Assembly (NCBI GenBank): GCA_018057825.1
Contig: JAGPCY010000035.1
Location: 1 to 64,000, forward strand
DNA from: Kofleriaceae bacterium
GTDB taxonomy: Bacteria; Myxococcota_A; Polyangia; Haliangiales; Haliangiaceae
DNA: 64,000 nt
Direction: 5' to 3'
Shown here: in pieces, positions 1-64,000 of the stretch
How positions within the stretch are numbered: the stretch's first letter is position 1
Layout of the letters: each line of letters opens with the position of its first letter
Made by a program: the position numbers and the translations under genes
Notes under the pieces: generated by a model
What the model saw: the letters and a program-made list of their open reading frames with translations, nothing else
What the model was told of the DNA's origin: nothing
The model's database searches: none

Positions 1-47
1 GGGGAAGGGGGCAAGGGGGAAGGAGCAGGGGAAGGGGAAGGGGGGGC
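1..47 (+). other. G-rich tract, possible G-quadruplex
   Basis: The first 47 bases are almost only G and A, with at least six runs of four or more G separated by short AA, CAA or AGGAGCA spacers. This fits the usual G-quadruplex pattern on the plus strand. No gene covers it within the window, and 48-106 shows nothing recognisable. The tract may continue to the left of the window. Confidence 0.5.
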
Positions 48-106
48 GCTCGTCCTCGACCGGGGCGCGCGGGCCCCGTGAGAGCGGCGGCTGCGTCGCG
101 CGGGAA

Positions 107-495
<389 letters not shown>

Positions 496-515
496 AAGAT
501 CGCGGGGCGAGCGCG

Positions 516-812
516 CTACGACAGTGGTGCCGGACGGATGCTGGCGATCTGCATGCCGCTCGGCGTGGTGGTGATGATCTGCACGCGCTCGCCCGCGGCG
601 AACCGCGGCACCAGCTCGGGAGGTCCCTGGAAGTGCACGCCGGCCAGGTTGTCGACGTTGATCTCGCTGCCATCACCGTCGGTGGCCTGCTCGATCTCGA
701 GCACGATCCGCGCGACCTGCCGAGGAGCGACGCTCTGGAACTTGGCCATCGAGGCATACAGCTCGATGGACCGGATGGTCCCCACCACCCGCATGCCCGA
801 CGCGTCGCTCAT
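516..812 (-). CDS. Hypothetical protein, 98 aa
   Basis: A small soluble protein with no signal peptide or membrane segment. Alternating beta-strand-like stretches (near residues 7-17, 30-37, 48-55 and 70-80) suggest a compact beta-rich fold, possibly OB-like, but I do not recognise a family. The start was chosen at the Met 47 codons inside the longest open frame: the upstream stretch is Arg/Pro-rich shadow sequence, and this ATG is preceded by a TACACT box with six bases between. The gene reads toward hexamer array A. No partner gene is evident; the comEA-like gene ends just upstream on the same strand. Confidence 0.6.
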
Positions 813-818
813 GAGCCG

Positions 819-824
819 AGTGTA
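819..824 (-). promoter_or_regulatory. Leaderless-type -10 box (TACACT)
   Basis: On the minus strand TACACT is followed by exactly six bases (CGGCTC) and then the ATG at 812. No Shine-Dalgarno sequence is present, so transcription would begin at or next to the start codon. Confidence 0.5.
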
Positions 825-921
825 CAACGAGGCCCTGGCGCCACGGCGGCCCGGGGACGTCCGCGCAAGGGCGCAGCCTTCCCCACATGGTGGGCGTGAG
901 CGTCGGCCGGCCGCGCCGCGG

Positions 922-1341
922 TCACGGCGGGCTGGCCGACAGCGTGGTCTCACCTTTCACGTCGAGGAACCGCTCCAGCTTCTTCAGCGTCTTGGCCCCG
1001 AAGCCGCGGACCCGGCGCAGCTCGGCGACCCGCCGGAAGCCGCCGTGGCGGGTGCGGTAGTCGACGATGCGCTCGGCCTTGGCCGGCCCGACCCCGGGCA
1101 GCATCTGGAGCTGCTCGACGGTCGCGGTGTTGAGGTTCAGCTTGCCGCTGGCCGCCTTCCGCACCGCCCGCGCCTCACCGTCGGGCTCGGCCATCGCCGC
1201 GGCCACCGACGGCGGCGCCGCCCAGGCCGGCCGCGGCCGCAGCCACACCACCGCGGCCAGCGCCACCACCACCGTCAAGGCCACGGCCAGCCCCGAGCGT
1301 CCACGCGCTCGGCTCGTGTCGATTCCCGGTTCGTCGCTCAC
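922..1341 (-). CDS. comEA: ComEA-like helix-hairpin-helix DNA-binding protein
   Basis: A 139-residue protein with one N-terminal membrane segment (about residues 19-35) followed by a tandem helix-hairpin-helix module (about 67-129). The module contains [18 protein letters not shown] and a second hairpin at [13 protein letters not shown]. In competent bacteria ComEA is a membrane-anchored receptor for incoming DNA. In many other bacteria the same short form occurs without other competence genes, so a DNA-uptake role is inferred only from the family. The start is GTG with a strong AGGAGGA ribosome site. The gene lies downstream of the small gene at 1415-1675 and is probably co-transcribed with it. 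Confidence 0.85.
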
Positions 1342-1414
1342 TCGCTCCTCCTGTCATCCAGAGTTCGGGGCCCTCGCGGCCGCGACCGAACGCCGCGGCC
1401 GCGCGATCGCGCGG

Positions 1415-1675
1415 TCAGAACGGCAGCTCGTCGCGGGACCGCGGCGGCGCCCCGTCGTCGCGGCGCCGGCCCTTGGGCGCGAGGTCCTCCTCGTCCATCT
1501 CGCGGAGCTGCAGCTTCTGGTTGGTCGGCAGCGCGTCGAGGTACAGGTTGATCGACAGGTCCTTGTTGGGGAACCCGGTGCCGACCCGCATCCAGAAGGT
1601 CGAGCCGTCCTTGCGCTCGATCGGGCACATCACCTTGAACATGCGGGACTTGTTGGTCGCGGTCGAGACACTCAT
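1415..1675 (-). CDS. Small hypothetical protein, 86 aa
   Basis: A small protein with an ordered N-terminal beta-rich part (motifs CPIERKDGSTFW and NLYLDALPTN) and a charged, disordered tail ending in DELPF. I do not name a function. Its layout, a compact beta core plus a short acidic tail ending in Leu-Pro-Phe, is reminiscent of single-stranded-DNA-binding proteins, but the core does not match SSB that I can see. The chosen ATG is preceded by GAGAGG about ten bases upstream; two upstream ATGs would add up to 13 residues. A striking pair of palindromes at 1762-1798 lies in its upstream region. The comEA-like gene follows in the same direction. Confidence 0.6.
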   Translation of the reverse strand: MSVSTATNKSRMFKVMCPIERKDGSTFWMRVGTGFPNKDLSINLYLDALPTNQKLQLREMDEEDLAPKGRRRDDGAPPRSRDELPF

Positions 1676-1761
1676 CGTCATCATCCTCTCGGGTTGAAAC
1701 GTCCGTCGCCGCACTGATCACGATGCGTGCCAGCCGCAAGCCCGCGATCGCCCGCGCGCCG

Positions 1762-1798
1762 TGTCCGAAGTCCGGACATGACGTCCGAATTTCGGACA
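1762..1798. promoter_or_regulatory. Two tandem 17-bp palindromes, 20 bp apart
   Basis: Position 1762-1778 reads TGTCCGAAGTCCGGACA, and 1782-1798 reads CGTCCGAATTTCGGACA. Each is an inverted repeat with arms GTCCG and CGGAC, and their starts are exactly 20 bases (about two helical turns) apart. They lie upstream of the minus-strand gene at 1415-1675 and downstream of the lipoprotein gene at 1868-2827. The pattern fits two cooperative operator sites for a dimeric repressor or activator; which one is unknown. Confidence 0.55.
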
Positions 1799-1867
1799 GA
1801 ACGGCCGGCCGGCCGGACAGCCGACCGTCCGCCGCCGTGGACGGAATCGGACGCCGCCCGATCGCGG

Positions 1868-2827
1868 TCAGGGCGCCAGGGTCAGGGCGAGCTTGACCAG
1901 CCCGAGCCGCCCGACCGTCACCTCGCGGGTGGCGGTCACGGGCGACGACCACCGCGGAGACTCGCCGTCGATCCCCAGCGCCAGCGGCGGGTGCCAGATC
2001 GCGAGCAGGTAGCGGCCGGGCGGCACCAGGTCGAGCGCGAAGCGCCCGGCGTCGTCGGTGACGGCGTAGTACGGGTGCGGCGCCGCGATCACCCAGGCCG
2101 GCGCCAGATCGTGCGCCAGATCGTGGGCCCCGACCCGCACCGGGCCGGTGCGATCGGCGGCGACCTCGAGGCGACCGCCTGCCGACATCGGGTAGGTCGC
2201 GTCGCCGATCGTCATCACGATCGTCGCCGTCCGCCGGTTGTCGATCGCGATCGTCGTCGGCGGCGGGCCGACCACCTGGACCGACGGGGTGAGCGCGCAT
2301 GGCCCGGCGGTCACCGCGCCGGAGGCGGACAGCGGTTCGAGGCGCCCAGTCTCGATGCCGACGAGCGAGACGACGGCTCCGACCACCGGAGCGCCAGCGC
2401 GGGCGACCGCGGCCTGGCCACACCCGCGCGGCCAGCGCACGCCGCCGTCGGCGGTCCAGGTCACCCGGCCCTCGATCGCGCCGGGATCGCCGAGCGCCTC
2501 GACCTCATACGGCTCCGCGGCCGACGGCGGCCCGGTCCAGCCATCGCCGATCCCGGGCAGGACGTCGAGGAGGCCGCCGTAGCGGTCGCCGCCGTAGCCG
2601 AACCCGGCGTAGCCGAAGCCGCCGAACCCGGCCAGCGGATCGCTGTCGCTCGACTCGAGGGCGGTGAGCTCGCGGCGGTCGCTGTCGGCGCCGCCGTACT
2701 CGAGCTTGGCCGACAACCGCGCGAGGTCACCGACGCCGTCGTCGGCCAGGGATCCGGCGGGCGCCAACGGCGGCGCGCTGGGCGAGCCACAACCGGCGGC
2801 GACCAGGGCGACGACCAGGAGGCGCAC
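1868..2827 (-). CDS. Lipoprotein with carboxypeptidase-regulatory-like domain
   Basis: A 319-residue predicted lipoprotein. The GTG start is followed by a short hydrophobic signal ending in a lipobox (VAAGC, Cys13). The middle is Gly/Phe/Tyr-rich and low in complexity (about residues 60-85). The C-terminal part has two pieces resembling carboxypeptidase-regulatory/transthyretin-like beta-sandwiches: one starting at AIEGRVTW, and one around residues 260-310 containing the typical DDAGRFALDLVPPGRYLL. Such domains usually mediate binding on extracytoplasmic proteins. The start is supported by the signal peptide and by CATCCT six bases upstream. It lies directly downstream of the TonB-like gene at 2866-4512, with 38 bases between. 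Confidence 0.75.
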   Translation of the reverse strand: MRLLVVALVAAGCGSPSAPPLAPAGSLADDGVGDLARLSAKLEYGGADSDRRELTALESSDSDPLAGFGGFGYAGFGYGGDRYGGLLDVLPGIGDGWTGPPSAAEPYEVEALGDPGAIEGRVTWTADGGVRWPRGCGQAAVARAGAPVVGAVVSLVGIETGRLEPLSASGAVTAGPCALTPSVQVVGPPPTTIAIDNRRTATIVMTIGDATYPMSAGGRLEVAADRTGPVRVGAHDLAHDLAPAWVIAAPHPYYAVTDDAGRFALDLVPPGRYLLAIWHPPLALGIDGESPRWSSPVTATREVTVGRLGLVKLALTLAP

Positions 2828-2833
2828 GCCGAG

Positions 2834-2839
2834 AGGATG
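2834..2839 (-). promoter_or_regulatory. Leaderless-type -10 box (CATCCT)
   Basis: CATCCT on the minus strand, six bases (CTCGGC), then the GTG at 2827. This would give the lipoprotein gene its own promoter in addition to any readthrough from 2866-4512. Confidence 0.35.
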
Positions 2840-2865
2840 CCGCGCCCGGGCCGCGCCTTCAACCG

Positions 2866-4512
2866 TCACGGCGGTGGGCTGCCGGCCCGGGTGAAGTAGG
2901 TCTCGACCAGGGTCGCGACCACCACCAAGAGCTCGCGGGCGTCGCGGGTGCTGATCGAGGTCTCGATCGCCAATCGGCGACCGGTGCGGTGGATGCTCAG
3001 GTTCTTGATCGCGTTCAGGACCCCGATGCGGCCCAGCGCGAACGCGGTGAAGCGGTCGCCGAGCAGCTCGTCGCGCAGGCGGGCGATCAGATCGTGGGCG
3101 GTGGCCGCGGCCGCTTCGTCCGGAAACCGGACGTGACCTCCGACCAGGAAGCCGGTCGCGGCCAGCTCGAGCGTGACGGTGGCCCGATCCGGCCCCGGCA
3201 GATCGCCGCCGCTGCCGTAGGGGATGGGCAGGCGGGCCGGGAACACCCCGGCGGCGGTCGCCATCACCACCGGTCCGGTCGGCTCGCCGGCCTCGGCCTC
3301 GATCAGCGCGACCTGGTCGAGCCAGGCCGGCAGGGCCGCCAGCGGCGCCTCGACGTCGAGGGGCCCGGCCCGGGGCGCCAGGAGGCCCCCGAGATCGGCC
3401 GGCTGGGCCAGCGCGGTCCAGCCCAGCTTCCACTGCAGGAACACCCGGCGATCCCCGGCGAACACCCGCGGCGACGGCGCCCGTCGGCCCAGCGCGCCGC
3501 CGGCCACCGCGGTCCAGGCCACCGGCGCATCGGGCGCATCGACCAGATCGCGCAGCGCCGCCGGCGTCGCGCGACCGCGCACCACCAAGGTGGTCGCGGT
3601 GGCGTCCCGGGGCCGCGGCGTCGAGATCGCCAGGGTCTCGAAGGTCTCGGTGAGCTTGACGCCGCTGTCGCCGACCAAGGATTGGTAATCGGGCATCGGC
3701 CCGAAGATCGCGTCGACCCGCGGCGCCCACTCGGTGTCGCGCAGGCGATCGAGCCGGACCAGCACGCTGACCTGATGACCGTGGGGGAAGAACCGCCGCA
3801 GGTCGGCCCCGGCGCCGGTCGACGGCCGGGCCGCGCGCGAGCCGGTCGGATCGGCGCCGCCCGCGACCACGGTCCCGCCATCGTCGGTGCCAGCGCCGCC
3901 CACCCCGCCGTCGCCCACCGGGCCGGTCGCGGTCGCGACCGCCCCGCCCGCGTCGCGCGCACCGCCGTCGTCGACGGTCGCGGCGACCAGGGCGCCATCG
4001 TCGCCAGGCCCACCGTCGTCGACCGCCGCGACCAGCGGCGCGTCGAGCCCGCCGTCGTCGCCGCCGTCGAGCCCACCGTCGAGCCCACCGTCGAGCCCGC
4101 CGTCGTCACCGCCGTCCAGCCCGGCGTCCGGGCGCCGGCGCCGGGCGTCGGGCGGCGGCCCGGCGTCGACCACCTCGGCGTCGGCCATGCCGGCGTCGGC
4201 CAGGCCAACGCCGGCCACCGGGGGCGGCGGCGCCGGGGGTGGCCCCTCGGCCGGCTCGACGGTGGCCGGGGTCGGCGGCGGGGCCGGCGCCGGCTCGACC
4301 TCGGGCGCCAGCTCGGTGGCCAGGCGAGGGGCCGGCGCCAGATCGACCGCGAAGATCGGCGGCTGGCGCGGCGGCCGCCCGCGACCGCCCTGCCCCAGGC
4401 CCCACAGCGCCACGGCGTGGACGGCGATCGACGCCACCACGGCGGCGCGCCGCACCGAGCGGCTGGGTTTCGGGCGAGGCGACACCACGAGGCTCCGCCT
4501 CGGCAGTAGCAT
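2866..4512 (-). CDS. TonB-like N-terminal anchor with Pro/Asp-rich linker and unknown C-terminal domain
   Basis: A 548-residue protein. Residues 21-40 form a single membrane segment with the Ser-x3-His signature (S28, H32) that TonB uses to contact ExbB/ExbD. After it come a Pro-rich stretch (about 65-95) and an Asp/Gly-rich linker encoded by short tandem repeats (4046-4122). The C-terminal 300 residues are globular and unrecognised, not a TonB C-terminal domain. I infer an inner-membrane-anchored periplasmic protein that may use the ExbB/ExbD motor. The ATG at 4512 lies only six bases from the divergent ATG at 4519. GTG codons at 4488 or 4485, preceded by GAGGCGGAG, are possible alternative starts. 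Confidence 0.65.
   Translation of the reverse strand: MLLPRRSLVVSPRPKPSRSVRRAAVVASIAVHAVALWGLGQGGRGRPPRQPPIFAVDLAPAPRLATELAPEVEPAPAPPPTPATVEPAEGPPPAPPPPVAGVGLADAGMADAEVVDAGPPPDARRRRPDAGLDGGDDGGLDGGLDGGLDGGDDGGLDAPLVAAVDDGGPGDDGALVAATVDDGGARDAGGAVATATGPVGDGGVGGAGTDDGGTVVAGGADPTGSRAARPSTGAGADLRRFFPHGHQVSVLVRLDRLRDTEWAPRVDAIFGPMPDYQSLVGDSGVKLTETFETLAISTPRPRDATATTLVVRGRATPAALRDLVDAPDAPVAWTAVAGGALGRRAPSPRVFAGDRRVFLQWKLGWTALAQPADLGGLLAPRAGPLDVEAPLAALPAWLDQVALIEAEAGEPTGPVVMATAAGVFPARLPIPYGSGGDLPGPDRATVTLELAATGFLVGGHVRFPDEAAAATAHDLIARLRDELLGDRFTAFALGRIGVLNAIKNLSIHRTGRRLAIETSISTRDARELLVVVATLVETYFTRAGSPPP
4046..4122 (-). repeat. 12-bp coding repeat (Gly-Leu-Asp-Gly units)
   Basis: Tandem copies of CCACCGTCGAGC and its CCGCCGTCGTCA-type variant, read on the minus strand as GLDGGLDGG and DDGG within the linker of the gene at 2866-4512. 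The in-frame unit lets copy number vary without frameshift. Confidence 0.7.
4507..4512 (+). promoter_or_regulatory. Leaderless-type -10 box (TAGCAT)
   Basis: TAGCAT is followed by TGCGCC and then the ATG at 4519. The hexamer overlaps the ATG of the divergent gene starting at 4512, so the two genes could not be fired at the same moment if both starts are correct. Confidence 0.5.
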
Positions 4513-4518
4513 TGCGCC

Positions 4519-5049
4519 ATGGTCGAGTCCAGGCGCGACGCCGACGCCGCCACCCGGGCGCTGTCGGACGACGAACGCGCGTACATCGCCGCCGCCCGCG
4601 ACCTGACGTTCACGTTGTACGAGGGCGTCCGGACCCCACACCGGAGCTGCGGCATCGCGCTGGCCGAGACCTTCGGCCGGGCCACCGCGCCGTACCAGGT
4701 GTTGCGCCGCGGCGGGATCACCGGCGCTGGCCCGTGCGGCGCGCTGCGCGCCGGCGAGCACATCCTCGGCGAGCTGCTCGGCGATCCCGATCCGACGGCC
4801 GCGGTGACCCCGGCCTTGCGCGCCGCGATCACCTGGTATCAGGGCGCGTGCGCCGCGATCGATCGCGGCGGCGCCCCCGACGTGATCTGCGCCAACCTGG
4901 TGCGGCCCCACGGCGACTTCGCCGGGCCGGCCCGGGTCCAGTTCTGCACCCACCTGGCGGCCCAGGCCGCCGCCCTGACCGCCGAGGCCCTGTGCCGGTT
5001 CGCCCCGGCCGCGGTCCGCCCGCCCCTGGCCATCCTCGAGGAGCCCTGA
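4519..5049 (+). CDS. Putative C_GCAxxG_C_C-family redox protein
   Basis: A 176-residue soluble protein rich in conserved-looking cysteines: Cys44 in [12 protein letters not shown], Cys73 in GPCGALRAG, and further Cys at about 113, 128 and 145. Spaced Cys with a CGAL-x-AG motif after a glycine-rich turn resemble the C_GCAxxG_C_C family of putative redox-active proteins, which are often linked to metal or electron-transfer metabolism. This assignment is tentative, and no metal ligand set is proven. The stop codon overlaps the start of the next gene by one base (TGATG), so the two are translationally coupled and probably work together. Confidence 0.5.
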
Positions 5050-5444
5050 TGCCGCTCAAGAAAGAAGTCGTCACCGCGGTGGTCGCCGACGCGTCGCGCG
5101 AGATGAAGGATCCCAACTACGCCGCGGTCCTGGTCGGCGGCTTCGTCCAAGGCCAGCCGGCGATCACCGCCTACGTCAGCGCCCACGACGCCGAGCTGGG
5201 CGGCGCCGACGCCATCGTCAACGTGATCTTCCACGCCGCGCTGATCGCGCAGTGCTACCAGCGCGCCGCCGGCCGAGGCCCGCGGGCGGCGTCGTTCGAC
5301 GATCTCGACCGGGCCAGCGGCGGCGACAGCCTGGCCCTCCTGGCCCAGGTCCAGCCCTACCTGCACGGCTTCATCGACGAGAACGTGGCCCACCCCGAGG
5401 CCAAGCGGATCCTCGCGCTGATCGCCCTGGCGCTCGATCGCTGA
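5049..5444 (+). CDS. Hypothetical protein, 131 aa, coupled to upstream gene
   Basis: A soluble alpha/beta protein with no signal peptide. The start ATG shares a base with the stop of the preceding gene. The first third is amphipathic ([16 protein letters not shown]); the middle contains a beta-rich [14 protein letters not shown] segment, and a helical part follows. I do not recognise a family. The coupling suggests it assists, or forms a complex with, the Cys-rich protein at 4519-5049. Confidence 0.6.
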
Positions 5445-5473
5445 CCGCACCGAGCCGTGCTACCAACGGCCCC

Positions 5474-5989
5474 ATGGCGAATCCGACCGCGACCTTCGAG
5501 ACCTCGCTCGGCACCTTCACCGCCGAGATCTACGTCGACCAGATGCCGCTCACCGCCGGCAACTTCATCAAGCTGGCGCAGAGCGGCTTCTACGACGGCC
5601 TGCACTTCCACCGGGTCATCAAGAACTTCATGATCCAGTTCGGCTGCGAGTTCTCCAAGGACCCGAACAGCCCGCGCGCCGGCACCGGCAACTCGCCGCT
5701 CGGCCGCATCGCCGACGAGCACCCGCCGGCCCACAAGCTGTCCAACGAGCCCGGCACCCTGTCGATGGCCAACACCGGCGCGCCCAACTCCGGCGGCGCG
5801 CAGTTCTTCATCAACACCGTCCACAACGCCTACCTCGACTGGTTCACCCCCGGGCAGTCCAAGCACCCGGTGTTCGGCAAGATCACGAGCGGCATGGACG
5901 TGGTGAAGAAGATCGAGACCACCCCGACCGCCCGCGGCGACCGCCCGACCACCCCGGTCAAGATGATCAAGGTCACCGTCTCGGCCTAG
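5474..5989 (+). CDS. Peptidyl-prolyl cis-trans isomerase, cyclophilin type
   Basis: A 171-residue cyclophilin without a signal peptide, so cytoplasmic. It catalyses cis-trans isomerisation of X-Pro bonds. Visible hallmarks are [11 protein letters not shown] (catalytic Arg and the Phe-Met pair), [20 protein letters not shown], and the C-terminal region with [14 protein letters not shown]. Length is normal for PpiB. The ATG at 5474 follows TACCAA with a seven-base gap, so it probably has its own transcript although it lies 29 bases after the preceding gene. Hexamer array B starts 12 bases after its stop codon. Confidence 0.93.
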
Positions 5990-6000
5990 CGCGAACGAGT

Positions 6001-6170
6001 CCACCTCGGCCTCGGACTCGGTCTCCGACTCGGACTCGGCCTCCGACTCGGACTCGGTCTCGGCCTCGGCCTCGGCCTCCGACGCCGACTCGGCCTCGGT
6101 CTCGGCCTCGGCCTCCGACTCGGTCTCGGTCTCGGTCTCCGACTCGGCCTCCGCCTCCGCCTCGGCCTCG
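6001..6170 (-). repeat. Hexamer array B (GARNCC), minus strand
   Basis: Reads on the plus strand as CTCGGN/CTCCGN units, that is GAG-N-CC on the minus strand, with GAGNCC and GGAGNC variants interleaved. It fills the gap between the stop codons of the convergent cyclophilin (5989) and hipA (6201) genes. It is the left member of the same-orientation pair that brackets the DUF262-HipA operon. Confidence 0.9.
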
Positions 6171-6200
6171 CGGGCGGACACTACCAAATCGGCATGGGTC

Positions 6201-7415
6201 CTAGATGCGGGGTTGCTGCGCCCGCAAGAGCGGCACCTTGCTCCAGTGGCGGCCAAGGGCCTCCCGGTATCCCACCGTGACGTTGGGATGGTCCCGCAGC
6301 TCACGCCACACTGTCGCCGCCTGGGCCACCGTGGACGCCGCGAGGTCAGCCGTCCGATCGGGATCGTTGCCCAGGCGCCGCGCCAGCTCGCGAAAGTGCC
6401 GGAGATCGAGCTCGGCAAAGTGCTTGGTCCCGTCGAGCTTGAGCGCCAGCTCGCGACCGAACTGCGGCCACTGACCGGTGAACACCTGATCGTACAGCGG
6501 GGTCAACGCGGCGCGGATCCCGTCGGGGTACAGCACCGACCAGTTCTTGGTGTGAGCGTCGTCGTTGCCCGAGGCCGCGATGAACGCGAGCCGCCGGATC
6601 ACCTCGTCGTAGGCCTCGGGTCCGACGATGGCCATCGCCAAGCGGGTGAGCTTGTCGTAGGTCAGGTCATCGTACTTCTTGTCGGGGCGGCGCCCGACGA
6701 TCTGCTGGAAGTCCTCCTGGTGGATCCGGCGCCCGTCGGGCGTCCGATCGTAGCGGGCGATCAAGAACACCAGCCCGTCGACCTCGCCGTCGTGCGGCAC
6801 GTCGACGAGGTCAGTCAGCGGCCGCAACTCGGTGGCTGGGACGTCGAAGCCCAGGCGTCGCGCCCACTCCATCGTGACCCACTCGTTGGCCGCCAGCTCG
6901 GGGTACTGGGCGTAGGAGATCTTGGCGATCCAGGCGCCCCGTTCGCCAGCTCCCGGCAGGTGAAACCGGTCGGCCCCCCGCACCAGCGAGAACTTGAGCT
7001 GCACCCCGGCCAGCGAGAAGCGCAGGCCCGCGGACTCCGCGGAGGATGGCTCCACCGGCGGCCGCGCGGCGGGCTCGCCGCCTTCCGCCTCGATCGTCAA
7101 CGCGCCAGGGAGATCCTGCCCGACGGCGCACAGGAATCCGAGGTCATCGCCGAGGTCGAGGCCGAGCCGGTCGGCAACGCGGCTCCGCAGGTCGCCCTCG
7201 GGGATGAGGTTGGCGAAGAACGGCGGCGCGAGCCCGGGACGGTCCCCGCGCTGGACGTCCTTGCGATCGTCCTCGAACCACTGCCCCAGCACGGGCCGCG
7301 GCCGGCTCGCGCGGTAGGCGGGATCGACGCGGAACTCGATCCACGCCTGGGCGTCCTCGACCAGATGCCCGACGACGACCTCGCCCAGCTTGACCAGGGC
7401 GCGCCGCCCGGTCAT
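6201..7415 (-). CDS. hipA: HipA-family serine/threonine kinase
   Basis: A 404-residue HipA-like kinase. Motifs in order: a HipA N1-like beta region (residues 1-105), the P-loop-like [11 protein letters not shown] (134-144), the EDFQQIVGR segment (234-242), the catalytic NDDAHTKN (284-291) and the metal-binding PLYD (306-309). All residues needed for phosphotransfer appear present. E. coli HipA phosphorylates glutamyl-tRNA synthetase and induces dormancy; other HipA-type kinases hit other translation factors. The ATG at 7415 overlaps the TGA of the upstream DUF262 gene (ATGA), so the two are coupled. No HipB-like helix-turn-helix antitoxin is present. The start was chosen by the overlap and by the N-terminal beta-strand. 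Confidence 0.92.
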
Positions 7416-9040
7416 GGATCGCCGACCTCGGCCAGCAGGTAGGCGATGGAGGGGCGGTCGTTGTGCCCCCACTCGGCCAGCCGCGCCCCCATGGCATCGA
7501 CCGCGGCGACCAGGGCGGCGCCGCGCACTGCGACGAAGCGCGCCGGGTCGTTATCGATCAGCGCCGCCGCGGCGTTCGGATCGATCAGGTGGGAACGCAG
7601 GAGCCGGGTGTCGCGACCACTGCCCGTGACCTCGGCCACGAGCTCCGACCGCGCCGAGCCGACGCCGACCGAAAGCACGCGGTTCGCAGGCGACGACCAT
7701 GCGGCACCTGAGCCGGGGAACACCGGGCGAAACACGTCCTTGTCGTGGGCGGTCAGCGCCGAGGCCACGTCGAGCGTCGCGTCGTCACGGGGGGCGAGGA
7801 CGCGCGGCTGGTGCGCGGCCAGCGCCAGGAGCACGAGGCGAGAATCCGCCGCGCGCGCGTCGAAGCGATCGGGGAGGCGAAACCCGTCGCGACGGTTGGA
7901 CTCGACCAGCGCGAGGAGCCGCTGGGCGCTGGCCTCCTCGTCGGCCTCGACGGCGCTCACCCCTCGGCGCCGGAGCGTCCGGTCGTCGACGCTCGGCGAC
8001 AGGAAGCTGCGCCAGACCCAGCGGACCAGGAGGATGAGCGTCCGCGGCCGCGGCTCGGCGTGGAGCGCAAAGAACCGACAGAGCACGATGAGCGGCGTCG
8101 AGAACGGCAAGAGCCGCAGGTGCGGCACCTCGGCGTGGACCCGCAGGAACCCGAGCACACGCCGAAACACCGGCGCGCCGTCGGCGATCGCGGTGGTGAA
8201 CTGGTCGGGGTGCTCGTGGGCGAGCTCCTTGAAGGGCCGGGTGACGTCGAGCCCGCGCATCGCGACCAACCCGGGGAGGAGCTGCGATTCCTCGTCGGGC
8301 GTTCCCATCCCCAGCCCGGCCAGCTCGGCGCCGAGCTCGCTCAAGGTCGCGGGTGCCGCCGTCGCACGACCGAACAGGGCGTTGAAGATGTCGTCGCGGT
8401 CGAGGGGCTTCCCCTTGGTGTTGACCCGATCGAAGATGTGCTTCGCGACCTCCTCGTCAGGGGTCTCGATCACGTAGTACGGCACGCGGTACTCGCGCAG
8501 GCGTTTACCGGCCTCGAACACCGCGGCCCGCGCGAGGGGATCCCGGCCGTCGGGCCACTCCGAGAACACCCACTCGCTCAAGAGCGCCGCGTCGAACAGG
8601 CGCCACACCGGCACCCATCCCGGGGGCACCTCGTCGACCTTCGGCGGGGCGTGGAACCGCTCGGTGTGCGGGTCGAAGTAGACGACGAAGGGATCCTTCG
8701 GCGCCGGCCCACGCGCCGGACGAGCGAGCCCGGCCGCGAGCGACGTCAAGCGCTGCTGGCCATCGACGACCCACAGCGCCCGCTGGGTCTCCTCGCCGTA
8801 GACCTCGAGAGGACCGATGCGGAGCGGCCCCGCCACGCCGGGCGCCACCCGCAACAGCAGCGAGCCGATGGGGTAGCCGCGGTAGACGCTGTCGAACAGA
8901 TCGACCACATCGGCGGCCTGCCACTGCAGCGGCCGCTGAAAGGCCGGGATCCGGACCTCGCCGGCGAGGACCCGACGTACCAGGTCTTCGACCGTCTCGG
9001 TCCGAGCGTCGGGCCGGCGCACCAACTCGCGGGTCGCCAT
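7412..9040 (-). CDS. DUF262 (GmrSD/ParB-like) domain protein
   Basis: A 542-residue protein of the DUF262 family. It shows the family's N-terminal signatures: IPAFQRPLQW (31-40), VVDGQQRLTSL (91-101, the DGQQR NTP-binding/hydrolysis motif) and FDRVNTKGKPL (203-213). The C-terminus (LRSHLIDPNAAAALI and FVAVRGAALVAAV) matches the usual tail of stand-alone DUF262 proteins, but I do not see an intact HNH nuclease motif. Relatives are the GmrS half of type IV restriction enzymes and BrxU/SspE-type anti-phage proteins. Here it is the first gene of an operon with hipA, in the position where hipB would normally be. A TATCGT box lies seven bases upstream of its ATG. Confidence 0.88.
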   Translation of the reverse strand: MATRELVRRPDARTETVEDLVRRVLAGEVRIPAFQRPLQWQAADVVDLFDSVYRGYPIGSLLLRVAPGVAGPLRIGPLEVYGEETQRALWVVDGQQRLTSLAAGLARPARGPAPKDPFVVYFDPHTERFHAPPKVDEVPPGWVPVWRLFDAALLSEWVFSEWPDGRDPLARAAVFEAGKRLREYRVPYYVIETPDEEVAKHIFDRVNTKGKPLDRDDIFNALFGRATAAPATLSELGAELAGLGMGTPDEESQLLPGLVAMRGLDVTRPFKELAHEHPDQFTTAIADGAPVFRRVLGFLRVHAEVPHLRLLPFSTPLIVLCRFFALHAEPRPRTLILLVRWVWRSFLSPSVDDRTLRRRGVSAVEADEEASAQRLLALVESNRRDGFRLPDRFDARAADSRLVLLALAAHQPRVLAPRDDATLDVASALTAHDKDVFRPVFPGSGAAWSSPANRVLSVGVGSARSELVAEVTGSGRDTRLLRSHLIDPNAAAALIDNDPARFVAVRGAALVAAVDAMGARLAEWGHNDRPSIAYLLAEVGDP

Positions 9041-9105
9041 GGGCCGGACGATACCATGGTGGCGCTCCGGCCCCCCCGCGCGGGCGAGGGGCCTCCCCGC
9101 GCTCC

Positions 9106-9240
9106 TCCTCGGTCTCGGTCTCGGTCTCGGCCTCCGTCTCGGCCTCCGACTCCGACTCGGTCTCGGTCTCGGCCTCCGACTCGGTCTCGGCCTCGGTCTC
9201 GGTCTCGGCCTCGGTCTCGGCCTCGGCCCGCCTCCGCCCC
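9106..9240 (-). repeat. Hexamer array C (GARNCC), minus strand
   Basis: Tandem CTCGGTCTCGGC-type units on the plus strand. It lies between the start of the DUF262 gene (9040) and the stop of the lipoprotein gene (9245), so it is downstream of one minus-strand gene and upstream of another. Same orientation as array B; together they flank the DUF262-HipA operon as direct repeats. Confidence 0.9.
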
Positions 9241-9244
9241 TGCC

Positions 9245-9631
9245 CTACCGATCGGCGCGCGGGACGAGCGGGATGATCACGTCGCGCTGGCCCAGGTCGA
9301 CCGCATGGAAGTCGTCGACGACGAAGTCGCCGACCTCCGACAGTCCGTCGCTGTCCTGATCGACCTCGGCGGTGACGTAGTGCGCGAGGCCGCTATCGGC
9401 GTCGGCCGGCTCGAGCGTGAACGGCACCGCCTGGACGCCCTGGGTCACCGGCGCGACCACGAACCGCGCGATCGCGTCGGCCGAGGTGTCGGCGACGTCC
9501 CGGTCGTACTCCCACAAGACGACGGTCGCGGTCGCGGTCGCGGTGGTGATGGGCCGGGCGAGGCGCAGCTCACCGCTGACCTCGTCGGAGCACGCGGCCA
9601 GGGCCAGGAGCGCCAGCGCCAGGCCGCGCAT
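9245..9631 (-). CDS. Small lipoprotein, possibly YbaY-like
   Basis: A 128-residue predicted lipoprotein. The signal MRGLALALLALAAC ends in a lipobox (LAAC). The mature part has a beta-sandwich-like pattern with VSGELRLARP, ATVVLWEYD and AVPFTLEPADADSG. This resembles the YbaY/YscW-type fold (a beta strand, then a strand pair, then a Pro-Phe motif), but similarity is weak. The ATG at 9631 overlaps the TGA of the preceding outer-membrane-type gene (TGATG), so the two are translationally coupled and probably function together at the outer membrane. Confidence 0.65.
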   Translation of the reverse strand: MRGLALALLALAACSDEVSGELRLARPITTATATATVVLWEYDRDVADTSADAIARFVVAPVTQGVQAVPFTLEPADADSGLAHYVTAEVDQDSDGLSEVGDFVVDDFHAVDLGQRDVIIPLVPRADR

Positions 9632-10317
9632 CACCAGCCCCACACCAGCGGCGTGCGGATCGTCAGGCCGGCGCCGATCTGCACCAGGTTGACGTCGTCG
9701 GACACCCGGCGCGCCGCGGCCTCGACGAACACCCCGATCGCGTAGGTGCCGAAGAAGATCCCGTTGGGCGCGATGCCGACCCCTGATAGGTACAGCTCGG
9801 CCTCGAGCTTGCCGCTGCCGCCGATGCCAGTGCGCTCCTCGCCGAACGCGGTCGAGCCAAAGTACTCGGCGCGCCCCGACGCCCAGGTCCGCCAGAAGTC
9901 GCCGCCCGAAAGGGTCTTGCCGAACTCGAGGTAGGCGCCGCCCATCGAGATCGGATCCTGGTTGTCATCCTCGAGGCGCTGGTTCGACAGCGCGGCGCCG
10001 AACACGCCGATGCCGACGTCCCAGTTCACCGGCACCGGCCACAAGGACGCCGAGTGGACGCCGATCGAGACCTCGGCGCCGCCGAGGGTGCCGTAGTCCG
10101 AGCCGGCCATGAGGCCGCCCAGATCGATCTTGAGCGGCGCCATCAGGCGCGGACCGGGGCGGCGGCGATAGCGGCGCGGCTGGTTGATCGTGCCGCCGGC
10201 GTTGACCTGGACCGAGGCGCGGGCCTCTCCGGAGACCACGACCTGGGCCTCGACCGGGGAGGTGACGGCAGTCGTGAGGGTGGCGGCGACGAGGGAGGCG
10301 AGGAGGAGAGGCTTCAC
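9631..10317 (-). CDS. Exported outer-membrane-like protein
   Basis: A 228-residue protein with a Sec signal peptide (cleavage probably after SPVEAQ, near residue 25). A basic Arg-rich linker (about 47-57) follows, then a chain of beta-strand-like segments rich in Gly and aromatic residues, ending in TIRTPLVWGW. The terminal aromatic residue and alternating pattern suggest a small outer-membrane beta-barrel or barrel-associated protein. No named family is recognised. The start is a GTG with a GGAG-type ribosome site. It is divergent from the tonB gene, with 268 bases between the two starts. Confidence 0.65.
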   Translation of the reverse strand: MKPLLLASLVAATLTTAVTSPVEAQVVVSGEARASVQVNAGGTINQPRRYRRRPGPRLMAPLKIDLGGLMAGSDYGTLGGAEVSIGVHSASLWPVPVNWDVGIGVFGAALSNQRLEDDNQDPISMGGAYLEFGKTLSGGDFWRTWASGRAEYFGSTAFGEERTGIGGSGKLEAELYLSGVGIAPNGIFFGTYAIGVFVEAAARRVSDDVNLVQIGAGLTIRTPLVWGW

Positions 10318-10585
10318 GGGAGGCTCCGAAGAGGGGTGCGGACGGTCCGTCGATCGTACCCGGTTTCGGCGCGGTCACGCGGCGTCCGACTGGCAGGCGT
10401 GATCGCGGTGACGGGCGTGGCGCCGGCGCCACAGTGGTTCAGGCCTGGGGCAGGTGCCCGCGGTGGGCGTCGACGCCACCGACCCGCGACCGGTCCGCCA
10501 CGGTCTCGTCACCGAGCGCGTGCGATCCCGTGAATTGTTACGCCCGCGGCACGAACCACGAGCGACCACGTCACGCGCCGCGGTC
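10318..10585. promoter_or_regulatory. Divergent control region, outer-membrane protein / tonB
   Basis: 268 bases between two divergent starts. It is less GC-rich around 10528-10540 (GAATTGTTACG), the likeliest core promoter for the tonB operon. I see no clear -10 box at the fixed distance used by many other genes here, and no palindrome, so regulation cannot be read from the sequence. Confidence 0.35.
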
Positions 10586-11338
10586 ATGGTGACCGCGATG
10601 TTTGGCGGCTTCGAACAGGCCAAGGACGAAAAGGCGCGCAAGCGCTGGTTCGCGTCGGCGGGCACGTCGCTCATCGTCTACGCGGTGGTCGGGGCTGGGC
10701 TGGTGTTCCTGGCCAGCCAGACCGTGGCCAAGGCCAAGGAGGAGCCGCCGCTCGAGGTGACCTTCGCGCCGACCGCCGCCGCCCCCGAGCCGGTCAAGAC
10801 CGAGGCGCCGCCGCCGCCGCCCCCCCCCAAGAACACGCCGCGCGCCAAGCGCCCGGGCAAGCCGGCGCCGACCACGGTGGCCAAGATCCCCGACGCCCGC
10901 CCCGAGGAGTCGGAGCCGACCGGGGCGATCGACACCGGGCAGCCCGAGGAGTACGGCGATGGCGAGGACGGCGCCGGCGAGGTCGCACCGCCGCCGCCAC
11001 CGCCGCCGCCACCGCCCCCACCGCCGCCGCCGCTGCCGCCGCCGCCGCCCATCGACGAGGCCGAGGAGGTCGTGGCCCCCGCGCCGCTGCCCGGCAACAC
11101 CCTGCCCGCCTATCCCGACGCCGCCCGCAAGGCCGGGCGCCAGGGCGACGTCATCTTGAAGGTCCACATCTCGGCCACCGGCGAGGTCACCGAGGTCGAG
11201 CTGATCCGCGGGGAGGAGCCGTTCGCGTCAGTCGCGATCGCCGCCGTCCGCACCTGGCGCTACCGCCCAGCGACCGTCGACGGCCGCCCTAGCCCGTTCA
11301 CGCGTCGGGTCCAGATCCCGTTCCGCATCCGTCGCTAA
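10586..11338 (+). CDS. tonB: TonB-family energy transducer
   Basis: A 250-residue TonB protein. Residues 28-48 are the inner-membrane anchor; a very Pro-rich periplasmic linker follows, including a near-pure proline run encoded at 10986-11050. The C-terminal TonB domain contains YPDAARKAGRQGDVILKV, VELIRGEEPF and the terminal RVQIPFRIRR. TonB transmits proton-motive energy from ExbB/ExbD to outer-membrane receptors. It is the first gene of an operon tonB-exbB-exbD-exbD, followed by a receptor gene. The ATG at 10586 was chosen; a second ATG at 10598 is equally possible, and neither has a clear ribosome site. Confidence 0.9.
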   Translation: MVTAMFGGFEQAKDEKARKRWFASAGTSLIVYAVVGAGLVFLASQTVAKAKEEPPLEVTFAPTAAAPEPVKTEAPPPPPPPKNTPRAKRPGKPAPTTVAKIPDARPEESEPTGAIDTGQPEEYGDGEDGAGEVAPPPPPPPPPPPPPPPLPPPPPIDEAEEVVAPAPLPGNTLPAYPDAARKAGRQGDVILKVHISATGEVTEVELIRGEEPFASVAIAAVRTWRYRPATVDGRPSPFTRRVQIPFRIRR

Positions 11339-11350
11339 AGGAGTCCACCC

Positions 11351-12103
11351 ATGAGCTTCAATCTCGTCGACGTCTTCCGCCACATGCAGCCCTTCGCCAT
11401 CGCGATCGTCGCGGTGCTCGGGCTGATGGCGATGATCGCGCTGTCGATCTTCGTCGAGCGTATGTGGACCTACTTCCGCTCGCGGCGACAGGCCAAGGTG
11501 TTCGGCGCCGCCGCCGCCAAGGCCCTCGAGGAGCGCGACCTGCCGGGCGTGATCAAGCTGTCGGAGCGCTACGATAGCTGCCACCTGGCGACGCTCCTGA
11601 CCGCCGGCACCCGCACCTATCTGGCGGCCCAGGCCAAGCCCGGCGAGCTGGGCGCGATCGAGCTGACCCGCCGCGAGCTGGCCCGCCAGGCCGACGCGGT
11701 GTCGGCCGACGTCAAGCGCGGCATGAACGTGCTGGCCTCGGTCGGCTCGGTGTCGCCGTTCGTCGGCCTGCTCGGCACGGTGATCGGCATCATCGGCGCG
11801 TTCCAGGGCATCGCCGCCGAGGGCTCGGGCGGCCTGGGCGCGGTGTCGGCCGGCATCGCCGAGGCGCTGGTGGTGACCGCGATCGGCCTGCTGGTCGCGA
11901 TCCCGTCGGTCTTGGCCTTCAACTACCTGTCGGGGCGCGCCGACGATCTGTTGCTCGCGCTCGACCTGTCGCGCGGCGAGTTCCTCGACTACCTCGAGGA
12001 CCGCGGCGGCGGCAGCGGCGGCGGCACCCACGCCGATCCCGACGGCGCCCGCGCCCGCGCCGGGGTCCGCACGCTCGAGGCCCGGGCCAGCGCGTCGGCG
12101 TAG
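11351..12103 (+). CDS. exbB: MotA/TolQ/ExbB proton channel protein
   Basis: A 250-residue ExbB homologue with three membrane segments (about residues 13-36, 132-155 and 175-197). It has the family core NVLASVGSVSPFVGLLGTVIGIIGAFQ and the following GIAEALVVTAIGLLVAIPSV helix. With ExbD it forms the inner-membrane proton channel that energises TonB. A strong AAAGGAG ribosome site precedes the ATG, 12 bases after tonB. The C-terminal tail after residue 215 is Gly-rich and hydrophilic. Confidence 0.95.
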   Translation: MSFNLVDVFRHMQPFAIAIVAVLGLMAMIALSIFVERMWTYFRSRRQAKVFGAAAAKALEERDLPGVIKLSERYDSCHLATLLTAGTRTYLAAQAKPGELGAIELTRRELARQADAVSADVKRGMNVLASVGSVSPFVGLLGTVIGIIGAFQGIAAEGSGGLGAVSAGIAEALVVTAIGLLVAIPSVLAFNYLSGRADDLLLALDLSRGEFLDYLEDRGGGSGGGTHADPDGARARAGVRTLEARASASA

Positions 12104-12128
12104 CTCCTCGCCAACCGCGGAGGTCCCC

Positions 12129-12544
12129 ATGTCGAGACGCATCGCGGGCGCCAAGCCCGACATCAACGTCACCCCGCTGGTCGACGTCGTCCTGGTCCTG
12201 CTCATCATCTTCATGGTCGTGATCCCGCAGATGGAGGCGGGGGCGACCGTCAACGTGCCGGGAGCTCGCAACCCCGACGCCAAGACCGACCTGAAGGCGC
12301 CGCCGATCACGCTCTCGGTCACCGCCAGCGGCGCGATGTACCTCGAGAAGGCCGCGGTCGGCCGCGACCAGCTCGCGGCTGCGTTGGCCTCCGCGCGCAG
12401 CCGCTCGCCGCAGAGCCGGCTCATCCTCAAGGGCGACCGCGCGGTCGGCTACGGCTTCATGCGCGCGTTGTTCCGCGAGTGCCAAGGGCTGGGCTTCCCC
12501 GGCGTGTCGCTGCAGGTCGGCGACAAGCGGCAAGGAGAGAGCTG

Positions 12545-12545
<1 letters not shown>
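12129..12545 (+). CDS. exbD: ExbD/TolR biopolymer transport protein (first copy)
   Basis: A 138-residue ExbD with one N-terminal membrane helix carrying the conserved Asp (NVTPLVDVVLVLLIIFMVV) and a periplasmic domain. It partners ExbB in coupling proton flow to TonB movement. A GGAGG ribosome site precedes the ATG. Its stop overlaps the start of the second exbD by one base. The periplasmic domain includes LILKGDRAVGYGFMRALFRECQ, typical of the family. Confidence 0.95.
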
Positions 12546-12982
<437 letters not shown>

Positions 12983-13060
12983 CGAACACGTCGCGACCTT
13001 GGCACCGCGGCTCGACCCGGTCGCCACCGACGTCCCCCACTCTCCCTGACGAGTCCGTCG

Positions 13061-16057
13061 ATGAACCGCACCTCCCTCTGCGCGCGGACGGTCTGGGCCC
13101 TGGCCCTGACCGCGACCCTCGGCTCGGCCGTGGCCCAGCCGAGCGATCCGCCCACGCCACCGACCGACGAGCCTCCGGGCGCGCCGAACCCGGACCTGGC
13201 GCCGAACCTGACGCCGACGCCGAGTCCGACGCCGAGTCCGAGTCCGACGCCGAGTCCGAGTCCGAGTCCGAGTCCGAGTCCGAGTCCGACTCCGACCGAT
13301 CAGCCGCCGACCGACGAGCCGCCGCCGGTCGTCCCGCCGAGCGAGCCGCCGCCGAGCGAGCTGCCGCCGACCGACGAGCCGGCGGTCCGCACCGGGGTCC
13401 GCGGTCAGCTCCGCGATCGCGACACCGGGACGCCGCTCGCCGGCGCGGTGGTCGAGGTCGTCGGCGGCGACGCCCGCGCGACCACCGACGACGACGGCCG
13501 CTACGAGCTGGCCTTGCCGCGCGGCACCTACGTCCTGCGGGTGCGCGCCGAGCTGTACCAGATCCGCCGCATCCGCAATGTCCTGGTCCGCGGTGGCCTG
13601 GCCACCGTCGACGTCGCCCTCAAGCTCGACGACCTGGCGGTCGAGGAGGTCGTGGTCGAGGCCGAGCCCGACGCCAAGAGCGAGGCCGCCAACCTGGCCG
13701 AGCGCCAGCGCTCCGCGACGGTGCAGGACGCGGTCAGCGCCCAGGAGATCAGCCGCACGCCCGACTCGAGCGCCGGCGACGCGGTCAAGCGCGTGGTGTC
13801 GGCGACCGTCGTCGGCGGCCGCTACGTGTTCGTGCGCGGCCTCGGTGGCCGCTACTCGACGACCTTGGTCAACGGCGTGGTCCTGCCTAGCCCCGACCCC
13901 GACTCGACCGCGGTGCCGCTCGATCTGTTCCCGGCGTCGCTGGTCGCCAACCTGACGGTGGTGAAGAGCTACACCCCTGACCTGCCGGGCGCCTTCGCCG
14001 GTGGCGATCTGCTGATCCAGACCAACAGCTACCCCAAGGACCTCGAGATCAAGGCCAAGGTCGGCCTGGCGGGCGACAGCGTGTCGACCTTCGCCGACCG
14101 CCTCGACTACGCCGGCGGCGCCACCGACTTCCTGGCCTTCGACGACGGCACGCGGTCGCTGCCCGGCGCCGTGCCGACCGATCGACCGCTGCGGGTCGCG
14201 ACCGGCGGCGTCGACGCCGACACCGCCGAGCGGGTCGCCGAGACCTTCCAGAACGTGTGGGCCACCGCCCGCCGCCAGGTCATGCCCAACCTGTCGCTCG
14301 GCGCCCAGGTCGGCGACAGCGTCACCGATCGCTGCGATCGCACCTGGGGCTACCTGGCGACGGTCAACTACGGCTACAAGCAGGGCGTCCAGCGCGGCGA
14401 GGTGGCGTCCTTGCGGATCTCTGAGGGCGAGCTGGGTGAGCGCCAGCGCTTGTCGAGCGAGGTCGGCACCGCGACCGCCACCCTGGGCGGCCTGGTCAAC
14501 GCCGGGGTCGAGCTGTCGCCCGATCACCAGCTCGATCTGCTGTCGCTCTACACCCGCACCGCCGACGATCGCACCCAGGAGGTCACCGGCTTCTCGGAGT
14601 CCGACGACGGCGAGATCCTGGCGCGCCGGCTGCAGTTCGTGACCCGCGCCATGAGCTTCACCCAGCTCACCGGTCGTCACGTCGTGCCGTCGCTGCGCCG
14701 GGCCCGCCTGGCCTGGGACGCCAACGTGGCGGTGATCGATCGCGACGAGCCCGACACCCGCGACATCGAGTACGACCTGCTCGACGACGGCCGCCGCCGG
14801 TTCCAGAACGGTCCCGGCTCGGCCGAGCACTTCTTCTCGCACCTCGACGACACCACCGGCGGCGGTGGCGCGACCGCGACCGTGCCGCTGCCCGGCGCCG
14901 AGCTGAAGGTCGGCGTCGCCGCCCAGTGGTCGGAGCGCGACTTCACCGCCCGGCGGTTCCGCTTCAACCTGCGCGGCTCGGCCGATCCGACGGTGGTGTT
15001 CCTCGAGCCCGAGGACATGCTCAGCCCCGAGCACATCGGCCCCGACTTCCGCATCGAGGAGCGCACGCTCCAGGCCGACACCTACGCGGCCTCGACCCGG
15101 CTCCTGGCCGGCTTCGCGATGGTGGACATCACCCGCTTCGAACCGCTGCGGCTGGTCGGCGGCGTCCGCTACGAGCACCAGGCGCTGTCGCTGACGCCCG
15201 GCAGCCCCTACGCGATCACCAACCAGCCCGAGCCGGGGGTCGAGCGCACCGAGGGCGCGGTCATGCCCGCCGCCAACCTGATCTACGGGCTGGGCGAGGC
15301 GATGAACCTGCGCGGTGGCTACAGCTTCACCCTGGCCCGGCCGCAGCTCCGCGAGCTGGCGCCGTTTCTGTTCTTCGACTTCGCGCGCCGTCGCGCGGTG
15401 TCGGGCAACGTCGACCTGCGCGACACGCGCATCCACAACGCCGACCTGCGCTGGGAGTGGTTCCCGGGCGAGCGCTCGGTGCTGGCGGTGTCGGGCTTCG
15501 CCAAGCAGTTCCGCGACCCGATCGAGAGCGTGATCGTCAACGTCTCGCAGGGCGACCTCAGCTTCGCCAACGCCGCCGGCGCGTCGCTGTACGGCCTCGA
15601 GCTCGAGGCCCGCGGCGACCTGGGCGGCCTCGATCGCCGCCTCGCCGGGGTCCGCGCCGCCGGCAACCTGACCTTGATCTCGTCGGAGATCGAGCTCGGC
15701 CCCGAGGCCGCGGCCCAGACCAACCAGGCCCGGCCGCTGCAAGGCCAGTCGAGCTACGTCGTCAACCTCGACCTCGGCTACGAGCACAAGCCGACCTCGA
15801 CCGACGTGTCCTTGCTCTACAACGTCTTCGGCGAGCGCATCGCCGAGGTCGGCGTCGAGGGCCTGCCCGACGTCTACGAGCAACCGTTCCACCGGGTCGA
15901 CCTCACGGTCGGCCAGGCCCTGCCTCACCAGCTCAAGCTCAAGCTGGCCGCGACCAACCTGCTCGACCAAGACGTGGTCGTTCAGCAGGGCGAGTTCGCC
16001 GTCCAGAAGTACCGCCCCGGCGTCGCGGTCAGCGCATCGCTCGAGTGGGCGCCGTAA
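13061..16057 (+). CDS. TonB-dependent outer-membrane receptor with CarboxypepD_reg domain
   Basis: A 998-residue receptor. It has a signal peptide (1-26), then a Pro/Ser/Thr low-complexity segment (about 48-85) encoded by the hexamer-like repeat. A carboxypeptidase-regulatory-like domain (about 108-195) and a plug domain (about 222-325, with FVRGLGGRYSTTLVNGV and TVVKSYTPDLPG) follow. The rest is a C-terminal beta-barrel ending in SASLEWAP. Such receptors import siderophores, glycans, peptides or metals, or act with partner lipoproteins; the substrate here is unknown. It follows the tonB-exbB-exbD-exbD genes by 78 bases and precedes a lipoprotein by 15 bases, so the group forms one functional unit. 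Confidence 0.93.
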   Translation: MNRTSLCARTVWALALTATLGSAVAQPSDPPTPPTDEPPGAPNPDLAPNLTPTPSPTPSPSPTPSPSPSPSPSPSPTPTDQPPTDEPPPVVPPSEPPPSELPPTDEPAVRTGVRGQLRDRDTGTPLAGAVVEVVGGDARATTDDDGRYELALPRGTYVLRVRAELYQIRRIRNVLVRGGLATVDVALKLDDLAVEEVVVEAEPDAKSEAANLAERQRSATVQDAVSAQEISRTPDSSAGDAVKRVVSATVVGGRYVFVRGLGGRYSTTLVNGVVLPSPDPDSTAVPLDLFPASLVANLTVVKSYTPDLPGAFAGGDLLIQTNSYPKDLEIKAKVGLAGDSVSTFADRLDYAGGATDFLAFDDGTRSLPGAVPTDRPLRVATGGVDADTAERVAETFQNVWATARRQVMPNLSLGAQVGDSVTDRCDRTWGYLATVNYGYKQGVQRGEVASLRISEGELGERQRLSSEVGTATATLGGLVNAGVELSPDHQLDLLSLYTRTADDRTQEVTGFSESDDGEILARRLQFVTRAMSFTQLTGRHVVPSLRRARLAWDANVAVIDRDEPDTRDIEYDLLDDGRRRFQNGPGSAEHFFSHLDDTTGGGGATATVPLPGAELKVGVAAQWSERDFTARRFRFNLRGSADPTVVFLEPEDMLSPEHIGPDFRIEERTLQADTYAASTRLLAGFAMVDITRFEPLRLVGGVRYEHQALSLTPGSPYAITNQPEPGVERTEGAVMPAANLIYGLGEAMNLRGGYSFTLARPQLRELAPFLFFDFARRRAVSGNVDLRDTRIHNADLRWEWFPGERSVLAVSGFAKQFRDPIESVIVNVSQGDLSFANAAGASLYGLELEARGDLGGLDRRLAGVRAAGNLTLISSEIELGPEAAAQTNQARPLQGQSSYVVNLDLGYEHKPTSTDVSLLYNVFGERIAEVGVEGLPDVYEQPFHRVDLTVGQALPHQLKLKLAATNLLDQDVVVQQGEFAVQKYRPGVAVSASLEWAP
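13203..13310 (+). repeat. Hexamer repeat inside a coding region (Pro-Ser/Pro-Thr)
   Basis: CCGAGT and CCGACG/CCGACT units in tandem, closely related to the intergenic GARNCC arrays but read in a different frame so that they encode Pro-Ser and Pro-Thr pairs. It forms the extracytoplasmic linker between the signal peptide and the first domain of the TonB-dependent receptor. Confidence 0.8.
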
Positions 16058-16072
16058 CCGAAAGGATCTCGC

Positions 16073-17425
16073 ATGTCGAAGCAGCACTGGTTCTCTGTCG
16101 CCGCCGCCCTCGCCCTCACCGCCTGTGGTGGGGACGACGCCGCCACCCCGATCGACGCCCCGGCGCCGATCGACGGCCCGGTCTCGCCCGACGGTCCGGT
16201 CGCCCCGACCCGGGTCGACGTGACCGCCGACATCACCGGCAACACGACCTGGACCGCCAACAACATCTACGTGCTGAAGACCCACGTCTTCGTCCGCTCC
16301 GGCACCCTGATCATCGAGGCCGGGACCCGGATCGAGGGCGACAACGGTTCGTCGATCGTCGTCACCACCGGCGCCAAGATCGACGTCCGCGGCACCGCCG
16401 CCGCGCCGGTCGTCATGACCAGCTCGCAGCCGGTCGGCAGCCGCGCGCCCGGCGACTGGGGTGGCCTGGTGCTGCTCGGCCAGGCGCCGATCAACATCAC
16501 CGGCGGCACCTCGCAGATCGAGGGCTTCCCGGCCGGCACCACCGGCACCACCTACGGCGGCACCGCGGCCGCCCACGACTGCGGCAAGGTCCGCTACCTG
16601 CGCATCGAGTTCGCCGGCTTCGAGCTGGCGCCGAACAACGAGCTGAACGGCATGACCCTGGGCGCGTGCGGCTCGGCGACCGAGGTCGACTTCGTCCAGA
16701 TCCACAAGGGCTCGGACGACGGCCTCGAGGTGTTCGGCGGCACCGTCAACGTCAAGCACGTCCTCATCAGCCAGGTCCTCGACGACGGGCTCGACTGGGA
16801 CTTCGGTTGGGTCGGCAAGGCGCAGTTCGTCGCGATCCAGCAGTCGACCGGCTCGAACCAGGGCATCGAGGCCGACAACAACGGCAACGCCAACGACGCC
16901 ACGCCGCGCTCGGCCCCGACCATCTACAACCTGTCGATCGTCGGCTCGAACGCCGCGCCCGGCGGCGCGCTGCAGAACCAGAAGGGCATGCACCTGCGCC
17001 GCGGCACCGCCGGCCGCATCCACAACGCGGTCGTCCTGTCGGTGACCGACTTCCCGATCGACATCGACGGCGCCTCGACCGCCGCGCAGTCGACCGGCGG
17101 CAACCTGTTCGTGAAGAACAGCATCTTCTTCGACAACGGCAACCAGGCGACCTGGCAGGACGCCACCGACAACGACGGGGGCCTGGTCGAGCGCGCGGTG
17201 TTCCTGACCAACGAGGCGACCAACCGCGAGGCCGATCCGATGATGGCCGGCGCGCTCAGCCTGACCGCGCCCAGCTTCGCCCCGGCCGCCGGCTCGCCGG
17301 CCCTGGTCGCCGGCAACGCCGCGACCCCGCCGAGCGACGGCTTCTTCGACGCGGCCGCCACCTTCGTCGGTGCCGTCGGCGCCACCGACTGGACCACCGG
17401 CTGGACCGCGTTCCCGGTCGAGTGA
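16073..17425 (+). CDS. Beta-helix-like lipoprotein partner of the TonB receptor
   Basis: A 450-residue predicted lipoprotein (signal ending ALALTAC, Cys18) with an Asp/Pro-rich spacer. It then has a long chain of short beta-strands with Asn and Gly turns (for example [19 protein letters not shown], and later [16 protein letters not shown]), a pattern typical of right-handed parallel beta-helices. Proteins of this layout commonly sit next to TonB-dependent receptors. I infer a surface or periplasmic ligand-binding role, but catalytic residues are not evident. AAAGGA precedes the ATG. Its TGA overlaps a GTG that could start the next gene. Confidence 0.8.
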
Positions 17426-17442
17426 GCACCGAGCCCCCGACC

Positions 17443-18207
17443 ATGCTCGAGACCGCTGTGGCCACAACCCCGATCCGCGCGCTGGTGCTGTTCGCCGACA
17501 GCGGCCCGCCGCCGGCCGAGCTGGTGGCGACCCTGCGCCGCGAGGCGATCGACGCCGCGGTCATGCCGCTGGCCGCGGCGCTGGCCGGCCCACCGCCGAC
17601 CGGCGCGATCGCGGTGGTGTGGGCGATCGGCGCCGAGGCCTACGAGCGACTGATCGCGTGGTCCGAGCGGGCGGTGCCAGCGCTGGGACGGATCGCCGTC
17701 CTGGCCGATGACGCCGCCGGTGCCGCCGAGCGCGCGCTGGCCGCGGGCTTCGACGACGTCGTCGTCCGCTCGAGCCCACGCGAGCTGGCGGTGCGGGTGC
17801 GCGCGGTCCACCGCCGGGTCGCGCGCGCCGCGCTGCGGCCGACCGGGCCGCGCCGCCTGCGCTACCGCAACCTGGTGCTCGATCCCGATAGCTGCGAGGC
17901 CTGGCTCGATGGCACCCCGGTCGGGTTGACCCTGACCGAGCTGACCACGCTGGTCGCGCTGCTCCGGGCCCAGGGCGGCGTGTTGACCCGCAACCAGCTT
18001 CTCGAGCAGGCCTGGGGCGCGTCGTCCTTCGACATCGGCGAGCGCTCGGTCGACGCCACGATCTTGCGCTTGCGGCGCAAGCTCGGGCGCCCCGAGCTGA
18101 TCGAGACCGTGCGCGGCGTCGGCTTCCGCCTGGCCGGCGACGACGACGAGCGCGATCGAGAGCGCGAGCGCGAGCGCGAGCGCGAGCGCGATCCGGGCGA
18201 GCGCTGA
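17443..18207 (+). CDS. OmpR-type winged-helix regulator with degenerate receiver domain
   Basis: A 254-residue response-regulator-like protein. Residues 10-125 have the length and pattern of a receiver domain, but the phospho-acceptor position is Trp60 (AVVWAIG) and the usual Lys-Pro pair is replaced by Arg109-Ser. Phosphorylation control is therefore unlikely. Residues 138-230 are an OmpR/PhoB-type winged helix (LTLTELTTLVALLRAQGGVLT; RSVDATILRLRRKLG). The C-terminus is an Arg/Glu tail encoded by GAGCGC repeats. A GTG at 17422 overlapping the upstream stop (GTGA) would add seven residues and is equally plausible. It probably regulates the receptor locus. Confidence 0.8.
   Translation: MLETAVATTPIRALVLFADSGPPPAELVATLRREAIDAAVMPLAAALAGPPPTGAIAVVWAIGAEAYERLIAWSERAVPALGRIAVLADDAAGAAERALAAGFDDVVVRSSPRELAVRVRAVHRRVARAALRPTGPRRLRYRNLVLDPDSCEAWLDGTPVGLTLTELTTLVALLRAQGGVLTRNQLLEQAWGASSFDIGERSVDATILRLRRKLGRPELIETVRGVGFRLAGDDDERDRERERERERERDPGER
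18150..18192 (+). repeat. GAGCGC tandem repeat encoding Arg-Glu tail
   Basis: Six-base units GAGCGC repeated through the end of the winged-helix gene, giving an alternating Arg-Glu tail. The period equals that of the intergenic arrays but the base composition differs, so relation to them is uncertain. Confidence 0.6.
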
Positions 18208-18226
18208 CCGCGGCGCGGGTCGCGCG

Positions 18227-19534
18227 CTACTGCACCGACGAGTCGGTGTACCAGGCCTCGACCTCGGCGGGGAACGACCGCGGGTTTGACGTCAGGTTGG
18301 TGGCGTCGGCGACGAAGTCGCGGGCCGCCGAGGCGTAGTCGGGATGGCTCCCCAGGTCGGCGCGGATGAGGATGTTGAAGCTGGCGCTACCCTCGCGCGC
18401 GGTCAGCCCGGCCAGCGGCGGTGGCAGCGCCGGCAACGCCAGCTCGGTGCGCGCCCCATCGCCGAGCACGCGAAGGTAGACGGCGCCCTGTGCGCCCTGA
18501 TATTGGCCCCGCGCGTAGGCCACGTCGGCGCGGCGCCCGGGCGCCGCGGGATCGTTGGTCCACGCGATCACCGGCGTGGGCGCGGTCCGACTGACCCGCG
18601 GGTACGAATTGTGGCCGAGGTGCTGCGCGCCGACGTCGATGGTGAGCGTGGTCGGCACGGTCGGTGCGCGACGCAGGTAGTGCAGCGGCGGGCGGCTGCT
18701 GGCCCCGAACATGGTGACGAGCGAGAACCGATCGCCGACCGGCGCGAGCGCGATCATCCCGTCGACGTCGGGGCCGTCGACCTCGGCGCTGAGGCGGCCG
18801 AAGCTGAGCGCCTCGAGGCCATGGTCGGTGCGGGCGCTGGCGTTCACCGCGATGAAGGACGACGGCAGGCCGCGGTAGCCGATCGCGAGCCGGGTCGGTG
18901 GCGACAGCGCCGCGGGCATCGTCACCGCGCTGGTGGTCGTGTGGTCGACGCCAGCCACGGTCGAGTACCCGATCACCCCGGCGTCGTCGTAGGCCACCTG
19001 CACGATCATGGCGTCCGCGAGGCGCGGGCAGGTGCCGTCGAAGGGCGCCCGATCAATTCCGGGCGTGACCGAGTGCGGGAAGATACAGTCGCCCAGGACC
19101 TGAGCTTGCGGCGCGGTCAGCGCGACCTCGACCTCGCCGCCGTTGGTGGGCCGCGGACGCGAAGGCGTTCGACTGCCGGCGTGGACCTCCATGCCGGGCA
19201 CGAGATCGAGGTACGCGGTCGCGTACGTCCCGCCGTCGACCGGCCGCACCACGAGGGCGGTCGAGCCGGCCTCGACCTCTGCGGTGGCCCGCCCGTCGAG
19301 GTCGGTCGCTTGCATGACCCAGGCGCCGTCGACGCCCAGGAAGTAGACCTCGACGCCGGCGACCGGCGCACCTACCGTATCCTCGCCCGGCTCGGTCGTG
19401 ACGACCACCGTCACCGGGCCGATCGGACCGATCACACGAGCGTCGACGGCGGCGTCTGCACCGGGCTCGGCCGGCGCCCCGTCGCTGCAACCGGTGACCA
19501 CGAGGCCGAGGAGCGAGATCGCCGCGAGACGCAT
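18227..19534 (-). CDS. Large lipoprotein of unknown function
   Basis: A 435-residue predicted lipoprotein (MRLAAISLLGLVVTGC, Cys16). After a short linker there is a beta-sandwich-like domain (about residues 40-130: VTVVVTTEPGEDTVGAPVAG, then ATDLDGRATAEV) resembling a carboxypeptidase-regulatory fold. A larger region of about 300 residues without recognisable motifs follows. Such proteins are frequent in Myxococcota and presumed surface-exposed. The start was placed at the Met preceding the signal peptide. It is convergent with the winged-helix regulator (19 bases between stops) and divergent from ptuA across a 367-base region. Confidence 0.7.
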   Translation of the reverse strand: MRLAAISLLGLVVTGCSDGAPAEPGADAAVDARVIGPIGPVTVVVTTEPGEDTVGAPVAGVEVYFLGVDGAWVMQATDLDGRATAEVEAGSTALVVRPVDGGTYATAYLDLVPGMEVHAGSRTPSRPRPTNGGEVEVALTAPQAQVLGDCIFPHSVTPGIDRAPFDGTCPRLADAMIVQVAYDDAGVIGYSTVAGVDHTTTSAVTMPAALSPPTRLAIGYRGLPSSFIAVNASARTDHGLEALSFGRLSAEVDGPDVDGMIALAPVGDRFSLVTMFGASSRPPLHYLRRAPTVPTTLTIDVGAQHLGHNSYPRVSRTAPTPVIAWTNDPAAPGRRADVAYARGQYQGAQGAVYLRVLGDGARTELALPALPPPLAGLTAREGSASFNILIRADLGSHPDYASAARDFVADATNLTSNPRSFPAEVEAWYTDSSVQ

Positions 19535-19599
19535 GACGGCGGAGACTGCAAGCCGTGCGCCATGGCGCTCGCGCCTGGCGCTGGCTCGCGTGAGGTCGC

Positions 19600-19650
19600 T
19601 GGGACCTTCAGGTCCCACAGACCGGGGCGGGCTGGTCCCTGGAGGGACCA
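19600..19650. promoter_or_regulatory. Two adjacent palindromes sharing a GGGACC/GGTCCC core
   Basis: 19600-19617 reads TGGGACCTTCAGGTCCCA (7-bp arms, 4-base loop). 19633-19650 reads TGGTCCCTGGAGGGACCA (8-bp arms, 2-base centre). Both contain the same GGGACC/GGTCCC core in opposite polarity. They lie between the lipoprotein start (19534) and array D, upstream of the ptuA operon. They could be operators, hairpins, or a boundary element of the cassette. The rest of the 19535-19678 stretch holds nothing else I can identify. Confidence 0.5.
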
Positions 19651-19678
19651 CCTACCGACGTCGGCGGCCGCCGAGGGG

Positions 19679-19850
<172 letters not shown>

Positions 19851-19889
19851 ACGCGGCGCACCGGCGCGGCGCCCGCGCGCTGACCGGAG

Positions 19890-19895
19890 TAGGAT
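19890..19895 (+). promoter_or_regulatory. Leaderless-type -10 box (TAGGAT)
   Basis: TAGGAT, six bases (GCCCGC), then the ATG of ptuA at 19902. It follows the end of array D by about 40 bases, so any -35 element would lie between the array and the box. GGAG at 19886-19889 could alternatively serve as a ribosome site. Confidence 0.5.
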
Positions 19896-19901
19896 GCCCG
19901 C

Positions 19902-21245
19902 ATGTACCTGCGACGCCTCCACGTGAACAACGTCAAGCTGTTGCGTGACGTGGAGATCGACTTCACAGGCCCGGATGGCGCGCCCCGCATGTGGACGGTA
20001 TTCGTCGGCGAGAATCGCCTGTGCAAGACGACGCTCTTGCAGACGATCGCGGTGGCGGCCAGCGGACCGGACAAGGGGACGCACCTGGCGACCGACGTGA
20101 TCGAGTCCTGGCCCGATCTGCGTCGGCCGGATGGCTCGATCTCCATCAAGGCTGATTTTGGGTTCAGCGCCGCTCGCCACCCGCGGCGACGGTACTCGCC
20201 CGGGGTCGGTGTTATCGGCCGCGCCTTCTTGGCGCCGCCGCAGCTGCACACCACGATCCACCTGAAGACTGGCCGCGGGATCTTCGAGGGTTCGAGCCGC
20301 TACGATCAGCCCATCGGTGGTGAACCCGACGCCGATCCGCTCGCCTGGGCCCGGCGCGAGAACGTCAGCGACTGGATGGTCGCCGGGTACGGGACCTCGC
20401 GTCTCCTGCGCTCCTCGGGGACGACGGACACCACCCGCCGGCGCGATCCCGCGTTCGATCGTCTGAAGCCGCTCTTTGGCGCGGACCTGCTCGGGACCGC
20501 GTTCATGGATCTCCTGGGGCCGGAGCTCGCGCATGGCTTCGCGAAGATCCTGCAGCAGGTCTTCGTCGAAGGCGGACTCCTACCCGCCATCACCCAGCTC
20601 GAGCTTCGCGGCCGCGGCGGCATCCGCTCGACCAGCCACCTCATCGACTCACAGCGCTTCGAGATGGACATCCTGGGCGACGACGGCAAGCGGATCCGCG
20701 TGCCGGCGACCTGGCTGTCGCAGGGCTACCAGGCGGTGATCGCGTGGCTCGCGGATGTCGTCGGCCAGATCTTGCTCGAGACGGGCGAGGTGGTCCCCGC
20801 CGCCGAGATGGAGGGCATCGTCCTGGTCGACGAGATCGATCTGCACCTGCACCCGGCCTGGCAGGTCCAGCTCGTGCCCGCGCTCAAGAAGGTGTTCCCG
20901 CGGCTGCAGTTCATCGCCACGACGCACTCGCCGATGGTCCTGCCAGCCCTCACCGCCGACGAGGTGTTCATCCTGTCGCGGGACGACGCCGGCAGCGTCG
21001 TCGCGACCCAGTCGCAACAATCGCCGGCGCTGCTGACCGGGACGGAGATCCTGGAGTCGTTCTTTGCTCTCCCGGGCCTCTACCCGACGGAGCTGGCAGC
21101 CAAGGTGCAGTCCTACGGCCGGCTCGCCAACGACCCGACCCGATCGGCGGCTGACGACGCCGTGGTCGCCGCGCTGCGGACGGAGCTGGCGGCGGCTGGC
21201 GTCGAGTTCGACTGGGAGCCTGTGCCGCGCGAGCCGACCCCGTGA
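19902..21245 (+). CDS. ptuA: Septu-like PtuA: AAA (ABC-type) ATPase
   Basis: A 447-residue ABC/SMC-like ATPase. It has Walker A GENRLCKTT (36-44), a signature-like LSQGYQ (272-277), Walker B IVLVDEID with Asp310-Glu311, and a switch His in ATTHSPMVL. The Walker A is unusual: Arg-Leu-Cys replaces the common Gly-x-Gly before Lys-Thr. In Septu systems PtuA and the HNH nuclease PtuB form a complex that cleaves DNA during phage attack; Ec78-type retrons use the same pair. The gene overlaps ptuB by four bases (GTGA). Hexamer arrays lie on both sides of the pair. No reverse transcriptase is nearby, so this is not a retron. Confidence 0.85.
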   Translation: MYLRRLHVNNVKLLRDVEIDFTGPDGAPRMWTVFVGENRLCKTTLLQTIAVAASGPDKGTHLATDVIESWPDLRRPDGSISIKADFGFSAARHPRRRYSPGVGVIGRAFLAPPQLHTTIHLKTGRGIFEGSSRYDQPIGGEPDADPLAWARRENVSDWMVAGYGTSRLLRSSGTTDTTRRRDPAFDRLKPLFGADLLGTAFMDLLGPELAHGFAKILQQVFVEGGLLPAITQLELRGRGGIRSTSHLIDSQRFEMDILGDDGKRIRVPATWLSQGYQAVIAWLADVVGQILLETGEVVPAAEMEGIVLVDEIDLHLHPAWQVQLVPALKKVFPRLQFIATTHSPMVLPALTADEVFILSRDDAGSVVATQSQQSPALLTGTEILESFFALPGLYPTELAAKVQSYGRLANDPTRSAADDAVVAALRTELAAAGVEFDWEPVPREPTP

Positions 21246-22021
21246 TCCGATTGACCCGCACCACCCCGGAGCCGGACGCGCTACGCGTCGCACGTGAGGC
21301 GGAGCTGCCAAAGGCGCGCGCCGCCGCTGCGGCCGGCTGGAAGGGGTCCGATGGCAGGCCGTTCAAGTTCGCCAGGTACGATGCCGGCAAGCAGACTCTG
21401 TTCACCGACCAGCACCAGAAGTGCGCCTACTGCGAGAAGCGCGAGGAGCAGGCCCAGCACCGCGACGTCGAACACTACCGGCCCAAGGTTGAGTACTGGT
21501 GGCTCGCGTGGACGTGGGAGAACTTGTTGTTCGCGTGCTTCGCCTGCAATCGCGACTACAAGAAGCGGCAGTTTCCGCTGAGCAACGGCGCCCACCGGCT
21601 GGTGGCGGAGGCGCCGCCGCCGGGGCAAGAGCAACCGCTGCTCCTCGATCCCTTCGATCCGACCAGCGACCCGCGGCGGCACATCGAGTTCCGGCGAGAG
21701 CGCAGGTCAGGCAAAGAGCGATGGATACCGTACGGGTTGTCCCCCGCGGGCGACGAGACCATTCGCGTCTGCGGGCTCTCGCGCCCATCGCTCCTCGATC
21801 TTTACACCGATCACGTCAACAACTTCGTCCGGCCCCGCGTGCTCGTGTTCGAGAACGCTGTCGAAAAGGGCGACGTCCGCGGGATCCGAGACGGTTGGTC
21901 GACGATGTGCCGCGCCTTGCTCGGCCCGCGTAGTGAGTTCTGCGGGCTGTCGCGCGACGCGCTCGCGGTCTTGGTCCCGGCGGCGACCCGCGAGCAGTTC
22001 CAGCTCGTGTTCCCTGAGTGA
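21242..22021 (+). CDS. ptuB: Septu-like PtuB: HNH endonuclease (TIGR02646-like)
   Basis: A 259-residue HNH nuclease. The catalytic and zinc sites are Cys61-x2-Cys64, His78 in DVEHYRPK, Asn94 in the following WENLL, and Cys99-x2-Cys102 followed by Asn103. This is the standard arrangement of the PtuB-like family, which cuts DNA under control of the PtuA ATPase. The GTG start overlaps the ptuA stop, giving tight coupling. The C-terminal 140 residues are helical and probably bind PtuA. The nuclease appears intact. Array E begins 11 bases after the stop codon. Confidence 0.87.
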   Translation: MIRLTRTTPEPDALRVAREAELPKARAAAAAGWKGSDGRPFKFARYDAGKQTLFTDQHQKCAYCEKREEQAQHRDVEHYRPKVEYWWLAWTWENLLFACFACNRDYKKRQFPLSNGAHRLVAEAPPPGQEQPLLLDPFDPTSDPRRHIEFRRERRSGKERWIPYGLSPAGDETIRVCGLSRPSLLDLYTDHVNNFVRPRVLVFENAVEKGDVRGIRDGWSTMCRALLGPRSEFCGLSRDALAVLVPAATREQFQLVFPE

Positions 22022-22031
22022 CTCGCGACCG

Positions 22032-22181
22032 CCGAGACCGAGACCGCGGCGGAGACCGAGACCGAGACCGGGACCGAGGCCGAGACCGAGGCCGAGGCCG
22101 AGTCCGAGACCGAGGCCGAGGCCGAGGCCGAGTCCGAGACCGAGGCGGAGGCCGAGACCGAGGCGGAGGCCGAGGCCGAGG
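22032..22181 (+). repeat. Hexamer array E (GARNCC), plus strand
   Basis: GAGACC, GAGGCC and GAGTCC units with some GAGGCG variants. It fills the gap between the convergent stop codons of ptuB (22021) and the P450 gene (22196), and has the same orientation as array D. Confidence 0.9.
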
Positions 22182-22195
22182 ATCGCCGCTGGCCG

Positions 22196-23530
22196 CTACC
22201 GCGCGATCGGCTCGGCCCAGACGCCGCCCTTGGGGCGCAGGGTCATGAGGGCCTCGGGCTCGATGGGCGCCGGCTGGGCCAGGCGCCAGGTGTAGCGCTG
22301 GGCCCAGGTGGCGAGGATGAGCTGGGCCTCGGTGAGCGCGAAGTGGTTGCCGATGCACACCCGCGGCCCGGCGCCGAACGGCAGGTAGCCGAGGCGGCGC
22401 GCCTTGCGATCGCCGCCGAGGAAGCGGTCGAGGCGGAAGGTCAGCGGGTCGTCCCAGTACGCGGCGCGGCGCTGCATCGCGAGGACCGAGATCGTGACGA
22501 TGCTGCCGGCGGCGATGTCGACGCCGCCGATGGTGACGTCGCGGTCGGCCTGGCGGGCGATGGTGTGGGCCGGCGGGTAGAGGCGTAGCGTCTCCTCGAG
22601 GATCGCCAGGGTCACGGGGAGCTGCGGCAGATCGGCGTAGGTCGGCGGCCGGCCGCCCAGGACGGCGTCGAGCTCGGCGTGCAGGCGAGCCGCGACCTCG
22701 GGCTGGGTGGCGAGGATCGACCAGGTCCAGGCCAGGAGGTTGGCGGTGGTCTCGTGGCCGGCCAGCATGAGCGTCATGATCTCGTCGCGGACGTGGCGAT
22801 CGGACAGGCCGACGCCGTCGTCATCGCGGGCGGCCAGCACGATCGACAGGACGTCGCCGCGATCGCCGCCGGCGGCGCGGCGCTCGCCGATCAACCGCAG
22901 CACGACCTCGTCGAGGCGCGCCACCGCGGCCAGGCCGCGTCGCCGCCCCGGGGTCGGCCAGCCCAGCGGGATCGGCGAGAGGACCGTGGCCAAGACGTAC
23001 TCCATGGCCTCGGTGAGCGCGTCGCCGATCGCCCCGGCGTCGCCAGTCAGATCGGCGTCGAACAGGGTCCGGCCGACGATGTCGAGGGTCGTCGTCATCA
23101 TCGCCTCGGCGAGATCGATCATCGCGCCGGGGCGGACCGCGGCCAGGTGCCGCGCCGCGCACGCCGCCATGACCTCGGCGTAGCCGACCATGCGCTTGGG
23201 CGTGAAGGCCGGAGCCAGGAGCTTGCGGGCCCGGCGATGGGCGTCTTTCTCGGAGGTCAGGAGGCCGTCGCCGAGCAGCGGCTTGGCCACCACCGCCAGG
23301 CCGGGGCCCTTGATGAAGGCGTCGTCGCGCTCGACCAGCACCTCGTGGGCCAGCTCGTGATCGGTGATCACGTACAGCGTGCGCCACGCGATCCGCGTCC
23401 GAGTGATCCCGGCGTCGGCGACCCGCTGCTGGAACGCCAGGCGATCGCGGCGAAACTCGAACAGGCTGCCGACCAGGGGCAGGCCGCGCTCGACGCGCAA
23501 GCTGGCAGGGCGTGACGTCGCGGTGGTCAT
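22196..23530 (-). CDS. Cytochrome P450 monooxygenase
   Basis: A 444-residue soluble P450. Hallmarks: the I-helix oxygen-activation motif AGHETT (257-262), the K-helix E313-T-L-R316, and the heme-binding FGAGPRVCIG (385-394) with thiolate Cys392. It inserts oxygen into an organic substrate and needs a ferredoxin/reductase, none of which is encoded nearby. The overall pattern (LRLYPPAHTIAR) resembles fatty-acid or terpenoid hydroxylases such as CYP102- or CYP110-like enzymes, but the substrate cannot be told. The start is supported by a CATAGT box six bases upstream. It is divergent from the Sua5 gene. Confidence 0.95.
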   Translation of the reverse strand: MTTATSRPASLRVERGLPLVGSLFEFRRDRLAFQQRVADAGITRTRIAWRTLYVITDHELAHEVLVERDDAFIKGPGLAVVAKPLLGDGLLTSEKDAHRRARKLLAPAFTPKRMVGYAEVMAACAARHLAAVRPGAMIDLAEAMMTTTLDIVGRTLFDADLTGDAGAIGDALTEAMEYVLATVLSPIPLGWPTPGRRRGLAAVARLDEVVLRLIGERRAAGGDRGDVLSIVLAARDDDGVGLSDRHVRDEIMTLMLAGHETTANLLAWTWSILATQPEVAARLHAELDAVLGGRPPTYADLPQLPVTLAILEETLRLYPPAHTIARQADRDVTIGGVDIAAGSIVTISVLAMQRRAAYWDDPLTFRLDRFLGGDRKARRLGYLPFGAGPRVCIGNHFALTEAQLILATWAQRYTWRLAQPAPIEPEALMTLRPKGGVWAEPIAR

Positions 23531-23536
23531 GGCCCG

Positions 23537-23542
23537 ACTATG
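23537..23542 (-). promoter_or_regulatory. Leaderless-type -10 box (CATAGT)
   Basis: CATAGT on the minus strand, six bases (CGGGCC), then the ATG of the P450 gene at 23530. Confidence 0.45.
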
Positions 23543-23680
23543 GCCCGCCCCGGTCCACGCGGCGCCACATACGAGCGGCCGTCGCACCGACCGGGGTTCA
23601 GTGCGCGCCCGAGCCGGCGCGAGACTTCGGCTCGCTGGCCATTGCGGCGGCCGGCGCCCGGGGCGAAACTGCCGGGCCTC

Positions 23681-24661
23681 ATGCGCCTCGGTGCCGATGT
23701 CGCCCACGCTGCGCGGGTCCTCGCCGACGGAGGCCTGGTCGCGTTCCCGACCGAGACCGTGTACGGCCTCGGCGCCGACGCCACCAGCGCGGCCGCGGTC
23801 GAGCGGATCTATCAGGCCAAGGGCCGGCCGCGCACCCACCCGGTGATCGTCCACCTGGCGTCCTACGATCAGCTCGGCGAGTGGGTGAGCGAGCTGTCGG
23901 ACGCGGCGCGCGCGCTGGCGGCGCGGTTCTGGCCCGGGCCGCTGACCTTGATCGCGCGGCGCGGGCCCAAGGTGCTCGATCAGGTGACCGGCGGCGCGCC
24001 GACGGTCGGGCTGCGAGTGCCATCGCACCCGATGGCCCAGGCCCTCTTGACCCAGTTCGGCAAGGGCGTCGCGGCGCCGAGCGCCAACCGGTTCGGCTCG
24101 GTGAGCGCGACCACCGCGACCCACGTCGTCCAGGACCTCGGCGACCTGGTCGACTACATCCTCGACGGCGGCGCCTGCGCGATCGGGGTCGAGTCGACGA
24201 TCGTCGACGTGTCGGGCCCCCACCCGGCGCTGCTCCGACCCGGCGGCGTGCCGCGCGAGGCCATCGAGGCCTTCCTCGGTCGACCGCTGGCCGCGCCGAC
24301 GTCGACCCCGGCGCCCGGCGGCCTGCCGTCGCACTACGCGCCGAGCGCGCGGGTGGTGCCGGTGGCGCCCGGCGATCTCGGCGGCGCCTGCGCCCTGGCG
24401 CCGGGACCAGTCGGTGCCCTGGCCCCGGCGGCGGTCCTGGCGGCGGCGGCGCTGCCGCCGTCGATCAGCGCGATCGAGCTGCCCGACGACCCGGCGGCGA
24501 TGGCGGCCCGGCTGTACGCGGCGCTGCGCGACCTCGACGCGCTGGGCGTGCGCACGATCGTCGCGGTCGTGCCCGACGCCGTCGGCCTGGGCGAGGCGAT
24601 CGCGGATCGGCTGCACCGCGCGGGTGGCCCCCGCCCGGCCGGAGGCGAGTATGACGACTGA
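23681..24661 (+). CDS. Threonylcarbamoyl-AMP synthase, Sua5 type
   Basis: A 326-residue Sua5/YrdC/TsaC protein. It makes threonylcarbamoyl-AMP from threonine, bicarbonate and ATP, the first step in the t6A37 modification of ANN-decoding tRNAs. Residues 8-200 are the YrdC domain ([45 protein letters not shown]). The C-terminal part, after the LPSHYAPSA linker, is the Sua5-specific domain, so this is the long form. The Met at 23681 matches the family's N-terminus; upstream in-frame sequence is Arg/Pro-rich shadow. Its end overlaps purE by 11 bases. Confidence 0.93.
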
Positions 24662-25169
24662 GCGGATCACGGAGCGCATCCCGGTGCTGGCCGACCCGGT
24701 GGTCGGCATCATCATGGGCAGTCAGAGCGACTGGGCGACGATGAAGGCGGCCAGCGACACCCTGACCGCCCTCGGGGTGTCCCACGAGTGCAAGATCGTC
24801 AGCGCGCACCGCACCCCCGACCGCCTGTTCGCCTACGCCACGGCCGCCGAGAGCCGCGGCCTCCACGTGATCATCGCCGGCGCCGGCGGGGCCGCCCACC
24901 TGCCGGGCATGTGCGCGGCCAAGACCGCGCTGCCGGTCCTCGGCGTGCCGGTGTCGTCGAAGGCGCTGTCGGGCCTCGACTCGCTCCTGTCGATCGTGCA
25001 GATGCCGCGCGGCATCCCGGTCGGGACCCTGGCGATCGGCGAGGCCGGCGCGATCAACGCCGCGCTCCTGGCGGCGGCGATCGTCGGGCGGGTCGATCCG
25101 ATCATCCGCGCCAACCTGGCGGCCTACCGCGCCGCCCAGACCGCGGCGGTCGGTGAGGACCCGCAGTGA
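24651..25169 (+). CDS. purE: N5-carboxyaminoimidazole ribonucleotide mutase
   Basis: A 172-residue class I PurE. It converts N5-CAIR to CAIR in de novo purine synthesis. Diagnostic stretches are [23 protein letters not shown], and [18 protein letters not shown], including the active-site His of AAHLPG. A GGAGG ribosome site lies seven bases before the ATG, inside the end of the Sua5 gene. The last four bases overlap the GTG of purK, so purE and purK are co-translated. Confidence 0.97.
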
Positions 25170-26311
25170 ACCGCACCCCGCCGCTCCTGCCCGGGGCGAC
25201 GATCGGCGTGCTCGGTGGCGGCCAGCTCGGGCGGATGATGGCGATCGCCGCCCGCCGCATGGGCTACCGGGTGTGCGTCCTCGATCGCGACGCCCGCTGC
25301 CCGGCTGGGCAGTTCGCCGACGATGTCATCGTCGGCACGCTCGACGATCTGGAGAGCGCGCGCTGCGTCGCTGAGCGCTCGGCGGTGGTGACCCTCGACA
25401 CCGAGCACGTGCCGGCCGAGGTCCTGCACGCGATCGCCGCGATCGCCCCGGTCCGGCCCGGGCCGCAGGTGCTGGCGACGATCCAGGACCGCGCGGTGCA
25501 AAAGGCCTTCCTCGATGGCCTGGGCCTTCCGCAGGCGCGGTGGGCCGGGTTCGCCGACGACGACGAGCTGGCCGAGGCGGTCCGGACGATCGGCGCGCCG
25601 GCGATCGTCAAGGCCCGGCGCTCGGGCTACGACGGCAAGGGCCAGGCCCGGATCGAGACCGCGGCCGACGCGGTCGCGGCCTGGCACCGGATCGGCGCCC
25701 CGGCCGCGACCGTCGAGGCCCTGGTGCCCTTCGTGCGCGAGATCTCGGTGGTGCTGGCCCGCGGGCTCGACGGCGAGGTGGCGATCTATCCGATCGCCGA
25801 GAACGTCCACCGCCGCCACATCCTGCACACCACCCGGGCGCCGGCGCCGATGACCGCGGCCGGCCAGGCCGCGGCCGAGCGGATCGCGACCACGATCGCG
25901 ACCGCCCTCGATCACGTCGGGGTCATGGCGGTCGAGCTGTTCGAGCTGGCCGATGGCGCGCTCCTGGTCAACGAGATCGCGCCGCGGACCCACAACAGCG
26001 GGCACTACACCTACGGCGCGTGCGCGACCTCGCAGTTCGAGCAGCACGTCCGCGCGGTGTGTGGGCTACCCCTGGGCTCGCCGCGCCAGCTCTCGGGCGC
26101 GGTCATGCTGAACCTGATCGGCGACCTGTGGGCCGACCGCGAGCCGCCGTGGCGCCACGTCCTGGGCCGGCCCGAGGCCCGCCTGCACCTGTACGGCAAG
26201 CTGACCCCGGCTCGCGGCCGCAAGATGGGGCACGTCGTCCTGCTCGATGACGACACCGACCGGGCCCTGGCCACCGCGGAGACGCTGGCCGCCCGGCTGG
26301 CCGCGCCGTGA
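25166..26311 (+). CDS. purK: N5-carboxyaminoimidazole ribonucleotide synthase
   Basis: A 381-residue PurK of the ATP-grasp superfamily. It uses ATP and bicarbonate to carboxylate AIR, giving N5-CAIR for PurE. Seen in the sequence: the N-terminal [21 protein letters not shown] nucleotide-fold, the ATP-grasp [14 protein letters not shown] and the metal site [15 protein letters not shown]. The GTG start forms a GTGA overlap with purE. The gene order Sua5-purE-purK is a tight operon. Confidence 0.97.
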
Positions 26312-26375
26312 CGGACAACTCCGGCGCCCAGGCCGCGCCCGGGCCCGGGCCCTCGTGCTAGCCTCGCCACCGGGC

Positions 26376-29300
26376 ATGCCGACCCTGTTGTATTGCGACG
26401 TCGACGGCGCCGATCGGACCCACGAGCTGGGCGCGACGCCGGTGGTGGTCGGGCGCGCCGCCGACTGCGGGATCCGCTCCGACGACCCGCGGATGTCGCG
26501 CCAGCACGCCCGCATCACCTTCGACGGCCAGACCGTGTGGGTCGAGGATCTCGGCAGCGCCAACGGGGTGTTCGTCGGGCCCGAGCGGATCGCGGTGGCG
26601 GCGCTGCCGGCCGGCGAGGTCGCGCTGGTCGGCAGCCTGCTCATCCAGGTGCTAGGGCCGCAGGGGCCGCTGCCGCCGACCGGCGGCGTCCACAACCAGC
26701 TCTCGCACTGGCTGGCGATGGAGCGCAAGGCGCGAGCGGCGATCGAGGATGAGCGCACCGCGCTGGCCAAGCGCGTCGGCGAGCTGTTGTCGGAGATGAT
26801 GACCCAGGGCCGGGCGGCGTCGAACGAGCTGACCGCGGTGCTGCTCCAGCGCGACGAGGCGATGGGTCGGGCCGAGCGGCTCGAAGATCAGGTCGCCAAG
26901 CTCGAGGACGAGCTGACCAACGTCCGGACCCAGCCCCGGCCGCTCATCGAGGACAAGGGCGCCCGCGAGCAGCTCGCGGCGGCCACCACCGAGCTGGCCA
27001 CGCTGCGCGACCGCGTCCGCGCCCTCGAGAGCCAAGCCGAGGACACCGAGGAGCGCTACGGCGAGGCCGCCGCCGAGCGCGATCGGGTCCGCGAGGAGCT
27101 CGACGGGGTCGCCGCCGAGCGCGACAAGCTGGCGGCCTTGCTCGAGGCGGTGCGGGCCGACCAGGATCGCCAGAGCAGCGAGGCGGTCACCGCGGTCACC
27201 GGGGTCCAGGCCCAGGCCGTGGCCGCCGCGGTCACGGCCGCGGTCGCCGCCGAGCGCGAGCAGCTCGCGGCCGAGTTTGCCGCCGAGCGCGTCAAGCTCC
27301 TGGCCGAGGCGGCCACCGAGCGCGAGCGCCTGATCGCCGAGGCCGCGGCCGACCGCGACAAGCTGGTCCGCGGCGCCGCGCTCGAGCGCGACAAGCTGAC
27401 CGCCGAGGCCACCGGCGCTCGCGACCGCGCGCTGGCCGAGCAGAAGGCCCGCTACGAGGCCGAGCTCAACGCCGCGCGCAAGGAGCTGCAGAAGGCCACC
27501 GACGAGCTCCTGGTCGCCGAGACCCAGGCCGGCGTGCTGGTCGCCGAGAAGCAGGCGGCGGCCGAGCGGCGGATCTCCGCCCTCGAGACCGAGCTGAACG
27601 CCGCCAAGCGCGCCGGGGGCGCCGAGCGCCTGGCCGAGGCCGAGGCCAAGCTGGCGGCCGCCGAGGGCCGGATCGGTGAGCTCAAGGAACAGCTCGCGGA
27701 CGCTCGCGGCAAGCAGGCGGACGCCGAGCGGCGCGCCGCCGAGGCCGATCAGCGGGCCCTGGCCGCCGACGAGCGCATCACCTCGGCCCTCGAGCGCGCC
27801 TTCGCCGCCGAGGGCCGGATCGCCGAGGTCGAGGCCCGGGCCGCCGACGCCGACGCCAGCGACGGCGAGAACGCGGCCCAGCTCGCCGCCGCCGCGGCCT
27901 CGGCCCAGGCCGCCGAGCAGCGGGCCGACGATCTCGAGCGCCGCCTGGCCGACACCGCGGCCGAGCTGGCCACCGCCCTCGAGGAGCGCGCCGCGCTGGA
28001 CGCCAAGGTCGAGGCCGGCGAGCTGGCGATCGGTCGCCACGCCGCGGTCAGCCGTCAGCTCGAGGAGGCGCTGGCCAAGCTGGCCTTCGCCGAGACCGCG
28101 ATGCGGGCCAAGGCCGGCGGCCAGGCCACGGTCGAGAGCGAGCTGCGCGACGCGACCGAGAAGCTGGCGGCGGCCGAGCACAAGCTGCGCGAGGCGCTGG
28201 CCGATCAGGCGTCGCAGACCGCGGCGCTCGCGCGGCTCCGCGACGAGCTGACCGCGACCCGCGCCGAGGCCGAGGACGCCGCGGCGCGCGCCGAGGCCGC
28301 CGAGGACGCGGCCCAGGCGGCCGCCGACCGCGCCCGGACCACCGGCGATCAGGCCGCGACCGCCGCCCGCGCCGACGCCGAGGCCGCGATCGAGCGCGCC
28401 CGCGCCGAGGTCGAGGCCGCGCGCACGACCGCCCGCGCCGAGGCCGAGGCCCAGATCGAGCGCGCCCGCGCCGAGGCCGAGACCCAGCTCGAGCGGACCC
28501 GCGCCGAGGCCGAGGCCCAGCTCGAGCGGACCCGCGCCGAGGCCGAGGCCCAGCTCGAGCGGACCCGCGCCGAGGCCGAGGCCCAGCTCGAGCGCGCCCG
28601 CGCCGAGGCCGAGGCCCAGATCGCGCGCGCCCGGGCCGACGCCGACGCCGCGATCGCCCAGGCCCGCGACGCCGGGGCCAGCGCCGTCGACGGGGAGCGG
28701 GCCGCCGCGGCTCGGGCCCAGGCCCGGATCGCCGAGCTCGAGGCCGCGCTGGCGGGCCACGTCGCGCAGGCCGAGGCCGCCCTGGCCGACCAGGCGGCCC
28801 GCGCCGCCGCCGCGACCGCGACCGCCGAGGCCCGCGCCGCCGAGGTCCGCGACCTGGCCGCCCGGCTGACCGCCTTGGATGACGCGCGCGCCGCCAGCGA
28901 GCGCGAGCTGGCGGCGGCCCGCGACCGCCTGGCCGCCCTCGAGGGCGAGCGCGCCGACGCCGGCGGGGCCCTGGCCGCAGCCCAGCGCGAGCTCGACGAC
29001 GCCGCCGAGCGAGCCCGCGCCGCCGAGGAGCAGGTCCTGGCCCTGACCGCCGCGGCCGATCGCTTCACCGACGACCTGGCGGCGACGCGGGCCGAGGCCG
29101 CCGCCGAGGCCGCCGAGGCCCGGGGGCCGCTCCTGGCCGAGCTCGACACCGTGCGCGCCCGCCTCGAGCAGGCCACCGCGCGCGCCGCCGCCGCCGAGGC
29201 CGCCGCCGCCGAGGTCGCGGCGCTCCACGAGCGCATCGCCCGCCTCGAGGGCGAGGCCGCGATGGCCGAGGAGCTGGCGGTCGAGGTCGAGCGCCTGCGC

Positions 29301-29702
29301 GGCCGCGTCGACGCCGCCCGCGCCGAGGTCGAGGCCGCCGAGCGAGCGGTGGCCGAGGAGCGCGAGCGTCGCACCGCGGCCGAGCAGCAGGCCGCCGACC
29401 TCTACGATCGCCAGAGCGAGCGGGTCACCACCCAGACCGCGGCGATGCGGATCGACGGTGACTCGACGGCGATCGGGATGTCGCCGCTGGCCGCCGCCGG
29501 CGAACAGATCGCCGCGCTGCAAGAGGCCTTCGCGTCGCTGCGCGGCGCGATGCGCGCCGCCAGTGATGAGGCGGCGATGATGGAGCAGACCGACTCGGTC
29601 CAGGTCGTCGCCTCGGCGCTGTCGCAAGCGGTCGAGGACGTCGAACGGGCCCGCGATGCGCTGCGCGCGCTGTCGGATCTCGCGCAGCCCGCGGAGCGAT
29701 AG
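26376..29702 (+). CDS. Giant FHA-domain coiled-coil protein
   Basis: A 1108-residue protein. Residues 1-90 are an FHA phosphothreonine-binding domain, with GRAADC, MSRQHARI and DLGSANGVFVG. From about residue 115 to the end it is nearly continuous Ala/Glu/Arg-rich coiled coil, including a run of 11-residue repeats (about 687-763). It lacks a signal peptide, so it acts in the cytoplasm. The Ser/Thr kinase gene starts nine bases downstream, which suggests that the kinase phosphorylates a partner bound by the FHA domain, or the coiled coil itself. A structural or scaffold role (cytoskeleton, gliding or polarity) is possible but unproven. TAGCCT lies 11 bases before the ATG. Confidence 0.85.
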   Translation: MPTLLYCDVDGADRTHELGATPVVVGRAADCGIRSDDPRMSRQHARITFDGQTVWVEDLGSANGVFVGPERIAVAALPAGEVALVGSLLIQVLGPQGPLPPTGGVHNQLSHWLAMERKARAAIEDERTALAKRVGELLSEMMTQGRAASNELTAVLLQRDEAMGRAERLEDQVAKLEDELTNVRTQPRPLIEDKGAREQLAAATTELATLRDRVRALESQAEDTEERYGEAAAERDRVREELDGVAAERDKLAALLEAVRADQDRQSSEAVTAVTGVQAQAVAAAVTAAVAAEREQLAAEFAAERVKLLAEAATERERLIAEAAADRDKLVRGAALERDKLTAEATGARDRALAEQKARYEAELNAARKELQKATDELLVAETQAGVLVAEKQAAAERRISALETELNAAKRAGGAERLAEAEAKLAAAEGRIGELKEQLADARGKQADAERRAAEADQRALAADERITSALERAFAAEGRIAEVEARAADADASDGENAAQLAAAAASAQAAEQRADDLERRLADTAAELATALEERAALDAKVEAGELAIGRHAAVSRQLEEALAKLAFAETAMRAKAGGQATVESELRDATEKLAAAEHKLREALADQASQTAALARLRDELTATRAEAEDAAARAEAAEDAAQAAADRARTTGDQAATAARADAEAAIERARAEVEAARTTARAEAEAQIERARAEAETQLERTRAEAEAQLERTRAEAEAQLERTRAEAEAQLERARAEAEAQIARARADADAAIAQARDAGASAVDGERAAAARAQARIAELEAALAGHVAQAEAALADQAARAAAATATAEARAAEVRDLAARLTALDDARAASERELAAARDRLAALEGERADAGGALAAAQRELDDAAERARAAEEQVLALTAAADRFTDDLAATRAEAAAEAAEARGPLLAELDTVRARLEQATARAAAAEAAAAEVAALHERIARLEGEAAMAEELAVEVERLRGRVDAARAEVEAAERAVAEERERRTAAEQQAADLYDRQSERVTTQTAAMRIDGDSTAIGMSPLAAAGEQIAALQEAFASLRGAMRAASDEAAMMEQTDSVQVVASALSQAVEDVERARDALRALSDLAQPAER
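28435..28665 (+). repeat. 33-bp tandem coding repeats (11-residue coiled-coil units)
   Basis: Seven consecutive 33-base units encode variants of AEAEAQLERTR. The middle copies are nearly identical at the nucleotide level, indicating recent duplication. Eleven-residue periodicity forms a right-handed hendecad coiled coil, and copy number can change in frame. Confidence 0.85.
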
Positions 29703-29711
29703 CGAACCCCG

Positions 29712-30680
<969 letters not shown>

Positions 30681-30896
30681 CTCGGTCTCGGCCTCGGTCT
30701 CGGTCTCGGTCTCGGCCTCCGCCTCGGTCTCGGTCTCGGTCTCCGCCTCGGTCTCCGTCTCGACCTCGGTCTCGGTCTCGACCTCGGTCTCGGTCTCGGC
30801 CTCGGCCTCGGCCTCCGCCTCGGTCTCCGTCTCCGCCTCCGCCTCCGCCTCGGTCTCGGTCTCGGCCTCCTCTTCGGTCTCCGCCTCCGCCTCGAC
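30681..30896 (-). repeat. Hexamer array F (GARNCC), minus strand
   Basis: CTCGGTCTCGGC-type units on the plus strand with CTCCGC and CTCGAC variants. It begins immediately after the kinase TGA and runs almost to the stop codon of the convergent lipoprotein gene (30912). Confidence 0.9.
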
Positions 30897-30911
30897 CGGA
30901 CCGCCTCGCGC

Positions 30912-32183
30912 TCACCGGACGTTGATCGGTCCCGAGGTGAAGACCCCGCGCACGACCACGCTGTCGTCGAGGGTGAAGCTGGGGTTGGCGGTGAGGACGC
31001 GGATCGGACCCAGGCCACCACCACCGCCGCCGCCGCCGCCGGTGTCGTCCTTGCCGGTGCCGCCGACCCCGGCGGTCGAGGCGCCACCGCCGCCGTCGCC
31101 GCCGCTCGACGAGGCCCCCCCCGCGGCCGGCGTGCCGTCGTTGCGCGCGGTCTGACCGTCGTCGGCCTGCCGACCCGAGCCGCCGCCGCCGCCGGCCGCG
31201 AGCAGGCGCGCGTCGAGGATCGTGACCATCGGCGCCTCGATCAAGAGCGCGCCGCCCGAGCCGCCGCCGCCGCCGCCGTCATCGTCGGCGCCCTGGCCAC
31301 CCGCGCCGCCCAGGTTCAGGACCGCGGTGCCGTCGCCGACGATCCGGATCGCGCCGAAAGCCGAGAGCTGAAGGGCCCCGCCACCGCCGCCACCGTCGGC
31401 GCCCGGGCCGGCCCCGGCGCCGCCGCCACTGCCGCCGTGGAGCGGCTCGAGGTCGCCCCCCGCGTTGCACATCTCGAGGCCGCGGGGCGGCGCGCCCGCC
31501 ACCGTCCCGACGCCCCCGGCGCCGCCCTGGGTCGCGTTGCCGCCGCCGGCGCCGCCGCCGCCGTTGGAGCCGGCCTGCCCGAGGGCGCAGCCGGTCGCGG
31601 CCAGCCCGACCCGCCCACCGTCGCCGCCTCCGGGCCCGCCGCAGCGCAGGTCGTTGACGCTCGGGGGCGCGCATCCCGGTCGAAAGTCGACGTCGCCGGC
31701 CAGGTCGATCGTCTCGGCCGCCACCAGGATCAGCGCGCGATCGCCGCGGCCGTAGAGCGTCGCGCCACCGGCGAGCGACACCGTGCGCGCCGCGACCAGC
31801 AGCCGGCCGGCGTCGAGCGGGACGAGCTCGACCCCGGCGAACGTGACGACGTCGTTGGTGCCCGGCTCGACGAAGGCCATCAGGCTGGTGTCGATCGTGA
31901 CGTCGGCGTTGATCACCAGCGCGCCGGACGCCTCCTGGGCGGTCATGGCCTGGCTCGCGGTCAGGTTCGACGGCGCCAGGGTCACGCTCGCGCAGCGCGG
32001 CGCCGGATCGGCGATGCACAGCGCCGGGCAGGTCATGGTGACCGGCTCGCCGTCCGGTCCCCCCGGGCAGGTCACGGCGGTCGGGCCGTCGCAGCGGGCC
32101 TGGCACGACTCATCGCCCTGACCGGTCGGCGTGAACGAACAGGCCGCGAGTGCGAGCGCGGCGACGGGAACCCAGCGGAACAT
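30912..32183 (-). CDS. Glycine-rich secreted lipoprotein
   Basis: A 423-residue predicted lipoprotein ([15 protein letters not shown], Cys15). After a small Cys-rich module (about 25-70, six Cys, [14 protein letters not shown]-like) comes a beta-helix-like segment (about 80-170). A long Gly-rich stretch with four very Gly-rich blocks (about 175-400) follows. Similar Gly-rich surface proteins are frequent in Myxococcota; no function is assigned. The start is confirmed by the signal peptide and a TATCCT box six bases upstream. It is divergent from the AOR gene with 63 bases between starts. Confidence 0.75.
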
Positions 32184-32189
32184 CGGCAC

Positions 32190-32195
32190 AGGATA
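32190..32195 (-). promoter_or_regulatory. Leaderless-type -10 box (TATCCT)
   Basis: TATCCT on the minus strand, six bases (GTGCCG), then the ATG at 32183. Confidence 0.5.
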
Positions 32196-32246
32196 AGCCG
32201 AGCGGCGACCGCTTCCCACCGCCACGCGAGCAGACCACAATAGGGC

Positions 32247-34276
<2,030 letters not shown>

Positions 34277-34280
<4 letters not shown>

Positions 34281-34579
34281 GCTGGTTCGGCAAGCGCGCG
34301 CCGACGATCGCGGTCCACGTCCTGATCCGCGGCCGGATCGGCGAGGGCTGGTACGACGTCGACCGCACGGTCAAGCTCGCGCCCGGCACGACCTTGGCGC
34401 AGCTCATCGCCGACGGCGAGCGCCTGGGACTGCCGCTGGCGACCGCGGTCGCCGATAGCCCCCACTTGGCCCACACGCTCATGTGGAACGGGGAGCGCTG
34501 CCCGGTGGACGAGCACGGAGCGCGGGTCTTGGCCGATGGGGACGAGCTGTATCTGCTGGCGCCGCTGGCTGGAGGGTGA
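34277..34579 (+). CDS. MoaD/ThiS-like sulfur-carrier protein
   Basis: A 100-residue ubiquitin-fold protein of the MoaD/ThiS family. It ends in Leu-Ala-Gly-Gly, the C-terminal Gly-Gly that carries thiocarboxylate in MoaD. The pattern [16 protein letters not shown] and [14 protein letters not shown] fits the family. It probably supplies sulfur for the pterin-dithiolene cofactor of the AOR enzyme encoded just upstream; MoaD-like genes beside AOR genes are known in tungsten-enzyme loci. The GTG start overlaps the AOR stop codon (GTGA). Confidence 0.75.
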
Positions 34580-34870
<291 letters not shown>

Positions 34871-34876
34871 AGAGAG

Positions 34877-35521
34877 CTACAGGCCGGCGCGGTTACGCAC
34901 CCACCACACCACGTCGGACAGCGCCTGCTTCTCGACCTTCTCGAGCAGCGAGCGCACCTGGCTCTTCACGGTGTTCTCGCTGATCCCCATCACGTCGCAC
35001 AGGCGGCCGCGCGGGATGCCCTCGGCGGCGAACGCCAGGATCTGGCTCTCGCGCAACGACAGCTTGTACTCGCCGGTGATCTCGTTGACCACGACCGCCA
35101 GCTTCTCGCGATCGCCGTACTGGCTGCCCGACAACGTGCGCTGCACGAACTGCGACAGGTTCTCGGAGAAGAACGGCTTGCACACGAACTCGACCCGCAG
35201 CTTGTGGGCGCGATTGATGATCGTCGGGTCGTTCGAGCCGGTGAGGATCAGGACCGGCAGGTTGGGATCCTTCTCCCGCAGGGCCTCGACCACCTCGAAG
35301 CCGGTACCGTCGGGCAGGTGGATGTCGACCACCGCCGCCGCGAGGTCGAAGCGCTTGTCGATCAGGCCGAGGGCATCCTCGACGGTGTTGGTCATCACCA
35401 CGTCGAAGTAGGCCCGGGTGCCGCGCTGCAACGACCGACCCAGGGCGGGGTCGTCCTCGCAGATGAGCAGCTTCGGCCGGCCGGCCTCACCCGTGGTCCC
35501 GATGGGTTCCGCAGCACTCAT
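34877..35521 (-). CDS. NarL/LuxR-type response regulator
   Basis: A 214-residue two-component regulator. Residues 16-130 form a receiver domain with acidic pair Asp23/Asp24, phospho-acceptor Asp66 (AAVVDIHLPDGTGFE), the conserved Thr in LILTGSND and the Lys-Pro in FVCKPFF, so it should be phosphorylatable. The C-terminal LuxR-type helix-turn-helix (LSLRESQILAFAAEG; GISENTVKSQVRSLLEKV) binds DNA. No cognate sensor kinase is adjacent. The ATG at 35521 is preferred; an in-frame GTG at 35539 would add six residues. Target genes are unknown. Confidence 0.9.
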   Translation of the reverse strand: MSAAEPIGTTGEAGRPKLLICEDDPALGRSLQRGTRAYFDVVMTNTVEDALGLIDKRFDLAAAVVDIHLPDGTGFEVVEALREKDPNLPVLILTGSNDPTIINRAHKLRVEFVCKPFFSENLSQFVQRTLSGSQYGDREKLAVVVNEITGEYKLSLRESQILAFAAEGIPRGRLCDVMGISENTVKSQVRSLLEKVEKQALSDVVWWVRNRAGL

Positions 35522-35618
35522 GACGATCACTTGTGCCACAGGTCGCAGCTTTTGACGATCGAATCTGGCGCGGCGAGACGATCACACACCCGACAGGGGT
35601 GAGGTCCGAGGGTTGCGA

Positions 35619-37175
35619 TTACGACAAGAGCGTGGCTATGAGCGCGCCGTACAGTCGCAAGAGCGCGGTGGCGTCGCGGTCGTCGAACCGCAGTTCGAAG
35701 CCGAGCACAAAATCGCGACCATACTGAAAATCCTCGAGGGTGCGCGGCTGTGACGGGCCGGCCGCGATCGGCAGCGTGCCGTGGGGCGCCAGGGCGTCGT
35801 CGACGCCGCCCAGCACATACAGCGTGCGAAACACCTCGAGCGCCGCGATCACCTTGAGCCGCGGCACGCGATGGAAGTCGGACTCCATGGCATCGAGCGA
35901 CAGCCGGAGCCGACCGTGGCCCAAGGTGGCATCGACGCCTACCCCGAACCGCGACTCGCGCAGGCCGGCCCGCACCGACCACCGCCCGAAGCGCCGACCC
36001 CACTGCGCCGTGAACCGCGAACCGTCCGAGATCCGGACCTGCCGCCGGTAGCCGCCGCCGGGCTCGCGGACCAAGGTGGTGACCGGCAGCTCGCCCCACG
36101 GCCCCTGCTCGACCTCGATCAGGTAGAAGCTGTCGCCGCGGCTGGCCACCTCGGCGGCGACCACGAACCGCGGCGCGCCCGCGACCAGGTTCCACTCGGC
36201 GCGCAGGCCCACGGTGGCGCGCAGGCGATCGAGATCGCGGGCGGCGGCGGCGAGGCTGGTCGTGGTGTCGGCCAGCTCGTCGGCGGTCGTCGGGTCATCG
36301 ATCAGCCGGGCCAGCGTGCCCTGGCGGTCGCGGTCGGGCTCGGCCAGCTCGGCCAGGGCGGCCGAGGCCTGGGCGGCGTAGGCGTCGGCCTGATCGAGAT
36401 CGGTCCGGACCTCGGACATCCGGGCCGCCAGCTCGCTCTGGGCCTCGGCCAGGCGGACCCGCGCGGCCTCGGTCTGGTCGACCAGGCGGTCGAGGCCGGC
36501 CTGGACCGACGGCGCGCCGGCGCGGATCCGGGCCTGGGCGCGGGCCACGGCGTCGTCGAGGCGGGCGGCGCCGGCGGCGACGTCTTCGATCGGCCCGGAG
36601 ATCGCGCCGGTGTCGAGGTGGCGGTCAGCGCGGGCCAGCCCTTCGGACAGCGGCCCGGCGACGAACTGCCGGGCCTCCTCGGCCATGCGGTCGGCGACCT
36701 CGACCGACTCGATCGCGCGCGGGATCGCCTGCTCGAGGCCGCGCAGCACGCGGTCGGTGGTGGCCGACTCGCGCACCAGGCTGATCGGCTCGCCGGAGCG
36801 CAGCCGACGGCGCGCGCGCGGCACCTCGCCGGGCTCCGGGCCCCCCGGCGACAGCTCGAGGTAGCTGTCGGCCAGCGGCGAGGCCGCGCGCTTCTCGGCG
36901 TAGGCGTCGTCCCACAGCGCGATGTCGTCGCGCAGCCGCAGCCCGATCCGGGCCTGGCCGTTCTCGATCGCCAGCGAGTCGATCTCGCCGACGACGATGC
37001 CGGCGATCTTGACCCGCGACCCGATCGGCAGGCCGCTGGCGTCGCGGAAGTAGACGTAGGTGTGGAACCGGCCCTCGACCGCGGCCGGCCGCGCGACCCG
37101 GTAGATCCCGTAGCTCGCCGCGCCGGTGAGCCCGACCAGGAGCGCGATCGTGGTGGCCTGGGCGACCCGCGACAC
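35619..37175 (-). CDS. MlaD-like MCE-domain protein with coiled coil and beta-rich C-terminus
   Basis: A 518-residue protein. Residues 8-28 are an inner-membrane anchor. About 36-125 is an MCE domain (FHTYVYFRDASGLPIGSRVKIAGIVVGEI), which forms hexameric lipid-transport rings. Residues 150-330 form a helical coiled-coil needle, and about 335-518 is a beta-rich, aromatic C-terminal region with repeated strands (GPWGELPVTTL, FGRWSVRAGLRESRFGVGV) ending in an amphipathic segment. The C-terminal part looks like an outer-membrane barrel or barrel-binding domain, so one polypeptide could bridge the envelope. No MlaE/MlaF permease genes are nearby. A TAGCCT box lies six bases before the GTG start. 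Confidence 0.8.
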   Translation of the reverse strand: MSRVAQATTIALLVGLTGAASYGIYRVARPAAVEGRFHTYVYFRDASGLPIGSRVKIAGIVVGEIDSLAIENGQARIGLRLRDDIALWDDAYAEKRAASPLADSYLELSPGGPEPGEVPRARRRLRSGEPISLVRESATTDRVLRGLEQAIPRAIESVEVADRMAEEARQFVAGPLSEGLARADRHLDTGAISGPIEDVAAGAARLDDAVARAQARIRAGAPSVQAGLDRLVDQTEAARVRLAEAQSELAARMSEVRTDLDQADAYAAQASAALAELAEPDRDRQGTLARLIDDPTTADELADTTTSLAAAARDLDRLRATVGLRAEWNLVAGAPRFVVAAEVASRGDSFYLIEVEQGPWGELPVTTLVREPGGGYRRQVRISDGSRFTAQWGRRFGRWSVRAGLRESRFGVGVDATLGHGRLRLSLDAMESDFHRVPRLKVIAALEVFRTLYVLGGVDDALAPHGTLPIAAGPSQPRTLEDFQYGRDFVLGFELRFDDRDATALLRLYGALIATLLS

Positions 37176-37181
37176 CCGCCC

Positions 37182-37187
37182 AGGCTA
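37182..37187 (-). promoter_or_regulatory. Leaderless-type -10 box (TAGCCT)
   Basis: TAGCCT on the minus strand, six bases (GGGCGG), then the GTG of the MCE gene at 37175. Confidence 0.5.
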
Positions 37188-37228
37188 GCGCGAATCAGCG
37201 CGCTGGGGGTCGGTCGCGCGCCGAGGCG

Positions 37229-38094
37229 TCAGTCGCGCCACAGCGCGACGGTGTAGAGCGCCAGCCCGCCCCAGATGAACGCGAAGCCGGCCAGGCGTGC
37301 GGTCGCCAGCGGCTCGCCGAAGATCGCGACCGCGGTCACGAGCTGGCCGGTCGGCGCGAGGTACTGCAGCATGCCGACCGTCGACAACGGCAGCCGGCGC
37401 GCGGCGACGGTGAACCAGGTGAGCGGCAAGGCGGTGACCACGCCGGTGCCGGCGAGCAAGGCGTGGGTCGCCAGGTCGACGTGGCCCAGGGCGCCGTCGC
37501 CGCGGTGGGCCAGGAGCGCGAGATAGATCACGCCGACCGGCGCCATGAGCGCGGTCTCGAGGGTCGAGCCGACCAGCGCCGGGACCGCGATGATCTTGCG
37601 GATGAGGCCGTAGGCGCCGAAGCTGCCGGCCAGGGCCAGGGCCACCCACGGCAGGCCGACCTGCACGGTCATGACCGCGACCCCGACCGCGGCCAGCCCG
37701 ATCGCGATCGCCGCCGGCCGGCTCAAGCGCTCGCGCAAAAAGACCACGCCCAACCCGACCGAGACCAGCGGGTTGATGAAGTAGCCGAGGCTGGCCTCGA
37801 GCAGGTGGCCGGTCAGGGTGGCCCAGATGAACAGCCCCCAGTTGGCGGCCAGGAGCGCGCCGGTGCCGGCCAGGATCGCGAGCTGGCGGCGCGAGCGCGC
37901 GGCGGAGACCAGGGCCCGGCCCTGCCCGGTCGCCACCGTCAGGGCGACGAACACGCCGAGGCCCCAGACCGCGCGGTGGGCCAAAAGCTCGAGGGGCGCG
38001 ATCGCCACCAGGAGCTTCCAGTACAGCGGCACCACTCCCCACGCCACGTAGGCGGCGACGCCCAGCGCCAGGCCGAGGCGACGACCGTCGGAGG

Positions 38095-38098
<4 letters not shown>
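37229..38098 (-). CDS. rarD: RarD-like EamA-family transporter
   Basis: A 289-residue membrane protein with about ten hydrophobic segments and the RarD subfamily signature: [11 protein letters not shown] near the N-terminus, then [12 protein letters not shown], and NWGLFIWAT. RarD-type EamA proteins are believed to export small metabolites; E. coli RarD is historically linked to chloramphenicol sensitivity but its substrate is uncertain. Its start overlaps the last four bases of the ettA gene upstream on the same strand, so the two are co-transcribed. Confidence 0.9.
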
Positions 38099-39771
<1,673 letters not shown>

Positions 39772-39780
39772 GGCGCGCGC

Positions 39781-39786
39781 AGTCTA
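39781..39786 (-). promoter_or_regulatory. Probable -10 box for ettA (TAGACT)
   Basis: TAGACT on the minus strand, nine bases before the ATG at 39771. The slightly longer spacing still allows a very short leader or leaderless start. Confidence 0.4.
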
Positions 39787-39926
39787 CGCCGAAGCGCGCC
39801 GCCCGGGTGGGGTCGACATGGCCGAGTCGTCGGGCCAGATCGACCCGGTCGCCGCCGCCGCCAGGGTCGCCCCGGGCTTCGCGCAGCGACCGGCCGCGCG
39901 GCCGGTGGCGCGTCGCCGCGCGCTGT

Positions 39927-39932
39927 TATAGT
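39927..39932 (+). promoter_or_regulatory. Leaderless-type -10 box (TATAGT)
   Basis: TATAGT, six bases (GCGAGG), then the ATG at 39939. This is the closest match in the window to the classical TATAAT and stands out in a GC-rich background. Confidence 0.55.
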
Positions 39933-39938
39933 GCGAGG

Positions 39939-41369
39939 ATGTCTGAGAAGTCTGACAAGCCTGACACCTCCTCGCGCGGACCGAGCCGCCGCAAGCTGCT
40001 CCTCGGCGCCGGCGCCGTCGCTGGCCTGGCCGGGGCCACGTGGGTGATGCGCAACCGCATCCGCAACTTCATCGATCGCAAGACCGTGCTGGCGTCGTTC
40101 TCGGCGACGCCGCCGCTCCTGCCCCACGACGCGGCCAAGGACGCCACGACGATCGCGGTGGCCAAGGGCGGCGGCCCGGCCGGCAACATCGACGCCGCGA
40201 TGAGCAAGCTCGGCGGCATGGGCAAGGTGATCGGCGTCGACGACGTGGTGGTGATCAAGGTGTCGGCGCAGTGGTGGAACCAGGGCATGACCAACGTCGC
40301 CGCGGTCAAGCGGACGATCGAGCACATCCTCGAGATCCCGGGCTGGAAGGGCGAGATCATCGTCTTCGAGAACACCCACTTCCACTTCCCCGACAAGGCC
40401 GCCGACGATCCCAGCCGCGGCCTGACCCGGGCCTGGACCGCGCCCAGCGTGCGCAACGTCGACGTGCCGGGCTGGAAGAGCCTCGGCGATCTGATCCCAC
40501 ACTTCACCGGCCTGGGCGTCCCGGTCAGTTTCTACGGCCTGGTCGACGCCGGGCCGAGCGCGCTCGCCGGCGACCCGTGGTTCGATCCCGAGCACAAGCA
40601 CGGCGTGTACGGCGGCGATCGCCGCGGTCCGCTCGGCAAGCGCGACGTGCGCGACGGCTACTTCTGGGACTTCGATCAGGTGTTCCGCTTGAAGCGCAGC
40701 CGGGTCGGCAGCGCCAAGACCCCGCTGTCGTGGCCGCGCTTCACCAGCGCCAAGTCCGGCGCGGTGATCGATCTGAAGGACGGCGTCTTGCGCAAGGACG
40801 GCGACAAGCTGGTCGCCGACGGCCGCACGCTCCGGTTCATCAACATGACCACCGGCAACGAGCACGGCTCGACCGGCTTCACCGGCGCGTGCAAGTCGCC
40901 GATGGGCCTGGTCGACATGAGCGCCGGCGCGCTCGGCACCGACCCGCGGGTCCAGGGCTACCAGTCGGTCCACTACTTCGGGCGCACCGGCCGGGCCGAC
41001 GCCCACCGCGATCCGACCTGGCGCATGGCCGGCCCCCTGGCCTACTGGAACAACAAGGTCCGGCGCGCCGACCTGTACCTGACCTGCTGCGAGTGGGTCG
41101 CGGTCACGCCCAAGGAGGGCTACGACGACTCCGACGACATGCGCCACCACGACAAGTGCGCGCAGCAGGTCGGCACCGTGGTCGCCGGCCGCGATCCGGT
41201 CGCGATCGATAGCTGGTGCCTGCGCAACGTCATGAGCCAGTTCGACGGCAAGTACGCGCCGATGATGAAGCTCGACGATCCCGACTCCAAGGCCAGCCGG
41301 TTCCTGCGCTACTTCCGCGAGGCCGCCGGCTGGGGCACCCTCGACCCGGCGTTGGTCACGGTGGTGTAG
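39939..41369 (+). CDS. Tat-exported DUF362-domain protein
   Basis: A 476-residue protein of the DUF362 family. The N-terminus carries a twin-arginine signal (SRRKLLLGAGAVAGLAGATW), so the protein is folded and cofactor-bound before export to the periplasm. The DUF362 core includes VVVIKVSAQWWNQGMTN, FENTHFHFPDKA and VAGRDPVAIDSWCLRNV. DUF362 proteins often occur with iron-sulfur or radical chemistry, but here no Cys-rich ferredoxin motif is visible, only scattered Cys (for example LTCCEW). Function is unknown. The gene is convergent with mntP (18 bases between stops) and divergent from ettA. Confidence 0.8.
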   Translation: MSEKSDKPDTSSRGPSRRKLLLGAGAVAGLAGATWVMRNRIRNFIDRKTVLASFSATPPLLPHDAAKDATTIAVAKGGGPAGNIDAAMSKLGGMGKVIGVDDVVVIKVSAQWWNQGMTNVAAVKRTIEHILEIPGWKGEIIVFENTHFHFPDKAADDPSRGLTRAWTAPSVRNVDVPGWKSLGDLIPHFTGLGVPVSFYGLVDAGPSALAGDPWFDPEHKHGVYGGDRRGPLGKRDVRDGYFWDFDQVFRLKRSRVGSAKTPLSWPRFTSAKSGAVIDLKDGVLRKDGDKLVADGRTLRFINMTTGNEHGSTGFTGACKSPMGLVDMSAGALGTDPRVQGYQSVHYFGRTGRADAHRDPTWRMAGPLAYWNNKVRRADLYLTCCEWVAVTPKEGYDDSDDMRHHDKCAQQVGTVVAGRDPVAIDSWCLRNVMSQFDGKYAPMMKLDDPDSKASRFLRYFREAAGWGTLDPALVTVV

Positions 41370-41387
41370 CGGCCGCGGACCGCGCGG

Positions 41388-41960
41388 TCAGGCGCCACCG
41401 GTCAGGTGCTCGACCAGGATCTTCACGCCGATCGCGCACAGCGCCAGCCCGCCGACGATCTCGAGGCGCTGCCCGAGGTGGGCGCCGACCGCGCGGCCGA
41501 CCCGGATCGCGGCGATCGACAAGACCGCGGTGACCCCGCCGATCAGGGCGATCACCACCGGCCCGGGCACCGACATGAGCGGGATGGTCACGCCGGCGGC
41601 CAGGGCGTCGATGCTGGTGGCGATCGCCAGGACGACCAGGCCGCGCACCGCGAACGGATGGGCGACCGCCGCCGGATCGTCGTCGCCGTCGCCGCCGCGC
41701 CAGGCCGCCCACAGCGCCTTGCCGCCGAGCGCCATCAGGATCGCGAACGCGATCCAGTGATCGACCTGGGCCACGACGTGGCCGAACCGTTGCCCGGCGG
41801 CCCAGCCGAGGGCCGCCATCCCGGCCTGGAACCCGCCGGTCAGCCCGGCGCAGGTGGCGACGTCGCGCGGCCGGACCTCGCGCGCGAGCATGCCGCGGAC
41901 CGCGCTGGCGGCGGCGGCGTCCATGGCCAGGCCGATCGCGAGGAGGATCGCGGCGAGCAC
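41388..41960 (-). CDS. mntP: Manganese efflux pump MntP
   Basis: A 190-residue membrane protein with about six helices and the paired, duplicated motifs of MntP: LAMDAAAASAVRGM (Asp14) and ATSIDALAAGVTI. It exports Mn(II) and protects against manganese overload. No yybP-ykoY-type manganese riboswitch is visible upstream; instead TAGGCT lies six bases before the GTG start, leaving no room for a leader. It is divergent from the kinase-AAA gene. Confidence 0.93.
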   Translation of the reverse strand: MLAAILLAIGLAMDAAAASAVRGMLAREVRPRDVATCAGLTGGFQAGMAALGWAAGQRFGHVVAQVDHWIAFAILMALGGKALWAAWRGGDGDDDPAAVAHPFAVRGLVVLAIATSIDALAAGVTIPLMSVPGPVVIALIGGVTAVLSIAAIRVGRAVGAHLGQRLEIVGGLALCAIGVKILVEHLTGGA

Positions 41961-41966
41961 GGCGGC

Positions 41967-41972
41967 AGCCTA
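41967..41972 (-). promoter_or_regulatory. Leaderless-type -10 box (TAGGCT)
   Basis: TAGGCT on the minus strand, six bases (GCCGCC), then the GTG of mntP at 41960. Confidence 0.5.
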
Positions 41973-42065
41973 CGCCCGGCCCGGCCCGGGCGCGAGCGAT
42001 CGTGCGATCGGTCGGCGCGGCGGCGCGCGATCGCGGTGCGCGACCCCGCGGCGCGAGTTCGATGG

Positions 42066-42071
42066 CAGAAT
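42066..42071 (+). promoter_or_regulatory. Leaderless-type -10 box (CAGAAT)
   Basis: CAGAAT, six bases (CGCGCG), then the GTG of the kinase-AAA gene at 42078. Confidence 0.4.
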
Positions 42072-42077
42072 CGCGCG

Positions 42078-45000
42078 GTGGCGACGCCGACGGTCATCGC
42101 CGAGCGGTTCGAACTCGAGGCGCTGGCTGAGTCCGGCGGCATGGGTTCGGTCTATCGCGCGCGCGATCGCCTGACCGGCGCGCCGGTGGCGGTGAAGCTC
42201 CTGGCCCGGGCCAACCAGCGGTGGGCCGAGCGCTTCCGCCGCGAAGCGCTGGCCCTGGCCGAGCTGGCCCACCCGGCGATCGTCCGCTACGTCGCCCACG
42301 GTCTGACGCCGACCGGTGAGCCCTACCTGGCGATGGACTGGCTCGAGGGCGAGCCGCTGTCGGCCCGGCTGCGCCGCGGCCGGCTGTCGTTGCCCGAGGC
42401 CTGCGATCTGGGGATCCGGATCGCCGACGCCCTGACCTTCGCCCACGCCGCCGGCGTGATCCACCGCGACCTCAAGCCGGCCAACGTCTTCCTGGTCGAT
42501 GGCGACGTGCGCGGCGCGACGCTGCTCGACTTCGGCGTCGCGCGCCTGAACAACCTGTACTCCGACACCACCCGGACCGGCGATCGCGTCGGCACCCCGC
42601 GCTACATGGCGCCCGAGCAGGTGCGGGCGGCGCGCGCGGTCGACTGGCGCTGCGACCTGTGGAGCCTGGGCTGCGTGCTCTACACCTCGCTGGCCGGCCG
42701 ACCGCCGTTCTCGGCCCCCGACGAGATGGCGACCTGGGGCAAGATCCTCCTCGAGGAGGCCCCGGTCTTGTCGGTGGCGCGGCCCGACGCGCCGCCGCCG
42801 CTGGTCGCCCTGGTCCGCCGCCTGCTCGAGAAGGAGCCGGCGCTGCGGCCGGCCTCGGCGGCGGTGGTGGCCACCGAGCTGCGGCGGATCGAGCGGCCCG
42901 AGGGCCCGGAGTCGACCGGCATCACCTCGGTCGGGGTGGCGCTGGCGTCGTCGGGCGAGCACCGCCGGGTCGCGCTGGTGATGATCGGCCCGGTCGCGAC
43001 CGACGACGCGTCCGTCGAGGGCGAGCGCGACCGCGCCGCGGCCACCGACGACGATGACACCCGCCCGGGCGAGCTGCCGATGGTCGAGCTGGCGGCCGCC
43101 GCCGATCGCCACGGCGGCGGCTTTGAACCCCTGGCCCACGGCGGCGCGATCGTGACCTTCGCCGGCAGCCCGGCGGCCACCGATCTGGTCGGGCGCGCCG
43201 CCCGCTTCGCCCTCGAGGCGCGCCGGCTGTGCGACGGCGGCGTGGCCCTGGCCTCGGGCCGCGGCGCCACCGGCAACCTGTCGGTCGGCGACGCGATCGA
43301 GCGGGCCGCGAGCCTGTTGCGCCGGGCCGCCCACGGCGACCGCGACCGCCCGGTGGCGGTCGACGAGGTCAGCGCCGCGCTCCTCGGGCCGCGCTTCGAG
43401 CTCGACGGCGCCGGCGCGCTGCGCGCCGAACGCCGCGACGACGGCGTGCGGACGATCCTGGGGCGGCCGACCCCGACGGTCGGGCGCGAGCGCGAGCTCA
43501 ACCTCCTGGTCCAGCTCTGCCGCGACAGCGCGGCCGAGCCGGCGGCGGCGGCGGCGGTGGTGATCGGCGAGGCCGGGGTCGGCAAGTCGCGCCTGCGCCA
43601 CGAGCTGGTCGAGCGCCTGGGGCGGGCCGCCCAGGTGTGGTCGGGGCGCGGCGATCCGGTGCGCGCCGGGTCGCCGTTCTCGCTGCTCGGCTCGGCGCTG
43701 CGCCGCCGCCTGGGCGTCGACGACGTGTCGACCCCGGCGGCCCGGGTCGCGGCGATCCGCCGGGTCGCGATCGCGGTCGACGATCTCGGCCTGCCCGAGC
43801 CCGAGCGGGTCACCACCTTCCTGGCCGAGCTGATCGGCGCGCCCCAGCCCGGGCCGGCCTCGACCCAGCTCGCCGCCGCGCGACGCCAGCCGCGCCTCAT
43901 GAACGATCAGCTCCGGCGCGCGTTCCTCGAGCTGTGCGCGGCCGAGCTGGGCCGCGGCCCGATCGTGTGGACCTTCGACGATCTGCACTGGGGCGACGCG
44001 CCGTCGATCGAGCTGGTCGACGAGGCGCTGCGGGCCTTCGCCGACCGGCCGCTGGCGGCGATCGGCTTCGCCCGGCCCGAGGTCGAGGGGCTGTTCCCGC
44101 GGCTGTGGGCCCAGCGCGGCGCCAGCCAGCTCCGGCTCGGGCCCCTGGCCAAGAAGGCCGCGGTCCGGCTGGCCGAGGGCGTGCTCGGGCCAACCGCGTC
44201 GCCGGCGGTGGTGGCGGAGGTCGTCGAGCGGGCCGGCGGCAACGCCTTCTTCCTCGAGGAGCTGTTGCGCGCGGCGGCCGACGGCGAGGTCGGGCGACTG
44301 CCCGAGACCGTGGTCGCGATGGTCCAGGTCCGGCTCGAGGCCCTGGCCGCGCCGGCCCGCCAGGTGCTGCGCGCCGCGTCGGTGCTCGGCACGCGGTTCA
44401 CGGTCGCGCCGCTGGCCGCGCTGCTCGGCGCCGAACTCCCGGAGCGCGAGCTCGATCAGCTGGTGGCGGATCTGGTCGCCCGCGAGCTGCTCGTCGCCGA
44501 GGATCTCGATCGCCACGAGCTGGCGTTTCGCCACGACACCATCCGCGAGGCGGCCTACGGCATGTTGCTCGACGCCGATCGCCGGCTGGCCCACCGATCG
44601 GCCGGGCTGTGGCTCGAGGCCCAGCGCGAGCGCGACGCCTTGACCGTGGCCCAGCACCTCGAGGCCGGCGGCGAGGAGGCCCGGGCTGCGCTGTGGTACC
44701 GCTACGCCGCCGAGCACGCGCTCGACGCGGGCGACCCGCGCGCGGTGATCGATCGCGCGGCCCGCGGCCTGGAGTGCGGCGCGGTCGATCACGAGCGCGG
44801 CGCGCTCTTGCTCCTGGCCTGCGTGGCCCACGACTGGCTGGGCGAGACCGACGCCACCGAGCGTTGCGCGATCGGCGCCCTCGACGCCGCCCGCGAGGGC
44901 TCCACGGTGTGGCTGCGGGCCGCCGCCGAGCTGGCGGTGGTCGCCGGCCGGGTCGGCAACCACCACCTCCTGGTCGGGGTGGCCCGCGATCTCGAGCGCG

Positions 45001-45935
45001 CGCGCACCGGCGAGGCCCGCCGCGATCGGGTCACCGCGCTGGCGGTGGTGGCCTCGGAGCTGCTGCTGGTCGGCCACGGCGAGCGGGCCCACCGCCTGCT
45101 CGCGCGGCTCGAGGAGCTGCGCGACGCCTGGTCGACCGACAGCGTCGCCGGCGCCTGGCGGCTGCGGGCCCAGTCGATCGCGGCCCTGGTCGGCGGCGAC
45201 AGCGTGGCCGCGCTGACGCTGATGCGATCGTCGACCGAGCTGATGGAGCAGGTCGGCGCGCGCCGCGATCAGGCCAGCGGCCTCACCAACGTCGGCTTCC
45301 TCGAGACCATGGTCGGCCAGGCCGAGGCCGCCGCGGTCACCTTGCGCCGCGCGCTGGCCTTGGCGGACGACCTGGGCGCGGTGCGGATCACCACGGTGGC
45401 GACCCAGAACCTCGCGCTGGCGCAGTACTACGCCGGGCAACCGCACGACAGCCTGCGGACCGCGCGCACCGCCGAGGTCCTGGCGCGCCAGCAGGACTCG
45501 CTGCGGCTGGCCGGCGCCGCGCTGGTCTATCAGGCCCGCGCCCACCTGGCCCTGGGTCAGGCCGCGCTGGCGCGGACCGCGGCCGCCCGGGCCCTCGAGG
45601 CCCTGGCGGCGATGCCGCCGACCCTGTGCTACGCCCAGGCCGCCGCCGCCGAGGCCGCGCTCGCCGACGGCGATCTGGCCGGCGCGTTGGCCGCGGCGGC
45701 CGCCGCCGAGCGCCTGCTCGACGGCCTGGGCGCGATCGAGGAAGGCGACGCCTACGTCCGGCTGGTCCTGGCGCGGGTCCGCTCCGCCGCCGGCGATCGC
45801 GCCGAGGCCGCGCGGCTCGCGGCCGCGGCGCTGGGGCGCCTCGAGCGCGCCGCCGCCGGGCTGTCGGATCCTGCAGCGCGCGCCACCTTCGCGGCGATGC
45901 CCGAGCACGTCGCGCTGGCGGCGCTCGTGACCTGA
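42078..45935 (+). CDS. Ser/Thr kinase - cyclase remnant - AAA ATPase - TPR megaprotein
   Basis: A 1285-residue signalling protein. Residues 10-270 are an active-looking Hanks kinase (Lys40, HRDLKPAN 129-136, DFGVA 151-155). About 300-450 resembles a degenerate class III cyclase-like domain (GGFEPLAHGGAIVTFAG, NLSVGDAIERAASLL) without the catalytic Asp pair. About 470-800 is an AAA_16 ATPase with Walker A GEAGVGKS (497-504), related to STAND-type signal transducers. The remaining 480 residues are TPR-like helical repeats. This order matches the kinase/cyclase/AAA fusions known from Myxococcota, for example in thiazole/oxazole-modified-peptide loci; no such peptide genes are nearby. It starts with GTG. 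Confidence 0.88.
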   Translation: MATPTVIAERFELEALAESGGMGSVYRARDRLTGAPVAVKLLARANQRWAERFRREALALAELAHPAIVRYVAHGLTPTGEPYLAMDWLEGEPLSARLRRGRLSLPEACDLGIRIADALTFAHAAGVIHRDLKPANVFLVDGDVRGATLLDFGVARLNNLYSDTTRTGDRVGTPRYMAPEQVRAARAVDWRCDLWSLGCVLYTSLAGRPPFSAPDEMATWGKILLEEAPVLSVARPDAPPPLVALVRRLLEKEPALRPASAAVVATELRRIERPEGPESTGITSVGVALASSGEHRRVALVMIGPVATDDASVEGERDRAAATDDDDTRPGELPMVELAAAADRHGGGFEPLAHGGAIVTFAGSPAATDLVGRAARFALEARRLCDGGVALASGRGATGNLSVGDAIERAASLLRRAAHGDRDRPVAVDEVSAALLGPRFELDGAGALRAERRDDGVRTILGRPTPTVGRERELNLLVQLCRDSAAEPAAAAAVVIGEAGVGKSRLRHELVERLGRAAQVWSGRGDPVRAGSPFSLLGSALRRRLGVDDVSTPAARVAAIRRVAIAVDDLGLPEPERVTTFLAELIGAPQPGPASTQLAAARRQPRLMNDQLRRAFLELCAAELGRGPIVWTFDDLHWGDAPSIELVDEALRAFADRPLAAIGFARPEVEGLFPRLWAQRGASQLRLGPLAKKAAVRLAEGVLGPTASPAVVAEVVERAGGNAFFLEELLRAAADGEVGRLPETVVAMVQVRLEALAAPARQVLRAASVLGTRFTVAPLAALLGAELPERELDQLVADLVARELLVAEDLDRHELAFRHDTIREAAYGMLLDADRRLAHRSAGLWLEAQRERDALTVAQHLEAGGEEARAALWYRYAAEHALDAGDPRAVIDRAARGLECGAVDHERGALLLLACVAHDWLGETDATERCAIGALDAAREGSTVWLRAAAELAVVAGRVGNHHLLVGVARDLERARTGEARRDRVTALAVVASELLLVGHGERAHRLLARLEELRDAWSTDSVAGAWRLRAQSIAALVGGDSVAALTLMRSSTELMEQVGARRDQASGLTNVGFLETMVGQAEAAAVTLRRALALADDLGAVRITTVATQNLALAQYYAGQPHDSLRTARTAEVLARQQDSLRLAGAALVYQARAHLALGQAALARTAAARALEALAAMPPTLCYAQAAAAEAALADGDLAGALAAAAAAERLLDGLGAIEEGDAYVRLVLARVRSAAGDRAEAARLAAAALGRLERAAAGLSDPAARATFAAMPEHVALAALVT

Positions 45936-45950
45936 GGGCCCGCGGGGCCC
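45936..45950. terminator. GGGCCC hairpin between convergent genes
   Basis: GGGCCC-GCG-GGGCCC follows the stop of the kinase-AAA gene immediately and lies before the stop of sppA. It can form a 6-bp hairpin in either transcript. No T-run follows, so any termination would not be of the classical intrinsic kind. Confidence 0.4.
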
Positions 45951-45957
45951 GCGCCGC

Positions 45958-47922
45958 TCACTCGAAGACGATCGGCAGGAGCGCCACCGCCTGGATCGGC
46001 TCGCCGTCGAAGCGCGCGAGCTGAGCCAGGGTCCGCCGCACCACCGCGGCCACCGCCGGCGCGGCGACGTCGAGGGGCGCGGTCACGGCGGCGGTCGCGG
46101 CGACGCCGCCCAGGCGCCCGACCGACACCTCGCCGAGCTGACCGACGACGTCGCGCAGCGTCATGGTCGGCGGGTAGACCTCGAGGGGCGCGGCGGCGTC
46201 GACGCCGCCCAGGGTCCGCGCCGCGGCCAGGGCCTCGTCGAGACCACCCAGCTCGTCGATCAACCCGTTGGCCTTGGCCTGGGTGCCGGTCCACACCCGG
46301 CCCTGGGCCAGGGGCTCGAGCTCGGCCCGGGTCCGGCCGCGCCCGGCGGCGACGCGGTCGAGGAAGACGTCGTAGATCGCCTGCATCGAGGCCAACATCA
46401 CGGCGCGCTCGTCGGCGGTCCACGGCCCCAGGCTGGCGAACATGGTGGCGCGCTGACCGCGCCCCATCGGATAGGTCGTGACGCCGAGCTTGGCCAGCGC
46501 CGGCCCCGGCGCGAGCTTGCCGCCGACGACGCCGATCGAGCCGGTCAGCGTGTCGGGCTGGGCGAAGATCTTGGTCGCGCCGGCGGCGATGTAGTAGCCA
46601 CCCGACGCGGCGACGTCGCTCATCGACACCACCACCGGCTTGGCCCGCTTGAGCTCGTCCATCGCGTGCCAGATCTGCTCGGACGCCAGGGCGCTGCCAC
46701 CGCCCGAGTCGATCCGCACCACCACCGCCTTGACGTTGTCGTCGGCGGCCAGCAGGCGCAAGACCGGGGTCAGGGTGCGGGACGCGATCTCGCCGCGGGC
46801 GCCGATCAGGCCATCGCCTCCGCCGTCGATCACGTCGCCGACCGCGTAGACCAGCGCGACGTGGGCCGCGGTGGGACGCGGGCTCGGCAGCGCGCCGACG
46901 AACCGCGCCAGCTTCATCATCGCGTCGCCGTCGCTGGCCTTGGCCTCGAGCGGCACCCTGGCCCACGGCGTCTTGGCCTCGGCGCGGAAGGCCTCGAAGG
47001 TCGCGACGGTGTCGATCAGGCCGGCGGCCTGGGCCTGCTCGGCGGTGTGGAGCGCGCGATCGATCGCCGCGCGCGCGCCGTCGACCCCGACGGCCGGACG
47101 CCCGGCGGCCAGGGTGGCGACCACCGTGGCGTAGTGCTGATCGAGGATCTGGTTCATCACCTCGAGCATCTCGGGCGACGGCCGATCGCGGGTCAGCGGC
47201 TCGGCCGCGCCCTTGTAGGCCCCGACGTGGAGGAAGTCGGCGACCAGGCCCAGGCGATCGAGCAGGCCCTTCAGGTGCACCGGCATCGCGGTCGGCCCGG
47301 CGAGGACGAGCTGCGCGGTCGGCGCCAGGCCGATCCGCTCACACGCGGAGAGGAGCAGGTAGCCGGTCGTCGAGGCGCCCTCGCTGTGACACAGGAGCTT
47401 CTTGCCGCGGGCCCGCCAGGCCGCGAGGGTGGCGCGGACCTCGAGCAGATCGGGCAAGGACGCGCTGACGTCATCGACGCGGAGCAAGAGGCCCGTGAGG
47501 TTGGGATCGGCGGCCAGCTCGTCGAGCCGGGCGGCGAAGGCGCGCAGCGGGATGACGTCGTCGCTGCCAGTCCACGACATCGTCTCGAGCTCGCCGAACG
47601 CGCCGGCCAAGGTCAGGACCCCGAGGTGCGGCCGGTCGGCGGCGTGGTCGGCGCTGGCCGCCTGGGCCTCGTAGGGGCCGGGGCGACCGAGGTTCTCGAC
47701 GACGGTCCGCAACATCTCGACGGGATCGCCCAGGCCAGCGAGGCCGCCGCCCGCGGCCGCGGGCGCGTTGGCGGCGGGCGCGGCCCACGGATCCGACGAC
47801 GATGACGCGGGCGCGGCGCCGCTGGCCGGCCAGCCCGCTGGGCGCTCACGCTCGCCGCCACAGGCCAGGGCGGCCAAGGCCGCGGCCCCGGCGACGACGG
47901 TCAGGGCGGTGGGTGACGGCAT
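45958..47922 (-). CDS. sppA: Signal peptide peptidase SppA, lipoprotein form
   Basis: A 654-residue protease of the long (67K-like) SppA type, with two ClpP-fold halves. The catalytic dyad is Lys237 (GAYKGAAEPLT) in the N-terminal half and Ser440 (SDVAASGGYYIAAG) in the C-terminal half. It degrades cleaved signal peptides and other membrane-buried or misfolded segments. Unlike E. coli SppA, the N-terminus is a lipoprotein signal (LAALAC, Cys21) followed by an Ala/Pro/Ser-rich linker, so it is anchored by lipid. AGGAGA precedes the ATG. It lies just downstream of the zinc-ribbon TPR gene. Confidence 0.92.
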   Translation of the reverse strand: MPSPTALTVVAGAAALAALACGGERERPAGWPASGAAPASSSSDPWAAPAANAPAAAGGGLAGLGDPVEMLRTVVENLGRPGPYEAQAASADHAADRPHLGVLTLAGAFGELETMSWTGSDDVIPLRAFAARLDELAADPNLTGLLLRVDDVSASLPDLLEVRATLAAWRARGKKLLCHSEGASTTGYLLLSACERIGLAPTAQLVLAGPTAMPVHLKGLLDRLGLVADFLHVGAYKGAAEPLTRDRPSPEMLEVMNQILDQHYATVVATLAAGRPAVGVDGARAAIDRALHTAEQAQAAGLIDTVATFEAFRAEAKTPWARVPLEAKASDGDAMMKLARFVGALPSPRPTAAHVALVYAVGDVIDGGGDGLIGARGEIASRTLTPVLRLLAADDNVKAVVVRIDSGGGSALASEQIWHAMDELKRAKPVVVSMSDVAASGGYYIAAGATKIFAQPDTLTGSIGVVGGKLAPGPALAKLGVTTYPMGRGQRATMFASLGPWTADERAVMLASMQAIYDVFLDRVAAGRGRTRAELEPLAQGRVWTGTQAKANGLIDELGGLDEALAAARTLGGVDAAAPLEVYPPTMTLRDVVGQLGEVSVGRLGGVAATAAVTAPLDVAAPAVAAVVRRTLAQLARFDGEPIQAVALLPIVFE

Positions 47923-47936
47923 CGGGATCTCCTGGC

Positions 47937-47954
47937 GGCCCGCGGGGGCGGGCC
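47937..47954 (-). terminator. GC-rich hairpin after the zinc-ribbon TPR gene
   Basis: GGCCCGC-GGGG-GCGGGCC (7-bp stem, 4-base loop) lies two bases after the stop of the gene at 47957-50485 and before sppA. It lacks a T-run; it could attenuate readthrough into sppA. Confidence 0.4.
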
Positions 47955-47956
47955 GA

Positions 47957-50485
47957 TCACGGGGTGGTCGGCGGCGAATCGGGCGCTGGAGGCGACTCGG
48001 TCGGCGAGTCCGTCGGCTTGTCGGTCGGCTTGTCCGTCGGCTTGTCGGTCGGCTTGTCCGTCGGCTTGTCGGTCGGCGCGCCCGAGCCGTTCTCGGGCGG
48101 CGTCGGCCCGGCGCCCCCGCCCCCCAGCCGCTCGAGCTGACGCTTGATGCGATCGTCGTCGGGGTAGATGTCGAGGTAGCGCTTGTAGGCCTCGATCGCG
48201 AGGTCGACGCGCCCCTGCTGCTGGTAGGCCTCGGCGACCCCGCGCAGCGCGTCCTTGTTGCGCGGCGACAGCGCCAGCGCGGTGCGGAACTTCGACTGGG
48301 CGGCGTGGAACTGCTTGGTGTCGATGTGGCAGTAGCCCATGCCGATCAGGGCCTCGACGCCCGACGGCTTCTCGTCGAGAGCCTTGGAGTAGTACGGCAT
48401 GGCCTGACCGCAATCGACCTCGGCCAGCTTGTCGGCCTTGGCCACCAGGCGATCGTAGGGATCGCCGGAGCCCGACGGCACGACCACACTCGAGCCCGCG
48501 CCTGAGCCGCTGCCAGAGCCCGTGCCGCTGCCGGCGCCCGAGCCGCTGCCCGCGCCGGCGTCGACAGGTTGATCTTCGGGCGGCATCGGATCGTCGCCGC
48601 CGACCCCGCCGACCTTGGCGAGGAGCGCCTTGGCCGCGGCGTGATCGGGCTGGGCCGCGAGGATCGCGTCGCACGCAGTGCGCGCGGCGTCGGCCTGGTT
48701 CTTCGCCGCGGCCAGGCGCGCCGCCAGCCAGCGGCCGCGAACGTCGCCCGACTGCTCGAGGGCGTTGGCGCCGGTGTCGACCGCGGCGATCGCGGTGCCG
48801 GCGCGGGTGTGGTCCTTGTCGCGCAGCGCGAGCTGCGCCTCGACCAGCGCGATCTCGACGCGGTCGGCGTCGGTCGGAGCCGCGGCCCGCGCGGCGTCGA
48901 GGTAGCGGTTGACGTCCTTGGCCGGCTTGCCCTGCAGGCGCAGGACGTCGGCCATCGCGACGTTGGCCAGGGCCGCGGCGGCCGGAGTGGCGCTCGCCGC
49001 CTTCTGCGCGCGCTGCGCGAGGGCCAGGGCGGCCAGCGTCAGCTTGCGCCGCTCCTCGCGGACCTTGTCGGCGGTCTTGCGATCGTCGACCAGGGCGGCC
49101 TCGTCGTCGGCGAGCTGGGCCTGAGCCGTCAGGAGCCGAGCTCGCATCGCCAGGGCCTGGGCGTCCTCGCCACCGGCGTCGGCCAGCCCCTTGTCGGCAG
49201 CGATCAGCGCCGGCGCGGCGTCGCGGCCGAGCTGGGTGCGGGCGCCCTCGAGGAGCTCGGCCAGGCCGTCGGCGACCGCGGCGTCGGGGCCCGGAGCGGC
49301 GCCGGCGTCGGCCATCGCGACCACGGGCGCTGCGGCATCCGCCGTCGACGCGCTGCCGCCGTCCTCGGTCTTGCTCGGCCTGAGGAACATGAAGTAGACG
49401 ACCGCGGCCGCCGCGCCGATCACCACCAACGAACCCAGCGCGATCCATAGCCCGGCGCCGCTCTTCTTCGGCGGCGGCAGATCATTGCCGTACGGATCGA
49501 AGAGCTCCGGGCCGCTCGACGGTCCGCCGCGCCGGCCGGCGGTGAACGCGTCGTCGCCGGCGTGCTGGCGGACCACGCCGCCGAAGCCGTCGCCGGTGAC
49601 CCCAGTCGGGGCCCGGACCACACCGCCGCGCGGCCCGGCCTCGGGACCGCCGATCGGCGCGACCGCGTCGTTCGCCCACGCGCCGGTGGCGCGCTCGGGC
49701 GGAGCGACGGCTGGCATCGGCGGGCTGCTCGGCGGCGGGGCTGGGATCGGCGGCGGCATCGGCGCTGGTGCCGCGAGCGGCGCCGCGACCATCGGCCGCG
49801 GGGCCAGGACCTGGGGCGCCGGCACGTGTGCCGGAACGTGGGGGGCCGGCACGTGAGGAGGCGGCGCCGGCGGAACCGCGCTCGGCGGGCGCGGCGCGCG
49901 GATCGGCTCGACCACGGTCTCGCGCTCGGGCAGCTTGACCGCGCCCATGCCGGCCACGGTGGCGCGGGGCGGCTCGACCGCCGGCATGCGCGGCGGGGTG
50001 ATCTGCTGGGACGCCCGGGCCTCGCGGGCCTCCTCGGCGACGACGAAGAACGACGCCAGCTCGGCGATGTCGCCCAGCCGCTTCCAGGTCTTGCCGCTGC
50101 GCGAGATCATCGAGTCGCGCGACACCTGGCCGGCGATGATCCACTGCTGCAGGGTGGCGAGCTCGCGGCAGGTCCGGGTCTCGCCGTTGTCCAGGCGCAA
50201 GATCCAGTTGCGCTCACCGTCGATCGGCCCCGAGCCCGACTGCGGTCGCGGCTCGGGCACGGCGGAGCCCGCCCGCGGCGGGGACCCGGCTGGCGGGGGC
50301 CCACCCGGCGGCGGCACGCTTGGCGGAGCGCTGCGCACCGCCGGGATCCCGTTCTGGGTCGGCGAGCGCTTGCGGATCTTGAACATGTGCCCGCACGTCG
50401 TGCACTTGACGGTCACCCCACCCGGCTTGAGGCGGGACTCGTCAAGCTCGTACTCGGTGTTGCACTTCTCGCAGCGGACGTCCAT
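47957..50485 (-). CDS. Zinc-ribbon (MJ0042) TPR membrane protein
   Basis: An 842-residue protein. It starts with an MJ0042-type zinc ribbon (residues 1-38, two CxxC pairs). A small domain that begins WILRLDNGETRTCRELATL (about 90-160) resembles a GYF_2-like or signal-reading module. A Pro-rich segment, a single membrane helix (LWIALGSLVVIGAAAAVVYFMF) and then TPR-like repeats follow. The C-terminus has a tandem Asp-Lys-Pro-Thr tail (repeat at 48011-48075). Proteins of this plan are hallmark Myxococcota genes of unknown role, perhaps linked to gliding or polarity. The ATG at 50485 (MDVRCEKC) was chosen; an ATG at 50512 would add nine residues. It probably forms an operon with sppA. Confidence 0.75.
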   Translation of the reverse strand: MDVRCEKCNTEYELDESRLKPGGVTVKCTTCGHMFKIRKRSPTQNGIPAVRSAPPSVPPPGGPPPAGSPPRAGSAVPEPRPQSGSGPIDGERNWILRLDNGETRTCRELATLQQWIIAGQVSRDSMISRSGKTWKRLGDIAELASFFVVAEEAREARASQQITPPRMPAVEPPRATVAGMGAVKLPERETVVEPIRAPRPPSAVPPAPPPHVPAPHVPAHVPAPQVLAPRPMVAAPLAAPAPMPPPIPAPPPSSPPMPAVAPPERATGAWANDAVAPIGGPEAGPRGGVVRAPTGVTGDGFGGVVRQHAGDDAFTAGRRGGPSSGPELFDPYGNDLPPPKKSGAGLWIALGSLVVIGAAAAVVYFMFLRPSKTEDGGSASTADAAAPVVAMADAGAAPGPDAAVADGLAELLEGARTQLGRDAAPALIAADKGLADAGGEDAQALAMRARLLTAQAQLADDEAALVDDRKTADKVREERRKLTLAALALAQRAQKAASATPAAAALANVAMADVLRLQGKPAKDVNRYLDAARAAAPTDADRVEIALVEAQLALRDKDHTRAGTAIAAVDTGANALEQSGDVRGRWLAARLAAAKNQADAARTACDAILAAQPDHAAAKALLAKVGGVGGDDPMPPEDQPVDAGAGSGSGAGSGTGSGSGSGAGSSVVVPSGSGDPYDRLVAKADKLAEVDCGQAMPYYSKALDEKPSGVEALIGMGYCHIDTKQFHAAQSKFRTALALSPRNKDALRGVAEAYQQQGRVDLAIEAYKRYLDIYPDDDRIKRQLERLGGGGAGPTPPENGSGAPTDKPTDKPTDKPTDKPTDKPTDSPTESPPAPDSPPTTP
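48011..48075 (-). repeat. 12-bp coding repeat (Thr-Asp-Lys-Pro units)
   Basis: Tandem GTCGGCTTGTCS units encode five TDKP repeats at the C-terminus of the zinc-ribbon TPR protein. The alternation between TCG and TCC variants shows at least two unit types expanded together. Confidence 0.8.
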
Positions 50486-50569
50486 CGCGGGGTACGACTC
50501 CACCCCGGACATAACACGGCGCCGACGACAATTCTATCGGCCCGGCGGTCCAGCGTCGCGCCGCGGTGG

Positions 50570-50575
50570 TACGGT
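50570..50575 (+). promoter_or_regulatory. Leaderless-type -10 box (TACGGT)
   Basis: TACGGT, six bases (CGGCGG), then the GTG of the PilZ gene at 50582. Confidence 0.45.
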
Positions 50576-50581
50576 CGGCGG

Positions 50582-50950
50582 GTGTCAGCCTCGGCTACCC
50601 AGCGCGACGGCGAGCGCGTCGCCATCGACGCCTTCGTCAAGGCCGCTGCCGGGGACACCGAGCTGGTGTTCCGGGTCCGCGACCTGTCGCGCTCGGGGCT
50701 GTTTCTCTACACCAAGGTCGCGCGGGCCTACCCGTTCCGTCCCGGCACCACCCTGACCCTCGAGCTGTTCGACTTCGATCAGACGATCGCGCTCAAGGTC
50801 GTGGTGGCGCGGGTGGTCGAGCCGGGGAGCCCCGAGGCCGAGTCCGCGCCGACCGGCTTCGGCGTCCGGATCGTCGACGCGGACGACGCGACCCGCGACC
50901 GCCTCGAGGCGATGATCGCCCGCATCAAGGCAGCCGGCGCGTTGTATTGA
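50582..50950 (+). CDS. PilZ-domain protein
   Basis: A 122-residue single-domain PilZ protein. It shows the core pattern: the DLSRSGLFLYT segment (the usual D/NxSxxG motif), the PFRPGTTLTLEL strand and GFGVRIVDADD. The N-terminal RxxxR motif of c-di-GMP-binding PilZ domains is not clearly present (only QRDGERVAIDAFVK), so it may be a non-binding PilZ. Such proteins affect motility or type IV pili in Myxococcota. It starts with GTG under a TACGGT box. It is divergent from the zinc-ribbon TPR gene. Confidence 0.8.
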   Translation: MSASATQRDGERVAIDAFVKAAAGDTELVFRVRDLSRSGLFLYTKVARAYPFRPGTTLTLELFDFDQTIALKVVVARVVEPGSPEAESAPTGFGVRIVDADDATRDRLEAMIARIKAAGALY

Positions 50951-50952
50951 TT

Positions 50953-51065
50953 GGGGAGGTTTGTCACCAAACCTCCCCTCGCTGGGGCGTAGCCCCAGCG
51001 AGCCTCCCCTCCGAGACGCCTCCCTCCGGTCGGCTGGACGTTCAGCGCAGGTTCGGGAGACCTCG
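50953..51065. repeat. 113-bp direct repeat, copy 1, with two perfect hairpins
   Basis: Contains two back-to-back inverted repeats. GGGGAGGTTTG-TCAC-CAAACCTCCCC is at 50953-50978 (11-bp stem). CTCGCTGGGGC-GTA-GCCCCAGCGAG is at 50978-51002 (11-bp stem). A further CCTCCCC at 51003-51009 could compete for the first GGGGAGG arm. It begins two bases after the PilZ stop codon and is probably a bidirectional terminator. Confidence 0.8.
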
Positions 51066-51076
51066 CTGCTTCTTGC

Positions 51077-51189
51077 GGGGAGGTTTGTCACCAAACCTCC
51101 CCTCGCTGGGGCGTAGCCCCAGCGAGCCTCCCCTCCGAGACGCCTCCCTCCGGTCGGCTGGAGGTTCAGCGTAGGTTGAGGAGACCTCG
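51077..51189. repeat. 113-bp direct repeat, copy 2, with two perfect hairpins
   Basis: Same sequence as copy 1, offset by 124 bases, with only four mismatches (a single change near 51063, one near 51072 and two near 51078 in copy alignment; the hairpin cores are identical). The duplication is therefore recent, or maintained by conversion. A shorter third piece of the element's right end (18 bases, CTGGAGGTTCAGCGTAGG) occurs at 51210-51227. Together they fill the gap between convergent genes. Confidence 0.8.
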
Positions 51190-51247
51190 GGCCAGACGGG
51201 GACGGGGCGCTGGAGGTTCAGCGTAGGGCACGGGGCGCAGCGCCGAG

Positions 51248-54200
51248 TCACGGGCAGGCGTTGGTGGCGCCCGGGGTCGGTGGGGTGGCGACGAAGGCGC
51301 CGCTGCCCTCGGGGCATCGGCTGGCGGAGGCGACGTGGGTGGTCCAGGTGTGGTGGTCGACCCGGACGTCGGTGGGGGTCGACAGGACGATCGAGTCGGC
51401 GCTGCCCAGGCCATAGGGCAGGCGCAGCGCGGCGGCGCTGGTGTCGCCCTCGATGAGGAGGCGAGCGCCAGCGGCGATGGTGGTGCCAGGCGGCAGCACG
51501 AGGACGTGGGTCGGATCGTTGTCGGTGAGCTTCCAGCCCGAGAGGTCGACCGCGGTGGCGCCGAGGTTGATCAGCTCGACGAAGTCGGCGCCCGACGAGT
51601 TGACCTCGTTCACCCGGATCGCGCTCTGACCGGGCACCGGCGCGGGCTCGACCTCGAGGGCGGCGCGGTCGTGGCGGACGGCGAAGGTCGCGGCGGCGCC
51701 GTTGCCGTTGTCGTTGACCACCCACAGCGCACCGTCGGCCAGCGCCAGGCCCTCGAGGCGCTCCTGATCGAAGCGGAACCGGCCGGCCAGCAGATCGACG
51801 GCGCGCACCTTGTCGACCGGATCGGTCGGCACGTCGGCGGTGCCCGAGGCCAGGCGGAACACCATCACCGCCTTGGTCGCCGCCTCGCCGGCCCAGCCGC
51901 CGTCGCGCTCGATCACCGCCAGGCGATCGCCGCCGACGGCGAGCAGCTCGGACAGCGACTGCACCCCGGCCGCGCCGCCGCGGTCGGGGTCGAGGGTGTA
52001 GAAGAACCAGCGCCAGGTGTCGGTGGCCGGCGTGTACTCGCCGATCCGGGTCCGCCGGCCGTCGGTGGTGAGGCCGCGCTGCAGGGCGACGTAGATCCGC
52101 AGCCCGACGCCGGCGCCGAGCGTGGCCACGCCCTCGAAGCCATCGCCGGTGACCGCGGTCCAGTCGACCGCGCCGGCCACCGCGCCGCACGGCAGATCGA
52201 CGATGCCGTCACCGCCGAACCGCGGATCCAAGCGCCCGGCGAGATCGAAGAACAAGAGGCGGTTGCTCTGCGCCGAGCCGACGCAGGGCGCGGCGGCGCC
52301 GTTGCCGGCGACGCCCTCGCTCGCCACCACCAGGCCGCCGTCGGGTAGGACCGCGAGCCCTTCGGGATCGTAGCCGGTCAGCGGTTGCCCGGCGGCGTCG
52401 CGCAGCAGGCGCTCGCCGATCACCTGGAGCCGACGCGCGCCGTGATCGAACCACAGCGACCACACCCGAGCCGCGCCGTAGGCGTTGTCGGGCATCGCCA
52501 GCACGAGCCCGGTCGCCGGGTCGGGGGCCAGCGCGCCGATGGCGCCGAAGCCCAACCCGTCCGACGCCAGATCGTAGACCCCGGGGCCGTGGCCGGCCTC
52601 GCTGGGATCGGTGACCGCCTGGTAGATCCACAGGCCGCCGCCGGTGACGTCACCCTCGCCGCCGACCACGACCAACCCGCGGGCCGAGATCGCCACCGCG
52701 CTCTCCGGTCGCATCGGCGCGCCCAGGACCTGGCGGATCGCCGGCGCGGTGGGCGTCGACAGATCGAGCACGAACAGCGCGCTCGAGCGCTCGGCCAAGA
52801 CGAAGCCGTACTCGGTGCCGCCGAACTGACCGACCGCGCAGCCCTCGGGCTCGATGCCGCGGTTGGCCGAGCGACGATCCGGATAGACCCCAGCGCGGAC
52901 CGCGGCCCACTCGAGGGCGTCGCCGCTGTCGTAGACCCGATCGCCGGCCAGGTTGAACACCGAGAAGCCGCGGCCACCGCTGTACAGCCCGGCGGCGAAC
53001 GCGCCGTTGGCGACGTCGCCTTCGTTGGCGGTGAGGACGTGGCTGCCGTCGGCGAACAGGCACGCGGCGTCAGGCTGCAGTTGCCCGACGAAGCCGGTGG
53101 CGGTGAAGTCGATCGCGCGATCGTTGGCCAGATCGGCGCGGCCATGGCGCGACGTGCCGGCGTCGACGTAGCGGACCACGGTCGCGGTCGTCAGATCGAT
53201 GATCGCGAGGACGTTGTTCTCCTGCAGCGTGACCACCGCGGTCTGGCCGTCGGGCGTGAGGTCGACGTACTCCGGCTGGGGATCGGTCGGCTGGTTGCCG
53301 ACGGTCGGCGCCAGCGCGATGGTGACGACCGTCGACGCGCTCGGGTTCGCGGCGTTGATGGTCACGACCTGCACCGAGCCGGGGCGGGCCTGCGCCACCG
53401 CGTTGCCGTCGGGATCCTCCTCGTCCTCGATCGCGACGACCGCGCGCGTGCCGTCGGGGGTCAGATGGACGCTGTCGGGGCCGACCCCGATGGCGACCGC
53501 CCCCGCGATCGTGCGGGTCGCCATCGCGATGAAGACCAGGGCGCCAGGGTCGGCCCGGCCGATCGGATCGGCGGTGTCCTTGACCGCGACGACCGCGTAG
53601 CGGCCGTCGGGGGTGATCGCCACCGAGGTCGGCTCGCCGCGACCGCTGGCGACGCTGCCGGCGACGTCGACCACGCCGAGCGCGGTGGGGCGCCGCGGAT
53701 CGCTCACGTCGGCGAACCCGACGTCGCCCGCGTCGCCGCTGGTGTACGCCAGGGTCCGGCCGTCAGGGGAGGCGGCGACGATCTCGGCCACCGGCCCGGT
53801 CGACAGCGCCAGCCGACCGATGAGCTGAAAGCCGGCGATCGCCGGGTCGCCGTCGTCGCCATCGCACACGTAGGCGGTCGAGCTGATCTCGGCCGGATCG
53901 AGGACGCCGTCGCCGTCGTCGTCGACGCCGGTGTCGACGCGATGGCCGCCGGACGGGCAGTGGGCGCCGGGGGGCTCGGGCGTGACGTCGATGAGGACAT
54001 CGTCGCCGTCGGTGCCGTCAGTGCCGTCAGTGCCGTCGGTGCCGTCGGTGCCGTCGGCGCCATCGCCGCCGTCGCACACGAAGGTCGTGGTGTCGACCTC
54101 GTCGGCGTCGAGCCGACCATCGCCGTCGTCGTCGCGGCCGGCGTCGATGCGCGTGCCGCCGACCGGGCAGTTGCTGCCTGCCGGCTCGTCGGTGAAGCCG

Positions 54201-54283
54201 AGGAGCGCCCCGGGGGCGCCGTCGGCGGCGCATCCGGCGAGGATCGCGGCCAGGGCCGCGAGGGGAAGCGAGCGAGAGAGCAT
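51248..54283 (-). CDS. Large lipoprotein with choice-of-anchor-like, phytase-esterase-like and lamin-tail domains
   Basis: A 1011-residue predicted lipoprotein (signal ending AAILAGC, Cys18). Domains in order: two short Cys-containing repeats (about 25-70 and 95-140) of the type GTRIDAGRDDDGDGRLD; a beta-propeller region with repeated VYLTPDGxxAVV-like blades (about 150-500); an esterase-like-activity-of-phytase region (GLAVLPDGGLVVASEG); and a C-terminal lamin-tail domain (EVNSSGADFVELINLG, about 880-960). Lamin-tail and phytase-esterase domains are common on secreted bacterial enzymes acting on DNA or phosphate esters. Substrate is unknown. The ATG at 54283 precedes the signal peptide; an in-frame GTG lies at 54316. 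Confidence 0.8.
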   Translation of the reverse strand: MLSRSLPLAALAAILAGCAADGAPGALLGFTDEPAGSNCPVGGTRIDAGRDDDGDGRLDADEVDTTTFVCDGGDGADGTDGTDGTDGTDGTDGDDVLIDVTPEPPGAHCPSGGHRVDTGVDDDGDGVLDPAEISSTAYVCDGDDGDPAIAGFQLIGRLALSTGPVAEIVAASPDGRTLAYTSGDAGDVGFADVSDPRRPTALGVVDVAGSVASGRGEPTSVAITPDGRYAVVAVKDTADPIGRADPGALVFIAMATRTIAGAVAIGVGPDSVHLTPDGTRAVVAIEDEEDPDGNAVAQARPGSVQVVTINAANPSASTVVTIALAPTVGNQPTDPQPEYVDLTPDGQTAVVTLQENNVLAIIDLTTATVVRYVDAGTSRHGRADLANDRAIDFTATGFVGQLQPDAACLFADGSHVLTANEGDVANGAFAAGLYSGGRGFSVFNLAGDRVYDSGDALEWAAVRAGVYPDRRSANRGIEPEGCAVGQFGGTEYGFVLAERSSALFVLDLSTPTAPAIRQVLGAPMRPESAVAISARGLVVVGGEGDVTGGGLWIYQAVTDPSEAGHGPGVYDLASDGLGFGAIGALAPDPATGLVLAMPDNAYGAARVWSLWFDHGARRLQVIGERLLRDAAGQPLTGYDPEGLAVLPDGGLVVASEGVAGNGAAAPCVGSAQSNRLLFFDLAGRLDPRFGGDGIVDLPCGAVAGAVDWTAVTGDGFEGVATLGAGVGLRIYVALQRGLTTDGRRTRIGEYTPATDTWRWFFYTLDPDRGGAAGVQSLSELLAVGGDRLAVIERDGGWAGEAATKAVMVFRLASGTADVPTDPVDKVRAVDLLAGRFRFDQERLEGLALADGALWVVNDNGNGAAATFAVRHDRAALEVEPAPVPGQSAIRVNEVNSSGADFVELINLGATAVDLSGWKLTDNDPTHVLVLPPGTTIAAGARLLIEGDTSAAALRLPYGLGSADSIVLSTPTDVRVDHHTWTTHVASASRCPEGSGAFVATPPTPGATNACP
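54004..54060 (-). repeat. 9-bp coding repeat (Asp-Gly-Thr units)
   Basis: Six or more copies of GTGCCGTCG or GTGCCGTCA on the plus strand, encoding Asp-Gly-Thr units between the two Cys-containing modules of the lipoprotein at 51248-54283. Confidence 0.8.
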
Positions 54284-54368
54284 GGCCGGGACCGTGGCGC
54301 GGCCGCTTGACAGCACCGCCCTCGCCGCGTGACGCCTGCGCGACGTCGTGAGTTCGGTTGGCGCGGTC

Positions 54369-55319
54369 TCACCGCGACCGCCGCCGCGGGGGCGGCGTCG
54401 CCAGGGCTGCGACGCGGGCGCGCGCCGCGGTGACCAGCTCGTCGACCACCGGTCGCGCCGGCGCCGAGCGCCAGCGGGCCGCGAACACCGGGATGGTCGG
54501 CAGGGTGACCGCGTTCAGGCGACGCAGGCGGCCGGCGGCGAGGTGGGGCGCGGCGGTCACGTCGGGCAAGACGGTCAAGAGCAACCCGGCCAGCGCGACC
54601 TGCAGGTTCGAGCCGAGCATCGTGATGCGCATGCCGATCGCGCGCGGCCGATCGGCCGGCCAGCCGTCCTGGACCCGACCGCTGTCCCCGACCTGCGGCA
54701 CCGAGAACGGGTGCTCGGCGATCGCCGCCGCGTCGACCCGCCGGGCCGCGAACAGCGGGTGACCGCGTCCGCAGTACACCGACGCGCCCAGGGTCCCCAG
54801 GCGCTCGACTGCGATCTCGTCGGTCGTGAGCTCCTCGTAGTAGAAGGCTAGATCGAGCAGGCCGCGCGCCAGGAGCGCGTGGGCCGCGGCCGGCCCCTCG
54901 ACCTGATGGATCGGCAGGAGCGCCGGCGCGTCCGCCTTGGCCGCGATCAGGATCGGCACGACGACGTGCTCGGTCAGGACCCCGAGCGACGCGACCCGCA
55001 GCGGCCCGGCGTGGCCCGGCTCGGTGCCGGTGGCCAACCCGGCCTCGACCGCGCGGGTGGCGGCCCGGGTGGCGTCGCGCAGCGCGGCCCCGGCGCCGGT
55101 CAGGACCAGCCGCCGGCCGACCCGATCGAACAGCGGCGCGCCCAGGCGATCCTCGAGGAGCCCGAGGGTCCGCGACACCGCCGCCGGGGTCAGGCGCAGG
55201 CGGCGCGCCGCGCCGACCACCGAGCCGACCTCGGCGATCTCGACGAAGGTCGGCAGCCAGTTCCAGATCTGCCGTCGCACGGCGTCGGTCAGGGTCAGCG
55301 GCGCTGCGGGAGCGGCCAT
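54369..55319 (-). CDS. LysR-family transcriptional regulator
   Basis: A 316-residue LysR regulator. The N-terminal winged helix-turn-helix contains GSVVGAARRLRLTPAAVSRTLGLLEDRLGAPLF, and residues 95-300 are the ligand-binding (periplasmic-binding-protein-like) domain. It is divergent from the beta-propeller lipoprotein at 55414-56496, so it may control that gene or itself. A TAGCGT box lies six bases before the ATG. The 94-base gap is unusually AT-rich (TTTACGATCGGAAAAGATTATC) for this genome. Confidence 0.92.
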   Translation of the reverse strand: MAAPAAPLTLTDAVRRQIWNWLPTFVEIAEVGSVVGAARRLRLTPAAVSRTLGLLEDRLGAPLFDRVGRRLVLTGAGAALRDATRAATRAVEAGLATGTEPGHAGPLRVASLGVLTEHVVVPILIAAKADAPALLPIHQVEGPAAAHALLARGLLDLAFYYEELTTDEIAVERLGTLGASVYCGRGHPLFAARRVDAAAIAEHPFSVPQVGDSGRVQDGWPADRPRAIGMRITMLGSNLQVALAGLLLTVLPDVTAAPHLAAGRLRRLNAVTLPTIPVFAARWRSAPARPVVDELVTAARARVAALATPPPRRRSR

Positions 55320-55325
55320 ACGACG

Positions 55326-55331
55326 ACGCTA
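55326..55331 (-). promoter_or_regulatory. Leaderless-type -10 box (TAGCGT)
   Basis: TAGCGT on the minus strand, six bases (CGTCGT), then the ATG of the LysR gene at 55319. Confidence 0.5.
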
Positions 55332-55401
55332 CCAGGCCATCTTCAGGATTCCTTTACGATCGGAAAAGATTATCTCGCTTTCGTCGAGAGCGCGGAGGCG
55401 C

Positions 55402-55407
55402 CAGGCT
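55402..55407 (+). promoter_or_regulatory. Leaderless-type -10 box (CAGGCT)
   Basis: CAGGCT, six bases (GACCTC), then the ATG at 55414. The AT-rich block at 55345-55380 lies in the -35 to -60 region and may be a LysR or sigma-factor contact. Confidence 0.4.
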
Positions 55408-55413
55408 GACCTC

Positions 55414-56496
55414 ATGACCCACCTCGTTCGCTGGCTGTCACGCGCCCTGCCCTGCGTCGCCGTCGTCACCGCGGCCTGCACCGAACCGGCCCCCGAGCCG
55501 CCACCCGAGCCGCCGCCGCCGCGGACCTCGCCCCTGGCGGCGTGCGCCGATCCGGCGGTCCCGCTCACCCAGCGCTGGCAGGTCGACAACCTCCATGCTC
55601 CGGTCACCGCGATCGCCACCAGCGGCGCGACGCTGGTGGTCGGCAGCGCCGACGGCGCGGTCAAGCTGTGGCACCTGTCGACCACCGGCGCGATCGAGCG
55701 GCGCCCCGGCTACGGCACCCCGCTGCGCGAGGCCGGCCCGACGGTCGCCACCTTGGCCGCCACCGCCGACGGCGCCCTGGCCGCGGTCGATCAGGGCGGC
55801 GCGGCCACGGCCTGGCGCCTCGATGGCACGCCGCTCGGCGGTGCGGCGACCGCGGTGCCCGGGCGCCCGGTCGGCGCCGCCCTCGCCCCCGGCGGCGAGC
55901 TGCTGGCGGTCGCCGGCGACGACCTGCGGACCCAGCTCACGGTGGTCGACCTGACCGCCGGCACCGCGACCGCCGCCACGCCGACCTGGCTCTGGCACAC
56001 GACGACCGCCGCGGTCACCACCGAGCGCGTGGTCGCGGTCGGCGACTGGTACGGCTGCCCGGCGATCGAGACCCGGCCGCGCGGCGACCTGACGGCGAAC
56101 CGCTACTGGGACGACTGCAACGGCGCCGGTGGCGCGCTCCGACAAGGCTGGTTCCGCGCGCTGGCGCTGACCGCCGATGGCCGCGGCGCGATCGCGGCCG
56201 GCGATCGCCTGCTGGCCCGCTTCGACCTCGACGATCTGACCGCGGGGCCGCGGGCAGTCGCCACCGTCGACGTCGACCTGCGCCGGGTGGTGATCCTCGA
56301 GGCCGACGGCCTCCTCGTCACCCTCGGCGGCACCGGCGACGGCACCGCGCTGACCTGGTGGCGGCTCGAGGATCTAGTGGCGCTGCGGACCGAGCCGGTC
56401 GAGGCGGACGTCGACCTCGCGGTCGAGCCGACGACGGGCGTCGCGATCCTGGTGGCCGCCAGCGGGGTCATCACCGGGCTGGCGTGCGCGCCGTAG
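55414..56496 (+). CDS. Beta-propeller-like lipoprotein
   Basis: A 360-residue predicted lipoprotein (signal ending AVVTAAC, Cys22) with a Pro/Glu-rich spacer. It then has repeated WD40-like blades: LVVGSADGAVKLWHLSTTG, GALAAVDQGGAATAWRLDG and GELLAVAGDDLRTQLTVVDL. The first blade is the clearest match to a WD40 signature. It probably acts as a binding scaffold outside the inner membrane. It is divergent from a LysR regulator. The TAG stop is immediately followed by hexamer array H. Confidence 0.75.
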   Translation: MTHLVRWLSRALPCVAVVTAACTEPAPEPPPEPPPPRTSPLAACADPAVPLTQRWQVDNLHAPVTAIATSGATLVVGSADGAVKLWHLSTTGAIERRPGYGTPLREAGPTVATLAATADGALAAVDQGGAATAWRLDGTPLGGAATAVPGRPVGAALAPGGELLAVAGDDLRTQLTVVDLTAGTATAATPTWLWHTTTAAVTTERVVAVGDWYGCPAIETRPRGDLTANRYWDDCNGAGGALRQGWFRALALTADGRGAIAAGDRLLARFDLDDLTAGPRAVATVDVDLRRVVILEADGLLVTLGGTGDGTALTWWRLEDLVALRTEPVEADVDLAVEPTTGVAILVAASGVITGLACAP

Positions 56497-56659
56497 GCGG
56501 AGACCGAGACCGAGACCGAGTCCGAGACCGAGGCCGAACCCGAGACCGAGACCGAGACCGAGACCGAGGCCGAGACCGAGACCGAGACCGAGGCCGAGAC
56601 CGAGACCGAGACCGAGGCAGAGACCGAGACCGAGGCCGAGACCGAGACCGAGGCCGAGG
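56497..56659 (+). repeat. Hexamer array H (GARNCC), plus strand
   Basis: Mainly GAGACC and GAGGCC with a few GAACCC units. It occupies the whole 163-base gap between the TAG of the lipoprotein gene (56496) and the stop of the convergent UbiB-like gene (56660), with no other sequence left over. Confidence 0.9.
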
Positions 56660-58051
<1,392 letters not shown>

Positions 58052-58099
58052 CACCGCGATGGTACACGCGCCCGGACGTGCCAGGGCGCCGCCCGTCGC

Positions 58100-58105
58100 T
58101 ATACT
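58100..58105 (+). promoter_or_regulatory. Probable -10 box (TATACT)
   Basis: TATACT is followed by eight bases and the ATG of the lipoprotein gene at 58114, so the transcript would be leaderless or nearly so. Confidence 0.45.
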
Positions 58106-58113
58106 GGCCCGCC

Positions 58114-58794
58114 ATGTCCCGCCTGATCGCCGCCGCCGCCCTGCTCTCGGCCGCCGCCTGCACCGACTTCGCGACCCCCAACCTCCTCGAGAACCCGTCG
58201 ATCATCGCGGTGGTCGCCGACCCGCCGGTGGTCGCCCCGGGGGGCACCGCGACCCTGACCGCGGTGGTCGCCGACGCCACCGGCATCATCACGGTGCCGG
58301 CGACCTGGTCGCTGGTGCCGGCCTACCCCGGGGTCGCGCCGCTCGGCACGATCACCGAGGGCGCCGGCGAGGCCGGCCTGTACACCGCGCCCGAGGTCGT
58401 GCCCGACCGCGGCATGTCGATCCCGCCGGTCGACGCGATCAGCGTCACGGTCGAGACCAGCGTCGGCCCCAAGACCGCGATCAAGGCGATGCCGGTCCTG
58501 GCCGCGACCACCACCAACCCGACGATCACCCGGCTGACCGTGGCCGGGACCGAGGTCGACACCGCGATCCCGGTCGCGCCCGGCACCTACCAGCTCCAGA
58601 TCGAGCTGTCGCCGGCGCCGACCGAGGACACCCGCTACGCCTGGTACTCGCCGCTGGGCGAGATCGAGCGCTATCAGTCGAACCCGTGCGACCTGGTGGT
58701 CGCCGACGACGCCACCACCGGCCCGCTGATCGTCGTGGCGCGCGACGGCGCTGGCGGCGTGGCCTGGCGCGCGGTCGAGCTGACGGTCGAGTAG
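58114..58794 (+). CDS. Lipoprotein with Ig-like repeats
   Basis: A 226-residue predicted lipoprotein (LLSAAAC, Cys16) with two Ig-like beta-sandwich segments ([17 protein letters not shown]; then a second at about 120-225). It is likely a surface or periplasmic beta-sandwich protein. Its stop codon overlaps the GTG of the metallo-hydrolase gene (TAGTG), so the two are translationally coupled. Function is unknown. Confidence 0.7.
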
Positions 58795-59648
58795 TGCCGG
58801 TCCTGGCTGAGCTCAAGGCCGACGCCTTCACGATCCGGGGGATGTCGCTGGGCGGGGTCTACACCTCGCTGCACGTGCCCGAGCTCGACTGCGTCTTCGA
58901 CGTCGGCATCGCGCTGCGCTCGGCGTCGGCGGTCGGCACGTTGCTCCTGTCCCACGGCCACGCCGATCACGTCGGCGCGCTCATGACCTTCCTCGGGGCC
59001 CGGGCGCTGCACGGCAACCGCCGGCCGCTGCGGGTGCTGATGCCCGCCGAGATCGTCGACGATCTGATGGCCGGGCTGGCGGCCATGACGCGGCTGCAGC
59101 GCTGGCCCCTCGACGTCGAGCCGATCGGGCTCTCGCCGGGCGACGTCTACTGGCTGCGCAAGGACCTCGCGGTCCGCGCGATCAAGACCTTCCACCCGGT
59201 GCCGTCCCTCGGCTACCTGCTGGCGCGGCGCATCGACAAGCTGCGGCCGGAGTTCCTCGGCCTGCCCGGCCCAGAGATCGCCCGGCGCCGGGCCGCCGGC
59301 GAGGACCTGTTCACCTCGACCGAGCGCCGCGAGCTGGCCTACCTGACCGACACCCTGGTCCAGGTGCTCGATCATTCGCCCGAGGTGCTCGACGCTCGGG
59401 TCGTGATCCTCGAGGCCACCTTTCTCGACGAGCGCAAGTCGCTGGCGGCGGCGCGGGCCGGGTGCCACATCCACCTCGACGAGCTGATCGCGCGGGCCGA
59501 CTCGCTGACCACCCCCAACCTGGTGCTCATGCACGTCTCGCAGCTCTACCACCCCGACGAGGTCGTGCCGATCCTCGACGCCCGCCTGCCGCCGGGGCTG
59601 CGGGCCCGGACCCAGGCCTTCGTGCCGACCGGGCCGTGGCCGGGCTGA
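58794..59648 (+). CDS. Metallo-beta-lactamase-fold hydrolase (RNase Z-like)
   Basis: A 284-residue MBL-fold protein. The metal-binding HxHxDH motif is SHGHADHVG (His54, His56, Asp58, His59), and later His in FHPVPSLGY and a C-terminal HVSQLY complete the site. The overall pattern (GVYTSLHVPELDCVFDVGIALR) resembles ribonuclease Z/tRNase Z-like or phosphodiesterase proteins rather than beta-lactamases. The substrate is unclear. The GTG start overlaps the preceding stop, and its end overlaps the Smr gene by 13 bases. Confidence 0.85.
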   Translation: MPVLAELKADAFTIRGMSLGGVYTSLHVPELDCVFDVGIALRSASAVGTLLLSHGHADHVGALMTFLGARALHGNRRPLRVLMPAEIVDDLMAGLAAMTRLQRWPLDVEPIGLSPGDVYWLRKDLAVRAIKTFHPVPSLGYLLARRIDKLRPEFLGLPGPEIARRRAAGEDLFTSTERRELAYLTDTLVQVLDHSPEVLDARVVILEATFLDERKSLAAARAGCHIHLDELIARADSLTTPNLVLMHVSQLYHPDEVVPILDARLPPGLRARTQAFVPTGPWPG

Positions 59649-60031
59649 CCGCGCGCCTGTGGACCCGGCTGGCGGCGTGGTGGCGCGGCCCGCGCGCGGC
59701 CGCGGTGGTGGACGAGCCCGACCGGGAGCTCGGCGACGCCACCGACGAGCCCGACGACCTGCCGGTGGTGCTGCGACCGACCGAGCCGCTGGACCTCCAC
59801 ACCTTCGCGCCGCGCGACGTCCCCGGCGTGGTCGCCGACTACCTGGCGGCCGCGGTCGAGGCCGAGCTGACCGAGGTGCGGATCATCCACGGCAAGGGCA
59901 AGGGCGTGCAGCGCGAGCGCGTCCACGCGATCTTGCGCCGCCACCCCGCGGTCGCCGGCTTCGCGCTGGCACCGGCCGACCGTGGCGGTTGGGGCGCGAC
60001 CGTGGTCACGCTGCGGCGGCCGGGGCCATGA
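59636..60031 (+). CDS. Smr-domain protein (endonuclease-like)
   Basis: A 131-residue protein with a basic N-terminal segment and a Smr domain (about 52-125): the LDLH motif (52-55) and HGKGKG (85-90) are intact, the residues that matter for nucleic-acid nicking in MutS2/Smr proteins. The GTG at 59636 lies inside the end of the MBL gene, so translation is coupled. Its 3' end overlaps the convergent NAD(P)H-dependent oxidoreductase gene by 26 bases. It probably acts on branched DNA or collided ribosomes, as Smr proteins do. Confidence 0.85.
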   Translation: MAGLTARLWTRLAAWWRGPRAAAVVDEPDRELGDATDEPDDLPVVLRPTEPLDLHTFAPRDVPGVVADYLAAAVEAELTEVRIIHGKGKGVQRERVHAILRRHPAVAGFALAPADRGGWGATVVTLRRPGP

Positions 60032-60626
60032 CCGCGCGCCGCGGTCCCCGGCGGTGATCGCGGCCGGCCAGCCCGGCCACGGTCGCACACCAGCGCGCGC
60101 GGGCCGACGCGTCGAGGGTGCGGACCTTGTGGATGGTCGTGACCTCGACCGGCGCCAGGCCGCAGAACGCCAGCGTGCCGCGGGCGAAGCTGGCGTGGAG
60201 CGTGCGGCGCAGGCCCAGGCGGTACCACCACGCCGGGCTGTCCATGGTCGAGATCACCCGGCTGGCGCGGCCGCGCAAGAGGCCGGTCGGCAAGGCGTGG
60301 CCCTCGTAGCGGAAGGCCCAGCCCGGCAGGAACAACCGGTCGACGAAGGCGCGGACGATCGCCGGCGGGGCCGCCCAGTAGGTCGGGAAGACCCAGACCA
60401 GGTGGTCGGCGCGCTCGATCGCGTCCCGGGCCGCCTGCAGGTCGGGCTCGAGGGGCTGGTCGGCGCGGTGGCCGTGGCGGAGCACGGGGTCGAAGCGCAG
60501 CGCGGCCAGGTCGAGGCGCTCGACTGCGCCGCCGGCGGCGACGAAGCCGTCGGCGTAGGCGGCGGCGAGCTGGTGGTTGAACGAGCCGGGGTCGGCGTGA
60601 CCGAGGAGCACCAAGGCGGTGGACAT
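60006..60626 (-). CDS. NAD(P)H-dependent flavin oxidoreductase (flavodoxin_2 family)
   Basis: A 206-residue protein of the NQO1/WrbA-like flavodoxin_2 family. It has a flavin-phosphate loop LLGHADPGSFNHQLA, the motif WVFPTYWAAPPAIVRAFVDRLFLPGWAF and DSPAWWYR near the C-terminus. It reduces quinones or other acceptors by two electrons. It is divergent from a LysR regulator, and palindromes lie between them, so it is probably under LysR control, for example in response to quinones or electrophiles. The 3' end overlaps the Smr gene in antisense. Confidence 0.88.
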   Translation of the reverse strand: MSTALVLLGHADPGSFNHQLAAAYADGFVAAGGAVERLDLAALRFDPVLRHGHRADQPLEPDLQAARDAIERADHLVWVFPTYWAAPPAIVRAFVDRLFLPGWAFRYEGHALPTGLLRGRASRVISTMDSPAWWYRLGLRRTLHASFARGTLAFCGLAPVEVTTIHKVRTLDASARARWCATVAGLAGRDHRRGPRRAVMAPAAAA

Positions 60627-60645
60627 GGCGCTATCGTGGCCAGAC

Positions 60646-60681
60646 CTGCGATGCGTGAACAGCGGTAGACTTGCATCGCAG
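60646..60681. promoter_or_regulatory. Inverted repeat, LysR operator candidate
   Basis: CTGCGATGC (60646-60654) and GCATCGCAG (60673-60681) are perfect 9-base inverted arms separated by 18 bases. They lie between the divergent oxidoreductase and LysR genes. A second perfect palindrome, ATGCGTCGACGCAT, covers the LysR start codon (60684-60697). Both share a GCGATGC/GCATCGC-type half-site and fit LysR repression and activation sites. Confidence 0.65.
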
Positions 60682-60683
60682 TC

Positions 60684-61604
60684 ATGCGTCGACGCATCGC
60701 ACCGAAGACCGCGCCGGCGCCCGGCCCCGACCTGGGCGCGGCGGCCTGGGACGACGTCCGGGTGATCCTGGCGGTCCTGCGCCACGGCAGCTTCACCGCC
60801 GCGGCGCGGGCCCTGGGCACCGAACAGTCGACGGTGAGCCGGCGGATCGCCGCCCTCGAGGCCGCCCTGGGAGTGGCGCTGTTCGAGCGCGGCCGGCGCG
60901 CGCCGACCCCGACCGAGGCGGCCCTCGGGCTGCGGCCAGCGGCCGAGCGGATCGAGGCCGAGATCGGTCAGCTCATCGACGCCGCGACCGGGCCCGGGAC
61001 CCGGGCCATCCGCGGTCGGGTGCGGATCGCGACCACCGACGAGCTGGCCGCCCACGTGCTGGTGCCGCGGGCCTTGCCCGGCCTGCGCGCGGCCCACCGC
61101 GAGCTGACGCTCGAGGTGCTGACCAGCTACGCCGCCGCCGATCTGATCGGCCATCAGGCCGACGTCGCCGTGCGGTTCTTCCCGACCACCCGCGGCGAGC
61201 TCATCGGCCGGCGGATCGCGCGCCTGCCGACCGCGATCTTGTGCGCGCGCGGCCGGGCCGCGGCGTGGCGGCGCCGCCCGGTGACGGCCCTCGACTGGAT
61301 CGCGGTCGAGCTGGCCGGCCTGGCGACCCCGGAGTCGACCTGGCTGGCCGCCCACGTGGCGCGGCCCCCGAGCCTCCTGTGCTCGAGCTACCAGGTCCAG
61401 CTCGCGGCGATCCGCGCCGGGCTCGGCGTCGGGATCGGCCCGCGGGCCTACGCCCGGTTCGATCGCGGGCTGGCGGTCCTCGACGGCGCCGACCTGCCGG
61501 CCCTCGACGTCTACCTGGTGACCCGGCGCGCGATCCGTCACCTTCCGCGGATCGCGGTGGTGCTCGACGCGATCGCCGCGGCGGTCGGCGAGTTGACCGG
61601 GTAG
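60684..61604 (+). CDS. LysR-family transcriptional regulator
   Basis: A 306-residue LysR regulator. The helix-turn-helix spans about 25-85 (HGSFTAAARALGTEQSTVSRRIAALEAALGVALFERG), with the ligand-binding domain after residue 100. It is divergent from the flavin oxidoreductase gene, the usual arrangement for a LysR controlling its neighbour. A TAGACT element lies 12 bases upstream; the start codon itself is covered by a palindrome, allowing autorepression. Confidence 0.92.
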   Translation: MRRRIAPKTAPAPGPDLGAAAWDDVRVILAVLRHGSFTAAARALGTEQSTVSRRIAALEAALGVALFERGRRAPTPTEAALGLRPAAERIEAEIGQLIDAATGPGTRAIRGRVRIATTDELAAHVLVPRALPGLRAAHRELTLEVLTSYAAADLIGHQADVAVRFFPTTRGELIGRRIARLPTAILCARGRAAAWRRRPVTALDWIAVELAGLATPESTWLAAHVARPPSLLCSSYQVQLAAIRAGLGVGIGPRAYARFDRGLAVLDGADLPALDVYLVTRRAIRHLPRIAVVLDAIAAAVGELTG

Positions 61605-61609
61605 GTCGG

Positions 61610-62092
61610 CTACCCGACCAGCCCGCCCCTGGTCAGTCCCTCGACCTTGACCACCGGCAGCTCGCCGACCCGAAGCAGGCCGTCGAGACGGCCGATCAGC
61701 TCCCACGGCGGGCGCCCGGGCGGCGGCGGCGGCGGCGGCGGGTTGAAGCGGGCCTCGCGGATCCCGCTGTTCAGCACCGAGCGCGTGGCCTTCTCGTCGA
61801 GGAACGCCTTGATGAACTCCTGGCGTCGGCCGTCGATGTCGATCACGACCAACTCGCGCGATCCCGCAGTGACGATCACCGCGTACTCCTTGCCGTCGCT
61901 GTAGCGATCGATGCCGGCGATCGCGTCCTCATCGCGGTTGTTGTCATCGAGCTTGAGCCACGCCGTGAGATCGTACTCGCGGACCGGGCGCTTGCTGGGG
62001 TCGGACGCGGCGAGGGCGACCGGCTCGGACAGGAAGCTGGCCCGGGCGCGATCGATGGTGTCGGCGAGGCGGCGCAACAGATGGGTGAACAT
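61610..62092 (-). CDS. Hypothetical partner of CHAT-domain protein
   Basis: A 160-residue soluble protein. It starts with an amphipathic helix (FTHLLRRLADTIDRARASFL). A compact domain with AVIVTAGSRELVVIDIDG follows, then a Pro-rich loop of eight prolines (about 117-124) and a short C-terminal helix. No family is recognised. A TGGAG ribosome site precedes the ATG, and the CHAT-protease gene ends only 28 bases upstream, so the two form an operon. It may be the protease's substrate, inhibitor or adaptor. Confidence 0.6.
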   Translation of the reverse strand: MFTHLLRRLADTIDRARASFLSEPVALAASDPSKRPVREYDLTAWLKLDDNNRDEDAIAGIDRYSDGKEYAVIVTAGSRELVVIDIDGRRQEFIKAFLDEKATRSVLNSGIREARFNPPPPPPPPGRPPWELIGRLDGLLRVGELPVVKVEGLTRGGLVG

Positions 62093-62120
62093 GTCGAACT
62101 CCAGGGTGAGGGGCCGGACG

Positions 62121-64000
62121 TCACTCGAACACGACGACGTGGCGCATCCAGGACGTCGGGTCCTGGCGGATCTTCTCGGCGCGCAACCGGGCCACCGCGG
62201 CCGCGGGGGCCTCGCCCCCGGCGATCGCGTCGCCGATCGCCGCGAAGACCGTGCCGGCCTCGGCGTCGGGCACCGGCACCAGGGCCGCGATCACGACGCT
62301 GGCGCCGGCGGACAGGAACGCCCGCGGCAGCCCCCAGTACAGCTCGCCGTAGTTGGCGGCGACCCCGGCCTCGCAGTCGGCCAAGACCACGACCGGGGCG
62401 CGCGCCAGCGACCAGCCGGCGATGACCTCGGCGGTGGCGGCCCAGCCGCCGGGGCCGTCGGTGAGCGCGAGGGCCGGCGCGTCGGAGTCGGCGACCCGCG
62501 CGGCGTGGACGTGGAACTCGAGGAGCGTGGCGTCCCGGGCCGCGGCCGCGACCCGGGCGACCGTGGCGGCGTCGCCGCGGATGATCTCGGCGCCCGGCGG
62601 GGTCGCGGCCGGGGCGGTCAGCGGGGCCAGGCCGAGCGCCGACGGCGGGCGCGCATCGGCGACCACGACGCGGTGGGCCGGGCCAACGGCGGCGGCGCGC
62701 GCCGGTCCGGTCACGAACCGCCAGGGCAGCGCCGGATCGAGGGCGAGGGCCACGCCCAGATGGGGCGGCAGCGCGGCGACGTCGACGCGATCGCAGCCGC
62801 CGAGGGCCGCGGCCACCGCAGGCGGGACCGCGCCGGGCGCGCCGCCGTCGACCAGCGCGCCGACCCGGGCGCCGGTGGGACCGATCGCGACCGCGACGGT
62901 GCGGGCCAGCTCGCCGGCGAGGACCAGGCCGCAGCGCGCCGGCGCTGGCGATCGTTGCCAGGTCGCGACCGCCGCGACGGCATCGTCCCACCGGGCCGCG
63001 CGGCCGGCCTCGACCGCCAGCACCGCCGCCGCGAGCTGTCCGGGATCCGGACGACCGGGTTCGACCGGGCGATCGCCGGCGGAGGCCAGGGCGCGCAGCT
63101 CGTCGGCGGCAATAGGATCGGTGCCGAGCCGCAGACGGGCCGACTGGTAGCGCGCTGCGGTGAGATCGTACGGGTCGTCGGGCGCCAGCGCGGTTAGCTC
63201 GGCCAGGAGCTCGGCGGTCGGGCGGACCGGCATGCCGGCCCGCGCCAGGTCGACCTCGAGGTTCGCCTCGAACAGGTTGGGGGCGCCGCAGGCCGGCCGG
63301 GTCCGCGCCCGGGCCGCGGCCTCGGCGAACCGCCCGGCCTCGACCGCCATCGCCGCCGTCATCGCCACCGCGACCCGCTGGGTCGGGCAGTCGTCGCTGG
63401 CGAGCGCGGTCTCGTCGTAGTAGGCGACCGCCAGGGACGACTCGCCGCGCAGGCGGGCGGCGTTGCCGGCGAGATACAGCGCGCGCCAGCGCACCGCCCA
63501 CTCGCCGGTGGTAGCGATCCGCGCCAGCGCATCGGCCGCAGCGGCAGCGCTGGTCGGCGGCCGGTAGCGCGCCGACTCGAAGGTCGCGCGCCCGAGCGCC
63601 GCCCGCAGGCACGGGTAGTCGGGGAGGGCCCGGCGCGCGCACGCGTCCTCGACGGCGGTCAGCCGCGCGTCGGTCTTGGCCGGGTCGGCCTCGGCGGCGG
63701 CGGCGTGGACCTCTGCCAGCGCCGCGGTCCATGGGTCGCCGGCGGCCTCGGCCACCAGCGCCGGGTCGTCGGCGCCCAGCCCCGAGAGCAGCAAGGTCCC
63801 GACCAGGAGCGAGGTCGCGCCCGCGCGCTCGGCGTCGCGGCGCCAGCGCCGCCAGGCGGCGACGTCATCGACCGCCCCGCGGTTGACCCACGCGACGTAG
63901 GTCGCGACCACCGACGGCGGCGCGGCGATCGGTTGAGCCCGCTCGAGGCGGGCGACCAGGCCGTCGCCGGCCAGGCCATCGAGGGCCGCGGCCAGCGGAC
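62121..64000 (-). CDS. CHAT-domain peptidase (partial, 5' end outside window)
   Basis: The gene runs off the right edge with no stop in frame; at least 626 residues are visible. The N-terminal half is helical and TPR-like (DAAAYYDETALASDDCPTQR-type helices). The C-terminal CHAT domain carries the caspase-like dyad: a His in LEFHVHAAR (467 or 469 counting from the GTG at 63911) and Cys513 in LADCEAGVA. CHAT proteases (separase, caspase-like TPR-CHAT) cut partner proteins, including gasdermin-like effectors in bacterial defence. A small gene follows directly in an operon. The true start lies beyond 64000. Confidence 0.8.
   Translation of the reverse strand, partial: PLAAALDGLAGDGLVARLERAQPIAAPPSVVATYVAWVNRGAVDDVAAWRRWRRDAERAGATSLLVGTLLLSGLGADDPALVAEAAGDPWTAALAEVHAAAAEADPAKTDARLTAVEDACARRALPDYPCLRAALGRATFESARYRPPTSAAAAADALARIATTGEWAVRWRALYLAGNAARLRGESSLAVAYYDETALASDDCPTQRVAVAMTAAMAVEAGRFAEAAARARTRPACGAPNLFEANLEVDLARAGMPVRPTAELLAELTALAPDDPYDLTAARYQSARLRLGTDPIAADELRALASAGDRPVEPGRPDPGQLAAAVLAVEAGRAARWDDAVAAVATWQRSPAPARCGLVLAGELARTVAVAIGPTGARVGALVDGGAPGAVPPAVAAALGGCDRVDVAALPPHLGVALALDPALPWRFVTGPARAAAVGPAHRVVVADARPPSALGLAPLTAPAATPPGAEIIRGDAATVARVAAAARDATLLEFHVHAARVADSDAPALALTDGPGGWAATAEVIAGWSLARAPVVVLADCEAGVAANYGELYWGLPRAFLSAGASVVIAALVPVPDAEAGTVFAAIGDAIAGGEAPAAAVARLRAEKIRQDPTSWMRHVVVFE

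Follow-up and report, generated by a model that had tools for sequence, protein, structure and literature searches.

A gene for a DUF262 protein and a gene for a HipA-family kinase were found to form a conserved, co-inherited and translationally coupled unit. On balance we lean towards interpreting this unit as a two-gene Hip-kinase module whose HipB has been replaced by a BrxU/GmrSD-like sensor or antitoxin that is predicted to be nuclease-dead.

The gene pair in the window

In the window, the whole stretch of 64,000 nucleotides analysed, both genes lie on the minus strand. The first (9040–7412) encodes a BrxU-like protein of 542 aa with a DUF262/GmrSD_N domain (PF03235, E 4e-26), and the second (7415–6201) encodes a Ser/Thr kinase of 404 aa with matches to Couple_hipA (PF13657, E 1e-16) and HipA_C (PF07804, E 2e-43). 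The DUF262 stop and the HipA start share a 4-nt ATGA overlap at 7412–7415 on the minus strand, which confirmed the translational coupling put forward in the earlier note. No HTH (HipB-type) gene was present between or beside the two genes and the HipB position was taken by DUF262, in agreement with the stand-alone operon lacking HipB that the note had described. Upstream of the DUF262 gene, on the minus strand, are a small gene with no assignment (9643–9245) and a gene that, as read from its sequence, probably encodes an outer-membrane-type protein (10317–9631). A peptidyl-prolyl isomerase gene lies downstream of the pair in convergent orientation.

The HipA of this pair was the single HipA_C match in the whole genome. 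Its model (pLDDT 85.9, with a low-confidence stretch at the G-loop, residues 116–137) matched E. coli HipA end to end with a Z of 37 over 363 residues. The catalytic motifs were complete, as had been claimed, comprising the G-loop SLAGVQLK, K165, D286-H-K-N291 and D309. Across 79 DUF262-linked HipAs, K165 and E178 were present in every sequence, D286, N291 and D309 in 77, and the G-loop serine S134 in 72, showing that the kinase site is intact. Couple_hipA occupies residues 8–108 and is fused to the kinase, whereas hipBST has a short HipT and a separate HipS. Larger fusions were also seen in the family. The DUF262-linked HipAs of loci L040, L050, L051, L054, L058 and L096 (Corallococcus-type) carry a C-terminal SAM-dependent methyltransferase, identified by Pfam for L040 and by sequence similarity for the others, and at L044 (11608–15330) the DUF262-linked HipA has a C-terminal extension of about 360 residues of unknown type and is followed by a second HipA gene.

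Conservation of the pair

A genome search for DUF262 beside HipA without HipB had been proposed, and it revealed that the arrangement recurs widely. When the 241 genomes of the class were searched with the DUF262 protein, matches were obtained in 47. HipA was the next gene at 19 of the 22 class loci with close homologues (L004–L025), mostly overlapping, and one of the three exceptions stops at a contig edge. A species-wide scan of about 85,000 species using an alignment of DUF262 only gave 80 loci. At 68 of these, HipA was directly 3' on the same strand, and at 5 more it lay behind a split or broken gene. The hosts represented at least eight phyla, including Actinomycetota, Myxococcota, Pseudomonadota, Acidobacteriota, Cyanobacteriota, Bacteroidota, Ignavibacteriota and Thermomicrobiota.

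The reverse search, for the HipA subfamily in 231 genomes of the class, agreed with this. DUF262 was upstream of all 26 HipAs that either scored at least 382 bits or, by coordinates, were beside a known DUF262 gene; 23 of them were read at their loci and three (G094:C136, G062:C78 and G055:C252; 313–366 bits) from coordinates. Seven other class HipAs, all of 366 bits or less, were without DUF262 upstream. Since L280 (366 bits) and L281 (337 bits) are without DUF262 and three HipAs of similar score are with it, the score does not divide the two groups quite cleanly; the L281 HipA has an HTH partner. Among the top 30 HipA_C loci of the class, 29 were without DUF262, and in most of these the upstream gene, at the overlapping position, was an HTH, HipB-like ORF. 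In the tree, the DUF262-linked HipAs fell on one side of a branch (support 99) relative to 29 other HipAs. The distance matrices of the two partners were correlated, with r = 0.88 (n = 78 pairs) and none of 2000 permutations as high. That the two genes are chance neighbours was ruled out by the reciprocal DUF262 and HipA scans.

The pair shares with hipBA (E. coli and Shewanella HipA) the HipA fold and active site and a partner gene that is directly upstream and often overlapping. It differs in that the partner is a DUF262 protein of 500–570 aa rather than the HTH protein HipB, and in that its kinases fall into a clade of their own (support 99). Gerdes et al. 2021 (PMC8262856) distinguished the Hip families hipBST, hipEB, hipH, hipL, hipIN, hipJS, hipMP and hipRF/RG by their genetic context. 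These also have a HipA-homologous kinase beside a non-canonical partner; however, none of the ten organisations in that paper includes DUF262, which is mentioned nowhere in its main text. By the same context-based definition (PMC8262856), DUF262-HipA is a separate Hip kinase family. No description of DUF262 or GmrSD paired with HipA was found in the open literature searched, a body of text outside which most subscription papers and all preprints fall.

The DUF262 protein and its relatives

The AF2 model of the DUF262 protein (pLDDT 88.4) matched BrxU with a Z of 15.8 over 440 residues and the C-terminal part of SspE (7dri) with a Z of 9.2 over 269 residues. Whole-chain rigid superposition on BrxU was poor (rmsd about 23), so that the resemblance holds domain by domain. 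With the type IV restriction enzymes BrxU and GmrSD and with SspE, the protein has in common the full-length fold and an N-terminal DUF262 domain with LFDS- and DGQQR-type motifs. The DGQQR motif pointed out in the earlier note was found as VVDGQQR (D93–R97). Motifs were counted in 81 non-redundant HipA-linked DUF262 proteins, and S51, D93-G-Q-Q-R97, R205, N207 and R506 were invariant in all 81. The HNH motif ([HD]H; DHIYP/HHIFP), which is present in BrxU, GmrSD and SspE, was absent from all 81, and here a separate kinase gene is added. The Asn of the strand that follows the HNH signature was kept in 70 of the 81. GmrSD_N was the only domain of the window protein, with no Pfam match to DUF1524. 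An unpaired DUF262 relative from Bradyrhizobium (L108) had the signature intact as HHIFP. The invariant motifs, together with the lost HNH, indicate that the sensor/NTP half is strongly constrained and that the nuclease is predicted to be dead. For the DUF262 partner, the fold was thus predicted to be BrxU-like, and the NTP-handling motif was shown to be intact and the nuclease motif lost. Its identification as a DUF262 protein stood, with the refinement that it is not just a small domain but a full-length BrxU-like protein from which the nuclease motif has gone.

DUF262 proteins that are nuclease-dead or lack DUF1524 also occur with separate partner proteins in Menshen, ptuXYZ and the PADLOC candidate system PDC-M55. 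Two validated systems, Menshen and Dazbog, depend on a DUF262 gene that lacks DUF1524 (PMC10952713). The partners elsewhere include an AAA_15 ATPase (PDC-M55), a PtuA-like ATPase (ptuXYZ) and a predicted OLD nuclease (Menshen), whereas here the partner is HipA and there is no ATPase. The window protein matched PADLOC PDC-M55C over its full length with an E of 5e-57, which is weaker than for operon members elsewhere (E down to 5e-180). Membership of PDC-M55 was rejected despite this match, as M55A (the AAA_15 ATPase) and M55B were not adjacent, the neighbours being HipA, the small protein and the outer-membrane-type protein. Operons of the order AAA_15 ATPase, unassigned protein and DUF262, matching PDC-M55A/B/C, were observed at L107, L140, L142 and L146, where the nuclease-dead DUF262 protein is unpaired; M55B of these operons had no Pfam match. 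Nothing was found on PDC-M55 by name in the open literature searched.

The HNH signature was also missing from these HipA-less relatives within PDC-M55-type operons. Nuclease loss therefore extends to the wider PDC-M55C family and is not explained by pairing with HipA alone; the nuclease was probably lost before, or alongside, the choice between alternative partners. This pattern fits a DUF262 protein that serves as a reusable sensor with exchangeable effectors.

Turnover and proposed function

The pair was absent from all six congeners and, among the family members listed, was present in only one. The window DUF262 protein grouped (support 100) with sequences from Acidobacteriota, Cyanobacteriota and Bacteroidota and not with other named Myxococcota, and the nearest neighbours of the window HipA were the same. 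Two Azospirillum plasmids (megaplasmids) carry the pair, annotated as a DUF262 protein and a 'type II toxin-antitoxin system HipA family toxin', and one of the copies lies next to a recombinase gene on a plasmid that is conjugative. The absence from congeners, the plasmid copies and the cross-phylum nearest relatives show an operon that is neither confined to this genome nor fixed, as the turnover envisaged in the earlier note would have it. No close relative was found in viral contigs or phages (IMG/VR, INPHARED). Near-identical modules were observed in Myxococcus vastator (L042) and Comamonas sp. KCTC 72670 (L043), with end branches of 0.04, pointing to recent transfer or a mislabelled assembly.

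Array B (6004–6170), which is intergenic on the 3' side of HipA, and array C (9108–9226), which is intergenic on the 5' side of DUF262, lie on both sides of the pair in the same orientation, as previously reported; neither was counted as part of the module. This arrangement had led to the proposal that recombination between the two hexamer arrays could excise or insert the pair as a mobile cassette, which we consider most improbable even though the module is missing from the six congeners. In the window there are nine (CGAGNC)n arrays, the others being at 107–494, 13210–13295, 19679–19847, 22031–22181, 30681–30894, 34578–34865 and 56500–56658. Several are intergenic, and that at 13210–13295 is within the coding region of a large ORF (13061–16057). 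Genome-wide, arrays were counted by a 28-mer pattern of the repeat, which gave 6,697 exact matches compared to 1–370 in the six congeners. With arrays this frequent in the window and the genome, flanking by them is not special. In addition, B and C were 61–76% alike in register and thus no closer than A and inverted B, which were up to 82% alike. No empty site was shown in the six congeners because the flanking synteny is broken, the peptidyl-prolyl isomerase side and the outer-membrane protein side being on different contigs or, in G018, about 43 kb apart. The excision or insertion of a cassette by B × C recombination was accordingly not upheld, and the hexamer arrays are best seen as species-specific genomic background. 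A different repeat, a 124-bp tandem of about two copies with 96% matches, was noted at window positions 50953–51189.

Two class genomes retained the partner without the kinase. In L145 the DUF262 gene is kept and HipA is a decayed remnant, and in L144 (4932–6271) what appear to be IS3-like orfA/orfB are in the place of HipA, beside an intact DUF262 gene. Kinase loss with retention of the partner, in these two genomes only, agrees with a toxin-antitoxin relation. The surroundings of the pair were also surveyed. Among 104 neighbour genes of 40 loci, a set taken without a matched control, each PADLOC family matched one gene at most, and the commonest Pfam matches were metabolic or signalling, the neighbours being mostly housekeeping. 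The survey thus lent no support to the enrichment in defence islands that the earlier note had proposed to examine. A simple addiction module or type II toxin-antitoxin pair, self-stabilising, with DUF262 as a structural antitoxin and no dedicated phage sensing, would account for these surroundings, for the DUF262 orphans with decayed HipA, for the plasmid copies (one conjugative, beside a recombinase gene) and for a DUF262 gene located where HipB would be and overlapping the kinase gene in the same way. We nevertheless regard it as rather unlikely, since the DGQQR and RxN motifs, invariant in 81 of 81 proteins, point to an NTP-dependent activity for which a passive antitoxin would have no use, and since DUF262 relatives serve as components of defence systems (PMC10952713).

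The control of HipA by DUF262 in a toxin-antitoxin or defence-type manner, as suggested in the earlier note, remains the best reading, given the antitoxin position of DUF262 and the recurrence of the coupled, HipB-less operon. In SspE, recognition leads to NTP hydrolysis via DGQQR and then to activation of the HNH domain (PMC13251355). HipAD (DS-6), in which a protein other than HipB accompanies the HipA kinase, was validated as anti-phage and required the kinase residue; that partner has DUF3037 and DUF1829 (PMC13092281), whereas the window partner has only GmrSD_N. Based on the SspE scheme (PMC13251355), Menshen and Dazbog (PMC10952713) and HipAD (PMC13092281), restraint of HipA by the DUF262 protein is the most economical model.

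In the proposed mechanism, the DUF262 protein would bind HipA and keep the kinase inactive at rest. A trigger, perhaps foreign or modified DNA if BrxU and SspE are a guide, would be detected by the NTP-dependent DUF262 sensor domain, and the resulting conformational change in the DUF262 protein would free or activate HipA. The freed kinase would then phosphorylate a host target, so that growth stops before the phage or other element spreads, and would thereby fill the effector role held by the HNH nuclease in BrxU and SspE. Aminoacyl-tRNA synthetases are known targets of HipA and HipT. A putative anti-phage function of the pair is plausible. Its most specific form, a widespread immune family in which a BrxU/GmrSD-type sensor of modified or foreign DNA has lost its nuclease and licenses HipA to shut down translation, is put forward tentatively. 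The large size of the DUF262 protein, far above that of a typical antitoxin, the mostly housekeeping neighbours and the absence of close relatives from the viral contigs and phages searched count against the sensor-or-antitoxin module preferred here.

The order of events in SspE, where recognition is coupled through NTP hydrolysis to effector activation (PMC13251355; PMC10952713), could also be matched by a DUF262 protein that is not an antitoxin but an activator or substrate-targeting subunit, one that responds to foreign DNA by turning on, or delivering, an otherwise silent kinase. HipA's own Couple_hipA and the G-loop serine (S134, 72/79) could in that case restrain the kinase by autophosphorylation. 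This alternative appears improbable, as canonical HipA inhibits growth when made without its partner (PMC8262856) and the gene order is antitoxin-first.

The DUF262-HipA pair extends the range of Hip kinase gene organisations by one, in which the partner goes unnamed by annotation pipelines that label the kinase a 'type II toxin-antitoxin HipA toxin'. If the sensor-kinase model is true, type IV restriction and HipA persistence would be joined in one two-gene system across at least eight phyla. The pair also lends support to a view of HipA kinases as effectors of immunity, with an exchangeable partner that determines what triggers them.
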